Source of the DNA: Desulfofustis sp.
GTDB lineage: Bacteria > Desulfobacterota > Desulfobulbia > Desulfobulbales > Desulfocapsaceae
Assembly: GCA_013042475.1 (NCBI GenBank)
Contig: JABDQA010000019.1
Coordinates: 1 to 43,738, forward strand
Direction of reading: 5' to 3'
Length of the DNA: 43,738 nt
The notes below the pieces were generated by a model, which was not told where the DNA came from, made no database searches, and saw only the letters and a program-made list of their open reading frames with translations. Positions 1 through 43,738 of this stretch are shown here, piece by piece. Every line of letters begins with the position of its first letter. Positions within the stretch are counted from its first letter, which is position 1. The position numbers and the translations under genes were made by a program.

Positions 1-1
1 C

Positions 2-274
2 ATTGGAGTCAGAATTTCGTCAAATCGGGCTGCTGCTGAAATATGCCGTCAGGCTGGTGGAATGATTACGGCGACCAGTGCCAATGTCAGTGGTGAACAG
101 CCGGCCTGGTCGGTTGAGGAGCTGATAAGCAGCTTTTCGAGCTCAATAGAGCTGATTGTCGATGGTGGTCATCTTGACCAGGTACCGCCGTCAACAGTGC
201 TCAGGAGCGAGGGCAATGAACTGGTGTTGGTCAGGTCAGGCCGAATAGCTCTCGACGACATCAATGCACGGTAA
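2..274 (+). CDS. tsaC: TsaC/YrdC/Sua5-family L-threonylcarbamoyladenylate synthase, C-terminal part (cut by window edge)
   Basis: The enzyme makes threonylcarbamoyl-AMP from threonine, bicarbonate and ATP, the first step of the t6A37 tRNA modification in the cytoplasm. The ORF track begins at an internal Met, but the same frame is open back to base 2, adding about 20 residues (IGVRISSNRAAAEICRQAGG). The visible 90 residues carry the family's late signature: a VR(I/V) strand, then ITATSANVSGE, a linker and DGG...VPPSTVL, which form the end of the YrdC fold. The usual length is about 200 residues, so roughly half the gene lies outside the window. It ends 14 bases before the convergent ettA stop. 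The family is clear; whether this is the short TsaC or a longer Sua5 cannot be told from this end, although it stops soon after the YrdC fold, which favours the short form. Confidence 0.87.
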   Translation: MGVRISSNRAAAEICRQAGGMITATSANVSGEQPAWSVEELISSFSSSIELIVDGGHLDQVPPSTVLRSEGNELVLVRSGRIALDDINAR

Positions 275-288
275 AGCCAGATTCGGTC

Positions 289-1971
289 CTATCTGGTAAG
301 ATGCCGGTATTTGATACGCTGCGGTTGATCTGCCGCGGCGCCAAGTCTTTTTTTCCTGTCCTTTTCATAATCGGAGTAGTTGCCTTCGAACCACACGGTT
401 TGCGAATCCCCTTCAAAGGCCAGGATATGGGTGGCGATCCTGTCAAGAAACCAGCGGTCGTGGCTGATGACGACAACACAGCCGAGATAGTTTTCAAGTG
501 CCTCTTCCAGGGCCCTCAGGGTATTGACATCAAGATCGTTGGTGGGTTCGTCAAGCAGTAGTACATTGCCACCGTCCTTGAGCATTTTAGCCAGATGAAC
601 CCTGTTTCTCTGACCTCCAGAGATCTGTGTGATTTTCTGCTGCTGGTCAGATCCGGAGAAATTGAACCTGGCCACGTAGGCCCTGCTGTTCACCTCTTTG
701 GTGCCGAGCCAGATGGTGTCCTGTCCTTCTGAAATGGCTTCAAATATGGTTTGATCGGGCACTAACGTATCTCTGCTCTGATCCACGTAGGTGAGTTTCA
801 CCGAATCACCGAGACTGATGGTTCCCTCATCAGGTTCCAGCTGATCGGTAATCATGTTGAACAGTGTGGATTTACCTGCCCCATTGGGCCCTATGACACC
901 GACAATACCTCCAGCAGGGAGGGTGAGCTCCAGATTTTGAAATAGAACCCGGTCGCCGAAACATTTCTTTACATTTTGGGCCTCGATAACCTTCTTTCCC
1001 AGTCGCGGTCCCGGGGGTATATAAATTTCCAGGTCTTTTACCTTGTCAGACGTACCTGAATCAAGCAGTTCCTGGTAGGAGTTGATTCGAGCCTTGGATT
1101 TGGATCGTCTGCCCTTGGGCGACATCCGTATCCATTCGAGTTCGCGCTGAAGAGTTTTCTGGCGGTGGCTTTCCTGCTTGTCCTCGACCGCCAACCGTTT
1201 CTGTTTCTGCTCCAGCCAGGAAGAATAATTACCTTTCCAGGGGATACCGGCCCCTCGGTCAAGTTCGAGGATCCAGCCGGCCACATTATCGAGAAAGTAG
1301 CGGTCATGGGTGACCGCGATTACCGTGCCGCTGTAGTCCTGTAAATGCCTTTCAAGCCAGGCTACCGTTTCGGCATCGAGGTGGTTGGTGGGTTCGTCGA
1401 GCAGGAGTATGTCTGGTTTTTTGAGAAGAATTCGGCACAGGGCTACTCGCCGTTTTTCACCTCCGGAAAGGACTCCGCATTTAGTGTCCGAAGGAGGGCA
1501 GCGCAGGGCATCCATCGCCATCTCCAATCTGCTGTCAATATCCCAGGCCGCCGACGCATCGAGTTTTTCCTGAACCTCAGCCTGTTTTTCAATGAGTGTC
1601 TGCATCTCATCATCGCTCATCGGTTCAGCAAATTTCTCGTTGATAGAATTAAATTCGGCCAGTAATGCCAGGGTGTGCTCTACTCCTTCCTCAACAATCT
1701 CTTTTACGGTTTTTTCGGGGTCAAGTAAAGGTTCCTGCTCCAGGTAATCGATTGTGTGGCCAGGGGCCAGGACGGTTTTACCGTCAAACTCTGTATCAAT
1801 ACCTGCCAGGATCCGAAGCAGAGTGGATTTCCCCGAGCCGTTCAAACCGAGAACTCCAATTTTGGCACCATAAAAATAGGATAGGGAAATACTCTTCAGA
1901 ACAGGCCTGTTGTTAAAATTCTTGCTCACCTTGATCATCGAATAGATGATTTTCTGATCATCATTGCTCAT
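289..1971 (-). CDS. ettA: Energy-dependent translational throttle protein EttA (ABC-F ATPase)
   Basis: ABC-F protein that binds the ribosomal E site and gates entry into elongation according to ADP/ATP level. There are two ABC cassettes and no membrane domain. Cassette 1 has Walker A GLNGSGKST (about residue 42), signature LSGGEKRRVAL and Walker B ILLLDEPTNHLD. Cassette 2 has GPNGAGKST, signature ISGGQRNRVHLAKML and VLLLDEPTNDLD. The long basic linker between them (KQKRLAVEDKQES... RRSKSKARINSY) is the P-site tRNA interaction motif. At 560 residues it matches the EttA length (about 555). It is a single-gene unit; the next gene upstream on the same strand ends with a terminator. Assignment to EttA rather than Uup or YheS rests on length and the N-terminal IYSMIKVSK start. 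Confidence 0.93.
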   Translation of the reverse strand: MSNDDQKIIYSMIKVSKNFNNRPVLKSISLSYFYGAKIGVLGLNGSGKSTLLRILAGIDTEFDGKTVLAPGHTIDYLEQEPLLDPEKTVKEIVEEGVEHTLALLAEFNSINEKFAEPMSDDEMQTLIEKQAEVQEKLDASAAWDIDSRLEMAMDALRCPPSDTKCGVLSGGEKRRVALCRILLKKPDILLLDEPTNHLDAETVAWLERHLQDYSGTVIAVTHDRYFLDNVAGWILELDRGAGIPWKGNYSSWLEQKQKRLAVEDKQESHRQKTLQRELEWIRMSPKGRRSKSKARINSYQELLDSGTSDKVKDLEIYIPPGPRLGKKVIEAQNVKKCFGDRVLFQNLELTLPAGGIVGVIGPNGAGKSTLFNMITDQLEPDEGTISLGDSVKLTYVDQSRDTLVPDQTIFEAISEGQDTIWLGTKEVNSRAYVARFNFSGSDQQQKITQISGGQRNRVHLAKMLKDGGNVLLLDEPTNDLDVNTLRALEEALENYLGCVVVISHDRWFLDRIATHILAFEGDSQTVWFEGNYSDYEKDRKKRLGAAADQPQRIKYRHLTR

Positions 1972-2024
1972 ATCTCTAATTCCTTTGGTCGATGGGAGAA
2001 ATAAATGACCACTCTACCGTGGAA

Positions 2025-2063
2025 CAAAAAAAAAGGGAACAGACGGATTGACCGCCTGTCCCC
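2025..2063 (-). terminator. Rho-independent terminator after the rhodanese gene
   Basis: Read on the minus strand, an interrupted hairpin (GGGGACAGGCGG / CCGTCTGTTCCC, loop TCAAT) is followed by a run of nine to ten T. It lies 26 bases past the rhodanese stop and separates that unit from ettA. Confidence 0.8.
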
Positions 2064-2088
2064 TGGTTCTAGTCAGTTCTCTGAGTGC

Positions 2089-3432
2089 TTAGCCTTGTTT
2101 GGCCGGGATGATTATTGGGCAATCGCATTCCGCATCCGATATGTCAAGGAGCAGAAATTTGACGTCAAACCCGTTCCCGATTAGTTCCCTATAGGCAAGA
2201 TCGGCCCGGGCACCGGTGGAGCAATGGACGAAGATCCGTTTATCCTTTGGCAGTTCATTCATCCGTTTGGGGATTTCATCCAATGGTATATTAACCGTGT
2301 TGGTGAATATACCCAATTCAGCCACTTCGTCTTTGGTGCGGGCGTCGACAACGAAAGTGTCGGGCAACTCTCCCATTATCGCCTGACGAAATTCTGCGAC
2401 GGAGACCTCTCCCTTGCCGAGCTTTCTGACCCAGCGGATCTCATTGGAGAAGATCGGTCCTGATTCGACTTCAGCGCCCGAGGCCACCCAGCCCTGAAAA
2501 TTGCCTTTGACCATCGCAACTGTTTTGAAACCCTCATCTTTGAGGTCTTCGTATGCGTCCTGGGCTTCTTCCATGTTATCGCTGTAAACCACCACCGGGG
2601 CATTACGCGGAATGTCATCCATGCGGTTTTCAAGCTCATCATAATGTATCTGTACTGAGCGTGGGATTCTTCCCTTAACTGGAGCATCGCCTTTGCGCAG
2701 GTCGATGAGGACTATATTTCCCTTACCGACAAACTGATTGGAGGCATAAACCGGGTAACCTTCCTCACTCCAGGCAGGTTCACCAGCTAAAAATGCTCGC
2801 ACGTTGGTATAGCCAAGTTTTTTCGCCAGACCGGCGTTTGCGGTGGACATCCCTCAGGTATAGCCCCCACAGTAAAAGACGAGTAATTTATCTTTGTCTT
2901 GAGGCAGAACTTCAGCTTTTTTCTCTTTCAACTTAGGTACTGGAATCGACACCGCCGTTGGCAGATGTCCCTGGTTATAACGTAATTCAGGACGTGCATC
3001 TACTAAAGTCATAGGTACCTGATCCTCGAGGAGCTGGTACAATTCATCAACGTTAATCTCGGTGACACCCTCGGGAAGCTTGGCAAGTTTGGGTTTGATC
3101 ACCGTGGCAAACTTGTCTTCTCCGCGCTGCTCCCACCTGATGATCGCCGCTTCTCCTTTTTTGGCATATTCTATGCCCTCGGTTTGGTCATCGAAGCGCA
3201 CCATCATGGTTTTGGCGGCAGCCCCGCTGCCGACAGTGATTGAGATGGTTTTAGCTTTGTTGGAGCGGCCAACTACTGGTCCTTTTAAGACAAATGGGTC
3301 CTTCTTCTCGGCAACCGCAGGCTTGGCTTCCTGGCTGGCCGTGGTGGCACCTTGCTGTTGAGCGCACCCTGACATAATCAGCGCCAGCATCAATGCCACA
3401 GGAATGAAATTAATAAAACTTCTGATCTTCAT
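2089..3432 (-). CDS. extH: Rhodanese-domain lipoprotein, predicted selenoprotein (in-frame UGA), ExtH-like
   Basis: The ORF track shows two ORFs (3438-2854 and 2850-2089), but they are in the same frame separated by one TGA (2856-2854) and a Gly codon. Read through, the product is 447 residues: lipoprotein signal peptide with lipobox LIMSGC, a small beta domain, then three rhodanese domains. Domain 1 reads VDARPELRYNQGHLPTAVSIP ... YCGGYT-U-GMS, where U takes the place of the second Cys common in CGGxxC rhodaneses. Domain 2 has VVYSDN in place of a catalytic Cys loop and is probably inactive. Domain 3 has an intact loop HCSTGARA and a late CDC. The start at 3432 is preferred because GGGAG lies 8 bases upstream; the alternative ATG at 3438 has only a 2-base gap and would give 449 residues. 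Tandem rhodanese lipoproteins near multiheme cytochromes occur in selenite/tellurite (ext) loci; the ExtH name is from memory and tentative. A nonsense mutation cannot be formally excluded. Confidence 0.82.
2824..2836 (-). promoter_or_regulatory. Candidate bacterial SECIS hairpin in the rhodanese gene
   Basis: RNA reads CGCC-GGUCU-GGCG, four Watson-Crick pairs closing a GGUCU loop, with the loop starting 22 bases after the UGA. The E. coli fdhF SECIS also presents GGUC(U) in its apical loop at nearly the same distance. The flanks are A-rich and do not extend the stem, so the structure is short. Confidence 0.6.
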
Positions 3433-3610
3433 TGTCATGTCTCCCGTGTGATTTTTTAGTATGGCAGTTATCTGCGAATGAAAGCACTACGATGATCACC
3501 ACAGATACGTAATGGATAAATTAAATAATTAAACGATTAAAAATGTACCACAAAACTTATCTTGTGCAACGTATTTTTTCCTACAACCGGTTATCTCAGC
3601 AGGCAGAATA

Positions 3611-3643
3611 AAAGCCCGCATACACTAAGCATACGGGCTTTTT
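3611..3643 (-). terminator. Terminator after the multiheme cytochrome gene
   Basis: Hairpin AAAGCCCG ... CGGGCTTT with a T-rich tail on both strands, 23 bases past the cytochrome stop. It implies that the rhodanese gene downstream has its own promoter in the AT-rich stretch 3445-3610. No clear -35/-10 pair was picked there. Confidence 0.75.
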
Positions 3644-3665
3644 CAAAAAAACAAGGATCAGCGGT

Positions 3666-5009
3666 TTACCTCCAGATCCACTCGGTTTTCAGGTCGATGG
3701 TTTTTTCCTCTTCGAAGAATACCACTTCATTTCCGTCAAACTCACCGAAGGGGACATAGTATAAGGTCACCGTCACATTCAGTTCGTCTTTGAGAAGTTC
3801 ACGCCTGGTTTTCCCATCTTTTTCGACATCTTCAAATGGGTAGGCTATCTCAAAGGTTTCATGGGTGCTCTTCAATGGAGCCAGGCTCGTTTCGCGCAAA
3901 ATACCACTCTTTTCATAGGGCCCCCGGCCCATTTCTTTACCTCGTCCAAACCTTCCGGGAAAAGGCATGTAAATGCGCTGCTCATTGTAAACAACGGTCT
4001 CATCGCTCGTCTCGGCGGTCACATCCAGGACCAGCCTATTCGGAGTCGGTCAGCCGTCTGGTATGGCATGCCCGGATTTATTGTACATCGAAACATCGAT
4101 GACTCCAATGGGGACGACTCCTTCTTCTTTGTTTTTCCGCCAGAAAAGTGACTGGGACTCCACCTTGACGTCAAGAGCCATCTCGATCATGGAGTCGTCA
4201 CGGTAGGATTGCATGTTGTGCCCCAGTTCCGATTTATACATATGGCATTCCTGACAGGACTCGCTTCCCCCGTGGGCAACATAGGCAAACAGATAGCTGC
4301 CGTATGCGGTGGCACACTGTGAGGGGTGTTCCAGCTCGAAATTAGGCCCCTGGCCATGACACTGACCGCAGAAAATGGATTCGCCGATTGCAGGAGCTTC
4401 TGCCATCAGAGAATACTCATCGTCGTCGTGATCGCCTTCCTGCCCCCCATATACCGTATCGGGCTGTGGGTAGCCATCGGCGTACTTATGGATCAAGGCT
4501 ATTTTGTTATGGCAGACCATGCAGCCAATATTCAGGCTTTCGATGGTCTCCTCCAACTCTTCGGCTTTATCATCATCACCATCTCGATAGGCCTGCTGCC
4601 ATCCCCTGATGGTGGCGACTATCTCACGGGCCACGTCATCGGTGGCTTCATCGAGTTGCGGCAAATGACATTTGGCACATAGCATCAGGTGTTCTACCGT
4701 GATATCGTCGTCACTTTTGACACCTGAATAAGGAAATAGCTTTAGTCCTTTTTCAATTGTCGTAATGATCGTGGGAGCGGTTCTGGGGGAGCCGAGGACA
4801 GATCGAGCGTGCAAAGATTCTTCCCACTCATCGTATATTTCTTCGTGACAGTCCGCGCACCTGCTTGAATCATACCGCTCGGCTAGTTCGGCAATTGTCG
4901 TCGCCTTGGGCGGTGGTTCCGGCTTCGGCCCCCCGGCGCCAGATGCATTAAGGGCCAGCATTATGCAGCCGGCACAACCGATCAGCCCGAAAATTAAAGC
5001 TCTTTTCAT
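3666..5009 (-). CDS. extKL: Pentaheme c-type cytochrome, predicted selenoprotein (in-frame UGA), ExtKL-like
   Basis: Two track ORFs (5009-4050 and 4022-3666) share one frame. The only interruption is a TGA at 4052-4050, followed by nine sense codons before the next Met. Read through, the protein has 447 residues: a Sec signal peptide (MKRALIFGLIGCAGC...), five CxxCH haem sites (CADCH, CAKCH, CMVCH, CGQCH, CQECH) in residues about 56-260, then a beta-rich C-terminal domain beginning KSGHAIPDG-U-PTPNRLVLDV. The segment after the TGA is a natural continuation: many multiheme proteins carry a GHxxP(T/D)GxP...LxLxV element here. Sec would be residue 320. Expected role: periplasmic electron transfer, possibly to a chalcogen oxyanion. 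AAGGAGGAATT gives a strong ribosome site. Its neighbour downstream is another predicted selenoprotein. The ExtKL (seleno)protein name is recalled, not searched. Confidence 0.82.
4024..4044 (-). promoter_or_regulatory. Candidate SECIS-like hairpin in the cytochrome gene
   Basis: RNA reads UCC-(GAAU)-AGG-CUGGU-CCU-GGA: a 3-bp upper stem, a 5' bulge and a 3-bp lower stem, with GGU in the loop about 18 bases after the UGA. The position fits a bacterial SECIS, but the helix is weaker than in the other two genes. Confidence 0.4.
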
Positions 5010-5060
5010 AATTCCTCCTTGGTTAAGTATTAACGGGTTGAAAAAGGAAAAGAAAAACAG

Positions 5061-5093
5061 GCGGCCGGGGATGGTAATAATGTCTCTGGCCGC
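5061..5093 (-). promoter_or_regulatory. Strong hairpin in the leader of the cytochrome gene
   Basis: GCGGCC-g-GGGA ... TCTC-t-GGCCGC forms a nearly continuous stem about 50 bases upstream of the cytochrome start. There is no T-run, so it is not an ordinary terminator. The rest of the 239-base gap (5010-5248) holds an inverted repeat GCAAAAC/GTTTTGC (5172-5197) and a TTGACT at about 5209-5214 on the minus strand with a poor -10. No gene is seen in it. Confidence 0.4.
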
Positions 5094-5248
5094 AAGGGTG
5101 AGCGCGAGAAGGGTATCAAGTGTGTAAGCGGTGATATAAGCACCAGATCAACTCCAAATTATCGTGTATTTGCAAAACACCAAAACTATTGTTTTGCCTA
5201 CTGTAATAGCGGCTGAAAGTCAATTGCCACAATGTCATATAGAATAAA

Positions 5249-6556
5249 TTAAATAATTGATATTACTGGCAATGTATCTCGGTTAAAAAAATGGTGGGCG
5301 GCGAGATAGATCAATTCCGGATCCATAGCACCGGTGACCTCCCGTATTGAGTGCATCGCCCAGGTCGGAACGCCAACATCGACACCTTCAACACCTAGTA
5401 CGGCGCTGGTCAAGGGACCGATGGTCGAACCGCAAGCCATATCGCTTCTCATGATGAAATCCTGGGTCTGCACGCCGATCTCAGCGCACAGCAATTTGAA
5501 CATAGCGCCACTGCGCGAGTTAGAGCAGTAGCGCTGGGAGCTGTTTATCTTAATGACAGGACCCTTGTTCAATACGACCTGGTGGTCGGTGTCGCCCTTG
5601 TCGGAGAAGTTGGGATGGCTGGCGTGGGCGTTGTCGAATGAGATGAAAAAAGAGCGGTTGATGGCCATGGCTTGATCTTCAACACTGCCGCATATTCTGG
5701 CTAAGACTGATGAAGAAAAATTGCTTAAAGCGCCGCTGCTGCTGGTTGAGCCTATTTCTTCATGGTTGGTGAATATGAGCATGCAGTTCGAAGGGCCCTC
5801 TTTATCCAGGAGTGCCTGTAAAGCAATGAAACAACTCAGCAGATTATCGAGTCTCGGCCCACATATGAACTCGTGGTCAAGTCCGAAGTAACGGGGCGGG
5901 GCGCAGTCGTAGCAGAAAAGATCGTAGCCGAGAACCGAACGGGCGGCGAGGTCACTATTGGCTGCGTTGAGGCGTTCGAGCAGCAGACAATGCCACTGGT
6001 CCTCCGAGGAGACATTCTGGGCAAATATGGGGCAGATATCATTCTGAGCGTTTATCTCTTTGCCCTCATTAACTTTTCTGTCCAGGTGAATGGCGAGACT
6101 TGGTATGTAGAGAACCGGCTTTTGAAAGTCGATGAGACAGGAGCAGGCGGATCCGTCTTCGGTGAGAACGGTTACTCTACCTGCCAGAGAAAGCTCCCGG
6201 TCAAACCAGGTGTTGAGCAGTACACCTCCATACTTCTCTACGCTGAACTGGAAATATGGAGAGAGGGGAGAGCGCGGATGGGGCTTGAGTTGAAGACTGG
6301 GGCTGTCGGTATGGGCCCCGGCAATTCTGAAACCTTGTTGGGTGAAATTTCCCTTACCAGTGGTGAACGCGACCACTGAACCATTTCTGGTAATCGCATA
6401 TTTTCCCTCTTGATCGATGGCCCATTTCTCATTTTCATTGAGAATGTTAAAGCCGGCGATCTTCAGAATTCGGACGATATTGGCGGCGGCGTGAAATGGA
6501 GTTGGGGTTGAGCCTATAAATGTAAAAAGCGAATCGGGTAGGGACTGATTACTCAT
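5249..6556 (-). CDS. apeB: M18-family aspartyl aminopeptidase
   Basis: Cytosolic dinuclear zinc exopeptidase that removes N-terminal acidic or neutral residues. The 435 residues match the family length. The metal and catalytic motifs are in order: AGAHTDSPSLQLKP (His near residue 95), a binding Asp in GPRLDNL, NHEEIGS (catalytic Glu pair), SFDNAHASHPN, and a late PTWAMHSIREVTGA with the last His ligand. Nothing is missing. It is followed by a 66-base gap upstream to another minus-strand gene, so the two may be co-transcribed, with the unknown membrane protein first. No sign of transfer. Confidence 0.93.
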   Translation of the reverse strand: MSNQSLPDSLFTFIGSTPTPFHAAANIVRILKIAGFNILNENEKWAIDQEGKYAITRNGSVVAFTTGKGNFTQQGFRIAGAHTDSPSLQLKPHPRSPLSPYFQFSVEKYGGVLLNTWFDRELSLAGRVTVLTEDGSACSCLIDFQKPVLYIPSLAIHLDRKVNEGKEINAQNDICPIFAQNVSSEDQWHCLLLERLNAANSDLAARSVLGYDLFCYDCAPPRYFGLDHEFICGPRLDNLLSCFIALQALLDKEGPSNCMLIFTNHEEIGSTSSSGALSNFSSSVLARICGSVEDQAMAINRSFFISFDNAHASHPNFSDKGDTDHQVVLNKGPVIKINSSQRYCSNSRSGAMFKLLCAEIGVQTQDFIMRSDMACGSTIGPLTSAVLGVEGVDVGVPTWAMHSIREVTGAMDPELIYLAAHHFFNRDTLPVISII

Positions 6557-6622
6557 AACTGCCTGAATGGTTTTGATTCAACGGTAAGGGAAGCATACCA
6601 GAGAATGGCACATGCCATGCAA

Positions 6623-7627
6623 CTACTGGTATTTGACCTTCAAGTCATAGAGCGTATCAAGGTAGAAATCGCGCATTTGCAATTTTATCCGGCTCGACTC
6701 TATTTCGATGATCAGATTATCGATCGCATCCTTAATGGCGATCCCGTATTTATTTCTCCCTTCGCGGTTTGCCTGTTCAATGATGAGAATAGAATAAAAA
6801 TTGACCACCATGCGTGACATGGAATCTCTGCGGAACAGGTAGAGCCTGCCGCCCATGGTATTGAGGAAAAATCCAGCGTAGGAATAAAGAGGGTCATGAC
6901 CAATTTCGAGGTTGAAACGTGTTTTGAGACACTCTGGCTCTTTGGTGAGCCTGTAGAAATCGAACAGTGTCTGTTCGAATGTCGCACGTTCTCGATCGAG
7001 GATGCCTTTAAGTAAAAGAATATTTTTTTTGCCGATTATACGGAAAAAATGTGCAGTATTTTGAAGAATTGTAAACAAATCATCAGTTTCGCCGCTGACG
7101 ATGGGAGGGTTGTTTACAAGTTTCTGGATGAGTTCTGGAAAATAGACCGAACTAGGGGATGCGAGCTGAAAATCTTTGATATATTGCCTGCTATCGAGCG
7201 TATTTAAGAAAGTTTCAACATTATCCGCCAGTTCACTGCACGATAGATCCTGATCCCCCCCAGCACCAAAAGGGGATACGCCTTGAGCACCGGTACCACC
7301 ACTTTCTCCTGGCAGACCAGAAGTCGCTTGCTCTGCTGAATCCGATCGATCAGTGGTACCGGCGGAATCGACCTGGCTGAGTTCCAGTGTGCCAGTTGAT
7401 GCATCACCATTCTCAGGTGTTCCAGCAGAACCGACGACTCCTGTACTCTGCTGCGAATCGGGAGATAAACCGATAGTGTTACGAAATCCAGTTATGGACT
7501 CCGGGCTCAGAAAGAATACCAGGAGCAAGATTAAGATTACGATTGTCAGCAAGGCGATGATTATATAAGGGATAATCGATCTGGAGCCGCCAGGTTTGTC
7601 GAGTTGCTCTAAGCCTTGGTCTTCCAT
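6623..7627 (-). CDS. Unrecognised single-pass membrane-anchored protein
   Basis: No family is recognised. Residues 1-19 are cytoplasmic; residues about 20-43 (IIPYIIIALLTIVILILLLVFFL) form one membrane helix with no signal cleavage site. Residues about 55-135 are a low-complexity Ser/Thr/Gly/Gln linker. Residues 135-334 form a mostly helical domain (LADNVETFLNTLDSRQYIKD ... RDFYLDTLYDLKVKYQ) with two Cys (DLSCSEL and PECLKT) that could pair in the periplasm. The layout is that of an anchored periplasmic domain on a flexible tether. It lies upstream of apeB on the same strand and divergent from ppaC. The start is uncertain, but the first Met fits the topology. Confidence 0.75.
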   Translation of the reverse strand: MEDQGLEQLDKPGGSRSIIPYIIIALLTIVILILLLVFFLSPESITGFRNTIGLSPDSQQSTGVVGSAGTPENGDASTGTLELSQVDSAGTTDRSDSAEQATSGLPGESGGTGAQGVSPFGAGGDQDLSCSELADNVETFLNTLDSRQYIKDFQLASPSSVYFPELIQKLVNNPPIVSGETDDLFTILQNTAHFFRIIGKKNILLLKGILDRERATFEQTLFDFYRLTKEPECLKTRFNLEIGHDPLYSYAGFFLNTMGGRLYLFRRDSMSRMVVNFYSILIIEQANREGRNKYGIAIKDAIDNLIIEIESSRIKLQMRDFYLDTLYDLKVKYQ

Positions 7628-7821
7628 CAGGTCTAGGTAGGTAAATTATTGAAATAGTAGTAATCTGCCTCGACCCAATATAACGGGTCGCCGATCATAA
7701 GTCACGAGGGAAATAATCATCGTCAAGGGGCTCAAAAGACATAGATATTCAAGATCTTAGTGGCATAAAGATTAGGATGAACTGGTTTAATTATGAATGG
7801 CCGTTCACCAACCTTTTATAC
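7628..7821. other. Divergent intergenic region with no gene seen
   Basis: Together with the ppaC leader this makes a 309-base gap between divergent genes. ORFs here are short and without coding features. An inverted pair CGACCC/GGGTCG (about 7672-7690) is the only visible structure. It presumably contains the promoter of the membrane-protein/apeB unit, but no convincing hexamer pair was found for that direction. Confidence 0.4.
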
Positions 7822-7850
7822 TTGACGGTCTGAGGTGAAAACACTATTTT
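7822..7850 (+). promoter_or_regulatory. Predicted sigma-70 promoter of ppaC
   Basis: TTGACG, 17-base spacer, TATTTT, about 87 bases upstream of the chosen ppaC start. Confidence 0.6.
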
Positions 7851-7936
7851 AAGCGACTGTTTTAACGAACAAGCAGGTCTGTTCATGACTTGCCTTGAAG
7901 CCTTTAAACAATCAACATTTATCGGAGGATAAAAAA

Positions 7937-8866
7937 ATGACTGTATGCGTAGTTGGCCACTCGAGCCCGGATACCGATTCTGTAACTTCTGCCATAGCTT
8001 ATGCTGCTCTTCTCAATGCTCAGGGAACTGATGCTAAAGCCTGTATGCAGTGCGATGCTGATGGGCTCAATCCCGAATCCAAGCTTGTGCTCGACCGTTT
8101 CGGTCTGGCCGCCCCGGAAGCAATTGCCGATGCCGGTGGCAAGCAGCTAGCTCTTGTTGATTTCAGTGATATTGCCCAGGGCCCTGCAAATCTTGGTGAT
8201 GGTGAAGTCGTGGCTATCGTCGATCATCATAAGATTGGTGATGTGACCACCAACAACCCAATCCTTTTCCGAGCCGAACCGGTTGGCTGCACCGGTACCG
8301 TTCTCAACAAGATGTTCAAAGAAGCTGGTGTTGAAATACCCAAAAATGTTGCTGGCGGCATGCTCTGCGCAATTCTGAGTGATACTGTGAATTTTAAGTC
8401 GCCCACCTGTACCGACGATGACAAAGCTGCAGTCGCAGAGCTTAAGGAAGTTGCTGGTGTCACAGATACCGATGAGCTCTTCATGGATATGCTCAAAGCC
8501 AAGTCTGCGGTTGATGGCGTCCCCGCCAAAGATCTGCTTTTCCGCGATTACAAGGATTTTGATATGAAGGGCAACAAAGTTGGTGTTGGACAGCTTGAAC
8601 TTGCTACCATCGATCAGGTGACTGCTGTTCGTGACGAGTTGGTCAAAGCAATGGAAGAGGTCAAAGCCGATGGTCGTCATTCTGTACTGCTTATGCTCAC
8701 CGACGTGGTCAAGGAAGGAACTGACCTGGTTGTTATTTCCGACGATCCTGCCATGATCGAAAGCGCTTTCAACTCCAAGTTGGACGGTGGCTCGATGTGG
8801 ATTGATGGCATGATGAGCCGCAAGAAGCAGACAGTACCCAATCTGCAGGAGGCATTCGGCTGCTAA
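7937..8866 (+). CDS. ppaC: Manganese-dependent inorganic pyrophosphatase (family II, DHH)
   Basis: Hydrolyses pyrophosphate to two phosphates in the cytosol and pulls biosynthetic reactions forward. The start is set at the second Met (7937, MTVCVVGHSSPDTDSV) because CGGAGG lies 8 bases upstream; the track's start at 7895 would add 14 residues without a ribosome site. The resulting 309 residues match the CBS-less family II enzyme. The metal-binding motifs are GHSSPDTDS (His and two Asp), the DF motif at LALVDFSD, and AIVDHHKIGD (the DHH signature). The C-terminal DHHA2 domain holds a conserved basic SRKKQ motif (MMSRKKQTVP). It is a single gene with its own promoter and terminator. Soluble family II pyrophosphatases are common in sulfate reducers. 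Confidence 0.95.
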   Translation: MTVCVVGHSSPDTDSVTSAIAYAALLNAQGTDAKACMQCDADGLNPESKLVLDRFGLAAPEAIADAGGKQLALVDFSDIAQGPANLGDGEVVAIVDHHKIGDVTTNNPILFRAEPVGCTGTVLNKMFKEAGVEIPKNVAGGMLCAILSDTVNFKSPTCTDDDKAAVAELKEVAGVTDTDELFMDMLKAKSAVDGVPAKDLLFRDYKDFDMKGNKVGVGQLELATIDQVTAVRDELVKAMEEVKADGRHSVLLMLTDVVKEGTDLVVISDDPAMIESAFNSKLDGGSMWIDGMMSRKKQTVPNLQEAFGC

Positions 8867-8895
8867 GCATTTATTCTTACCAAAATGCAATCCGA

Positions 8896-8928
8896 GGCCC
8901 GGTTCCAGTGGAACCGGGCCTTTTTTTT
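8896..8928 (+). terminator. Strong terminator after ppaC
   Basis: GGCCCGGTTCC-agt-GGAACCGGGCC followed by eight T: an 11-bp perfect stem. It lies only 7 bases before the convergent UshA-like gene's stop and may serve that strand weakly too. Confidence 0.93.
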
Positions 8929-8935
8929 GGGTGAA

Positions 8936-10072
8936 TTATTGGGTGCGTTTAGCGGCTAAACGTTTTTTGGTATCCTTGATAATAAAATCGATCTGGGGAT
9001 CGGTCCTTCCGGTGTCAGCAAGGGGAACGAAACGGTGCTCGTAGATACTGACATTATTCCTGTCGCCCCACGATTCCTGCGCCTTTTCAAGATTTGCAAT
9101 CTGTCCGATTAATTCGAGTTTCTGCTCTTCCAGCTGTGCAATTTGCTCAATTTTGGAATTAGCGTCCGATGGATTGGTCTTCAATCGATTTAATCGCAGA
9201 TTGATAGTTTTAAATCTTTTTCTCAATGTCAGAAGTTCTTTACTAGTGCCTATTCCCAGGGGACTGCCATTCCAATGCACGGATAGGACGCCCTGATAGC
9301 GACCTCTGTTTCCTGTTTGCGTAACCAGAGTGGTGCCGGACAGAAATGGGATGATATTGCCTTTGGTGTCGTCCGCGGCTATTGCTAGATCTATATGGGG
9401 AGACTGTTCGATAAAGCCGACAGTATCCTCTAATGGCATGGCACTAAGCAGGATAATGAGATCGGAAACTTTGTCAAGAGCGGGCAGGAGATCGGCGAGA
9501 ACCTCACCACCATCCTTGATTATAAAATCACCTGAATCTGAATGTGACGGTCCGGTAATGCCCACAAATGCAATGGACAGGTTGTCAAATGTTTTGGAGA
9601 TATACGGAGGAAAAACAGGCTTACCATTGTTGTCGTATAGGTTCGCCGAGACCCATGGTAGCCCTTGATTTTCTGTTTCCCGCAGAAGATCAAGACCGCC
9701 CGAAAGATCATTGGCGCCAACGGCAACCGCATCATGGTTAAGCAGTGTATAGATTTCAGCGATGGTAGCGGCGGTAATGAATTCATCGGATTCAGGAGGG
9801 TAGTGCCCTTTTTTTCGAAAGAGTGGATTGCCGGCGTCGACAACAACGACTCGACCGCCTGTATTTCTCCAGATTTTTTTTAGCGAGTTGGCTTTCTCGG
9901 ACAGACCGCCCAAACGTCCCGATCCTCAGCCGCAGGGTTCGAGCTCACCGTTGACATTGGCTGAAAAAAGCAGGGTAAATTTGACGCCATCGTCAGCATC
10001 GGCAGAAACAGGCCAATGGAATGCGCAGAGCCCGAGCAACAGAGTGAATAGTAAACATAATTTGTGTCTCAT
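8936..10072 (-). CDS. UshA-like periplasmic metallophosphatase-fold protein, predicted selenoprotein (EPCGU)
   Basis: The track lists only the part after a TTG at 9913. The same frame runs upstream through a TGA (9928-9926) to an ATG at 10072, adding a signal peptide (MRHKLCLLFTLLLGLCAFHWPVSA) and LLFSANVNGELEPCG-U-GSGRLGGLSEKA. Homologues of this type read EPCGC...LGGLxRR, so the TGA sits exactly at the second Cys; Sec would be residue 49 of 378. The fold resembles the N-terminal metallophosphatase domain of 5'-nucleotidases (VVVVDAGNPLF, YTLLNHDAVAVGANDL, AFVGITG). However, the canonical metal ligands look replaced: ANVNG for DxHG, GAND for GNHD, and no GHTH. A redox rather than phosphatase role through the CGU motif is an inference. 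The ATG overlaps the rarA stop (ATGA), so translation is probably coupled. The last 90 residues include a coiled coil. Confidence 0.85.
9899..9911 (-). promoter_or_regulatory. Candidate SECIS hairpin in the UshA-like gene
   Basis: RNA reads GGGC-GGUCU-GUCC, four pairs including one G-U, with the GGU of the loop at bases 19-21 after the UGA, the same offset as in E. coli fdhF. The loop sequence GGUCU is identical to that of the rhodanese hairpin although the encoded peptides are unrelated (GGL versus AGL). Confidence 0.62.
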
Positions 10073-11385
10073 TTCTTATTCTTTCGCAAAATTTTGCGCC
10101 ATTTCTCCAGTCGGTCTTTCACGACAGCTTCATAACCTCTATTCACCGGGAAATAAAATCTTTTTCCGGAAAGATCATCGGGCAGGTGATTCTGATCTAC
10201 GAGACCTTCTGGAGAGTCATGTGCATACACATAGCCTTTGCTGTAACCGAGCTCCTTCATAAGCTGGGTCGGGGCATTGCGGATATGCAGGGGCACCGGC
10301 AGCGATCCGGTCTGCTGTATGAGTGCCCGTACAGCCTTGGAAGCTGTGTACACGCCATTGCTTTTCGGCGCTGTGGCCAGATAGACCACAACTTGTGCAA
10401 GTGCCAGATCGCCCTCCGGGGAACCAAGCATATGATAGGCGTCCCGGCCAGCAACGGCCTGCACCATTGCTTGTGGATCGGCAATTCCAATGTCTTCAGA
10501 AGCAAAGCGGATGAGCCTGCGGGCGATATAGAGCGGGTCTTCACCACCTTCGATCATCCTGTAGTACCAGTAGAGCGAACCATCCGGATCGGAGTCTCTG
10601 AGGCTTTTATGTAAGGCGGAGATGAGGTTGAAATGTTCCTCTCCGTCTTTGTCGTAGCGCAACGTTCTTGTCTGACTTGCTTCCTCGATGTCTATCACGC
10701 TTATCAGCGCATCTCGACTGTCTTCCCTTAGACGCTGCAGGGCGAGTTTAGAAGCCAGTTCGAGAATGTTGAGAGCGTTTCGAGCGTCACCGTCGGCCGC
10801 TTCTATTAATAGTTTACCCGCCTGTTCTTCAAGCTGCAGACTATGCGAACCTAATCCTTTTTCCCTGTCGTTGAGGGCCTGTTGGATTATCTGAGCCAAT
10901 GTTTCTGGGGATAATGGCTCGAGTACCAGCACCCGGCAGCGGGAGAGCAGTGGGGCGGTTACCTGAAAAGAGGGGTTTTCAGTGGTCGCCCCGATAAGTG
11001 TGAGAAGCCCGCTTTCAACATGGGGCAGGAAGGCATCCTGCTGACTTTTGTTGAATCGGTGTATTTCATCGACGAATAGTAGCGTTTTAAGGTGATCTTG
11101 GGTCAGTTTAACCTTGGCAACCTCGACTATTTGACGGACTTCCTTGACACCCGAGAGGACTGCTGAAAAAAAAACGAAATCGGCGTCAGTTACTGCCGAG
11201 ATAATTTTCGCCAGGCTCGTCTTTCCAGAGCCAGGCGGTCCCCAGAGGATAAGAGACGGAAGTGAATCTTCTTGCAGCAGTTGTCGAAGAATACGCCCCT
11301 CTCCAACCAGTTTTTCCTGACCAAAGAAACCGTCAAGCGTATCAGGTCGCATGCGATCTGCGAGCGGGGAGTTGAGTTCAGGCAT
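10069..11385 (-). CDS. rarA: Replication-associated recombination protein A (RarA/MgsA, AAA+ ATPase)
   Basis: Clamp-loader-like ATPase acting at stalled replication forks. The start is placed at MPELNSPLADRMRP (11385), giving 438 residues, the family length; the track's 51 extra residues overlap the divergent gene and look non-coding. Motifs: the FFGQEKLVGEG box, Walker A LWGPPGSGKTSLAKI (about residues 50-64), Walker B LLFVDEIHRFNKSQQD, sensor 1 IGATTENPSF, an arginine-finger region at LLSRCRVL, then the MgsA C-terminal domain (YYRMIEGGEDPLYIARRLIRFASEDIG and the late YAHDSPEG). The downstream seleno-UshA gene overlaps its stop by 4 bases. It is divergent from the GAF-cyclase gene, with about 110 bases between starts. 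No clear Shine-Dalgarno is seen at the start. Confidence 0.93.
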   Translation of the reverse strand: MPELNSPLADRMRPDTLDGFFGQEKLVGEGRILRQLLQEDSLPSLILWGPPGSGKTSLAKIISAVTDADFVFFSAVLSGVKEVRQIVEVAKVKLTQDHLKTLLFVDEIHRFNKSQQDAFLPHVESGLLTLIGATTENPSFQVTAPLLSRCRVLVLEPLSPETLAQIIQQALNDREKGLGSHSLQLEEQAGKLLIEAADGDARNALNILELASKLALQRLREDSRDALISVIDIEEASQTRTLRYDKDGEEHFNLISALHKSLRDSDPDGSLYWYYRMIEGGEDPLYIARRLIRFASEDIGIADPQAMVQAVAGRDAYHMLGSPEGDLALAQVVVYLATAPKSNGVYTASKAVRALIQQTGSLPVPLHIRNAPTQLMKELGYSKGYVYAHDSPEGLVDQNHLPDDLSGKRFYFPVNRGYEAVVKDRLEKWRKILRKNKK

Positions 11386-11494
11386 TGGTGGCGTTAATTT
11401 GAGGGCAGGGTTCGAGGAAGCTATCCAGACATATTTGATTGATTTAATATTCCTCAGAATATACCCTGAACATGACAAAGGGAAGGGATTTTCA

Positions 11495-12703
11495 ATGCCA
11501 ATTGATATCAAGGAAACCTCCGAAAAAGACGACCGCACCAGACTGGAGACTCTACTTCCTGTCTACCGGTGGGGAAGAAGGTTGCTCAAAGCTGAAAGCG
11601 AGGAGCAAATCTGTAGTGTAGTCGGCGATGCTCTTCATGAACAGTTGGGAGCGACCTCATTGTCGGTGATGCTACTGGATGAAACCACCAGCTCTCTCCA
11701 AATAGTCGCTTCCAGAGGATTACCAAAGCAGGTCATTGATCAGTCACAGATTGAACCTGGAGAACGCATCTCTGGCAGAGTCTTTGAGACTAAAAGGCCT
11801 CTGATCATTAACAGGGATGAGGAGACCTCCGAAGATATCGAGTCGCTGTTGAGCAGAGTCGAGTTGTCCGCTTCACTTTCTTTTCCGCTGGTCAGCAACA
11901 ATGATGCCATCGGTGTAATTAATCTCAGCCACCACGGCGATCAGAAACGTTTCTCACGTTCAGATCTTGAGTTGGTATCGATTCTTGCCCAGCTGACGGT
12001 GACGGCAATAGAGAACCTGAGGCTTTCTGCACAGAAGCAGGAGAGCACCAGGATTCGCACCTTGTTTGAACAATACGTTTCCCCTGAAATTGCACGGGTG
12101 CTGTTGGATCAGGGAGGTGCCACAATGGAGCTTGGTAAAATCCAGACGCTGACGGTACTCTTCGCCGATATCAGGAATTATACGCTGCTTGTTCAGAATC
12201 TTTCGCTACCAGGCCTGCGTGAATTTCTCGATGCATTTTTCGAGATGTTTACCAGGGTTGTGTACGAGAACAAAGGTACTTTGGATAAATTCATGGGTGA
12301 TGGGGCGCTGGTTATTTTCGGAGCCCCGATTGAACATGATAATCCTGCTGAGTCCGCGGTGAACACAGGTAAACAAATTATTCACCGTTTTCGGGCACTG
12401 AGAAAAGACTATTTGAAGCGAAACAAATTTTTCTCTGATATCAGCCTCGGCATCGGGATCAGCAGTGGTGAGATGTTCATCGGTAAACTGGGATCAAGGG
12501 ACCGGTTCGATTATACGGTGGTTGGGCCTGACGTCAATATAGCCCAGCGCCTTGCCTCCGGCGCCGACGGTGACAAAGTGCTATGCACCGATCTGGTTCT
12601 AAAGGCGTGCAGACGGATTACCCCGCGATTACCTGCAGAGTCAATGCATTTGAGAGGTTTCATTGATCCCATTACCGTACACGAGGTTGAACTGGATGAG
12701 TAA
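11495..12703 (+). CDS. GAF-domain class III adenylate/guanylate cyclase
   Basis: Predicted cytosolic nucleotide cyclase with an N-terminal ligand-sensing GAF domain. The start at 11495 (MPIDIKETSEK) follows an AAGGGAAGGG ribosome site and gives 402 residues; the longer track start overlaps rarA. Residues about 25-180 are GAF (SLSVMLLDETTSSLQIVASRG ... IGVINLSHHG). A short signalling helix leads to the cyclase domain at about 220-400. Metal Asp residues are in LFADIRNY and GDGALVIFG, the substrate Lys in LDKFMGDG, and the Asn/Arg pair in NIAQRLAS. The purine-selecting segment reads YTVVGPDVN where adenylate cyclases usually have YTVIGDTVN, so substrate choice is probably ATP but not certain. 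No membrane helix. The GAF ligand is unknown. Confidence 0.87.
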   Translation: MPIDIKETSEKDDRTRLETLLPVYRWGRRLLKAESEEQICSVVGDALHEQLGATSLSVMLLDETTSSLQIVASRGLPKQVIDQSQIEPGERISGRVFETKRPLIINRDEETSEDIESLLSRVELSASLSFPLVSNNDAIGVINLSHHGDQKRFSRSDLELVSILAQLTVTAIENLRLSAQKQESTRIRTLFEQYVSPEIARVLLDQGGATMELGKIQTLTVLFADIRNYTLLVQNLSLPGLREFLDAFFEMFTRVVYENKGTLDKFMGDGALVIFGAPIEHDNPAESAVNTGKQIIHRFRALRKDYLKRNKFFSDISLGIGISSGEMFIGKLGSRDRFDYTVVGPDVNIAQRLASGADGDKVLCTDLVLKACRRITPRLPAESMHLRGFIDPITVHEVELDE

Positions 12704-12720
12704 TTTTGAGAAATCCCAGA

Positions 12721-12933
12721 TTATCCGCAGCGGTAGTGATTGTGCTCGAAAGTGATGACGTCGTCACGGTGCAATTGCCTGCCTCTTCGATGTTCCACTT
12801 GACCATTGACTTCGACTTGGCCTTCGAGAATCATGAATTTGGCCTCCAGACCGTCCTGAACCATGTCGGCCAGTTTGAGAAATTGTCCGAGTTTTATGGG
12901 GTAATTTTGTATTTTAATTGTTTTAATTGTCAT
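12721..12933 (-). CDS. Small S4-domain RNA-binding protein (YbcJ-like)
   Basis: A 70-residue protein that is essentially one S4 RNA-binding fold: IKLGQFLKLADMVQDGLEAKFMILEGQVEVNGQVEHRRGRQLHRDDVITF. The LGQFLKLA...SGGEAK-type first half and the VxVNGxVExRRGRKL second half are those of the YbcJ/YaaA group, which bind structured RNA; the exact role is unresolved. The ORF drawn on the other strand (12706-12999) is its shadow. A promoter with a consensus -35 lies 63 bases upstream. It is convergent with the cyclase gene (17-base gap). No obvious ribosome site precedes the ATG. Confidence 0.8.
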   Translation of the reverse strand: MTIKTIKIQNYPIKLGQFLKLADMVQDGLEAKFMILEGQVEVNGQVEHRRGRQLHRDDVITFEHNHYRCG

Positions 12934-12995
12934 GGCTCAAAAGGAAACAGAACAACCACCTTCTTGGGTTACCAACTCTATCTTTTTGTACACCA

Positions 12996-13024
12996 ATAAA
13001 AGTATGTTCCTTGTTCTCTGTCAA
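12996..13024 (-). promoter_or_regulatory. Predicted sigma-70 promoter of the S4-domain gene
   Basis: On the minus strand TTGACA, 17-base spacer, TTTTAT. The -35 is a perfect match. The rest of the 335-base gap up to 13268 is AT-rich with no credible gene; a motif reading for a riboswitch was tried and none fitted. Confidence 0.55.
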
Positions 13025-13268
13025 ATTATATAGTACATTGAGTTGCGATTTGATTTTCATCAAAATTCAAGCTAGTTAGTGTCCATAGGAAACGGGTGAT
13101 TTTGTCTCAAGATAGAGGCATGCGAGAAATTTCACCGCAGGCATGATCACGTCCGGGGATGAAATTGCGAGTACAGCGAAGAGTTTGGACAATAGAACCA
13201 ACCGTTTCCAGATTGATACTAGTTATACAGTTAAGTCTGTAAATCTTAAATCTTCCAGGAGGATTGAT

Positions 13269-13760
13269 ATGACCGCCCCTATGCCGAGAAGTTTTTTTGT
13301 ATATCTATTTGCCGGACTGTTTCTGTTGACAATCTCAGGTTGTGCTTCCCAGAATAAGCCGGTTGACGCCGGAAGCGGTGTCGGTCCTCTGCCAAGTCCG
13401 GTTGCCAACTATGAAGATATAAAAGTACCGCCCGAGATGAAACTCAATACCAAGAAGACGCTGACAATCAACACCGAATCGTTTCACGGCGGCGTACTCA
13501 TATTCAACGGCTACGTTGAGGTTCAGTCGCTTAAAGATTACATGGTAAAATCGATGAAGAGCGATCAGTGGCGGCATGTGGGCGAGGCCTCTTATAACAA
13601 TGTTCTTCTCGCCTTCACCAAGCCCAACAAAACTGCAATCATCGTGCTTCAAGGTGGGGGACTTGGGAAAATAGGGAAAACCAAAATGGAAATGTATGTG
13701 ACGGTTGATGCAGCAGCTGGCAAGCAGCTTAATCCGTTCGGTGAGCCGGTCAATAACTAA
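13269..13760 (+). CDS. Conserved outer-envelope lipoprotein of unknown function
   Basis: The start at 13269 (MTAPMPRSFF) is supported by AGGAGG 6 bases upstream; the track's earlier Met has no ribosome site. The product is 163 residues with a lipoprotein signal peptide ending LLTISGC. Mature residues are mostly beta strand and loop (LTINTESFHGGVLIFNGYVEVQSLKDYMVKSM ... NNVLLAFTKPNKTAIIVLQ). The FHGGVLIFNGYVEVxSLxxxM segment recalls small lipoproteins of sulfate and metal reducers, but I cannot name the family. No Asp follows the lipid Cys (sequence CAS), so outer-membrane sorting is expected if Lol rules hold. It is convergent with murJ. Confidence 0.82.
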   Translation: MTAPMPRSFFVYLFAGLFLLTISGCASQNKPVDAGSGVGPLPSPVANYEDIKVPPEMKLNTKKTLTINTESFHGGVLIFNGYVEVQSLKDYMVKSMKSDQWRHVGEASYNNVLLAFTKPNKTAIIVLQGGGLGKIGKTKMEMYVTVDAAAGKQLNPFGEPVNN

Positions 13761-13779
13761 TAGATGACTGATAAGGCAC

Positions 13780-13816
13780 GTCCAAGGCGCTTCCGATGCG
13801 AGGAAAAGCCTTGGAC
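13780..13816. terminator. Inverted repeat between convergent lipoprotein gene and murJ
   Basis: GTCCAAGGC ... GCCTTGGAC, a 9-bp perfect stem with an inner TTCC/GGAA extension. There is no T-run directly after it, so it may be a weak or Rho-assisted terminator, or another structured element. Confidence 0.5.
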
Positions 13817-13857
13817 GGCCACCTCTTTCTCCCCCTCCGTCTCTCAAATTCCCGGTG

Positions 13858-15447
13858 TCAGCGGGCCATTCGTGCCCTTATTTTTGTAATTATATCATTT
13901 AGTTCCTGAAGTCCGAGCAGGTGGAGTACTGCGATGTAGCTCGTTGCTGACAGGAAGATTAAAAGCAGCAGAAAAGATATTTGATGTAAAATCGAACGAT
14001 GGAACTGAGCTGAAAAGAAATTGTAGAAAAAGAGCAATACGACGGTCATTACCACGGCAGAAGCAGCTATTTTCAACAATCCCGCCATGAGATTCCTCAG
14101 AGAAAAACCGTCAATTCTGCGATAAAGCACCACCATTAAAAACAGGAAATTAATGATCATCACTGCTGAGGTGGAAAGGGCGATAGCCCGGTGCTGGAAA
14201 TACTCGATGGTGTTGATGATAATCAGAACATTGAAGCCAATGGCGAGAAAACTCGCAATAACCGGGTAGCGAGTCGCGTTGATGGCATAGTAGACTGGTA
14301 CGATCACTTTGTTGGCCGAATAGGCGAACAATCCAACCCCATAAAGTGACAAGGCAATGGCAGTCGCCCGCGTGTCCGCAGCAGTGAATGCGCCGCGCTC
14401 AAAAATGATTCTGATTATGGGTTCGGCAAGAATTATCAGACCTATTGTGGCCGGCACAGTAAGGCAGAATACCATGGTCAGGGATGACACGAAAGTCGTG
14501 CGCATCTGAGCCAGATTGTTGGTTGATGCCTGACGCGCCAACACCGGAAGCGCGGCGATCGATATGGCAACACCGAACAGTCCTATGGGGAGTTGAACAA
14601 GCCGAAAGGCGTAATTGAGCCAGGAGACGGAACCCTCGGCACAGGATGAGGCGAAATTGGTATTTATAAAAATGTTTATTTGGGTGGCAGACAAGCCGAT
14701 AGTCGCCGGGATCATCAATTTCAGGACACGCCGCAGTCCAGGATCAGCTATGTTCAGTACCGGGGTGAATCTGAACCCTACATTTTTCAATACAGGCAAC
14801 TGTACGCCCAGCTGCAGAAATCCCCCGATTAGCGTTCCGAAGGCCATGCCGACAATGGCGGGGTGACCGTATTTAGGCAGCAGAAAGGCGAGGGTTGTAC
14901 CACCGATTATTGAACCTAGGTTGAAAAAACTCGAGGCCAGGGCAGGGATAAAAAAGCGATTCTTGGTGTTGAGTATGCCCATGACCACCGCAGCAAGAGA
15001 TATGAAAAGCAGAAACGGCATCATAATGACGGTCATGGTTGACGTCAGTTCGGCTTTTCCACCTACCGAGGCGAAATCAGGCGCCAGAAGAGCAACGATC
15101 TGGTCGGAAAAAAACATGCCCAGCAGGGTGATCAAAGAAATGGTGACAACAAAGAAACAGAGCACATTTGAAGCCAGCAGCCAGGTATCCTCCCTGCTCC
15201 TGTTGGCGTCATAATCGGAGAATACCGAGACAAACGCAGCAGAGAGCGCCCCCTCTCCGAACAGATCCCGCAACAGGTTGGGAATACGGAAGGCGACGAC
15301 GAATGAGTCGTAGGCGTAGCCCGCACCAAAAAGACCGGCAAATACCTGCTCGCGAATAAGGCCCAGCAGTCTGCTGCACATGACTGCTACTGAAACGGTT
15401 GCCGCCGATTTGGCAAGTCCGGTTGAAGGGGGATCGGTTTTGCTCAC
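13858..15447 (-). CDS. murJ: Lipid II flippase MurJ (MviN)
   Basis: Inner-membrane transporter of the MOP superfamily that moves undecaprenyl-linked peptidoglycan precursor to the periplasm. At 529 residues with about 14 hydrophobic segments it matches the family. The N-terminus has the typical signature SRLLGLIREQVFAGLFGAGYAYDSFVVAFRIPNLLRDLFGEGALSAAFV, including the conserved Arg residues of the central cavity. Further conserved segments include LPVLARQAS, the RGAFTAADT loop and the YxINATRYPV region. It is a single gene, preceded by a 277-base gap to the EF-G-like gene. Confidence 0.95.
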   Translation of the reverse strand: MSKTDPPSTGLAKSAATVSVAVMCSRLLGLIREQVFAGLFGAGYAYDSFVVAFRIPNLLRDLFGEGALSAAFVSVFSDYDANRSREDTWLLASNVLCFFVVTISLITLLGMFFSDQIVALLAPDFASVGGKAELTSTMTVIMMPFLLFISLAAVVMGILNTKNRFFIPALASSFFNLGSIIGGTTLAFLLPKYGHPAIVGMAFGTLIGGFLQLGVQLPVLKNVGFRFTPVLNIADPGLRRVLKLMIPATIGLSATQINIFINTNFASSCAEGSVSWLNYAFRLVQLPIGLFGVAISIAALPVLARQASTNNLAQMRTTFVSSLTMVFCLTVPATIGLIILAEPIIRIIFERGAFTAADTRATAIALSLYGVGLFAYSANKVIVPVYYAINATRYPVIASFLAIGFNVLIIINTIEYFQHRAIALSTSAVMIINFLFLMVVLYRRIDGFSLRNLMAGLLKIAASAVVMTVVLLFFYNFFSAQFHRSILHQISFLLLLIFLSATSYIAVLHLLGLQELNDIITKIRARMAR

Positions 15448-15603
15448 CTTACCAACTGGTTTGAAGTTCCATGAAGCAAAAATTTGTACTGTTTAATATC
15501 GAGCTGTTACGACGCGAATGTAACATCTGGTGATTGAATTCATCAAATGAAATAATCATTTAAGCTGAACCGCCCATTAATTTTCACTCGTGCTCAATGT
15601 TGC

Positions 15604-15632
15604 TTGACTTTCTGAGTGATGAATTGAATATA
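15604..15632 (+). promoter_or_regulatory. Possible promoter of the EF-G-like gene
   Basis: TTGACT, 17-base spacer, AATATA (TATATG overlaps), about 90 bases before the start. The -10 is imperfect. No gene is seen in the rest of 15448-15724. Confidence 0.4.
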
Positions 15633-15724
15633 TGGTGTGGTTAAATAGTCGACGCCCCGCTCAATTATACAACTCACGATTGATTGGATAAGAGAATTTT
15701 TTTCTTGAAATTGAGGAGACACAG

Positions 15725-17788
15725 ATGCAGGACACGGCAATGGTCAGAAATATTGCAGTAATAGGACACGGAAATAGTGGAAAAACCTCTCTGGTTGAGG
15801 CCATGCTCTACACTGCAGGGAAGATTAATCGGCTTGGCAAGGTCGATGAAGGCAATTCTTCACTCGATTATGATGAGGAAGAGATAAAGAGGAAGATTAC
15901 CATCAGCTCCTCGTTTTCAAATTATTCATGGAAAAAAAATGAAGTTTATCTGATCGATACGCCCGGTGATGATTCCTTCTTCAACGAGACTATATCGGCT
16001 GCCCATGTGTGTGATGCTGCACTGTTCGTCATCGGAGCGGTACTTGGTGTCAAGGGCCAGACCTATAAATTCGGCGATTTGATTGCCGAAAACAACCTCC
16101 CATCAATGATCGTCATCACCAAAATGGATCGTGAGCGGGCCGATTTCCATAAGACATTTGATCAGATCAAAGAATCACTTCCTGTGACTCCGGCGATTGT
16201 CCATCTACCGATTGGTAAAGAAGAATCCTTCAGTGGTGTTGTCGATTTAATTGCCAACAAAGCCTATGAGTTCGAGGGCGGTGGCAAAGGCGGTGTGAAG
16301 GAGATTGATATTCCTTCCGATCTTGAGGACGAGGTCGCCACAGCACGAGAATCATTGATGGAAAGCATTGCCGAAACCGACGAAGAATTGATCGAAAAAT
16401 TTCTCGAAGACGGAGAACTTTCAGAAGAAGACCTTACCGCCGGATTAAAGAAAGCAGTGACAGAAGGGGAGGTTACCCCTGTCAGCGTTGCCTGTGCTAT
16501 TCAGAACAATGGGACAAGTGTAATCCTCGATGCAGTGAACAGTTTTATGCCTTCGCCGGCCGATGTCTCGCCGCGTCGGGGAGTAAATCCGAACAATGAA
16601 GAAGAGGTTGTTTGCCAGCCTTCTGCTGATGCTCCATTTACCGGTTTCGTTTTCAAGACCATGGCTGATCCTTATGCGGGAAGGCTCACCCTCTTTCGGG
16701 TATTCTCAGGTACACTTTCGGGTGAGTCATTCTACAACGTAAACAAGAAAACGGCAGAGAGGTTCGGTAGTCTCTTCATCATTGAGGGAAAAGAACAACG
16801 CCAGGTGAGCAGCGTCGGACCTGGAGCCATTGTGGCCGTCGCCAAGTTGAAAGAAACCACCACCGGAGACACCCTGTGCACCCAGGATAATCCTGTTGTC
16901 CTCGAAGCCCCGGAACCTCTCTCACCGGTTATAACCTACGCCGTCTCCGGCCAGAAAGGAGATGAGGAGAAGCTCTTTTCCTCCTTAAGCCGTATGCTCG
17001 ACGAAGATTTAAGCCTGAAGATGTCCCGGGAACAACAGACGGGAGAGACGCTGGTATCAGGTATGAGCCAGGTTCATCTGGAGGTGGTCGGCTCAATAAT
17101 CAAGCGGAAGTTTGGGGTTGAAATGGAGCTAAACCTTCCGAAGATCCCTTACATGGAAACCATCAAAGGAACCGCCAAGGCACAGGGACGGCACAAAAAA
17201 CAGAGTGGTGGCCGCGGTCAATTCGGAGATTGCTGGATTGAACTTTCACCAATTCCCGGCGAAAAGTTCGAATTTGTCGACAAGATCGTCGGTGGTGTAA
17301 TTCCACAACAGTACCGACCTGCGGTCGAGAAAGGCATACAGGAGGCGATGCAAAGAGGAGTTCTAGCCGGTTACCCCGTAACCGATGTCAAAGTTGTTCT
17401 CTATGATGGCTCCTATCATACCGTTGACAGCTCCGAAATGGCTTTCAAAATCGCCGGTTCCCTGGCATTCAAGCAGGCGGCCCCGGCGGCCGGGCTGGTA
17501 TTGCTCGAACCGATTATGGAAATGGTAGTCACTGTCGGCAAGGACAGTGTCGGTGATATAATGGGCGATTTAAACAGCAGGCGCGGGCGTGTGCAGGGCA
17601 TGGATTCAGGGCCCAAGGGTGAAGTGGTCACTGCCCAGGTTCCGATGTCCGAAATCCAGACCTACGCCAACGACCTGACCTCGATGACCGGCGGGCTCGG
17701 ATCCTTTATATTGAAATTTTCCCATTATGAGGAAGTGCCGGCTCAAATCACTGAGAAAATAGTTGCCAAAAGAGCGGCAGATAAATAA
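15725..17788 (+). CDS. Elongation factor G-like translational GTPase (FusA2 type)
   Basis: Five-domain EF-G paralogue of 687 residues. G1 is GHGNSGKTSLVEA, G4 is ITKMDRERADF, and the C-terminal half includes the domain IV element GGRGQFGDCWIELSP and the domain V run LEPIMEMVVTVGKDSVGDIMGDLNSRRGRVQGMD. G3 reads DTPGDDSF, so the His that follows DTPG in canonical EF-G and EF-Tu and positions the attacking water is Asp here. This is typical of EF-G-like paralogues, which often have another residue there, and suggests altered GTP hydrolysis. A GAGGAG site precedes the ATG. It is probably not the main EF-G, which normally sits with rpsL-rpsG-tuf. mog follows 13 bases later. Confidence 0.9.
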   Translation: MQDTAMVRNIAVIGHGNSGKTSLVEAMLYTAGKINRLGKVDEGNSSLDYDEEEIKRKITISSSFSNYSWKKNEVYLIDTPGDDSFFNETISAAHVCDAALFVIGAVLGVKGQTYKFGDLIAENNLPSMIVITKMDRERADFHKTFDQIKESLPVTPAIVHLPIGKEESFSGVVDLIANKAYEFEGGGKGGVKEIDIPSDLEDEVATARESLMESIAETDEELIEKFLEDGELSEEDLTAGLKKAVTEGEVTPVSVACAIQNNGTSVILDAVNSFMPSPADVSPRRGVNPNNEEEVVCQPSADAPFTGFVFKTMADPYAGRLTLFRVFSGTLSGESFYNVNKKTAERFGSLFIIEGKEQRQVSSVGPGAIVAVAKLKETTTGDTLCTQDNPVVLEAPEPLSPVITYAVSGQKGDEEKLFSSLSRMLDEDLSLKMSREQQTGETLVSGMSQVHLEVVGSIIKRKFGVEMELNLPKIPYMETIKGTAKAQGRHKKQSGGRGQFGDCWIELSPIPGEKFEFVDKIVGGVIPQQYRPAVEKGIQEAMQRGVLAGYPVTDVKVVLYDGSYHTVDSSEMAFKIAGSLAFKQAAPAAGLVLLEPIMEMVVTVGKDSVGDIMGDLNSRRGRVQGMDSGPKGEVVTAQVPMSEIQTYANDLTSMTGGLGSFILKFSHYEEVPAQITEKIVAKRAADK

Positions 17789-17801
17789 TTTTTTTTAAAC
17801 C

Positions 17802-18299
17802 ATGGGCCAATTCAGTTTTGCTGTAATAACCATGAGCGACAGTGGTGCACAAGGACTCAGGCAGGATACCAGTGGCGAGGCGCTGAAAAACCTGCTCAAT
17901 GGCCATGGTTATGAGCAATGCTTCTATAAAATTGTACCGGACCAGGTTGAGTCTATTGTCGAAACAGTATTGGCGGCGATAGAGGAGAAAGGAGCCGACC
18001 TGGTTCTCACCACCGGAGGCACCGGGGTGTCGCCGACCGACGTGACTCCCGAAGCGATGGATCTGGTATTTGAAAAAGAGGTGCCCGGAATGGCCGAGGC
18101 GATGCGTGCCGCGAGTATGGCGATAACGCCAAAGGCTGTGATTTCAAGAGGCAGGGCGGGTATTCGCAAACAAAGCCTGATAATCAATTTACCCGGCAGC
18201 CGCAAAGGAGCATTGGAAAACATTGAAGTACTGCTCCCGGCGCTGGATCATGCACTTGACAAAATTAAGGGCAGTACCGAGGACTGTGCAGAGAGCTGA
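17802..18299 (+). CDS. mog: Molybdopterin adenylyltransferase (MogA/MoaB family)
   Basis: Adenylates molybdopterin before metal insertion in molybdenum/tungsten cofactor synthesis. The 165 residues have the MoCF-biosynthesis fold: AVITMSDSGAQGLRQDTSG at the N-terminus, the binding loop DLVLTTGGTGVSPTDVTPEA, the catalytic-region Glu in VPGMAEAMR, then RGRAGIRKQSLIINLPGS with its conserved PGS. It follows the EF-G-like gene closely and shares its terminator. The cofactor would serve formate dehydrogenase and other oxidoreductases, which in related bacteria are often selenoproteins. MogA and MoaB cannot be separated by sight. Confidence 0.9.
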   Translation: MGQFSFAVITMSDSGAQGLRQDTSGEALKNLLNGHGYEQCFYKIVPDQVESIVETVLAAIEEKGADLVLTTGGTGVSPTDVTPEAMDLVFEKEVPGMAEAMRAASMAITPKAVISRGRAGIRKQSLIINLPGSRKGALENIEVLLPALDHALDKIKGSTEDCAES

Positions 18300-18316
18300 G
18301 CAGATTTTATAAGGAT

Positions 18317-18351
18317 AAAAAGGGGGCTTCGAAATAGTGAAGCCCCCTTTT
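18317..18351. terminator. Bidirectional terminator between mog and purM
   Basis: AAAAGGGGGCTTC-gaaatagt-GAAGCCCCCTTTT: a 13-bp perfect stem with A and T runs on both sides, between convergent genes. Confidence 0.93.
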
Positions 18352-18368
18352 GTTTTTGCAGTCAGGAA

Positions 18369-19421
18369 TTAAATGAACTCAACCCGCGTCTTCTCTTCAG
18401 CTTCCGCTTGCACCTCTCCAACCAGATAGGGTGTTTCGCCGAGGGCGGTAAACTGGAGCATGATGTCATTGACGTCCTTATCTTCAACAATTGCCATGAA
18501 ACCGATTCCCATGTTGAAGGTGCGATACATTTCTATCTCGGGAACTCCGCCATTGGACGCCAGATAGGGGAACACCGGCGGTACCGGAAATGAGTTCTTG
18601 TCAATTATTGCTCGGCAGCCATTGGGCAGTACCCGGGGGATATTGTCATAAAACCCGCCGCCTGTATTGTGCACCATGCCGTTTATCTTGTAGTTCTTGA
18701 GCACATTGAGAATCGGCTGTACATATATCCGTGTTGGTTTGAGCAATTCCTCTCCGAGCTGGAGCCCTAATTCCTCAATATAATCATCTACGCTGAGACC
18801 CAGATCATTGAAACAGATTTTACGGACAAGTGAAAAACCGTTGGCATGAAGCCCGTTGGATTCGAGACCTATTATCTTGTTTCCCACCCGGATGTCAGAG
18901 CCGTCGATGATGTTGTCGCGATCTACAATGCCTGTCACGAATCCAGCAATGTCGTAATCTCCTTCTTTGTACAAACCAGGCATCTCTGCGGTTTCGCCAC
19001 CTACCAGCGAGCAGTTTGCCATTTTGCATCCTTCGGCGATACCGGTAACAATCTGGCTCGCGACCTCGAGCTCTAGTTTTCCGACAGCTAGGTAATCTAA
19101 GAAAAATAATGGTTTGGCGCCGCTGACGATGATATCGTTGGCACACATGGCTACGAGGTCGATGCCAATGGTATCGTGCTTGCCGCACGATTTGGCAACA
19201 GCCAGCTTGGTGCCAACTCCATCGGTGGAAGAGACCAGTACAGGACTTTCATACTTATCCTTGTCGATGGAAAAGAGGCTCGAAAAGCCGCCTATCTCGC
19301 TGATCACGCCACGCTGATGGGTGTCGGCAATGACATTTTTTATTTTCCTGACAAAAGCGTTGCCTTTGTCAATATCAACGCCGGCTTCCTGGTATTTAGA
19401 GCGTATGGATTCAGTCATCAA
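18369..19421 (-). CDS. purM: Phosphoribosylformylglycinamidine cyclo-ligase (AIR synthetase)
   Basis: Fifth step of purine synthesis: ATP-dependent closure of FGAM to aminoimidazole ribonucleotide. The 350 residues match the family. Motifs in order: YQEAGVDIDKGNAFV, the ATP-binding PVLVSSTDGVGTKL (about residues 59-72), DLVAMCANDIIVSGAKPLFFLDYLA, GCSLVGGETAEMPGLY-type loop (reads CSLVGGETAEMPGLYKEGDYDIAGF), GLESNGLHANGFSLVRK and the late HNTGGGFYDNIPRVLP. The C-terminus GIGFMAIV matches the usual end. It is a single gene, convergent with mog. The start may be the first or second of two adjacent Met codons. Confidence 0.96.
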   Translation of the reverse strand: MMTESIRSKYQEAGVDIDKGNAFVRKIKNVIADTHQRGVISEIGGFSSLFSIDKDKYESPVLVSSTDGVGTKLAVAKSCGKHDTIGIDLVAMCANDIIVSGAKPLFFLDYLAVGKLELEVASQIVTGIAEGCKMANCSLVGGETAEMPGLYKEGDYDIAGFVTGIVDRDNIIDGSDIRVGNKIIGLESNGLHANGFSLVRKICFNDLGLSVDDYIEELGLQLGEELLKPTRIYVQPILNVLKNYKINGMVHNTGGGFYDNIPRVLPNGCRAIIDKNSFPVPPVFPYLASNGGVPEIEMYRTFNMGIGFMAIVEDKDVNDIMLQFTALGETPYLVGEVQAEAEEKTRVEFI

Positions 19422-19617
19422 CTAGCTATGTAAATGTGGATTGCCAAAAGATCGGGGCCGCGATACTTTGAATCTGATCACTCCCGGAAGCCCCTCGTCA
19501 GTTTCTATTGTACGCCAGCCGAAGTGATCGAGCAATGAACTTTTCACCGAATTTTGTAAATATAATAGCAGCTTTGATAAGTTCAACAAAATCTTCGACG
19601 GTGAGCGATAAAACGAT

Positions 19618-19818
19618 ATGAAATTACTTCTTCTAGTGTTGGGAATGGTACTCATTGTAGAAGGTCTTCCTTACGCAGCCGCGCCCGAGAAGATGAGGGA
19701 ATGGTTGCTCAAACTGAGCGAAGTTCCTCCCTCAACCCTGCGGATGATAGGTCTGTTCTCTCTCACCAGCGGCCTGATACTCTGCTGGCTTGTACAAAAG
19801 AGCAGTTTTTTCAGCTGA
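19618..19818 (+). CDS. DUF2065-family small inner-membrane protein (YjeT-like)
   Basis: A 66-residue protein with two hydrophobic helices (LLLLVLGMVLIVEGLPYAAAP and MIGLFSLTSGLILCWLVQ) joined by the conserved loop PEKMREWL...LPxxxLRxxG. This is the DUF2065 pattern (GxxLxxEGLxxxxxPxxxR). Function is unknown. Its stop overlaps the convergent TPR-methyltransferase gene by 8 bases. Confidence 0.82.
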   Translation: MKLLLLVLGMVLIVEGLPYAAAPEKMREWLLKLSEVPPSTLRMIGLFSLTSGLILCWLVQKSSFFS

Positions 19819-21037
19819 CGGGGTGTGGACACATCAGATAAATTGAACCCTGAATCCAATCGTTGCGCTCCTTACGCAAATCGAGCGTGGTCATCGCGAT
19901 CATTTGCCACCCGGCTTGACCTGTTACTTTGCGCACATACTTTTTACTGTGGGCAAAACGTCCACTCTGCTGGAGGACGGGATTCAGAACATCGTCCGGA
20001 TGGTCTTCCACAGAGAAAAGGAAATGACCGCCATCAGCCAAGACCGATAACACTTTTTTAAAGAGCTCTTCGAGACTGCCCAGATAGGGAAGTACATCGG
20101 CGCTGATTACCAGGCCATAGGATGCTCCGGGACATTTGTCGAGATAATCGATGATCTCTGCTTTGTGGAGAGAATTATAGAGATTTTTGTGATGTGCAGC
20201 TTCGAGCATGTTGCCGGATATATCTACACCGGTCATTGACCGGCACAAAGTGGAGAATTTCTCGCCCACAAGACCAGTCCCGCAGCCGAGATCGAGGACG
20301 TGTTCCGGCTTGTGATCGGGGAGATGCTGGGCATAGAAATCGTAGAGACTCGACGGCAGATCATAGCCTAGTTTGGCAGTCAGACTCTGCTCATAGTGTC
20401 CGGCAAATTCGTCAAATACCTCTTCAATATATGAGTCCGGTGAATGGGTTCTGGTTTCTCCAGAAAGCGCCGCCCTCATGAAATCTGCTGACACATGGCC
20501 CGGATCTATTTCAAGGATCTTTTCATAGAGCTGCCTCGCACTTTTAATCTCTGCTTTCTTGTGAGTAAGGTAGGCAAGATTATTTAGTGAAGGAAGATGA
20601 TCAGGTGCCAGTGTAATAATGTCGCGGTAAATTTCTTCTGCGCGATGCTCATCGTCGATTGATCGATAGCAGCCGGCCAGATTGTAGAGGCTGTCGATAG
20701 CGTCCGGCGCTATGGCAAGCGCCCTAAGATAAAACTCAATGGCTGCCTGATAACGGCCGAGTTCTTTCTGACAGATGGCGGCATTGTAGAGGAGATCATC
20801 ACTTGCAGGGTTGACAGCCAGCCCTCTTAGATAAGACTCAAGCGCCTCTTCATGGCGGCCCGATTCAAAAAGCAGCAACCCGCAGTTGAAGTAGAGCTGC
20901 CAGATGTCGGGAAAGCGGTCTATTAGCTCACGATAGAGCAGTTCAGCCTGTCTGAGGTCACCCGCTTCGTGCAAGGCATCGGCCGCCACCAGGCGACGCA
21001 TAAGATAATCCTGGTCTGTGCCAGTGGAGTCCTTCAT
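19811..21037 (-). CDS. TPR-repeat protein with C-terminal SAM-dependent methyltransferase domain
   Basis: The start is set at MKDSTGTDQDYLMRRL (21037), giving 408 residues; the track start adds 36 residues of non-coding appearance. Residues about 10-205 form five TPR units (AELLYRELIDRFPDIWQLYFNCGLLLFESGR; AIEFYLRALAIAPDAIDSLYNLAGCYRSI). Residues about 215-400 form a class I methyltransferase: motif I HVLDLGCGTGLVGEKF, motif II GVDISGNMLEAA, motif IV-like YGLVISADVLPYLG and VLADGGHFLFSVED. The substrate is not evident; the TPR part probably recruits it. The pattern resembles TPR-methyltransferases annotated as contact- or chain-processing enzymes, without a firm role. It is divergent from mgtE. 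Confidence 0.85.
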   Translation of the reverse strand: MKDSTGTDQDYLMRRLVAADALHEAGDLRQAELLYRELIDRFPDIWQLYFNCGLLLFESGRHEEALESYLRGLAVNPASDDLLYNAAICQKELGRYQAAIEFYLRALAIAPDAIDSLYNLAGCYRSIDDEHRAEEIYRDIITLAPDHLPSLNNLAYLTHKKAEIKSARQLYEKILEIDPGHVSADFMRAALSGETRTHSPDSYIEEVFDEFAGHYEQSLTAKLGYDLPSSLYDFYAQHLPDHKPEHVLDLGCGTGLVGEKFSTLCRSMTGVDISGNMLEAAHHKNLYNSLHKAEIIDYLDKCPGASYGLVISADVLPYLGSLEELFKKVLSVLADGGHFLFSVEDHPDDVLNPVLQQSGRFAHSKKYVRKVTGQAGWQMIAMTTLDLRKERNDWIQGSIYLMCPHPVS

Positions 21038-21155
21038 GGAGTATGGGCCGGACAGGAATTCATAACTGAGAAATGACGTGCAATTAATACCATTTCTAAT
21101 ATAAATGAGGTGCGTTACTATACTGGCAAGCAGGGGTTGTGACAAGAGCGTATAA

Positions 21156-22565
21156 TTGGATTCCCAGGTAACAGCTATGGCTTCTAAAGATAGTGCAAAA
21201 AGGGAAATGATAGGCAGCGAGGGGATGGTTCTGCTCGATATGATCAGAAGGCTGAACCGACGCAGTGCCTCCGGTCATCTTCTGAAGCTCATTCAAAAAA
21301 CCCATCCAGCCGATATGGCCTGGGTTGTTAGGCATCTGAATGATGAAGAGCGGTCTAATATTTTCAATATCATCGCCCAGACCGAAGTCATAGGGGAATT
21401 TCTCAGCGAACTGGACGATGCCATCCTGATGGAGCTTGTCCAGCACCTGACGCCGCAGTATCTCGCCTCGATTCTGGCCGGTATCCCATCCGATGATGCG
21501 GTCGATATTCTCGAGACCATCCCCGATGACCTTGCTGCTGAAATCAGCGAGCATATGGCCAAAGAGGACCGAGAAGAGGTCGAAGGTCTGCTGCAATATC
21601 ATCCCGAGACCGCCGGTGGCCTGATGTCGCCCGATTTCATGTGTCTCGAGGAAGACCTCACCGTGGGAGAGGCCATTTCGATTATCCAGCAGAAGAGTGA
21701 AGAGATGGAAATGGTGTTCTATCTCTACATCAAATATGGGGATGGCAAACTTGCTGGAGTGATCTCCCTGCGCGAGTTGCTGATGAATGCGCCGGGAAGA
21801 AAACTCAAGGATGTGATGAATCCCAATGTCATATCGGTGAGTACAGATACCGACCAAAGCGAAGTCGCCCACGTGGTGTCTCAGTATAATATCCTCGCGG
21901 TACCAGTGGTTGACTCTTCATACAACCTGTTGGGTATCGTTACCGTCGATGACATAATAGACGTCATCCGTGAAGAAGCGACCGAAGATTTTCTGCAAAT
22001 GGCGGGTGCCGGCAAGGACCGCGAGATTTTGTTGAAATCGACCTTTGATAATGCCATGCTCAGAGCGCCCTGGCTCTTTGCATCCTGGATTGGCGGGATT
22101 ATGGCCATGGTCATCATCGGCAACTTCGAGGAGGAGCTCACCAAGGTGATTGCTCTCGCTTCGTTCATACCCATAGTGATGGGCATGGGAGGCAACATTG
22201 CCACCCAGTCATCGACCATCATTGTGCGAGGTATCGCCACTGGCCGGGTGAACATGAACGAGCTGTTTAAAGTGATTCTTAAAGAATTCAGGGTCGGTCT
22301 CCTGCTTGGCTGTGTCTACGGAATTTTCCTCGGTGTCGTTTCCTTCTTTCTCCACCAGGATCCCACCTTGCTGGGCGTGGTCGTCGGTCTGTCCATCTTT
22401 TTTATCATGGCCATGTCCGCCACCCTCGGCACCATCATCCCACTTGTTCTGAAACGGTTTGGGTTTGACGCCGCCATCGCTACCGGTCCATTCGTCACCA
22501 CTGCCATCGATATCATTGGCGTGATGATGTACTTCTACACCGCCAAGCTTATTCTTGGTCTTTAA
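21156..22565 (+). CDS. mgtE: Magnesium transporter MgtE
   Basis: Dimeric Mg2+ channel of the inner membrane, gated by cytosolic magnesium. Residues about 35-165 are the MgtE N domain (HPADMAWVVRHLNDEERSNIFNII ... YHPETAGGLM). About 170-300 are two CBS domains (SVSTDTDQSEVAHVVSQYNILAVPVVD; LLGIVTVDDIIDVIREEATEDF). About 315-469 are five membrane helices with the pore segment ASFIPIVMGMGGNIATQSSTIIVRGIATG. The protein has the usual length and nothing is missing. A Met at 21177 is an alternative start. No M-box could fit the short gap upstream. A DegS-like gene follows 11 bases later, probably in the same operon. Confidence 0.95.
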   Translation: MDSQVTAMASKDSAKREMIGSEGMVLLDMIRRLNRRSASGHLLKLIQKTHPADMAWVVRHLNDEERSNIFNIIAQTEVIGEFLSELDDAILMELVQHLTPQYLASILAGIPSDDAVDILETIPDDLAAEISEHMAKEDREEVEGLLQYHPETAGGLMSPDFMCLEEDLTVGEAISIIQQKSEEMEMVFYLYIKYGDGKLAGVISLRELLMNAPGRKLKDVMNPNVISVSTDTDQSEVAHVVSQYNILAVPVVDSSYNLLGIVTVDDIIDVIREEATEDFLQMAGAGKDREILLKSTFDNAMLRAPWLFASWIGGIMAMVIIGNFEEELTKVIALASFIPIVMGMGGNIATQSSTIIVRGIATGRVNMNELFKVILKEFRVGLLLGCVYGIFLGVVSFFLHQDPTLLGVVVGLSIFFIMAMSATLGTIIPLVLKRFGFDAAIATGPFVTTAIDIIGVMMYFYTAKLILGL

Positions 22566-22576
22566 GCGTTCTACCC

Positions 22577-23692
22577 ATGGAGCCATCGAAAAAAACGGGA
22601 TCTTTCAGACCTTTCATTCTCTTGCTGATACTGGCCGGCATGCTCTGGTATCTGTTTGGCGGCCAAAACATGCAGCAGATCAATCGCAACGCAGAACCGC
22701 GTGCGATTACCGCCCGGGGCGATCTGGCCGAGGATGAAAAAAACACTATCGACATTTTCAGAGAAAGCGCACCATCGGTAGTGTTCATTACCAGTCTCGC
22801 GGTAAGGAGAAACCTCTTCTCCCTGAATGCGGTGCAGATCCCACAGGGTACCGGCTCGGGTTTTATCTGGGACCGCGAAGGCAGGATCGTCACCAACTAT
22901 CATGTCATTTCAGACGCCAGCCATATCCGGGTCACCCTCTCGGATCAATCGGAACACAAGGCGGTGCTGGTGGGGGCCGCACCGGACAAGGATCTGGCAG
23001 TTCTGCAGATAAGCGCCCCGTCCCATAAACTCAAGCCAATAGCCGTTGGTGAGGCCACCAACCTGCTTGTCGGTCAGAAAGTATTTGCAATCGGCAATCC
23101 ATTCGGGCTTGACCACACGATCACGTCAGGCATCATCTCTGCTCTGGGCAGGGAGATCAATGCAATAACCGGGCGTACCATAGAAGGGGTAATTCAGACC
23201 GATGCGGCGATAAATCCTGGAAATTCTGGAGGACCTCTTCTCGATAGTGCCGGACGACTGATAGGAGTCAACACGGCGATTTACAGTCCTTCAGGTTCTT
23301 ACGCCGGCATTGGTTTTGCGGTGCCGGTTGAAGAGGTAAACCGAGTGGTGCCCGAGCTCATTAAATTCGGCAAACTGATTAAGCCGGGTATCGGTGTAAC
23401 CTTGGTTGACGAGCGCTATGCCGCCAGGTATGGCATCAACGAAGGTATATTGATAGGCAGGGTCGAAGTGGGCGGACCCGCGGATCAGGCCGGCCTTCAG
23501 GCCGCCCGGCAGATGCGCGGAGAAATCGTCACTGGCGATATCATTGTTGGCATAGACGGCGAAATGGTCAACACCGTTAACGACGTCAGAGATTTCCTGG
23601 AAAATCGGCAGGTGGGTGATGAGATAGAACTTACCTATCTGCGCCGGGGACAGCAGCTCACTACTCGTATGAGGCTTGAACCGGTAAATTGA
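22577..23692 (+). CDS. DegS/HtrA-like membrane-anchored serine protease with one PDZ domain
   Basis: The 371 residues have an N-terminal anchor (FILLLILAGMLWYLFG), then a trypsin-like domain and one PDZ domain, the DegS layout. The catalytic triad is His in VTNYHVISDA, Asp in APDKDLAVLQI and Ser in AINPGNSGGPLLD. The oxyanion region GNPFGLDHTITSGIISALGRE is typical. The PDZ begins after VELIKFGK-like linker at about 260 (PGIGVTLVDERYA) and ends with DVRDFLENRQVGDEIELTYLRRG. Likely a periplasmic quality-control or signal protease; whether it cuts an RseA-like anti-sigma factor is unknown. It lies just after mgtE and 7 bases from a convergent CNNM gene. Confidence 0.9.
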   Translation: MEPSKKTGSFRPFILLLILAGMLWYLFGGQNMQQINRNAEPRAITARGDLAEDEKNTIDIFRESAPSVVFITSLAVRRNLFSLNAVQIPQGTGSGFIWDREGRIVTNYHVISDASHIRVTLSDQSEHKAVLVGAAPDKDLAVLQISAPSHKLKPIAVGEATNLLVGQKVFAIGNPFGLDHTITSGIISALGREINAITGRTIEGVIQTDAAINPGNSGGPLLDSAGRLIGVNTAIYSPSGSYAGIGFAVPVEEVNRVVPELIKFGKLIKPGIGVTLVDERYAARYGINEGILIGRVEVGGPADQAGLQAARQMRGEIVTGDIIVGIDGEMVNTVNDVRDFLENRQVGDEIELTYLRRGQQLTTRMRLEPVN

Positions 23693-23699
23693 GTTCAGA

Positions 23700-24734
23700 T
23701 TACTCTGAATGAATCCTGGTGGTCTCTCTGCGCGCGAGTTCTCTCATATCCCTGGTTCGGTCAGATTCGTCTATGATCTCCTCACCAACGATCTCCTCCA
23801 ACACATCTTCCATCGAGATGATGCCGGTTACCGAGCCGTATTCGTCGACAACCACGAAAAGATGCTGTCGTCTCTCAAAGAAATCTATCAGTATCAGATT
23901 GAGGGGCATTGTTTCCGGAACAAAATGAGCGGGCCCCTTCAGCTTTCCAAGGGTGGTTGCCAGCTTCTGCTGCGCAGCTGCCAAAAGCACATCTTTTCTC
24001 ATGATGATGCCGGTTACATTGTCGGGGTCCTTGTCATATACTGGGACCCGGCTGTGACTGGTCAGCCGTGAAATTTCAAGCATTGCCTCCTCTACCGAAA
24101 GATTTTCATCGAGCGAGAAGGTTACCGTACGGGGGGTCATCACCTGGCGAACGGTTTTCTGTTTAAGGTCGATGATGTTGGAGATGACCTTTTCCTGAAC
24201 CTCCTCAAGCTGGCCGGATTCCCGAGACATGGCAGCGATGGTCTGTAATTCCTGAGCGGTAATGGACTCTTCGCTTTTATCTTTGGGGATCAGGCGGGTG
24301 ATGGTCTGGCAGAGTTTGACGATCGGTTTGAGGCTGACCACCATCATGCGGATGGGCAAAGCGATAAATGGTGCAATCCTGTAAGAGAAAGATACTCCTA
24401 CCGTCTTGGGGATTATTTCCGAGAAGATCAGAATCGCCATGGTGAAGGCCGCAGAGAAGAAGATGACGTTACGGTCGCCGAAAAGATGGGCCGCAGCGGC
24501 TCCGGCTATGGCGGCACCGACGGTGTTGGCAATGGTGTTGAGGGTCAGAATGGCGGTGATTGGTTCATCAATATCGCTTTTCAAGTCGTGCAGGGTGGTG
24601 CCTGCCCTGGTTCCAGATTTGCGCAGCATTTCGACCTGGGAGGTGGTTAACGAATAGAGGACCGCTTCGCAAATCGAGCAGAGGGCGGATACGACAATAG
24701 CAAGCGAGACCGAGATGACAAGCGTCTGCAGCAT
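23700..24734 (-). CDS. CNNM/HlyC-CorC-type membrane protein with CBS pair
   Basis: The 344 residues begin with a CNNM (DUF21) membrane domain of three to four helices (residues about 1-180, including TLNTIANTVGAAIAGAAAAHLFG and SEIIPKTVGVSF), then two CBS domains (RQVMTPRTVTFSLDENLSVEEAM; YDKDPDNVTGIIMRKDV ... FVVVDEYGSVTGIISMEDVLEEIVGEEI). The C-terminal CorC_HlyC transporter-associated domain seen in longer family members is absent; the protein stops shortly after EIIDESDRTRDM. Family members are linked to Mg2+/Co2+ handling. It lies convergent with the mgtE-protease unit, so two divalent-cation genes are neighbours. A GGAG site precedes the ATG. Confidence 0.9.
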   Translation of the reverse strand: MLQTLVISVSLAIVVSALCSICEAVLYSLTTSQVEMLRKSGTRAGTTLHDLKSDIDEPITAILTLNTIANTVGAAIAGAAAAHLFGDRNVIFFSAAFTMAILIFSEIIPKTVGVSFSYRIAPFIALPIRMMVVSLKPIVKLCQTITRLIPKDKSEESITAQELQTIAAMSRESGQLEEVQEKVISNIIDLKQKTVRQVMTPRTVTFSLDENLSVEEAMLEISRLTSHSRVPVYDKDPDNVTGIIMRKDVLLAAAQQKLATTLGKLKGPAHFVPETMPLNLILIDFFERRQHLFVVVDEYGSVTGIISMEDVLEEIVGEEIIDESDRTRDMRELARRETTRIHSE

Positions 24735-24863
24735 GGGGGAATCTCCGGATCATTGTAATTCAGGGTTTGATGTATAATAGTAGTTAAGTAATGTTTTTAC
24801 TAGATAATTCAAGCCGCTTGCCGCTTTCAGAATTTGTAAAAGATCATTTACGAGGTTGAAATA

Positions 24864-26411
24864 ATGACTACTTGTAAGGTTGGCTTCACTCAGAAATCAA
24901 TCCTTTCCTATCCGGGTGCTATGTCGGTGTTTCTGGTTGCCGAAATCGGCAAAAAACAGCCTAAGAGTGATTCGCTTATACGAACCGTTGTCAAAGAGCT
25001 CTCGGCACTGGGAGATTTTAAGGGCAAGAAGGATGAATCTCTCATTCTATATCCTGGTAATCTCAAAACGGGGAAGAGCTTTGCCTGTAGACGGGTATTG
25101 CTGGTTGGGATCGGCGAGATCAACAAGGCAGGCACCCAGGATCAGCTACTGGAAATATTCAGAAAAGCAGGCGGAACTATCAGCCAGTCGGCCAAGAAAG
25201 TAAAGGCAGATGAGTTGCTGCTGGTACTCCCTGAGTTTGTAGATGATGCTCGTAAGAAGTTTGCCGCCTCAATGGTGGAAGGGATACTGTTGGGCAATTA
25301 TAGATTTAGAAGCTACAAAAAGAAAGATGACCGGAAGAATAAATACAAGGGACTGAAAACGATCACTATCCACGGCAAGGGCGGGGGGCTCAGAAGAGCT
25401 GTAAATCGTGCCCGTATAGGTGCTGAAGCGGCGATATCTGCCAGAGACATGGCAAACGAACCGGCTAATCACTGGACCCCTGAACATTTCGCTAAATTTG
25501 GCCGTGATCTAGCCCGCAACAGCGTGCTGGTCTGTAGGGTCATCGGGAAAAACCAGATCGAAAAGCTGGGGATGGGCGGCATTATTGCCGTCAACCAGGG
25601 GTCTGCCATTGAACCTCGAGTAGTGATACTCGAGCATAGACCCAAGAATTATCGCACAACGGTTCTGCTGGTCGGCAAGGGGATAACCTTCGATTCGGGC
25701 GGTGTAAGCCTGAAACCAGCCGCCGGAATGGAAGATATGAAGTATGACATGTGCGGAGGCGCTGCGGTGATCTCAACCATGCAGGCAGTTGCCGATAATA
25801 AGCCCGGCGTGCGGGTGGTCGCCATTGTGCCCACCACCGACAATATGTCGGGAAGCTCTGCGGTAAAACCGGGGGATGTGATCACCCACTACAATGGTGT
25901 CACTTCTGAGGTGATCAACACAGATGCCGAAGGGCGGCTTATTCTGGCCGATGCTTTGGCGTACGGGATAGAGAAATACAGTCCGGACTGCGTCATAGAC
26001 CTGGCAACCCTGACCGGGGCCGTAATCATCGGTCTAGGGCATCACCGATCAGGGTTGATGAGCAACAACGATGTGCTCGCCGATGCACTTAGTGCTGCAG
26101 GAGAGGCAACTGGTGAGAAGGTCTGGCGGCTGCCCCTGGACCAGGAATATAGTGAACAACTCGATTCAGAAGTTGCCGATGTGAAGAATATCGGCGGCAG
26201 AGCAGCTGGCTCGATCACCGCGGGCGCCTACCTCAAGAAATTCGTTGGTGACACACCCTGGGCTCATCTTGACATCGCCGGCACTGCCTGGGAATTTACC
26301 AAGAAAAGCTATATTCCCAAAGGGCCGTCAGGGATTGGGGTGAGGCTGTTGTTGGATTTTATCGCACGGTGTTCCACACTGAAATTTGTGGAACGGAAAA
26401 AGGATAAATAA
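24864..26411 (+). CDS. pepA: Leucyl aminopeptidase (M17, cytosol aminopeptidase)
   Basis: Hexameric two-metal exopeptidase. The 515 residues match the family. The N-terminal macro-like domain (about 1-180) is followed by the catalytic domain with LLVGKGITFDSGGVSLKP (Lys and Asp ligands), MKYDMCGGAAVISTM, PTTDNMSGSSAVKPGD and the hallmark NTDAEGRLILADAL (Asp, Glu and catalytic Arg). The C-terminus GASWPHLDIAGTAW-type run (TPWAHLDIAGTAWE) is intact. GAGG lies upstream of the ATG. It ends at a bidirectional terminator shared with the cold-shock gene. PepA can also bind DNA in E. coli; that role is not inferable here. Confidence 0.95.
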   Translation: MTTCKVGFTQKSILSYPGAMSVFLVAEIGKKQPKSDSLIRTVVKELSALGDFKGKKDESLILYPGNLKTGKSFACRRVLLVGIGEINKAGTQDQLLEIFRKAGGTISQSAKKVKADELLLVLPEFVDDARKKFAASMVEGILLGNYRFRSYKKKDDRKNKYKGLKTITIHGKGGGLRRAVNRARIGAEAAISARDMANEPANHWTPEHFAKFGRDLARNSVLVCRVIGKNQIEKLGMGGIIAVNQGSAIEPRVVILEHRPKNYRTTVLLVGKGITFDSGGVSLKPAAGMEDMKYDMCGGAAVISTMQAVADNKPGVRVVAIVPTTDNMSGSSAVKPGDVITHYNGVTSEVINTDAEGRLILADALAYGIEKYSPDCVIDLATLTGAVIIGLGHHRSGLMSNNDVLADALSAAGEATGEKVWRLPLDQEYSEQLDSEVADVKNIGGRAAGSITAGAYLKKFVGDTPWAHLDIAGTAWEFTKKSYIPKGPSGIGVRLLLDFIARCSTLKFVERKKDK

Positions 26412-26443
26412 AAGAGGGGTTTTCAAATTGAAAACCCCTCTTT
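26411..26443. terminator. Bidirectional terminator between pepA and the cold-shock gene
   Basis: AAAGAGGGGTTTTC-aaatt-GAAAACCCCTCTTT, a 14-bp perfect stem between convergent genes; the A/T ends serve both strands. Confidence 0.9.
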
Positions 26444-26475
26444 GGCAGTTTCAGCCTTTCTGCAGATTTGAAAGG

Positions 26476-26676
26476 TTATAAACGTTCCACTTTGTCGGCA
26501 GCAGGTCCTTTCGGGCCTTCCACTATTTCAAATTTGACCCTAGCCCCCTCGTCGAGTGATTTGAAACCATCACCCTGGATTGCTGAATAGTGGACGAAAA
26601 CGTCGGAATCTCCCTCTCTTTGAATGAAACCAAATCCTTTTGCATCGTTGAACCACTTAACCGTACCTTCTGCCAT
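26476..26676 (-). CDS. cspA: Cold-shock protein (CspA family)
   Basis: A single cold-shock domain of 66 residues: [34 protein letters not shown]... with RNP1 (KGFGFI) and RNP2 (VFVHY), binding single-stranded RNA and DNA. The start at 26676 is fixed by AAGGAGTAGGAG just upstream; the track's 25 extra residues are leader. The leader is long and AT-rich and includes a palindrome (26775-26797), consistent with post-transcriptional control as in other csp genes. The csp letter cannot be decided from sequence. Confidence 0.93.
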
Positions 26677-26774
26677 TCTCCTACTCCTTTTTGTTGCAGC
26701 CCTTAAAAATAGGCTTTTTGATAGTTGTTGATCCTGCCTAAGGGACAACAACGTTACTACAAGTGGAACATTTC

Positions 26775-26797
26775 AAATTGAGAAAGATTCTCAATTT
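26775..26797. promoter_or_regulatory. Perfect palindrome upstream of the cold-shock gene (possible Fur-like operator or leader hairpin)
   Basis: AAATTGAGA-aagat-TCTCAATTT, 9-bp arms. Its core TGAGAAAGATTCTCA matches the 7-1-7 Fur consensus TGATAATNATTATCA at 11 of 14 positions by eye. A second short repeat, CTCG-a6-CGAG, follows at 26801-26814. The remainder of the 340-base gap up to oleB is AT-rich with no gene. Confidence 0.4.
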
Positions 26798-27018
26798 ACA
26801 CTCGAAAAAACGAGTTATTCCACCAATTAAACAAAGACCGACTTAGCATATCATTTCTCGAACTGCAATCTTTTTATTTGTTTAATGAAAAACTATTTAT
26901 TCGTTGAAAAGGCAGATTTTTTCTTAATTTCGCAGGACTAAAGCTTTATTATGACGGTCGACCACTATATACCCCTGGTTGATTTAGCCTCTAAATCTTT
27001 ATTAAAGGTAGCTGGCGC

Positions 27019-27891
27019 GTGCATTACGACTACGGCTTCACTTCACATTACCTGAACCTTTCGCATGGACGAATCCATTATCTGGATGAGGGTCACGGCA
27101 AGACTGTAGTACTGGTGCACGGCAACCCCACCTGGTCTTATTACTACAGAGACCTGGTCAAGGGCCTGTCAAGCCGCTACAGGGTGGTGGCACCAGACCA
27201 TATAGGCTGTGGGCTTTCCGATAAGCCTGATAATTATGACTACATTCTTGAAAACCACATTGGCAACCTGCGGTCGCTGCTCGAGCATCTCGACATACGG
27301 CAGACTTCGATGGTGGTTCATGACTGGGGCGGCCCCATTGGTCTTGGTGCCGTCGCCGATGGGGCGATCGAATTAAATAAGCTTGTAATTCTCAACACTG
27401 CCGCATTCAGGTCGACGAGAATTCCATTGCGGATCAGAATCTGCCGCTGGCCGGTTATCGGCAAACTGCTTGTCCAGGGAGTGAATGGATTTGCCAAAGC
27501 AGCAATATTTATGGCGGTAAACAAGAGGATGAGCAGGGAAACTGCGCGGGGCTATTTGTATCCCTATGATACGTGGAGTCACAGGCGGGCAATCCACGAA
27601 TTTGTAAGAGATATTCCGCTTCATCCTTCTCACCGCTCCTATGGGACGCTGGTGCGTATTGAAAAGAGCCTCAAGAAGATACATGAAAATAAAATACCGG
27701 TAGGTTTTTTTTGGGGAGGAAAAGATTTCTGTTTTGACGATTATTACTTCGAGCAGTGGAAGACATACCTCCCTCAAGCTCATTACCGTTATTTCGAAGA
27801 GTGGGGTCACTATGTGCTGGAAGACGGCAAGGGATCGATAGAGCGGATCATAGAAGATTTTCTGGGTAAAAATCAGGTTATCCATCAATGA
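27019..27891 (+). CDS. oleB: OleB-like alpha/beta hydrolase (beta-lactone decarboxylase family)
   Basis: In the Ole pathway OleB decarboxylates the beta-lactone made by OleC to a long-chain cis-olefin. The 290 residues have the haloalkane-dehalogenase-like fold: oxyanion segment VLVHGNPTWSYYYRDL, then SSRYRVVAPDHIGCGLSDKP, nucleophile Asp in VVHDWGGPIGLG (about residue 103), an acidic residue in FFWGGKDFCF and the catalytic His in EEWGHYVLED. The start is GTG with AAAGG about 10 bases upstream. It overlaps oleC (ATGA). The ole call depends on the oleC-oleD neighbours; alone it could be a dehalogenase-like hydrolase. Confidence 0.85.
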   Translation: MHYDYGFTSHYLNLSHGRIHYLDEGHGKTVVLVHGNPTWSYYYRDLVKGLSSRYRVVAPDHIGCGLSDKPDNYDYILENHIGNLRSLLEHLDIRQTSMVVHDWGGPIGLGAVADGAIELNKLVILNTAAFRSTRIPLRIRICRWPVIGKLLVQGVNGFAKAAIFMAVNKRMSRETARGYLYPYDTWSHRRAIHEFVRDIPLHPSHRSYGTLVRIEKSLKKIHENKIPVGFFWGGKDFCFDDYYFEQWKTYLPQAHYRYFEEWGHYVLEDGKGSIERIIEDFLGKNQVIHQ

Positions 27892-29516
27892 GTGACAATA
27901 TCGCCCATGCGCTGGGCAGAATAAGCCAAAAGCTGGGATCACGCGTGGCTGTGACCGAAGCACACAGCGGTAAATCATGTACCTTCAGTGAGCTTGATAT
28001 GTTTGCCGACAGGTATGGCGCTTATCTCAAAGCTGAAGGAGTGAAGAGTGGCGACCGAGTGATGCTCATGGTCAGGCCGTCAATCGATTTTATTGCCCTG
28101 GCATTCGCACTTTTCCGTCTAGGGGCACCGGTAATCCTGATCGATCCAGGTATGGGCTACAAGAATATGCTGAGGTGTATAGCTGGGGTGAAACCAGATC
28201 ATCTTATTGGCGTACCAGAAGTTGTTGGTCTGAGTCTCTTTTATGCCGCAAAGTTTCGTTCATTGAAAAAAAGATTCTGTTGCGGCAGTTTTATGGGAAT
28301 AGGCAAATTCGATATTCGCAACAAGCGTAATCTGCCCCAACCACCTCTGCAAACCTTCGCTCCCGACGAGACATCGCTGGCGGCAATAATTTTTACTACA
28401 GGCTCCACAGGGCCCCCAAAAGGGGTAAGGTTCGAACACTCAATTTTCAGTGCCCAACTTGAGAAAATCAGAACTTTCTATGGCATTGGGCAAGGCGACG
28501 TAGATCAACCCGGATTCCCTTTGTTTGCGCTGTTCTCAACAGCGCTTGGTGCGCATGCGGTTATACCGGACATGGATCCCACCAAACCGTCCCAGGTTGA
28601 TCCGCAACGGTTCGTTCAATCGATACTGCACTATCAAGTAACTTACTCATTCGGCTCACCGGCAATCTGGCAAGTGGTAAGCAGCTATTGCAGGCAGAAT
28701 AAAATACGCTGTGCAAGTCTCAAAAAAGTACTCATGGCCGGTGCACCGGTAAGCGGTGAGCTTGTAGAACGGGTTTTTGACATTATCGCTGAAGAAGGCG
28801 AGATCCACACACCTTACGGCGCCACCGAGTGCTTGCCGATTGTTTCAATCGAGGGCCGAACTATCGTCGGCGAAACCTGGGCAGAAACAAAAAAGGGAAA
28901 AGGAACCTGTGTGGGAAGTCCACTACCAGGCATATCGTTAAAAATCATTGAATCAACCGATACATCGCTGTCCACCATTGATGAGTGCTCCGTCCTTGAT
29001 CCAGGCAGTTGTGGTGAAATTATCGTCAAAGGAGACGTGGTTACCCGGGCCTATGATGGTAATCACGCGCAGAACCTAGTCAGCAAAGTCGAAGATGGAG
29101 ACGATTTCTGGCACCGGATCGGTGATGTTGGCTACCTGGACACTCAAGACCGTCTCTGGTTTTGCGGTAGAAAAGCTCATCGTGTGTTCAGTCGCAACGG
29201 TATAATGTATACAATTTGCTGCGAAGCATTGATCAATAACCACCCTGATGTGTTTCGCTCTGCCCTGGTGGGCATAGATTCCGATCAAGAGTACCAGAAA
29301 GCCATAATTATCATAGAATTACATAAGCAATCGAAAAGACAAGTAGAGGATATTGTCACCGAGGTTAAAGAAATCTGTGCAGCACACCCTATGCTCGAAA
29401 CTATCGAACACGTGTTGGTGCACGATAGTTTTCCAGTGGATATCAGACATAATGCGAAAATATTTCGTGAGAAATTGAGTGTATGGGCACAACAGCAGGT
29501 GCAAAAGCAATCATGA
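27888..29516 (+). CDS. oleC: OleC-like AMP-dependent ligase (beta-lactone synthetase family)
   Basis: OleC converts a 2-alkyl-3-hydroxyacid to a beta-lactone with ATP. The 542 residues belong to the adenylate-forming superfamily: P-loop-like IIFTTGSTGPPKGVRFEH (about residues 165-182), TPYGATECLPIVSIEG (A5), GDVGYLDTQDRLWFCGRKAHRVF (A7/A8), and a C-terminal subdomain ending with the invariant Lys region DIRHNAKIFREKL (A10; HNAKI replaces the usual TSGKI). The A10 pattern RHNAKIxREKL is what OleC proteins carry in place of the ligase consensus. Start and stop overlap oleB and oleD, giving a tight three-gene operon. Confidence 0.87.
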   Translation: MSDNIAHALGRISQKLGSRVAVTEAHSGKSCTFSELDMFADRYGAYLKAEGVKSGDRVMLMVRPSIDFIALAFALFRLGAPVILIDPGMGYKNMLRCIAGVKPDHLIGVPEVVGLSLFYAAKFRSLKKRFCCGSFMGIGKFDIRNKRNLPQPPLQTFAPDETSLAAIIFTTGSTGPPKGVRFEHSIFSAQLEKIRTFYGIGQGDVDQPGFPLFALFSTALGAHAVIPDMDPTKPSQVDPQRFVQSILHYQVTYSFGSPAIWQVVSSYCRQNKIRCASLKKVLMAGAPVSGELVERVFDIIAEEGEIHTPYGATECLPIVSIEGRTIVGETWAETKKGKGTCVGSPLPGISLKIIESTDTSLSTIDECSVLDPGSCGEIIVKGDVVTRAYDGNHAQNLVSKVEDGDDFWHRIGDVGYLDTQDRLWFCGRKAHRVFSRNGIMYTICCEALINNHPDVFRSALVGIDSDQEYQKAIIIIELHKQSKRQVEDIVTEVKEICAAHPMLETIEHVLVHDSFPVDIRHNAKIFREKLSVWAQQQVQKQS

Positions 29517-30502
29517 ATAAAGTTCTGGTTACCGGAGGCGGTGGATTTCTCGGCACTGCAGTCGTTATGCAGCTGCTGGAGGAAGGATGCATAGTGAAAG
29601 TAGCCGGCAGAAACCGCTATGACCACTTGGATCGTAAGGGAGTTACCTGTCTGGTGGGTGATATCGGAGATAAAATTTTTGCGGAGGAAGCCTGCCGCGA
29701 CATTGATACAGTTTTCCACGTTGCCGCCAAGGCAGGTATCTGGGGCAGCAGCCGTGAATTTTCCAGAGCAAACCTTGAGGGCACCGTCAATATCGTCAAC
29801 GGTTGCAGGAAAAATGACGTTGGCTGCCTGATCTATACCTCCACCCCATCAGTGGTGTTCAATCGTGAAAATATCGAAGGTGGAAACGAAAGTTTACCTT
29901 ACGCCGATAAGTTTCTTTGCCATTATGCCAAGACAAAAGCGGCGGCAGAGAGATACGTGCTTGGGAATGCAGACGATCAGCTCCGCGTCTGCGCATTACG
30001 GCCCCATCTCATCTGGGGTCCCGGTGATCCGCACCTCATACCAAGACTCATCGACAGGGGTAGAAAAGGTACCCTGAAAATTGTCGGAGACGGGCGCAAC
30101 CGCGTTGACATTACCTACGTTGACAATGGTGCCCGCGCCCATGTGCTTGCCGCCCGGAGTTTACACCGAAGTAGCAGTATCTCAGGAAAGGCTTATTTTA
30201 TAGGACAGGAACGGCCGGTGTATTTGTGGGACTGGGTAAACGATCTCTACCGGGAATTGGGTATCGAACAACTTGAAAAGAAAGTCCCAAAGGCGACAGC
30301 TTACATGTTAGGATGGTGCCTTGAATTGGTCCACCGGTTGGCCGGTCTAAAGAAAGAGCCGGCAATGACCAGGTTTATGGCCCTTCAACTCGCCTGTTCA
30401 CACTATTTCAGCCATGATCGGGCAAAAAAGGATTGGGGCTACGAACCGCTGGTCACTATCGAGGAAGGAAAAAAGAGGCTGCTGGAATCGTTGAGGCATT
30501 AG
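29513..30502 (+). CDS. oleD: OleD-like NAD(P)-dependent 2-alkyl-3-oxoacid reductase (extended SDR)
   Basis: OleD reduces the beta-keto acid product of OleA. The start at MNKVLVTGGGGFLG (29513) overlaps the oleC stop by ATGA; the track's 10 extra residues lie in oleC. The 329 residues have the Rossmann glycine motif TGGGGFLG, NAD-site DTVFHVAAKAGIWG, the Ser region YTSTPSVVFN and the catalytic YxxxK in CHYAKTKAAAE. The later LRPHLIWGPGDPHLIPRLIDRGRKG element is typical of the 3-beta-HSD/OleD group. It ends 6 bases before the protease gene. No oleA lies on either side. Confidence 0.87.
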   Translation: MNKVLVTGGGGFLGTAVVMQLLEEGCIVKVAGRNRYDHLDRKGVTCLVGDIGDKIFAEEACRDIDTVFHVAAKAGIWGSSREFSRANLEGTVNIVNGCRKNDVGCLIYTSTPSVVFNRENIEGGNESLPYADKFLCHYAKTKAAAERYVLGNADDQLRVCALRPHLIWGPGDPHLIPRLIDRGRKGTLKIVGDGRNRVDITYVDNGARAHVLAARSLHRSSSISGKAYFIGQERPVYLWDWVNDLYRELGIEQLEKKVPKATAYMLGWCLELVHRLAGLKKEPAMTRFMALQLACSHYFSHDRAKKDWGYEPLVTIEEGKKRLLESLRH

Positions 30503-30508
30503 ATCAGT

Positions 30509-31918
30509 TTGAATTTTAAACGTTTTATATCATCATTGCTGGTTGCCATTATGCTGACCGCTGCACACCTGCAGCCAGCCATGGGGTTCAGTGTTGGAGA
30601 GGAAAGAGAAGTCGGCGAAAAGCTGCTTTATGCAGTGCGCGCAAGCTTTCCTATCCTCGATGACCCGGATCTCCATCACTATATTACCAATATCGGTCAG
30701 GAAGTACTCGATGTGGCCGGCGTGCAATTCTTCAACTATCACTTTTACATCGTCGAAAGTTCGCAGTTCAACGCCTTTGCTGCCCCTTCAGGTCTCATCT
30801 TCTTCTATACCAAGCTCATAGAGTCGATGAACAGCGAGGACGAGCTGGTATCCGTCATGGCCCATGAGGTCGGCCATGTGGTGAGGCGTCACCTGGCTTC
30901 AAGAATGAAAAAGGGCAAAATAATCAATATCGCTTCTCTGGGGGCAGCCCTGGCGGCGATAGCACTCGGGGGAGGTGGTGCCGCTGCCCAGGGACTGCTG
31001 GCCGGATCACTTGCTGCCGGTCAAAGTGCACAGCTGCACTTCAGCCGTCAGGATGAGATCGAAGCGGACCTGCTGGCCTACGAGTGGATGCAGGACATGC
31101 AGCGCGACACGGTGGGGCAGAAAAGAATGCTGCAGACCATGAGAAGGATCACCCGCTATAGAACCGGACAGATCCCCCAATATCTTCTCACCCACCCCGA
31201 TCCGGAGGCCCGTCTCGATTATGTAGAGTCGCTTATCGCAGCAGATAAGGGTTATCGGGTGGAATCAGATGAGATGAGAAATTTCGATTTTCTCAGATTT
31301 AAATACCGGATTTTATCAATGACCCAGAAGTCATCTGTCGCGAGGGGCCATCTGGCCAGTGAACTAAGTGATCCTCGAGCCACTGAGTTCGAGCGAACCA
31401 TGGCGCTCTATGGGTTGTCCCAGATAGATCAAAGGACCAATAATTACGAACAAAGCCTCGCCAGGATTGATGAAGTTATCGCCGTGTTTCCCGATCAATC
31501 TATTCTTCTTGTTGATAAGGCAGCCATCCTGTCCGATCAGGGTGAGTATTTGCAGGCACGCTTACTTCTGGAGCAGGTCAGAAGAAAAGAGCCAAACAAC
31601 AGCTATGTGCTTTACAATTTGGGAAGAGTAACGGCCAGATTGGGTGATTCTGAGCTGGCCGTGGAGCTTTTCAAGGAGGTGGCCTACAACAATCCCGAAT
31701 TCTCGGATGTCTACTTTGAAATCGGTAAAATCCTTTCCGGCCAAGGTAAGAATATTGAGGCGCGATTTTACCTGGGGCAGTTCAACCTCTATGAGGGCAA
31801 GCTGAAGCTCGCGGCGGCAAATTTCAAGCAGGTTGCCGATAAGACAGAAGAGCAAAGCGAACTGGGTAAAAAGAGCAGGGAGATGCTCGCCCTGATCGAG
31901 AGGCTCAATAAAAAGTAG
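30509..31918 (+). CDS. bepA: BepA-like periplasmic M48 metalloprotease with TPR repeats
   Basis: Periplasmic chaperone-protease for outer-membrane (LPS and BAM) assembly. The 469 residues start at TTG with a signal peptide (ISSLLVAIMLTAAHLQPAMG). The M48 domain follows: ESSQFNAFAAPSGLIFFYTKLIE, zinc motif VMAHEVGHVVRRH (about residue 120), a glycine/alanine-rich helix and the third ligand Glu in RQDEIEADLLAYEWM. The C-terminal 200 residues form TPR units (LVDKAAILSDQGEYLQARLLLEQVRRKEPNNSYVLYNLGRVTARLG). The adjacency to oleD (6 bases) suggests co-transcription, though the function is general. Convergent tlyA begins 4 bases after. Confidence 0.9.
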   Translation: MNFKRFISSLLVAIMLTAAHLQPAMGFSVGEEREVGEKLLYAVRASFPILDDPDLHHYITNIGQEVLDVAGVQFFNYHFYIVESSQFNAFAAPSGLIFFYTKLIESMNSEDELVSVMAHEVGHVVRRHLASRMKKGKIINIASLGAALAAIALGGGGAAAQGLLAGSLAAGQSAQLHFSRQDEIEADLLAYEWMQDMQRDTVGQKRMLQTMRRITRYRTGQIPQYLLTHPDPEARLDYVESLIAADKGYRVESDEMRNFDFLRFKYRILSMTQKSSVARGHLASELSDPRATEFERTMALYGLSQIDQRTNNYEQSLARIDEVIAVFPDQSILLVDKAAILSDQGEYLQARLLLEQVRRKEPNNSYVLYNLGRVTARLGDSELAVELFKEVAYNNPEFSDVYFEIGKILSGQGKNIEARFYLGQFNLYEGKLKLAAANFKQVADKTEEQSELGKKSREMLALIERLNKK

Positions 31919-31922
31919 CCCG

Positions 31923-32651
31923 TCATCCCCCTCTGAGATAAAGGAGATATTCCTGATTTCCCTTGGTGCCTCTAATGGGGGAGGGAACGAAGCCAAGGCT
32001 TGCCAACCCAAGTTTTCTGCTGAAGTCTATTATCTTCTGGACAGCTGTTAGTCGTAAAACCTCCTCATTGACAATCCCACCCGCTCCGATTTGGTCACGC
32101 TTGAGTTCGAATTGCGGCTTGACCAGGCAAACTATTCTGATTTCATTGTCAACGAAAAGCACAGGGAGCGGCGGCAGTAATTTGGTAAGGGAGATGAACG
32201 AGGTATCAATCACACAAAAATCAATTGGATCGGGCACCAGTTCTCTGGTTAAAGATCGGGCGTTAAATCTTTCTAGAACGACAACCCTGGGATCTGATCT
32301 GATTTTCCAGTCAAGCAGACCGTAGGCCACGTCGACGGCGTATACCCGCGCAACCCCGGCCTGGAGAAGACAATCGGTGAAACCGCCTGTGGACGCACCG
32401 ATATCGAGGCAGATCCAACCATTCGGGTCGATGCCAAAATGATCAAGACCTCCCCTCAGCTTGAGCCCACCACGCGAAACGAATGGGAGGCTCTTTTTGA
32501 GCCGGATTGCGCAACTGGGGGAAACGAGGGAACCAGCTTTGTCAACAGTTTGTTCATCGACCAGCACCCGGCCGGCCATGACCAGCGCAGCCGCCTCAGC
32601 ACGCGAACGGCAGTGCCCCCTATCTACAAGGAGTTGGTCGAGTCTAACCAT
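31923..32651 (-). CDS. tlyA: TlyA-family rRNA 2'-O-methyltransferase (hemolysin A family)
   Basis: Cytosolic enzyme predicted to methylate ribosomal RNA ribose, as mycobacterial TlyA does. The 242 residues begin with an S4 domain (RLDQLLVDRGHCRSRAEAAALVMAGRVLVD), a linker FVSRGGLKLRGGLDHF, then an FtsJ-type methyltransferase: SAM motif I CLDIGASTGGFTDCLLQAG, AVDVAYGLLDWKIR, DFCVIDTSFISLTKLLP with the K-D-K-E style residues in LVKPQFELKRD. The older hemolysin name is not supported by anything here. No partner gene is implied. Confidence 0.92.
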   Translation of the reverse strand: MVRLDQLLVDRGHCRSRAEAAALVMAGRVLVDEQTVDKAGSLVSPSCAIRLKKSLPFVSRGGLKLRGGLDHFGIDPNGWICLDIGASTGGFTDCLLQAGVARVYAVDVAYGLLDWKIRSDPRVVVLERFNARSLTRELVPDPIDFCVIDTSFISLTKLLPPLPVLFVDNEIRIVCLVKPQFELKRDQIGAGGIVNEEVLRLTAVQKIIDFSRKLGLASLGFVPSPIRGTKGNQEYLLYLRGG

Positions 32652-32692
32652 CTACAGCGGGTTTAGCCGCCTCAAATGGCGACACCTCGTAG

Positions 32693-33727
32693 TTAATTCA
32701 ATTTCTGCTGGGCCTGCTGAGCCTCCGGAGAATCTTTATAAGTGGCAATCAGTTTCTTGTAGAGGATTCGTGCCGTGTCCTTGTCGTTAAGCTTCTCAAA
32801 GGCCATGGCTTGCTTGAGCATGGCCGCAGGGGCTTTACCGGTGGATGGATGATTAGTGATGATATTCTGGTAATCGAGGATCGCCTGATCGTACTCCTGC
32901 AACGCAAAGAGGCATTCTCCCATCATGTATTTCGCTTCAACCGCATCTTCAGCCGATCCGGAGGCGGAGATATTTTCAAACTGCTGGTAGGCTTCCCGAA
33001 ATTTACCTTGATCAAAGAGGCTCTTGCCTTTCCCAATACTGCTGCCGGTTTCGACAGTGGCTACAGTTGCAGCAGGCTGGCTGGAACTCGGTGTTGTTGC
33101 GGTTCTCACGGGGGCGGCCTGAGGTGTCGGGGCGGAACCCGAAGAGATCAGCTTTTTGCGCTTATCAGCCCTGATTCTGGTGGCGGAGGAACCACTCGAG
33201 GCCTTATTGGCGGCATCTGCCCGCATACGCGCCTGCTCTGCGGCGCGGGCCGCTGCGGCGGCTTTGCGCTTGGCCTCATCGACCCTGGCCTGCTGGATTG
33301 CCTGAAGGTTTTCCTGCTGTAGTTTCAACTGGTCCGAAAATTGATTCAACTGATTATCCTTATCGGCGATTTCCTGCTCCAGTCTCTTGACTTCCTCCAA
33401 TCGTTTTTGTTCTTCCTGCTGAGCATAACGCTTGAAGTTGAGCTCCAATTCCTTGCTTTGTTCCTTGAGACGACGATTGAGATGCCCGGTTTCTTCAAGA
33501 CCGCCACGCAAAGAAAGCAATTCCTGATTGAGCTGATCGATTTGGGAAGTGTTGGATGCCTGACGCTTTCTGAGACTATCAACAGTGGTGGTTTCCAATT
33601 CAGTCAGTTTATTGTCGATACTGCGCAACTGGGCATGGATAAGATTTAAATCGTCCTGCGAGGCGCATTGGACCAAAAAAGGAGCAACCGCGAGGGCACA
33701 CAATAGAGAAAATGGTGGTTTTTTCAT
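32693..33727 (-). CDS. cpoB: Tol-Pal system coordinator CpoB/YbgF, lipoprotein-like signal
   Basis: Periplasmic protein linking Tol constriction to peptidoglycan synthesis. The 344 residues start with MKKPPFSLLCALAVAPFLVQCASQ, whose LVQC is a plausible lipobox, unlike the plain signal of E. coli CpoB. Residues about 25-165 are a long coiled coil (LRSIDNKLTELETTTVDSLRKRQ ... QQARVDEAKRKAAAAARAAEQ), followed by a Ser/Pro/Thr-rich linker. The last 115 residues are three TPR repeats (LFDQGKFREAYQQFENI; EYDQAILDYQNIITNHP; KDTARILYKKLIATYKDSPEA). It is the last gene of the tol operon. The coiled coil is longer than in E. coli. Confidence 0.88.
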   Translation of the reverse strand: MKKPPFSLLCALAVAPFLVQCASQDDLNLIHAQLRSIDNKLTELETTTVDSLRKRQASNTSQIDQLNQELLSLRGGLEETGHLNRRLKEQSKELELNFKRYAQQEEQKRLEEVKRLEQEIADKDNQLNQFSDQLKLQQENLQAIQQARVDEAKRKAAAAARAAEQARMRADAANKASSGSSATRIRADKRKKLISSGSAPTPQAAPVRTATTPSSSQPAATVATVETGSSIGKGKSLFDQGKFREAYQQFENISASGSAEDAVEAKYMMGECLFALQEYDQAILDYQNIITNHPSTGKAPAAMLKQAMAFEKLNDKDTARILYKKLIATYKDSPEAQQAQQKLN

Positions 33728-33749
33728 GTCGTTCTTTTCAAATATAAAG

Positions 33750-35063
33750 TTAATAAGGCTTCACCGCCCAACGGGGATAGGTTTGGCTACCCGGGAGCGA
33801 GAACAGCATTCGTTGATATAGACCGTTTTTCATTATTCCATATACCTTATGATCTCTGCCATCTCTTTTTGCAAAGATGATCTGATTGCCATCGGGTGAC
33901 CATGATGGTGTCTCATGGTGGGTTTGATCACTGGTGATTTGCGTGGAAGACCCGATATTGAAAGGATCTATGGTACAGAGATGATAGATGCCGCCTCTGA
34001 GGCTCGAATAGACTACCAGATTTTCCACTGGAGACCAAGAGGGTTCTGCATTTTCAACCCCTTCGAATGTCAGGCGCTGAGTATTGCCCGAAACCAATTC
34101 CATCATATAGAGCTGTGGCTTGCCGCTGCGATCGGAGACAAACACTATGTGCCGACCGTCCGGAGAAAAAGAAGGTGAGACGTTGATGCCGGTGCGCTTG
34201 GTCAACTGCCGTAAAATTTCGCCGCGGCGATTGATCAGGTAGAGATCTGGATTTCCCTTGAAGCTGAGAGTAACGACCATGGATTGTCCGTCTGGAGACC
34301 ATGCCGGAGCGAGATTCATTCCTTTCCTGCGGGAAATTACTCGGGTGGTCTTGCTTTGCCGCAGATCGGTGATGTACAGATTCTGATTGCCGCTGTGGTA
34401 GGAGGTATAGGCCATATTGACGCCATCAGGCGAAAATCGCGGCGAGACAACTAGATTGCGGTGTCTGGTAATCTGTCTTGTTTTCCGTCCGAGAATATCG
34501 GAGATAAATACCTCTCTCTCGCGTTTGTCAGCAGGTTGAGTTATAAATCCTATCTGGGTGGTGGCAAGTCCGGGGGTGCCGGTCAGTTCGTTGATAACCG
34601 CGTCGGTGAACTTATATAACATGAGATCTTTTTCATCCAGCGGTCCCTTATAGGCCTTACCCATCAGCATTTTATCTTCCGCTGCATCGAAAAGACGTAC
34701 CTCCATGTTGAGCTGGTCCTTGTTGACCGAATATCTGCCGACCACTCCGTAATCGGCACCAAGCCTGGCCCAGTCGCCGTTGGTGCTGGCGGCAACTTGT
34801 TGGTTCGGCAGGACGTCAATGATACCATGAAAGACAAGTGCTTTTGCGAGGGTATCCGCCAGTCCCCGGTCAAGCTTGGCATCGCTGGCTGATGCTGAGT
34901 TTTGAAACCGGGGGATGGCAAATTGTATTTTCCTGGTTTCCGCTGACGTTATATCCAGATATACCCTTTTCGCGGCAGCCTGAGCAGGCGGAAAAAGAGA
35001 AACTGACAGGATGATACTCAAGATAAGAAGCAGTTGTTTCATGGCAGGTTGTCGGGTTGTCAT
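33750..35063 (-). CDS. tolB: Tol-Pal system beta-propeller protein TolB
   Basis: Periplasmic subunit of the Tol envelope machine. Signal peptide MKQLLLILSIILSVSLFPPAQA, an N-terminal alpha/beta domain (KIQFAIPRFQNSASASDAKLDRGLADTLAKAL), then a six-bladed WD-like propeller with repeated SPDGxxI/M elements (RFSPDGVNMAYTS, AWSPDGQSMVVTL, SFSPDGRHIVFVSD, SWSPVENLVVYSS, SWSPDGNQIIFAKRDG). At 437 residues it has family length. TAATG overlap with tolA supports coupling from 35063; a second Met at 35042 gives a more standard signal peptide. Confidence 0.93.
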   Translation of the reverse strand: MTTRQPAMKQLLLILSIILSVSLFPPAQAAAKRVYLDITSAETRKIQFAIPRFQNSASASDAKLDRGLADTLAKALVFHGIIDVLPNQQVAASTNGDWARLGADYGVVGRYSVNKDQLNMEVRLFDAAEDKMLMGKAYKGPLDEKDLMLYKFTDAVINELTGTPGLATTQIGFITQPADKREREVFISDILGRKTRQITRHRNLVVSPRFSPDGVNMAYTSYHSGNQNLYITDLRQSKTTRVISRRKGMNLAPAWSPDGQSMVVTLSFKGNPDLYLINRRGEILRQLTKRTGINVSPSFSPDGRHIVFVSDRSGKPQLYMMELVSGNTQRLTFEGVENAEPSWSPVENLVVYSSLRGGIYHLCTIDPFNIGSSTQITSDQTHHETPSWSPDGNQIIFAKRDGRDHKVYGIMKNGLYQRMLFSLPGSQTYPRWAVKPY

Positions 35064-35941
35064 TATTGGATGCCGCCGGGTTTGAATACCAGACCGAATT
35101 CGATGGTATCGTTTTTGATGGCGGGGGGAATAGGCGGCAATGGTTTGGATTCCCTGATAGCTTTCTTCACGAATTGATCATAGGTCGGGTCGCCGGAACG
35201 TCGTTCGAAAAACTCATCAATGATGGTTCCATTCCTGGAGATTTTGATCACATAGATGGCCTGGATCGAATCATCGAACCTCTTGAATTCGGGTAACGCC
35301 CAGTGATTTGCAATTTTACCGGTGACGTTGAGGTAATACTGAGTCTCCAGGGCGCTTAGATTACTCGATCCAGATCTTCTCACCGGTGGACCAGGTGCAG
35401 GTGCGCTACGAACCTGATTGCGAATACGGTTCAACTCAGCCTGGGCGAGTTTTCGCTGCCTTTCGGCCTCCTCGGCTGCAATGCGCGCCTGCTCTGCCGC
35501 CAGTTGTTCCGCCTGGACCGCTTCAGCGAGCCGCTGGCGTTTGATGCGTTCCAGTTCCTTCTGTCGATCCCTTTGCGGGTCTTTGACCTTCTTCTTGATT
35601 TTCCGCTTAGAGGGCTTCAAAGACACCGGTTTGACTTCTTCCACCTGGGGAGGGGCGGGTGTTATAGGATCAGTTATAGCCACAGCTTCTTCGGACACCT
35701 CAGGTTCTGGCAGCGGGGCCGGCTCGGGGACCGGGGCAGGCGGAGCGCTCTGCTCGACCGCAGGTTCAGCGAGATTGACGAGGTCGACGGTGTAGATGTC
35801 CTCGTATTTGGGGCTGGGCTTGAAAAGATCTGGCACCACCACCACACTGAAAGCAATCAAAAGGTGAAAACCAACGGCCAGATTGAGCGGCAGTACCCAG
35901 CTGTTGTAGCCCCCGAACGTTATACGGTACTGTTCTGACAC
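35063..35941 (-). CDS. tolA: TolA/TonB-type energy transducer of the Tol system
   Basis: Spans the periplasm from TolQR to TolB/Pal. The 292 residues have one membrane helix (VLPLNLAVGFHLLIAFSVVVV, about 16-36), a Pro/Glu-rich stretch, a basic coiled coil (KKKVKDPQRDRQKELERIKRQRLAEAVQAEQLAAEQARIAAEEAERQRKLAQAEL) and a TonB_C-like C-terminal domain (YYLNVTGKIANHWALPE ... IKISRNGTIIDEFFERRSGDPTYDQFVKKAIRESKPLPPIPP). Shorter than E. coli TolA (421) because the helical stalk is short. Operon position between tolR and tolB decides TolA over TonB. Confidence 0.88.
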   Translation of the reverse strand: MSEQYRITFGGYNSWVLPLNLAVGFHLLIAFSVVVVPDLFKPSPKYEDIYTVDLVNLAEPAVEQSAPPAPVPEPAPLPEPEVSEEAVAITDPITPAPPQVEEVKPVSLKPSKRKIKKKVKDPQRDRQKELERIKRQRLAEAVQAEQLAAEQARIAAEEAERQRKLAQAELNRIRNQVRSAPAPGPPVRRSGSSNLSALETQYYLNVTGKIANHWALPEFKRFDDSIQAIYVIKISRNGTIIDEFFERRSGDPTYDQFVKKAIRESKPLPPIPPAIKNDTIEFGLVFKPGGIQ

Positions 35942-35942
35942 C

Positions 35943-36356
35943 TTATTCTTCTTCAGGCTGGGTGATCATGCCCAGCTTATCGAATCCGGCCTTCTTTATA
36001 TCGGCCATGATCTTGACCACTATCCCGTAGGTGACCGCCTTGTCAGCCTTGAGATAGATTGGCTTTTCTTTTATGCCCTGCTCATAATTTGAAAGTTGAT
36101 TAAAGAGATCCATTCTGGTTACTTCGAATTGATCGAGACTGATTTTTCCTTCCTTGTCAATGGTGACCACGATGGGATTCTCTTCCTGCCTGAGCGATTT
36201 AGTGGTTGTTTCCGGCAGATCGACGTCGAGCCCCTGGGTCATCATCGGGGCGGTTACCATGAAAATTATAAGCAGCACCAGCATGACATCAACGAGTGGC
36301 GTAACGTTGATGTCTGAAACGAGTTGCTTTCTGCCGTTGCCGTTTACCGGTCCCAT
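35943..36356 (-). CDS. tolR: TolR/ExbD-family proton-channel subunit
   Basis: Inner-membrane stator subunit using proton motive force. The 137 residues have one N-terminal helix with the essential Asp (NVTPLVDVMLVLLIIFMVTAPMMTQGLDVDLPE), then the periplasmic domain (VVTIDKEGKISLDQ ... IYLKADKAVTYGIVVKIMADIKKAGFDKLGMITQPE). The operon shows it to be TolR rather than ExbD. It ends 1 base before tolA. Confidence 0.92.
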   Translation of the reverse strand: MGPVNGNGRKQLVSDINVTPLVDVMLVLLIIFMVTAPMMTQGLDVDLPETTTKSLRQEENPIVVTIDKEGKISLDQFEVTRMDLFNQLSNYEQGIKEKPIYLKADKAVTYGIVVKIMADIKKAGFDKLGMITQPEEE

Positions 36357-36362
36357 ATGCGA

Positions 36363-37061
36363 CTAGACCCTTGAGAGCAGATCCCTTTCTACCAGGTTCA
36401 AAAAATCGGTGGAAAAGCTTTGAGTGCTGTATTGAATCCCAGTCAGTTTGTTTGAAAAATAGTTATAGAAAATTACCGCTGGAATGGCAGCAGCGAGTCC
36501 TGCAGCTGTCGCCACGAGTGCTTCCGAGATGCCGGGAGCAACGACAGCCAGAGAGGCCGAACCGCGTTGACCAATATCATGAAACGAGACCATGATTCCC
36601 CACACCGTTCCAAACAGCCCTATGAACGGAGTGGCACTGCCGGTGGTGGCCAAAAACGGCAGCAGACTGCCGAACTTGTTCACCGCCTCGTCTTCTGCTT
36701 TGCGCAACGCCCGTTTGAGGTTGTCCATGGTTGCGAGTTGCATCTCCAGGGTCTCCGGGCCGTCTTCTTCACCCCTGGCTCTGATTTTGTTTATTTTCTT
36801 TAATTCCGTGAATCCGGCATTAAAGACTGATGCCTCGGGGCTGTAAACAAACTCCTCGGCCGCATCGCTGGCTTCATTGAGATTGCCCGAGGTCCAGAAA
36901 GTATCGAGAAAATCTTCAGAGTCGAGACGCACTTTGCGAAAGAGTCTGAATTTCATGAAAATTATCGACCAGGAAACAACGGAGAAAAACAGCAGCAGCA
37001 GCATGACCATCTGACCGACAGGTCCGGCATGCAGAATCATTTGCGTAATGGAGAGTTGCAC
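36363..37061 (-). CDS. tolQ: TolQ/ExbB-family proton-channel subunit
   Basis: The 232-residue membrane protein forms the pentameric ring around TolR. Three helices: residues about 10-36 (GPVGQMVMLLLLFFSVVSWSIIFMKF), about 140-170 and about 180-205, with the family core LPFLATTGSATPFIGLFGTVWGIMVSFHDIG and GISEALVATAAGLAAAIPAVIFYNYFSNK. It is the first gene of the tol operon, 6 bases before tolR. The 167-base gap upstream to fabZ holds no gene; a convincing promoter was not assigned there. Confidence 0.93.
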   Translation of the reverse strand: MQLSITQMILHAGPVGQMVMLLLLFFSVVSWSIIFMKFRLFRKVRLDSEDFLDTFWTSGNLNEASDAAEEFVYSPEASVFNAGFTELKKINKIRARGEEDGPETLEMQLATMDNLKRALRKAEDEAVNKFGSLLPFLATTGSATPFIGLFGTVWGIMVSFHDIGQRGSASLAVVAPGISEALVATAAGLAAAIPAVIFYNYFSNKLTGIQYSTQSFSTDFLNLVERDLLSRV

Positions 37062-37228
37062 GATTAGACTTCCTTACCGACAGAACTGGAATCGAATTCA
37101 CCGATTGATATGTTTATCAACATCCTTAAAGCAAGCCTATATTACCTCTTTTGAACGAAAGGTCAACCGCTCAATTTTCTAAAAAAAGGCGTCATCGTAA
37201 GTACTTATTAGATCACCAAAAGATAGGT

Positions 37229-37654
37229 TCAAGGGTCGATGAGGGCACAATAAAACTCGGTTTTCACCGCGAGTTGATCGCCGACTTTAGCTTTTCCCCG
37301 GAGGACGCTGACAGAGGACACGGTGTCGATCAGCCCCACTTCGATATCTACCGTTTCTCCTGGAAGCACACGTCGTTTGAATCTGGTATCGGAAATTCGC
37401 GTGAGCACCGGTATCTTTGCATCATCATCTGAAAAAGAACTGGCCAGAAGGAGGGCGCCACTCTGAAATATTGCTTCACAAAGAAGCACACCCGGTAGTA
37501 AAGGATTGCCAGGATAATGACCCTGGAAGACATCAAGGTCGTCCTCGAAAGTTTTTCGTGTCCTGATGCTCGTGTCAGTCTGACTGATGATGTGGTCGAC
37601 CCAGAGAAACGGCGGTCGATGGGGGATAAGGGAGAGAATCCGTGTATCTGTCAC
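37229..37654 (-). CDS. FabZ-like 3-hydroxyacyl-ACP dehydratase of the KS/CrtI-like cluster
   Basis: Hot-dog fold dehydratase of 141 residues. The active-site region DVFQGHYPGNPLLPGVLLCEAIFQSGALLLA carries the catalytic His and the Glu of the FabZ helix. The N-terminal ILSLIPHRPPFLWVDHI is the usual FabZ entry. It is the last gene of a six-gene cluster, directly after fabG (adjacent stop/start, no gap), so it dehydrates the hydroxyacyl-ACP made by the cluster's ketosynthase and reductase. It is probably not the housekeeping fabZ, which is normally with lpxD/lpxA. No terminator was seen after it. Confidence 0.88.
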   Translation of the reverse strand: MTDTRILSLIPHRPPFLWVDHIISQTDTSIRTRKTFEDDLDVFQGHYPGNPLLPGVLLCEAIFQSGALLLASSFSDDDAKIPVLTRISDTRFKRRVLPGETVDIEVGLIDTVSSVSVLRGKAKVGDQLAVKTEFYCALIDP

Positions 37655-38389
37655 TTAGAGGCCTCCATTGACATCGAGTACTGAACCGGTGATATAGGAA
37701 GCTTTTTCAGATGCAAGAAACTGGACTGCTGCAACCACTTCACCAACATCACCGAATCGGCGCATCGGCACCATCTTTTTGTAGGCACTTAGCTGTTCGT
37801 CTGCAAGGTCCTCGAGAAGATCCGTCTTGATGAAACCAGGGGACACACAGTTCACCGTAATCTTCTTACGAGCTACTTCCTTGGCGAGAGTCCTGGTGAA
37901 ACCGATCTGACCAGCCTTCGAGGCAGCGTAATTTGCCTGGCCCTGGATGCCCATATGGGATGAAGGTGAGGTGATGTTGACAATACGACCGAACTTTTGC
38001 TTGAGCATCAGCGGAATCGCATATTTACTCATGTGAAAAGTGCCAGACAGGTTTATGTCGATCACCTGCTGCCATTGCTCGCTGTTCATTAGTGCGACGA
38101 TTGCATCTTTTCTCACTCCGGCATTGTTAACCAGAATGTCAAGGGTGTCGAAACGGGATTCGAGCTGTTCATAGAAGCGCGCAACCTGCTCGTGATCGGC
38201 GACGTCGCAGCGCTCTAGTTGCAGCTGATCTTCTGACCACTTATTTTGAAACCTTTTTGCCTCTTCCTGATTGCTGCCGTAAACACCCACCACCTTACAA
38301 TTTTGCTGTAGAAACGATTCAGCTATTGCTCTGCCGATACCCCTGGTCGCACCGGTAACAACCGCAGTTTTTCCTGTAAATTCTGTCAT
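37655..38389 (-). CDS. FabG-like 3-oxoacyl-ACP reductase
   Basis: SDR of 244 residues, NADPH-dependent. Cofactor motif VVTGATRGIGRAIAE, NNAG at about residue 87 (LVNNAGVRKDA), catalytic Ser in VNITSPSSHMG, YAASKAG for Tyr/Lys, and the C-terminal PGFIKTDLL and YITGSVLDVNGGL. The length and C-terminus match FabG. Its place between the CrtI-like oxidoreductase and fabZ marks it as the cluster's ketoreductase. The catalytic Ser loop SPSSHMGIQGQ is typical of FabG rather than other SDRs. Confidence 0.9.
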   Translation of the reverse strand: MTEFTGKTAVVTGATRGIGRAIAESFLQQNCKVVGVYGSNQEEAKRFQNKWSEDQLQLERCDVADHEQVARFYEQLESRFDTLDILVNNAGVRKDAIVALMNSEQWQQVIDINLSGTFHMSKYAIPLMLKQKFGRIVNITSPSSHMGIQGQANYAASKAGQIGFTRTLAKEVARKKITVNCVSPGFIKTDLLEDLADEQLSAYKKMVPMRRFGDVGEVVAAVQFLASEKASYITGSVLDVNGGL

Positions 38390-38403
38390 GGATACCCGCT
38401 TGA

Positions 38404-39810
38404 TTAAAGGGATCTTAAATAACCGTCGACATCGTTGGCTACTATGACTCCGTAGTTAATGGCGCCGAGCCAGCCGGACATGATAATGCCAACAGAACCG
38501 ACATGAAACAGCCCATTCACTTCTTTGAAGATGGTGCGCGACACGTCAAGACCTTCGAATTTAGTGCCGAAAGAGGTGCCCTTGGTATGCAGGGTATAGC
38601 GACTGAACGTCAATGGTGTTGCGGCCTCCAACCAATCGATCTTGGTCTTCACTGCAGGGAGATAACGTTCGAGGTCGACGATGGTCCTGTCGATCATGTG
38701 CTGTTTGGTTGACCTGTAATCTTGTTCTTCAAGAGCGGCCCAGTCATCGTAATTACTGTTCATGGAGGCGACGATGGTGTAGCGTTCGAGTCCTGGCCTG
38801 GTTTTAGGATAATAGACCGAAAAAGTTTTAGACCTGGTGTTGATGTCTAGCAATTCAGCTGAATCAAATTCAGGCGAAAGAGAAGTGAAAAGCAGATCAC
38901 CAATGTGATCGATATGCTCTCCTTCTTGTATGCCTATGTAGACCTGGCAACTCGAATTGTTGACCCGTATTTTTGAAGCCTTTGCTAAAAACTCCTCAGA
39001 ATATTGGCCGGGATCTGACAATTGAAAAATGGTGTTGGTGATACCGCTGTTGGATACCACAGCCCCAGCTTTCTTGAACGCACCGTTGACTTCGACCCCA
39101 ATTGTTTTTTTGTTCTTGGTAACAATCCTGTCAACCCGAGCCCGAGTGCAGATCGTTACGCCGTTTTTTTCCAGTTCGGCGGCCATCAGTTTGATCAACT
39201 GGTCGGTTCCCCCCTCAAATGTGAAGACACCGCGATTCATGAAATTGGAAAAAACTATTCCATAGGTGATGGCCGGATCATCGAGCGTCGAACCGTTGGC
39301 ATAAGTAATCGGTTCCATGAGCAGGCGGTGGACGTCGGTTCGACCTGGAAAAAACTCCTCGAACAATTCCCTGGTACTCATTGACTGGTCGTCATAGAAG
39401 TTCATTTTATCGATCCGGGAAAAAAACCGCTCTATCTGACCCATGCCGACTTCGAATTTTTCGTTGAGAATCGAGATAAAATCTTCTTTGTCAAAAGTGG
39501 TGCGCAATGAGAATTGAGGATTATCGAAAACGATGTCCCTGAGTTGAACGATGGAGTTCATAATTTCACGGTTCCAATACTTCTTGCAGGTTTTTACCAT
39601 ACCGTATGGAAAACCGTGCAAAGACACATCGAATATATGGGTCTTTCGGGTAAACCAGGTAGCCAATCCGCCGAGTCGGTGGTGATGTTCAAGCAGCAGC
39701 ACCGAATGCCCGCTACGGGCCAGCCTGTTGGCGGTGGTGAGCCCGCCAAGGCCAGATCCGACGACGATGACATCATAGGCGTCTTTGGTCTGTTGCAATG
39801 ATACAGCCAT
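38404..39810 (-). CDS. CrtI/phytoene desaturase-like FAD oxidoreductase (second of pair)
   Basis: The 468 residues start with a dinucleotide-binding motif (DVIVVGSGLGGLTTANRLARSGHSVLLLEHHHRLGGLATWF), the carotenoid desaturase/isomerase signature. Middle region GTDQLIKLMAAELEKNGVTICTRARVDRIV is the second FAD-contact part of the family. The C-terminus GLFHVGSVGIIMSGWLGAINYGVIVANDV retains the FAD ribityl loop but lacks the usual PGAG form. In this operon a carotenoid substrate is unlikely, since no phytoene synthase is present; an acyl-ACP or acyl chain substrate for desaturation or double-bond isomerisation is inferred. It is 23 bases after the first paralogue. Confidence 0.85.
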   Translation of the reverse strand: MAVSLQQTKDAYDVIVVGSGLGGLTTANRLARSGHSVLLLEHHHRLGGLATWFTRKTHIFDVSLHGFPYGMVKTCKKYWNREIMNSIVQLRDIVFDNPQFSLRTTFDKEDFISILNEKFEVGMGQIERFFSRIDKMNFYDDQSMSTRELFEEFFPGRTDVHRLLMEPITYANGSTLDDPAITYGIVFSNFMNRGVFTFEGGTDQLIKLMAAELEKNGVTICTRARVDRIVTKNKKTIGVEVNGAFKKAGAVVSNSGITNTIFQLSDPGQYSEEFLAKASKIRVNNSSCQVYIGIQEGEHIDHIGDLLFTSLSPEFDSAELLDINTRSKTFSVYYPKTRPGLERYTIVASMNSNYDDWAALEEQDYRSTKQHMIDRTIVDLERYLPAVKTKIDWLEAATPLTFSRYTLHTKGTSFGTKFEGLDVSRTIFKEVNGLFHVGSVGIIMSGWLGAINYGVIVANDVDGYLRSL

Positions 39811-39832
39811 ATTTGTAGACGAAAGGATTGGA

Positions 39833-41218
39833 CTAAAGTTTGGAGAGAATATGCTTGTTGACCATGGAAACCCCGCTCAGCATTGCGCCAACTATGCCAA
39901 GGAATCCCTGATCGGTGCCAGCCAGCACCAGATTTTCATACCCCATGCTGCCGTCACTTACTTTCTTGGGACTTCCATAGATCGCGCCCCCATGCTTGCC
40001 GGTGAAGCGTTCCACGGTGTGCGGAGTAAAACAATCGGAGAAAACGATGTGTTCTGAAAAATCGCCGACAATCGGTTCGACCTCTGTACACGCTTTGTGG
40101 CCGTGTATCTGCTTCATCTCCTCATAGATGGGACCTTCTTTGGAGGCCTTGAGCCACTGCTGATAATTAGCCAGATGGGTGGTCCGCACCTCTATGGAGT
40201 CCCTGCCTGTCTGCAGATTCTGAAAATTGAAGGGTAGGCTGATTACACCGCTTTCATAACAGACAGCAATATCGGGATGTTCGAACCGAAAGTCATTTTC
40301 CTTGCTGTAAAAAATGCAGGTCCGGTCGCCCGGAAGAGTCTGCAACGCCTGTCGGTCAACTTGGAAAATTGATTCGATGAACGAGAGGCGTCGATCTTGC
40401 TGAGTGTCCTTACTGCGACCTAGAAGCAACCGGGTTTCGTCCAGGCCGATGGTGCTGACCAAGTGCTTGCAGAGAATTTTCTCACCATTTTCCAGTGTGA
40501 CACCAATAATTTTCTCACCCTGTGAAATAATGTTTCTTACCCCGGTGCCTAATTTAAGAGTACCACCATACTGGTTGAGCTTGTTAACCAGAAGATCAAG
40601 CAGGTTTTTGATGGTCCCGGCAGGTCTGAACAGCCCTTCCTGGTAAACCGAACGAAACATGATAACGAATTGTTTAAAATCGATGTCGTTTTCCCAGCTC
40701 GATCCGTAATAGAGGACGGGACACAGCAGCATGTTCACGAGCAGCTGGTCATTGAGAAAATCGGCAAGAACAGCACGGGTGGAGCGGTAATCCTGTGCAG
40801 AAAATGGGTCGGCTTCATCTATGTAGCGAACCAAATGCTGGAAATTGTCGGACTCGGAGGAAAAATTGGTGTTGATTTCCTGTTGCAGTTCCTCAAAATC
40901 GTTGGAAAACAGTAGGGATGTTTCGGGAAACCTTATTTCACTGCTGATCTGCTGATGGAAACCGATCTCATCTCGATGGATTTTCAGCTGTCTGAGAAGC
41001 TTGTTGAGGGGGGCGTGCTTGGCCGCTTTATCTGCGTAGTTTGTTATGGCATGCAGGCCGGTTTCAAACAACCGGTTGTTGCGATAGTAATATGAGTTAA
41101 GTCCGCCAACCCTGGAATGCCGTTCGAGAAGCAGTACGTTTTCATTGTATCTGGCTAATCTGATAGCAGCGGCCAGCCCAGACAGACCGCCACCGATTAC
41201 GACAAAACTGGCTTGCAC
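39833..41218 (-). CDS. CrtI/phytoene desaturase-like FAD oxidoreductase (first of pair)
   Basis: The 461 residues open with FVVIGGGLSGLAAAIRLARYNENVLLLERHSRVGGLNSYYYRNNRLFETGLHAITNY, the FAD/NAD amine-oxidase-like motif with the GG(L/Y) extension. A central AGTIKNLLDLLVNKLNQYGGTLKLGTGVRNIISQGEKIIGV block corresponds to the desaturase family's second signature. The end LVLAGTDQGFLGIVGAMLSGVSMVNKHIL is a FAD-binding tail. It begins 4 bases after the ACP gene, hence translational coupling. The two paralogues are clearly diverged from each other, so different steps are likely. Substrate unknown. Confidence 0.85.
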   Translation of the reverse strand: MQASFVVIGGGLSGLAAAIRLARYNENVLLLERHSRVGGLNSYYYRNNRLFETGLHAITNYADKAAKHAPLNKLLRQLKIHRDEIGFHQQISSEIRFPETSLLFSNDFEELQQEINTNFSSESDNFQHLVRYIDEADPFSAQDYRSTRAVLADFLNDQLLVNMLLCPVLYYGSSWENDIDFKQFVIMFRSVYQEGLFRPAGTIKNLLDLLVNKLNQYGGTLKLGTGVRNIISQGEKIIGVTLENGEKILCKHLVSTIGLDETRLLLGRSKDTQQDRRLSFIESIFQVDRQALQTLPGDRTCIFYSKENDFRFEHPDIAVCYESGVISLPFNFQNLQTGRDSIEVRTTHLANYQQWLKASKEGPIYEEMKQIHGHKACTEVEPIVGDFSEHIVFSDCFTPHTVERFTGKHGGAIYGSPKKVSDGSMGYENLVLAGTDQGFLGIVGAMLSGVSMVNKHILSKL

Positions 41219-41221
41219 GGA

Positions 41222-41473
41222 TCAGGCTTCTTTCAATAAGGGTTCCAGATAATTTGTACAGCTGGTAAGCGTGGCAAGCTGAGGGTAATCTTCCTCAGGA
41301 ATTTGCAGCTTGTAACGTTTTCTCAATTCCATGACGATGTCCAGGAAGTCCATCGAGTCCAGATCAAGCTGATCGCGCAACGGCTGATCCGGATCGAGGC
41401 TGTCGAAATCTGCTTCGTCGTCAATATCTTCAATGATCTCTAATATAAGATCCTTTATATCGTTACGAGTCAT
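41222..41473 (-). CDS. Acyl carrier protein dedicated to the cluster
   Basis: An 83-residue carrier protein. The phosphopantetheine site is the Ser of DLDSMDFLDIVMEL (the usual DSL is DSM here), within an acidic helix bundle (RNDIKDLILEIIEDIDDEADFDSLDPDQ). A GGAGA ribosome site lies 6 bases upstream of the ATG. The sequence differs from housekeeping AcpP (no DSLDTVEL), supporting a specialised pathway. It lies between the ketosynthase and first oxidoreductase. Confidence 0.9.
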   Translation of the reverse strand: MTRNDIKDLILEIIEDIDDEADFDSLDPDQPLRDQLDLDSMDFLDIVMELRKRYKLQIPEEDYPQLATLTSCTNYLEPLLKEA

Positions 41474-41557
41474 AAAAGTCTCCGAATAACACGGGTACTC
41501 AAGGTTTGTGTTAAAAGTGCGTTATCGCGCGTGCATACGAGTTCTAGCAAATCACGT

Positions 41558-41587
41558 ATTATACCATACCTGATGGATTTATTTAAC
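41558..41587 (-). promoter_or_regulatory. Predicted internal promoter before the ACP gene
   Basis: On the minus strand a perfect TATAAT (41563-41558) with TTAAAT 17 bases upstream, in the 139-base gap between the ketosynthase and ACP genes. This would allow ACP and downstream genes to be expressed without the ketosynthase. Confidence 0.5.
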
Positions 41588-41612
41588 TGTTTTTTTATTT
41601 CGGTCTGGAGGA

Positions 41613-42854
41613 TCAACCAGGATACTTTTTTACTATGACAGTGGAATTGATACCGACCATGCCGAAAGAGTTGTTTAGAATGGCACTAATATTCTCACGC
41701 TGCACCGGATTATCAAGCACAAGGTTATCGAGTTGACAGGCTGGATCTAGTTCATCGACATTGATGGTGGGGTGGATAAGTCCATCACTGAATGATCCGA
41801 GATTGCCAGCCAGTTCAAGTACGCCGGCTGCACCCATGGCATGGCCGATGATACTCTTGGTGTTGTTAATGTAGGTGTGCGAGGCGGTGCTAAAGAGTGA
41901 TCTTATGGCCTTGCATTCTTCAGTATCACCCTGCTGGGTACCGGTCGCATGGGTGGAGATGATATCTATGTCGTGTGGTTCCAGCCCGGCCCGGTCAAGA
42001 GCGAGTTGCATGCATTGAGCCTGGCGTTCGCCAAATGGCAGCACCAGATCCTTGGCATCGGAATTCATACCGTAACCCACAATTTCACCATAGATATGCG
42101 CATCTCTGGCCATGGCCCTGTCCAGGGCTTCGAGAATATACAGACAACCACCCTCGGATACGACAATACCGTTTCTATTGATATCAAAGGGACGGCAGGC
42201 CTTGGTCGGATCCTCAGCTTCTCCCAAAGCACCCTGCGCCTTGAAGCTCGCAAAAATACCGAAAGATCCAGTAGATTCGGAAATCCCCCCGGCAATGGCC
42301 ATGTCGATTTCTCCGAGGCGCAGCATCTGCACTCCCTGGATAAGGGAGGCATTACCGGCGGCGCAGGCTGCCCCTATGGAGTAGTGAGGTCCGGTTATGC
42401 CGAGACTCATGGTTATTTCACCGGCTGGATTATTGAGTACGGTGCGTGGATTGTGGTGATGAGTCCAGTAGGAGACGTCGTAGTCATATCCTTTTATGTT
42501 GTAAATCTCGTTTTCAGTTTCGACGGTGCCGTGTTCAGTGAGACCTACATATACACCCGTCCTGCTCTTCTGGTAGTAATTCTCCTCGAGGCTGGCATCT
42601 AAAAGGGCCTCATGGGCACAGTAGACGCCGATACACCCGGCTCTGGTGCCTTTTTTGTTTTCTTTCCTTTTCCTGTATTTAGTTTCTTCAAAAGTGCAGA
42701 GACCGGCAGGTGCTGAACCGAAGTAACGTAGCTCGATCCGTTGTATCTCGCTTCGACCCTCCAGGAGTTTTTGCCTGTATTCGGTAAGATTCGAAGCGTT
42801 GGGCGAGACAAGCCCGACACCGGTGATTACGATTCGCTGATTGTCTGGAAGCAT
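41613..42854 (-). CDS. FabF-like beta-ketoacyl-ACP synthase of the cluster
   Basis: Decarboxylating thiolase-fold condensing enzyme of 413 residues. The Cys-His-His triad is present: Cys in SIGAACAAGNASLIQG, His in ISTHATGTQQGDTEE, His in TKSIIGHAMGAAGVLELAG. The N-terminal RIVITGVGLVSPNASNLTEYRQKLLEG is the KAS II entry and the end NNSFGMVGINSTVIVKK matches. The nucleophile context GAACAAGNAS differs from the common TACATGxxAI of housekeeping FabF, and the segment 95-140 (VETENEIYNIKGYDYDVSYWTHHHNP) is unusual. It is the first gene of the cluster and probably the chain-length determinant. It is not OleA, which belongs to the FabH-like branch. Confidence 0.88.
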   Translation of the reverse strand: MLPDNQRIVITGVGLVSPNASNLTEYRQKLLEGRSEIQRIELRYFGSAPAGLCTFEETKYRKRKENKKGTRAGCIGVYCAHEALLDASLEENYYQKSRTGVYVGLTEHGTVETENEIYNIKGYDYDVSYWTHHHNPRTVLNNPAGEITMSLGITGPHYSIGAACAAGNASLIQGVQMLRLGEIDMAIAGGISESTGSFGIFASFKAQGALGEAEDPTKACRPFDINRNGIVVSEGGCLYILEALDRAMARDAHIYGEIVGYGMNSDAKDLVLPFGERQAQCMQLALDRAGLEPHDIDIISTHATGTQQGDTEECKAIRSLFSTASHTYINNTKSIIGHAMGAAGVLELAGNLGSFSDGLIHPTINVDELDPACQLDNLVLDNPVQRENISAILNNSFGMVGINSTVIVKKYPG

Positions 42855-42867
42855 GGTGACAGAAATT

Positions 42868-42896
42868 TATAATGAGGGGGGGTGATATATTGACAA
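42868..42896 (-). promoter_or_regulatory. Possible promoter of the ketosynthase gene
   Basis: Minus-strand TTGTCA, 17-base spacer, ATTATA (or TATAAA at 19), only about 14 bases before the start codon. A leader this short makes the call weak. Confidence 0.3.
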
Positions 42897-42924
42897 TTCA
42901 TGGCCGCCCGGAGGCAGCTCAATT

Positions 42925-43029
42925 TTACAAAAAGGACTCTCTTAACACTTTTTTGTCGATTTTGCCCGCACTTGTTTTGGCAATCTGGTCAACATATTAA
43001 ATTTCGAGAAGGAGTGCGAGCTTGCTCAT
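42925..43029 (-). pseudogene. C-terminal remnant of an adenylate-forming acyl-CoA/acyl-ACP ligase
   Basis: Minus-strand translation gives MSKLALLLEI, a TAA, then YVDQIAKTSAGKIDKKVLRESFL and a stop. The second part is the A10 motif that ends AMP-forming ligases (V(D/E)xIxKTSxGKIxKxxLRE). The first part aligns with the preceding SKWxLPxxxEF element but has an in-frame stop and a lost segment. Nothing else of the roughly 540-residue enzyme is present. It is probably the relic of a fatty-acid activating enzyme that preceded the cluster. No function is expected. Confidence 0.72.
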
Positions 43030-43201
43030 AATAAATCTCCTGATTTTTTTAAAGACTTGCTGAATCGTGCTCCGATAATTAAAAACACCTCACAATACCA
43101 CAACTCTGAACAATCCCCCATGATAACTGGAACCTGCGGGGAACGAGACTGTGTACGATCCGTGAATTTGTTATTTTAAAAAAGTAGAACAGGTGCATAA
43201 A

Positions 43202-43486
43202 ATGAAAAGTTACAATAAAGAGTTAACCCTTGAGGTGCCCACGAGAAGAGCGTTTATAAATATCACCTCCCAAGTGGAGTCCAGCCTAAGGGAGAGCGTG
43301 GTGCAAGAAGGGTTGGTCCTGGTAGACATAAAGCAAAATCAGTCAATTGACTACGTTCCATTCAGAATAGCAACCTACATATCTAGAACCTTTAGGGATT
43401 ACGCCGCGTTGAGTAGCCTTACAGCTCAAGGTATCTCCATCGACTTTTTCAAGGCTGCTCAACGGTCAAAGCAGGGTAAGCCCTGA
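43202..43486 (+). pseudogene. Truncated YjbQ (UPF0047) family protein, N-terminal fragment
   Basis: The start [41 protein letters not shown] matches the first 41 residues of YjbQ/UPF0047 proteins (about 135 residues in full). Homology stops at about 43324, where the family continues with a metal-binding HITASVFIN stretch. The rest of this ORF ([18 protein letters not shown]...) is a read-through into an out-of-frame higA remnant, so the 95-residue product is a junction artefact and unlikely to function. The Met at 43193 from the track is upstream of the conserved start. Confidence 0.75.
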
Positions 43487-43619
43487 AATGGCGCTGCGTT
43501 TATCCAAATGCCTTGATCATAGCCCAGAAAGCTGGCTTGCTATGGAGGATATCTTCGATCTCTTGCAAGCAAAACATAAAATCGATCTTTCAACCATTGA
43601 GCTGCTATCCAATCACTAG
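43356..43619 (+). pseudogene. Broken higA-type antitoxin
   Basis: In frame 3 the sequence reads [75 protein letters not shown] and ends TAG at 43619. This is a HigA antitoxin: HPGE box remnant, YLEPLGIT, helix-turn-helix [28 protein letters not shown]. Two in-frame stops (TAG 43368, TGA 43410) break it. An ATG at 43488 could start the last 43 residues, but these lack the DNA-binding helix. The TGA is not likely Sec since it falls in a DNA-binding helix entry with no redox motif. Confidence 0.78.
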
Positions 43620-43671
43620 ACGCTATTTAATTGTATCTATATTCGAACAGCTACGAGACTAAAAGAAAGTG

Positions 43672-43699
43672 TTGCGTATTGCGCAATGCGCTATATAAT
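43672..43699 (+). promoter_or_regulatory. Promoter and palindromic operator of a higBA module
   Basis: TTGCGT, 16-base spacer, perfect TATAAT (43694-43699), 6 bases before the higB ATG. The spacer holds ATTGCGCAAT, a perfect 10-bp palindrome (43678-43687) inside an 18-base near-palindrome GCGTATTGCGCAATGCGC. HigA-type antitoxins autorepress by binding such sites over their own promoter. Confidence 0.65.
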
Positions 43700-43705
43700 T
43701 ATTAT

Positions 43706-43738
43706 ATGATAAAATCCTTCAAGCATAAAGGGCTGAGA
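43706..43738 (+). CDS. higB: HigB-type toxin, first 11 codons (cut by window edge)
   Basis: ATG at 43706 reads MIKSFKHKGLR, the usual start of HigB/RelE-superfamily killer proteins (ribosome-dependent mRNA endonucleases). Only 11 codons lie in the window, so the call rests on the motif plus promoter and operator. The partner antitoxin should follow outside the window. Confidence 0.6.
   Translation, partial: MIKSFKHKGLR

Follow-up and report, generated by a model that had tools for sequence, protein, structure and literature searches.

The OleABCD pathway is known from Xanthomonas, Shewanella and Geobacter; oleA usually stands next to oleBCD, an adjacency that the pathway does not require, and the presence of OleB distinguishes olefin makers from beta-lactone natural-product clusters. 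In Geobacter bemidjiensis, which makes C31:9, the pfa and ole genes lie in tandem (PMC4882568, PMC3098273). Closer by kinship is Desulfotalea psychrophila, which belongs to the family of the DNA studied here (Desulfocapsaceae, NCBI family). This bacterium makes C31:8 and C31:9 hydrocarbons and carries a phytoene-dehydrogenase FASII cluster, reportedly without a PUFA-type polyketide synthase (Rattray 2009, PMC2649909). In that study, an anaerobic PUFA route encoded by this module was proposed for such hydrocarbons, decarboxylation of C32 acids was cited as the source of C31 hydrocarbons, and ole genes were not mentioned (PMC2649909); judged by when the references of this study and of PMC3098273 appeared, the Ole work is later. 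In the open-access literature, no paper was found that links ole genes to a module with CrtI-like enzymes. Two questions have been standing since 2009: by which route strict anaerobes that lack a Pfa synthase synthesize C31:9, and which role the phytoene-desaturase FASII cluster has outside anammox bacteria.

The window analyzed in this study is an entire contig (C51) of 43,738 bases from a 3.5 Mb draft genome (237 contigs, 91% complete). According to the listed ORFs, oleB, oleC and oleD occupy positions 27019-30502 on the + strand, and the tight overlap of the three genes noted in the preliminary description was confirmed; a 4-base ATGA overlap can be read at either junction. The first gene, oleB (27019..27891, +), has a GTG start and encodes an alpha/beta hydrolase of the haloalkane-dehalogenase fold with the nucleophile motif VVHDWGG and a histidine within EEWGHYVLED. 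It is followed by oleC (27888..29516, +; ATG at 27888) for an AMP-dependent olefin beta-lactone synthetase with the motif TTGSTGPPKG, and by oleD (29513..30502, +) for an NAD(P)-dependent 2-alkyl-3-oxoalkanoate reductase of the SDR type with YxxxK. For oleD, the ATG at 29513, which overlaps the oleC stop, is a more likely start than 29483. OleC matched olefin beta-lactone synthetase models with E 2.9e-142 (OlefBLtnSynXan) and 2e-136 as well as PRK09274 with E 2.2e-180, OleD matched 2-alkyl-3-oxoalkanoate reductase models with E 5.9e-111 and 3.9e-103, and OleB was found by profile search as a haloalkane-dehalogenase-type alpha/beta hydrolase with E 5.4e-41; since all these scores are under the curated cut-offs of models that are lineage-specific (Xanthomonas/Shewanella), the identity of the three proteins rests on homology and gene order. 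The presence of OleB, presumably a beta-lactone decarboxylase, follows from its homology to haloalkane dehalogenases and its position before oleC; oleB stands between oleA and oleC in 12/12 sister-family loci. Taken together with the supplier genes and the mechanism described below, it is likely that oleBCD makes up three of the four genes of an OleABCD pathway that is complete but dispersed, with KS-ACP-CrtI1-CrtI2-FabG-FabZ as its dedicated supplier.

These six genes are located on the - strand at 37229-42854, about 7 kb from oleBCD. They encode a FabF-like ketosynthase (KS; 41613..42854) with Cys-His-His residues, an acyl carrier protein (ACP; 41222..41473) with the phosphopantetheine motif DSMD, the CrtI-like FAD oxidoreductases CrtI1 (39833..41218) and CrtI2 (38404..39810), a FabG-type 3-oxoacyl-ACP reductase (37655..38389) and a FabZ-type 3-hydroxyacyl-ACP dehydratase (37229..37654). 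Type II fatty-acid genes are thus clustered with phytoene-dehydrogenase-like flavoenzymes, the feature that characterizes the cluster of Rattray 2009. CrtI2, a phytoene-desaturase/carotenoid-isomerase-like protein, is 66-79% identical to 19 aligned relatives; the solved relatives found are mostly carotenoid desaturases, and a carotenoid-isomerase model matches too. In this genome, contig C37 encodes the FabI-like reductase belonging to the ancestral cluster (C37:7630-8427). This gene is the sole match of its kind (E <= 1e-20) here and in each of 12 relatives, and may therefore have a part in normal fatty-acid synthesis as well. The KS in the window is a second copy; a housekeeping synthase as function of its cluster was rejected because of the stronger, housekeeping fabF at C56:30526-31746, whose contig also carries a FabH-type gene. 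Between the two pieces lie an M48-like metallopeptidase/TPR gene (30509..31918, +), which adjoins oleD family-wide and is thought to be outside the pathway, tlyA, and tolQ-tolR-tolA-tolB-ybgF (32693..37061, -), whose position is conserved family-wide (all named from sequence). In genome G117 (L240), from a distantly related family of the phylum, the module is also found beside tolQ-tolR-tolA-tolB, there with the tol genes before KS and not after FabZ.

The preliminary description had stated that the window contains no OleA thiolase, which holds for the listed ORFs of contig C51, and that either OleA is encoded elsewhere or another condensing enzyme feeds the pathway. The genome search for oleA suggested there yielded an intact gene as single match (C176:29505-30545), so that the first alternative was borne out and the second became unnecessary. 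The OleA protein scored 421 bits against PRK09258 (cut-off 285), its best solved relative is 3row (E 1.4e-58), and the catalytic residues (Cys, Glu, His, Asn) are conserved. It is one of three ketosynthase III-type proteins found in the genome, next to a FabH-type and a chalcone-synthase-type protein. A substitution of OleA by another enzyme acting with OleBCD would have its candidates in the window KS and in the type III polyketide synthase on contig C174, both of which exist in a genome whose window lacks oleA, but the complete, single-copy OleA with its catalytic residues and the occurrence of OleA in 82/97 relatives make such a substitution very improbable. As an OleA, the C174 enzyme was rejected, since it is of the chalcone/stilbene-synthase type. 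Its gene precedes a probable isoprenylcysteine-methyltransferase-like gene and an SDR gene (L003:721-3123), an order resembling alkylpyrone/alkylresorcinol loci.

Adjacency of oleA and oleBCD is absent in the window's genome, where they are located on different contigs and oleA precedes AMMECR1- and YkgJ-like genes (names from sequence). The separation is ancient and extends throughout the family. No genome of f1, the window's family, which is assigned to Desulfocapsaceae through its only named member, Desulfosediminicola flagellatus, had oleA near oleC, many of the genomes compared being drafts, and in the six relatives with a complete main chromosome the distance was about 1.75-3.16 Mb, compared to ~0.9-1.5 kb in 16 genomes from other families of the order. 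Of ten f1 genomes searched for the FabI-like gene, seven carry it 10-21 kb from oleA, among them each of the three congeners in that set. The f4 genomes share the AMMECR1 context of oleA and retain the FabI-like gene before it, while f7 retains oleA with the module and has oleBCD apart. Mapped onto the OleA tree, the AMMECR1 context takes two changes; it may have had a single origin.

The preliminary description had also named the KS/ACP/CrtI cluster as a candidate source of polyunsaturated chains, and comparison of gene order strengthened this idea considerably. In sister families, a single co-directional cluster with the order KS-ACP-CrtI1-CrtI2-FabG-FabZ-FabI-like-oleA-oleB-oleC-oleD was found (12 loci, L097-L108; FabG and/or FabZ undetected in L103-L105, oleD undetected in L098 and L106). 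The window carries two pieces of this cluster, oleBCD and KS to FabZ, and because both are joined in the sister families, the idea that the module feeds the ole pathway is well supported. In G125 from another family, the genes are interleaved (KS-ACP-CrtI1-oleA-oleB-oleC-oleD-CrtI2-FabG-FabZ-FabI-like); in G070, FabI-like-oleABCD are together and the remaining module is 0.45 Mb off. Outside the phylum, oleA is located immediately before KS in Chloroflexota, and oleC-oleD immediately before KS in Planctomycetota. The suggested analysis of co-occurrence across genomes pointed in the same direction: oleA, oleC and CrtI1 were all present in 75/97 relatives and all absent in 10/97, counts that share ancestry, and in f1 the distance between oleC and CrtI1 was 10-22 kb in 25/29 genomes having both on one contig. 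As the f1 pieces no longer form one operon, co-expression is not implied. Directly after the module, the loci of Chloroflexota and Planctomycetota contain a 4′-phosphopantetheinyl transferase-like gene (L194:13298-13981 and L214:12883-13581), which parallels pfaE of the Geobacter pfa-ole cluster.

Further evidence was obtained from the distribution of the module and of Pfa-like megasynthases. Among 297 genomes of the phylum, 31 had oleA, 16 CrtI2 and 21 a Pfa-like megasynthase, with the top few candidates scored per genome, by which divergent copies could be missed. Of the 31 genomes with oleA, 12 had only CrtI2, 18 only the megasynthase and 0 both; in the remaining genome, G173 (85% complete), neither was detected, and its OleA groups with the megasynthase-type OleAs. 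The mutual exclusivity is reflected by Fisher p values of 9e-8 by genome and 6e-4 by family, neither fully corrected for kinship. In twelve loci read, the megasynthase, which matches PfaA models, is located directly before oleA. In the OleA tree, the bipartition follows supplier type with a support of 100/100, and all 31 module-type sequences, including those of Chloroflexota, are on one side of this branch. For the window's genome, a Pfa synthase as supplier was rejected, as neither pfaD nor the megasynthase was found; the latter was also absent from the 97 relatives (0/97), and hits to the same query in 21 further genomes of the phylum show that the search works. Two findings, taken jointly, had been named in advance as speaking against the supplier idea: an oleA elsewhere, which exists, and a lack of phylogenetic linkage between the two loci, which are in fact linked. 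All support for the coupling of module and ole genes is comparative; by this comparison, feeding of the ole pathway by the KS/ACP/CrtI cluster is strongly supported, not proven.

The following mechanism is proposed as a model. The FabF-like ketosynthase of the module, with its own ACP, FabG and FabZ and the FabI-like reductase from C37, would elongate acyl-ACP. CrtI1 and CrtI2, whose action as desaturase or isomerase we infer from sequence relationships, would set or isomerize double bonds without oxygen, resulting in polyunsaturated C16 acyl-ACP (C16:4, some C16:3). OleA, encoded on contig C176, would condense two chains head to head; subsequently OleD would reduce the product, OleC would close a beta-lactone with ATP and OleB would remove CO2, giving C31:9 and C31:8. 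The condensation by OleA and the reactions of OleD, OleC and OleB are established for homologues elsewhere, whereas the elongation, the formation of double bonds and the product are predicted for this organism. The carbon and double-bond balance would fit: joining two C16:4 chains with loss of one carbon and gain of the double bond from OleB yields C31:9 (4+4+1), and C16:4 with C16:3 yields C31:8. We have good confidence in this reading, i.e., that an oxygen-independent type II module with two CrtI-like flavoenzymes provides polyunsaturated C16 acyl-ACP, from which OleABCD forms C31 polyenes by joining two chains. In a broader sense, the seven-gene set (KS, ACP, CrtI1, CrtI2, FabG, FabZ, FabI-like) probably represents an oxygen-independent type II polyunsaturated-fatty-acid synthase of several phyla, a non-homologous counterpart of the Pfa synthase that supplies OleABCD in Desulfobulbales as well as in some members of Chloroflexota and Planctomycetota. 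It would also be implied that OleA is specialized for one or the other supplier.

Compared to OleABCD of Xanthomonas, Shewanella and Geobacter, all four enzymes are present here, from the same families, in the usual B-C-D order and with conserved OleA catalytic positions, but oleA is on another contig beside AMMECR1/YkgJ-like genes and this OleA belongs to a clade separate from the megasynthase-linked OleAs. With the Pfa-OleABCD tandem (pfaDABC-oleABCD-pfaE of Geobacter bemidjiensis; Photobacterium profundum), it shares a dedicated polyene synthase coupled to oleABCD; in contrast, the supplier here consists of separate type II proteins and two CrtI-like flavoenzymes and not of a type I megasynthase. 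By analogy, the clusters of Desulfobulbales seem to represent the coupling known from Geobacter bemidjiensis pfa-ole, with a different supplier. The FASII clusters of Kuenenia and Desulfotalea, which are putative ladderane clusters, resemble the module by their published description in having type II genes with phytoene-dehydrogenase-like flavoenzymes, and the flavoenzyme genes DP2405 and DP2406 of D. psychrophila are numbered consecutively. Unlike in the study of Rattray 2009, gene position, distribution and the OleA phylogeny tie the module to oleABCD here. While the module had been proposed for C31 hydrocarbons before (Rattray 2009), the gene-level comparison strongly suggests its tie to oleABCD, thereby providing a specific, testable answer to both questions standing since 2009 and a candidate enzyme set for oxygen-free polyene formation.

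Two other explanations of the cluster have to be considered. The split ole pathway could use ordinary membrane fatty acids, as in Xanthomonas, while the KS/CrtI cluster is responsible for a different lipid or pigment and the proximity of both is historical. Separation of the two pieces by tol genes within the window's family would be consistent with this, as would the occurrence of the module without oleA in some lineages, i.e., in G060, G073 and G086, which carry CrtI1, and in G099, G107, G144 and G179; the module may accordingly serve other lipids. Such a coincidence is unlikely given that several families of the phylum and two further phyla have module and ole genes contiguous or interleaved, and given the mutual exclusivity with Pfa-like suppliers, the OleA tree tracking supplier type and the formation of C31:8 and C31:9 by D. 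psychrophila (PMC2649909). The extensive synteny of the Kuenenia and Desulfotalea FASII/phytoene-desaturase clusters (Rattray 2009, PMC2649909) might alternatively suggest a ladderane-type cluster for cyclobutane lipids as in anammox bacteria. In D. psychrophila, however, C31:8/C31:9 polyenes were found and ladderanes were not (PMC2649909), and the ORFs read next to the cluster in the window included no radical SAM gene, with the contig ending 0.9 kb past KS, so a ladderane product is hardly to be expected. The preferred reading, a polyene supplier for OleABCD, comes with the warning that such clusters outside anammox bacteria may be hydrocarbon and not ladderane clusters.

As oleA was not found genome-wide in G107, G144 and G179, the module presumably has another product there. 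CrtI/KS modules without nearby ole genes were observed in L235 and L236 (G107, G179) and, in Nitrospinota, in L202, L205 and L212; the module loci of Nitrospinota/Nitrospirota had no ole gene within the flanks read, and the neighbors of the module in L236 gave no matches in the family search. In L238, a radical SAM/SPASM gene (L238:5336-6409) is located near CrtI2 and a FabI-like gene, which recalls the radical SAM genes of anammox clusters.
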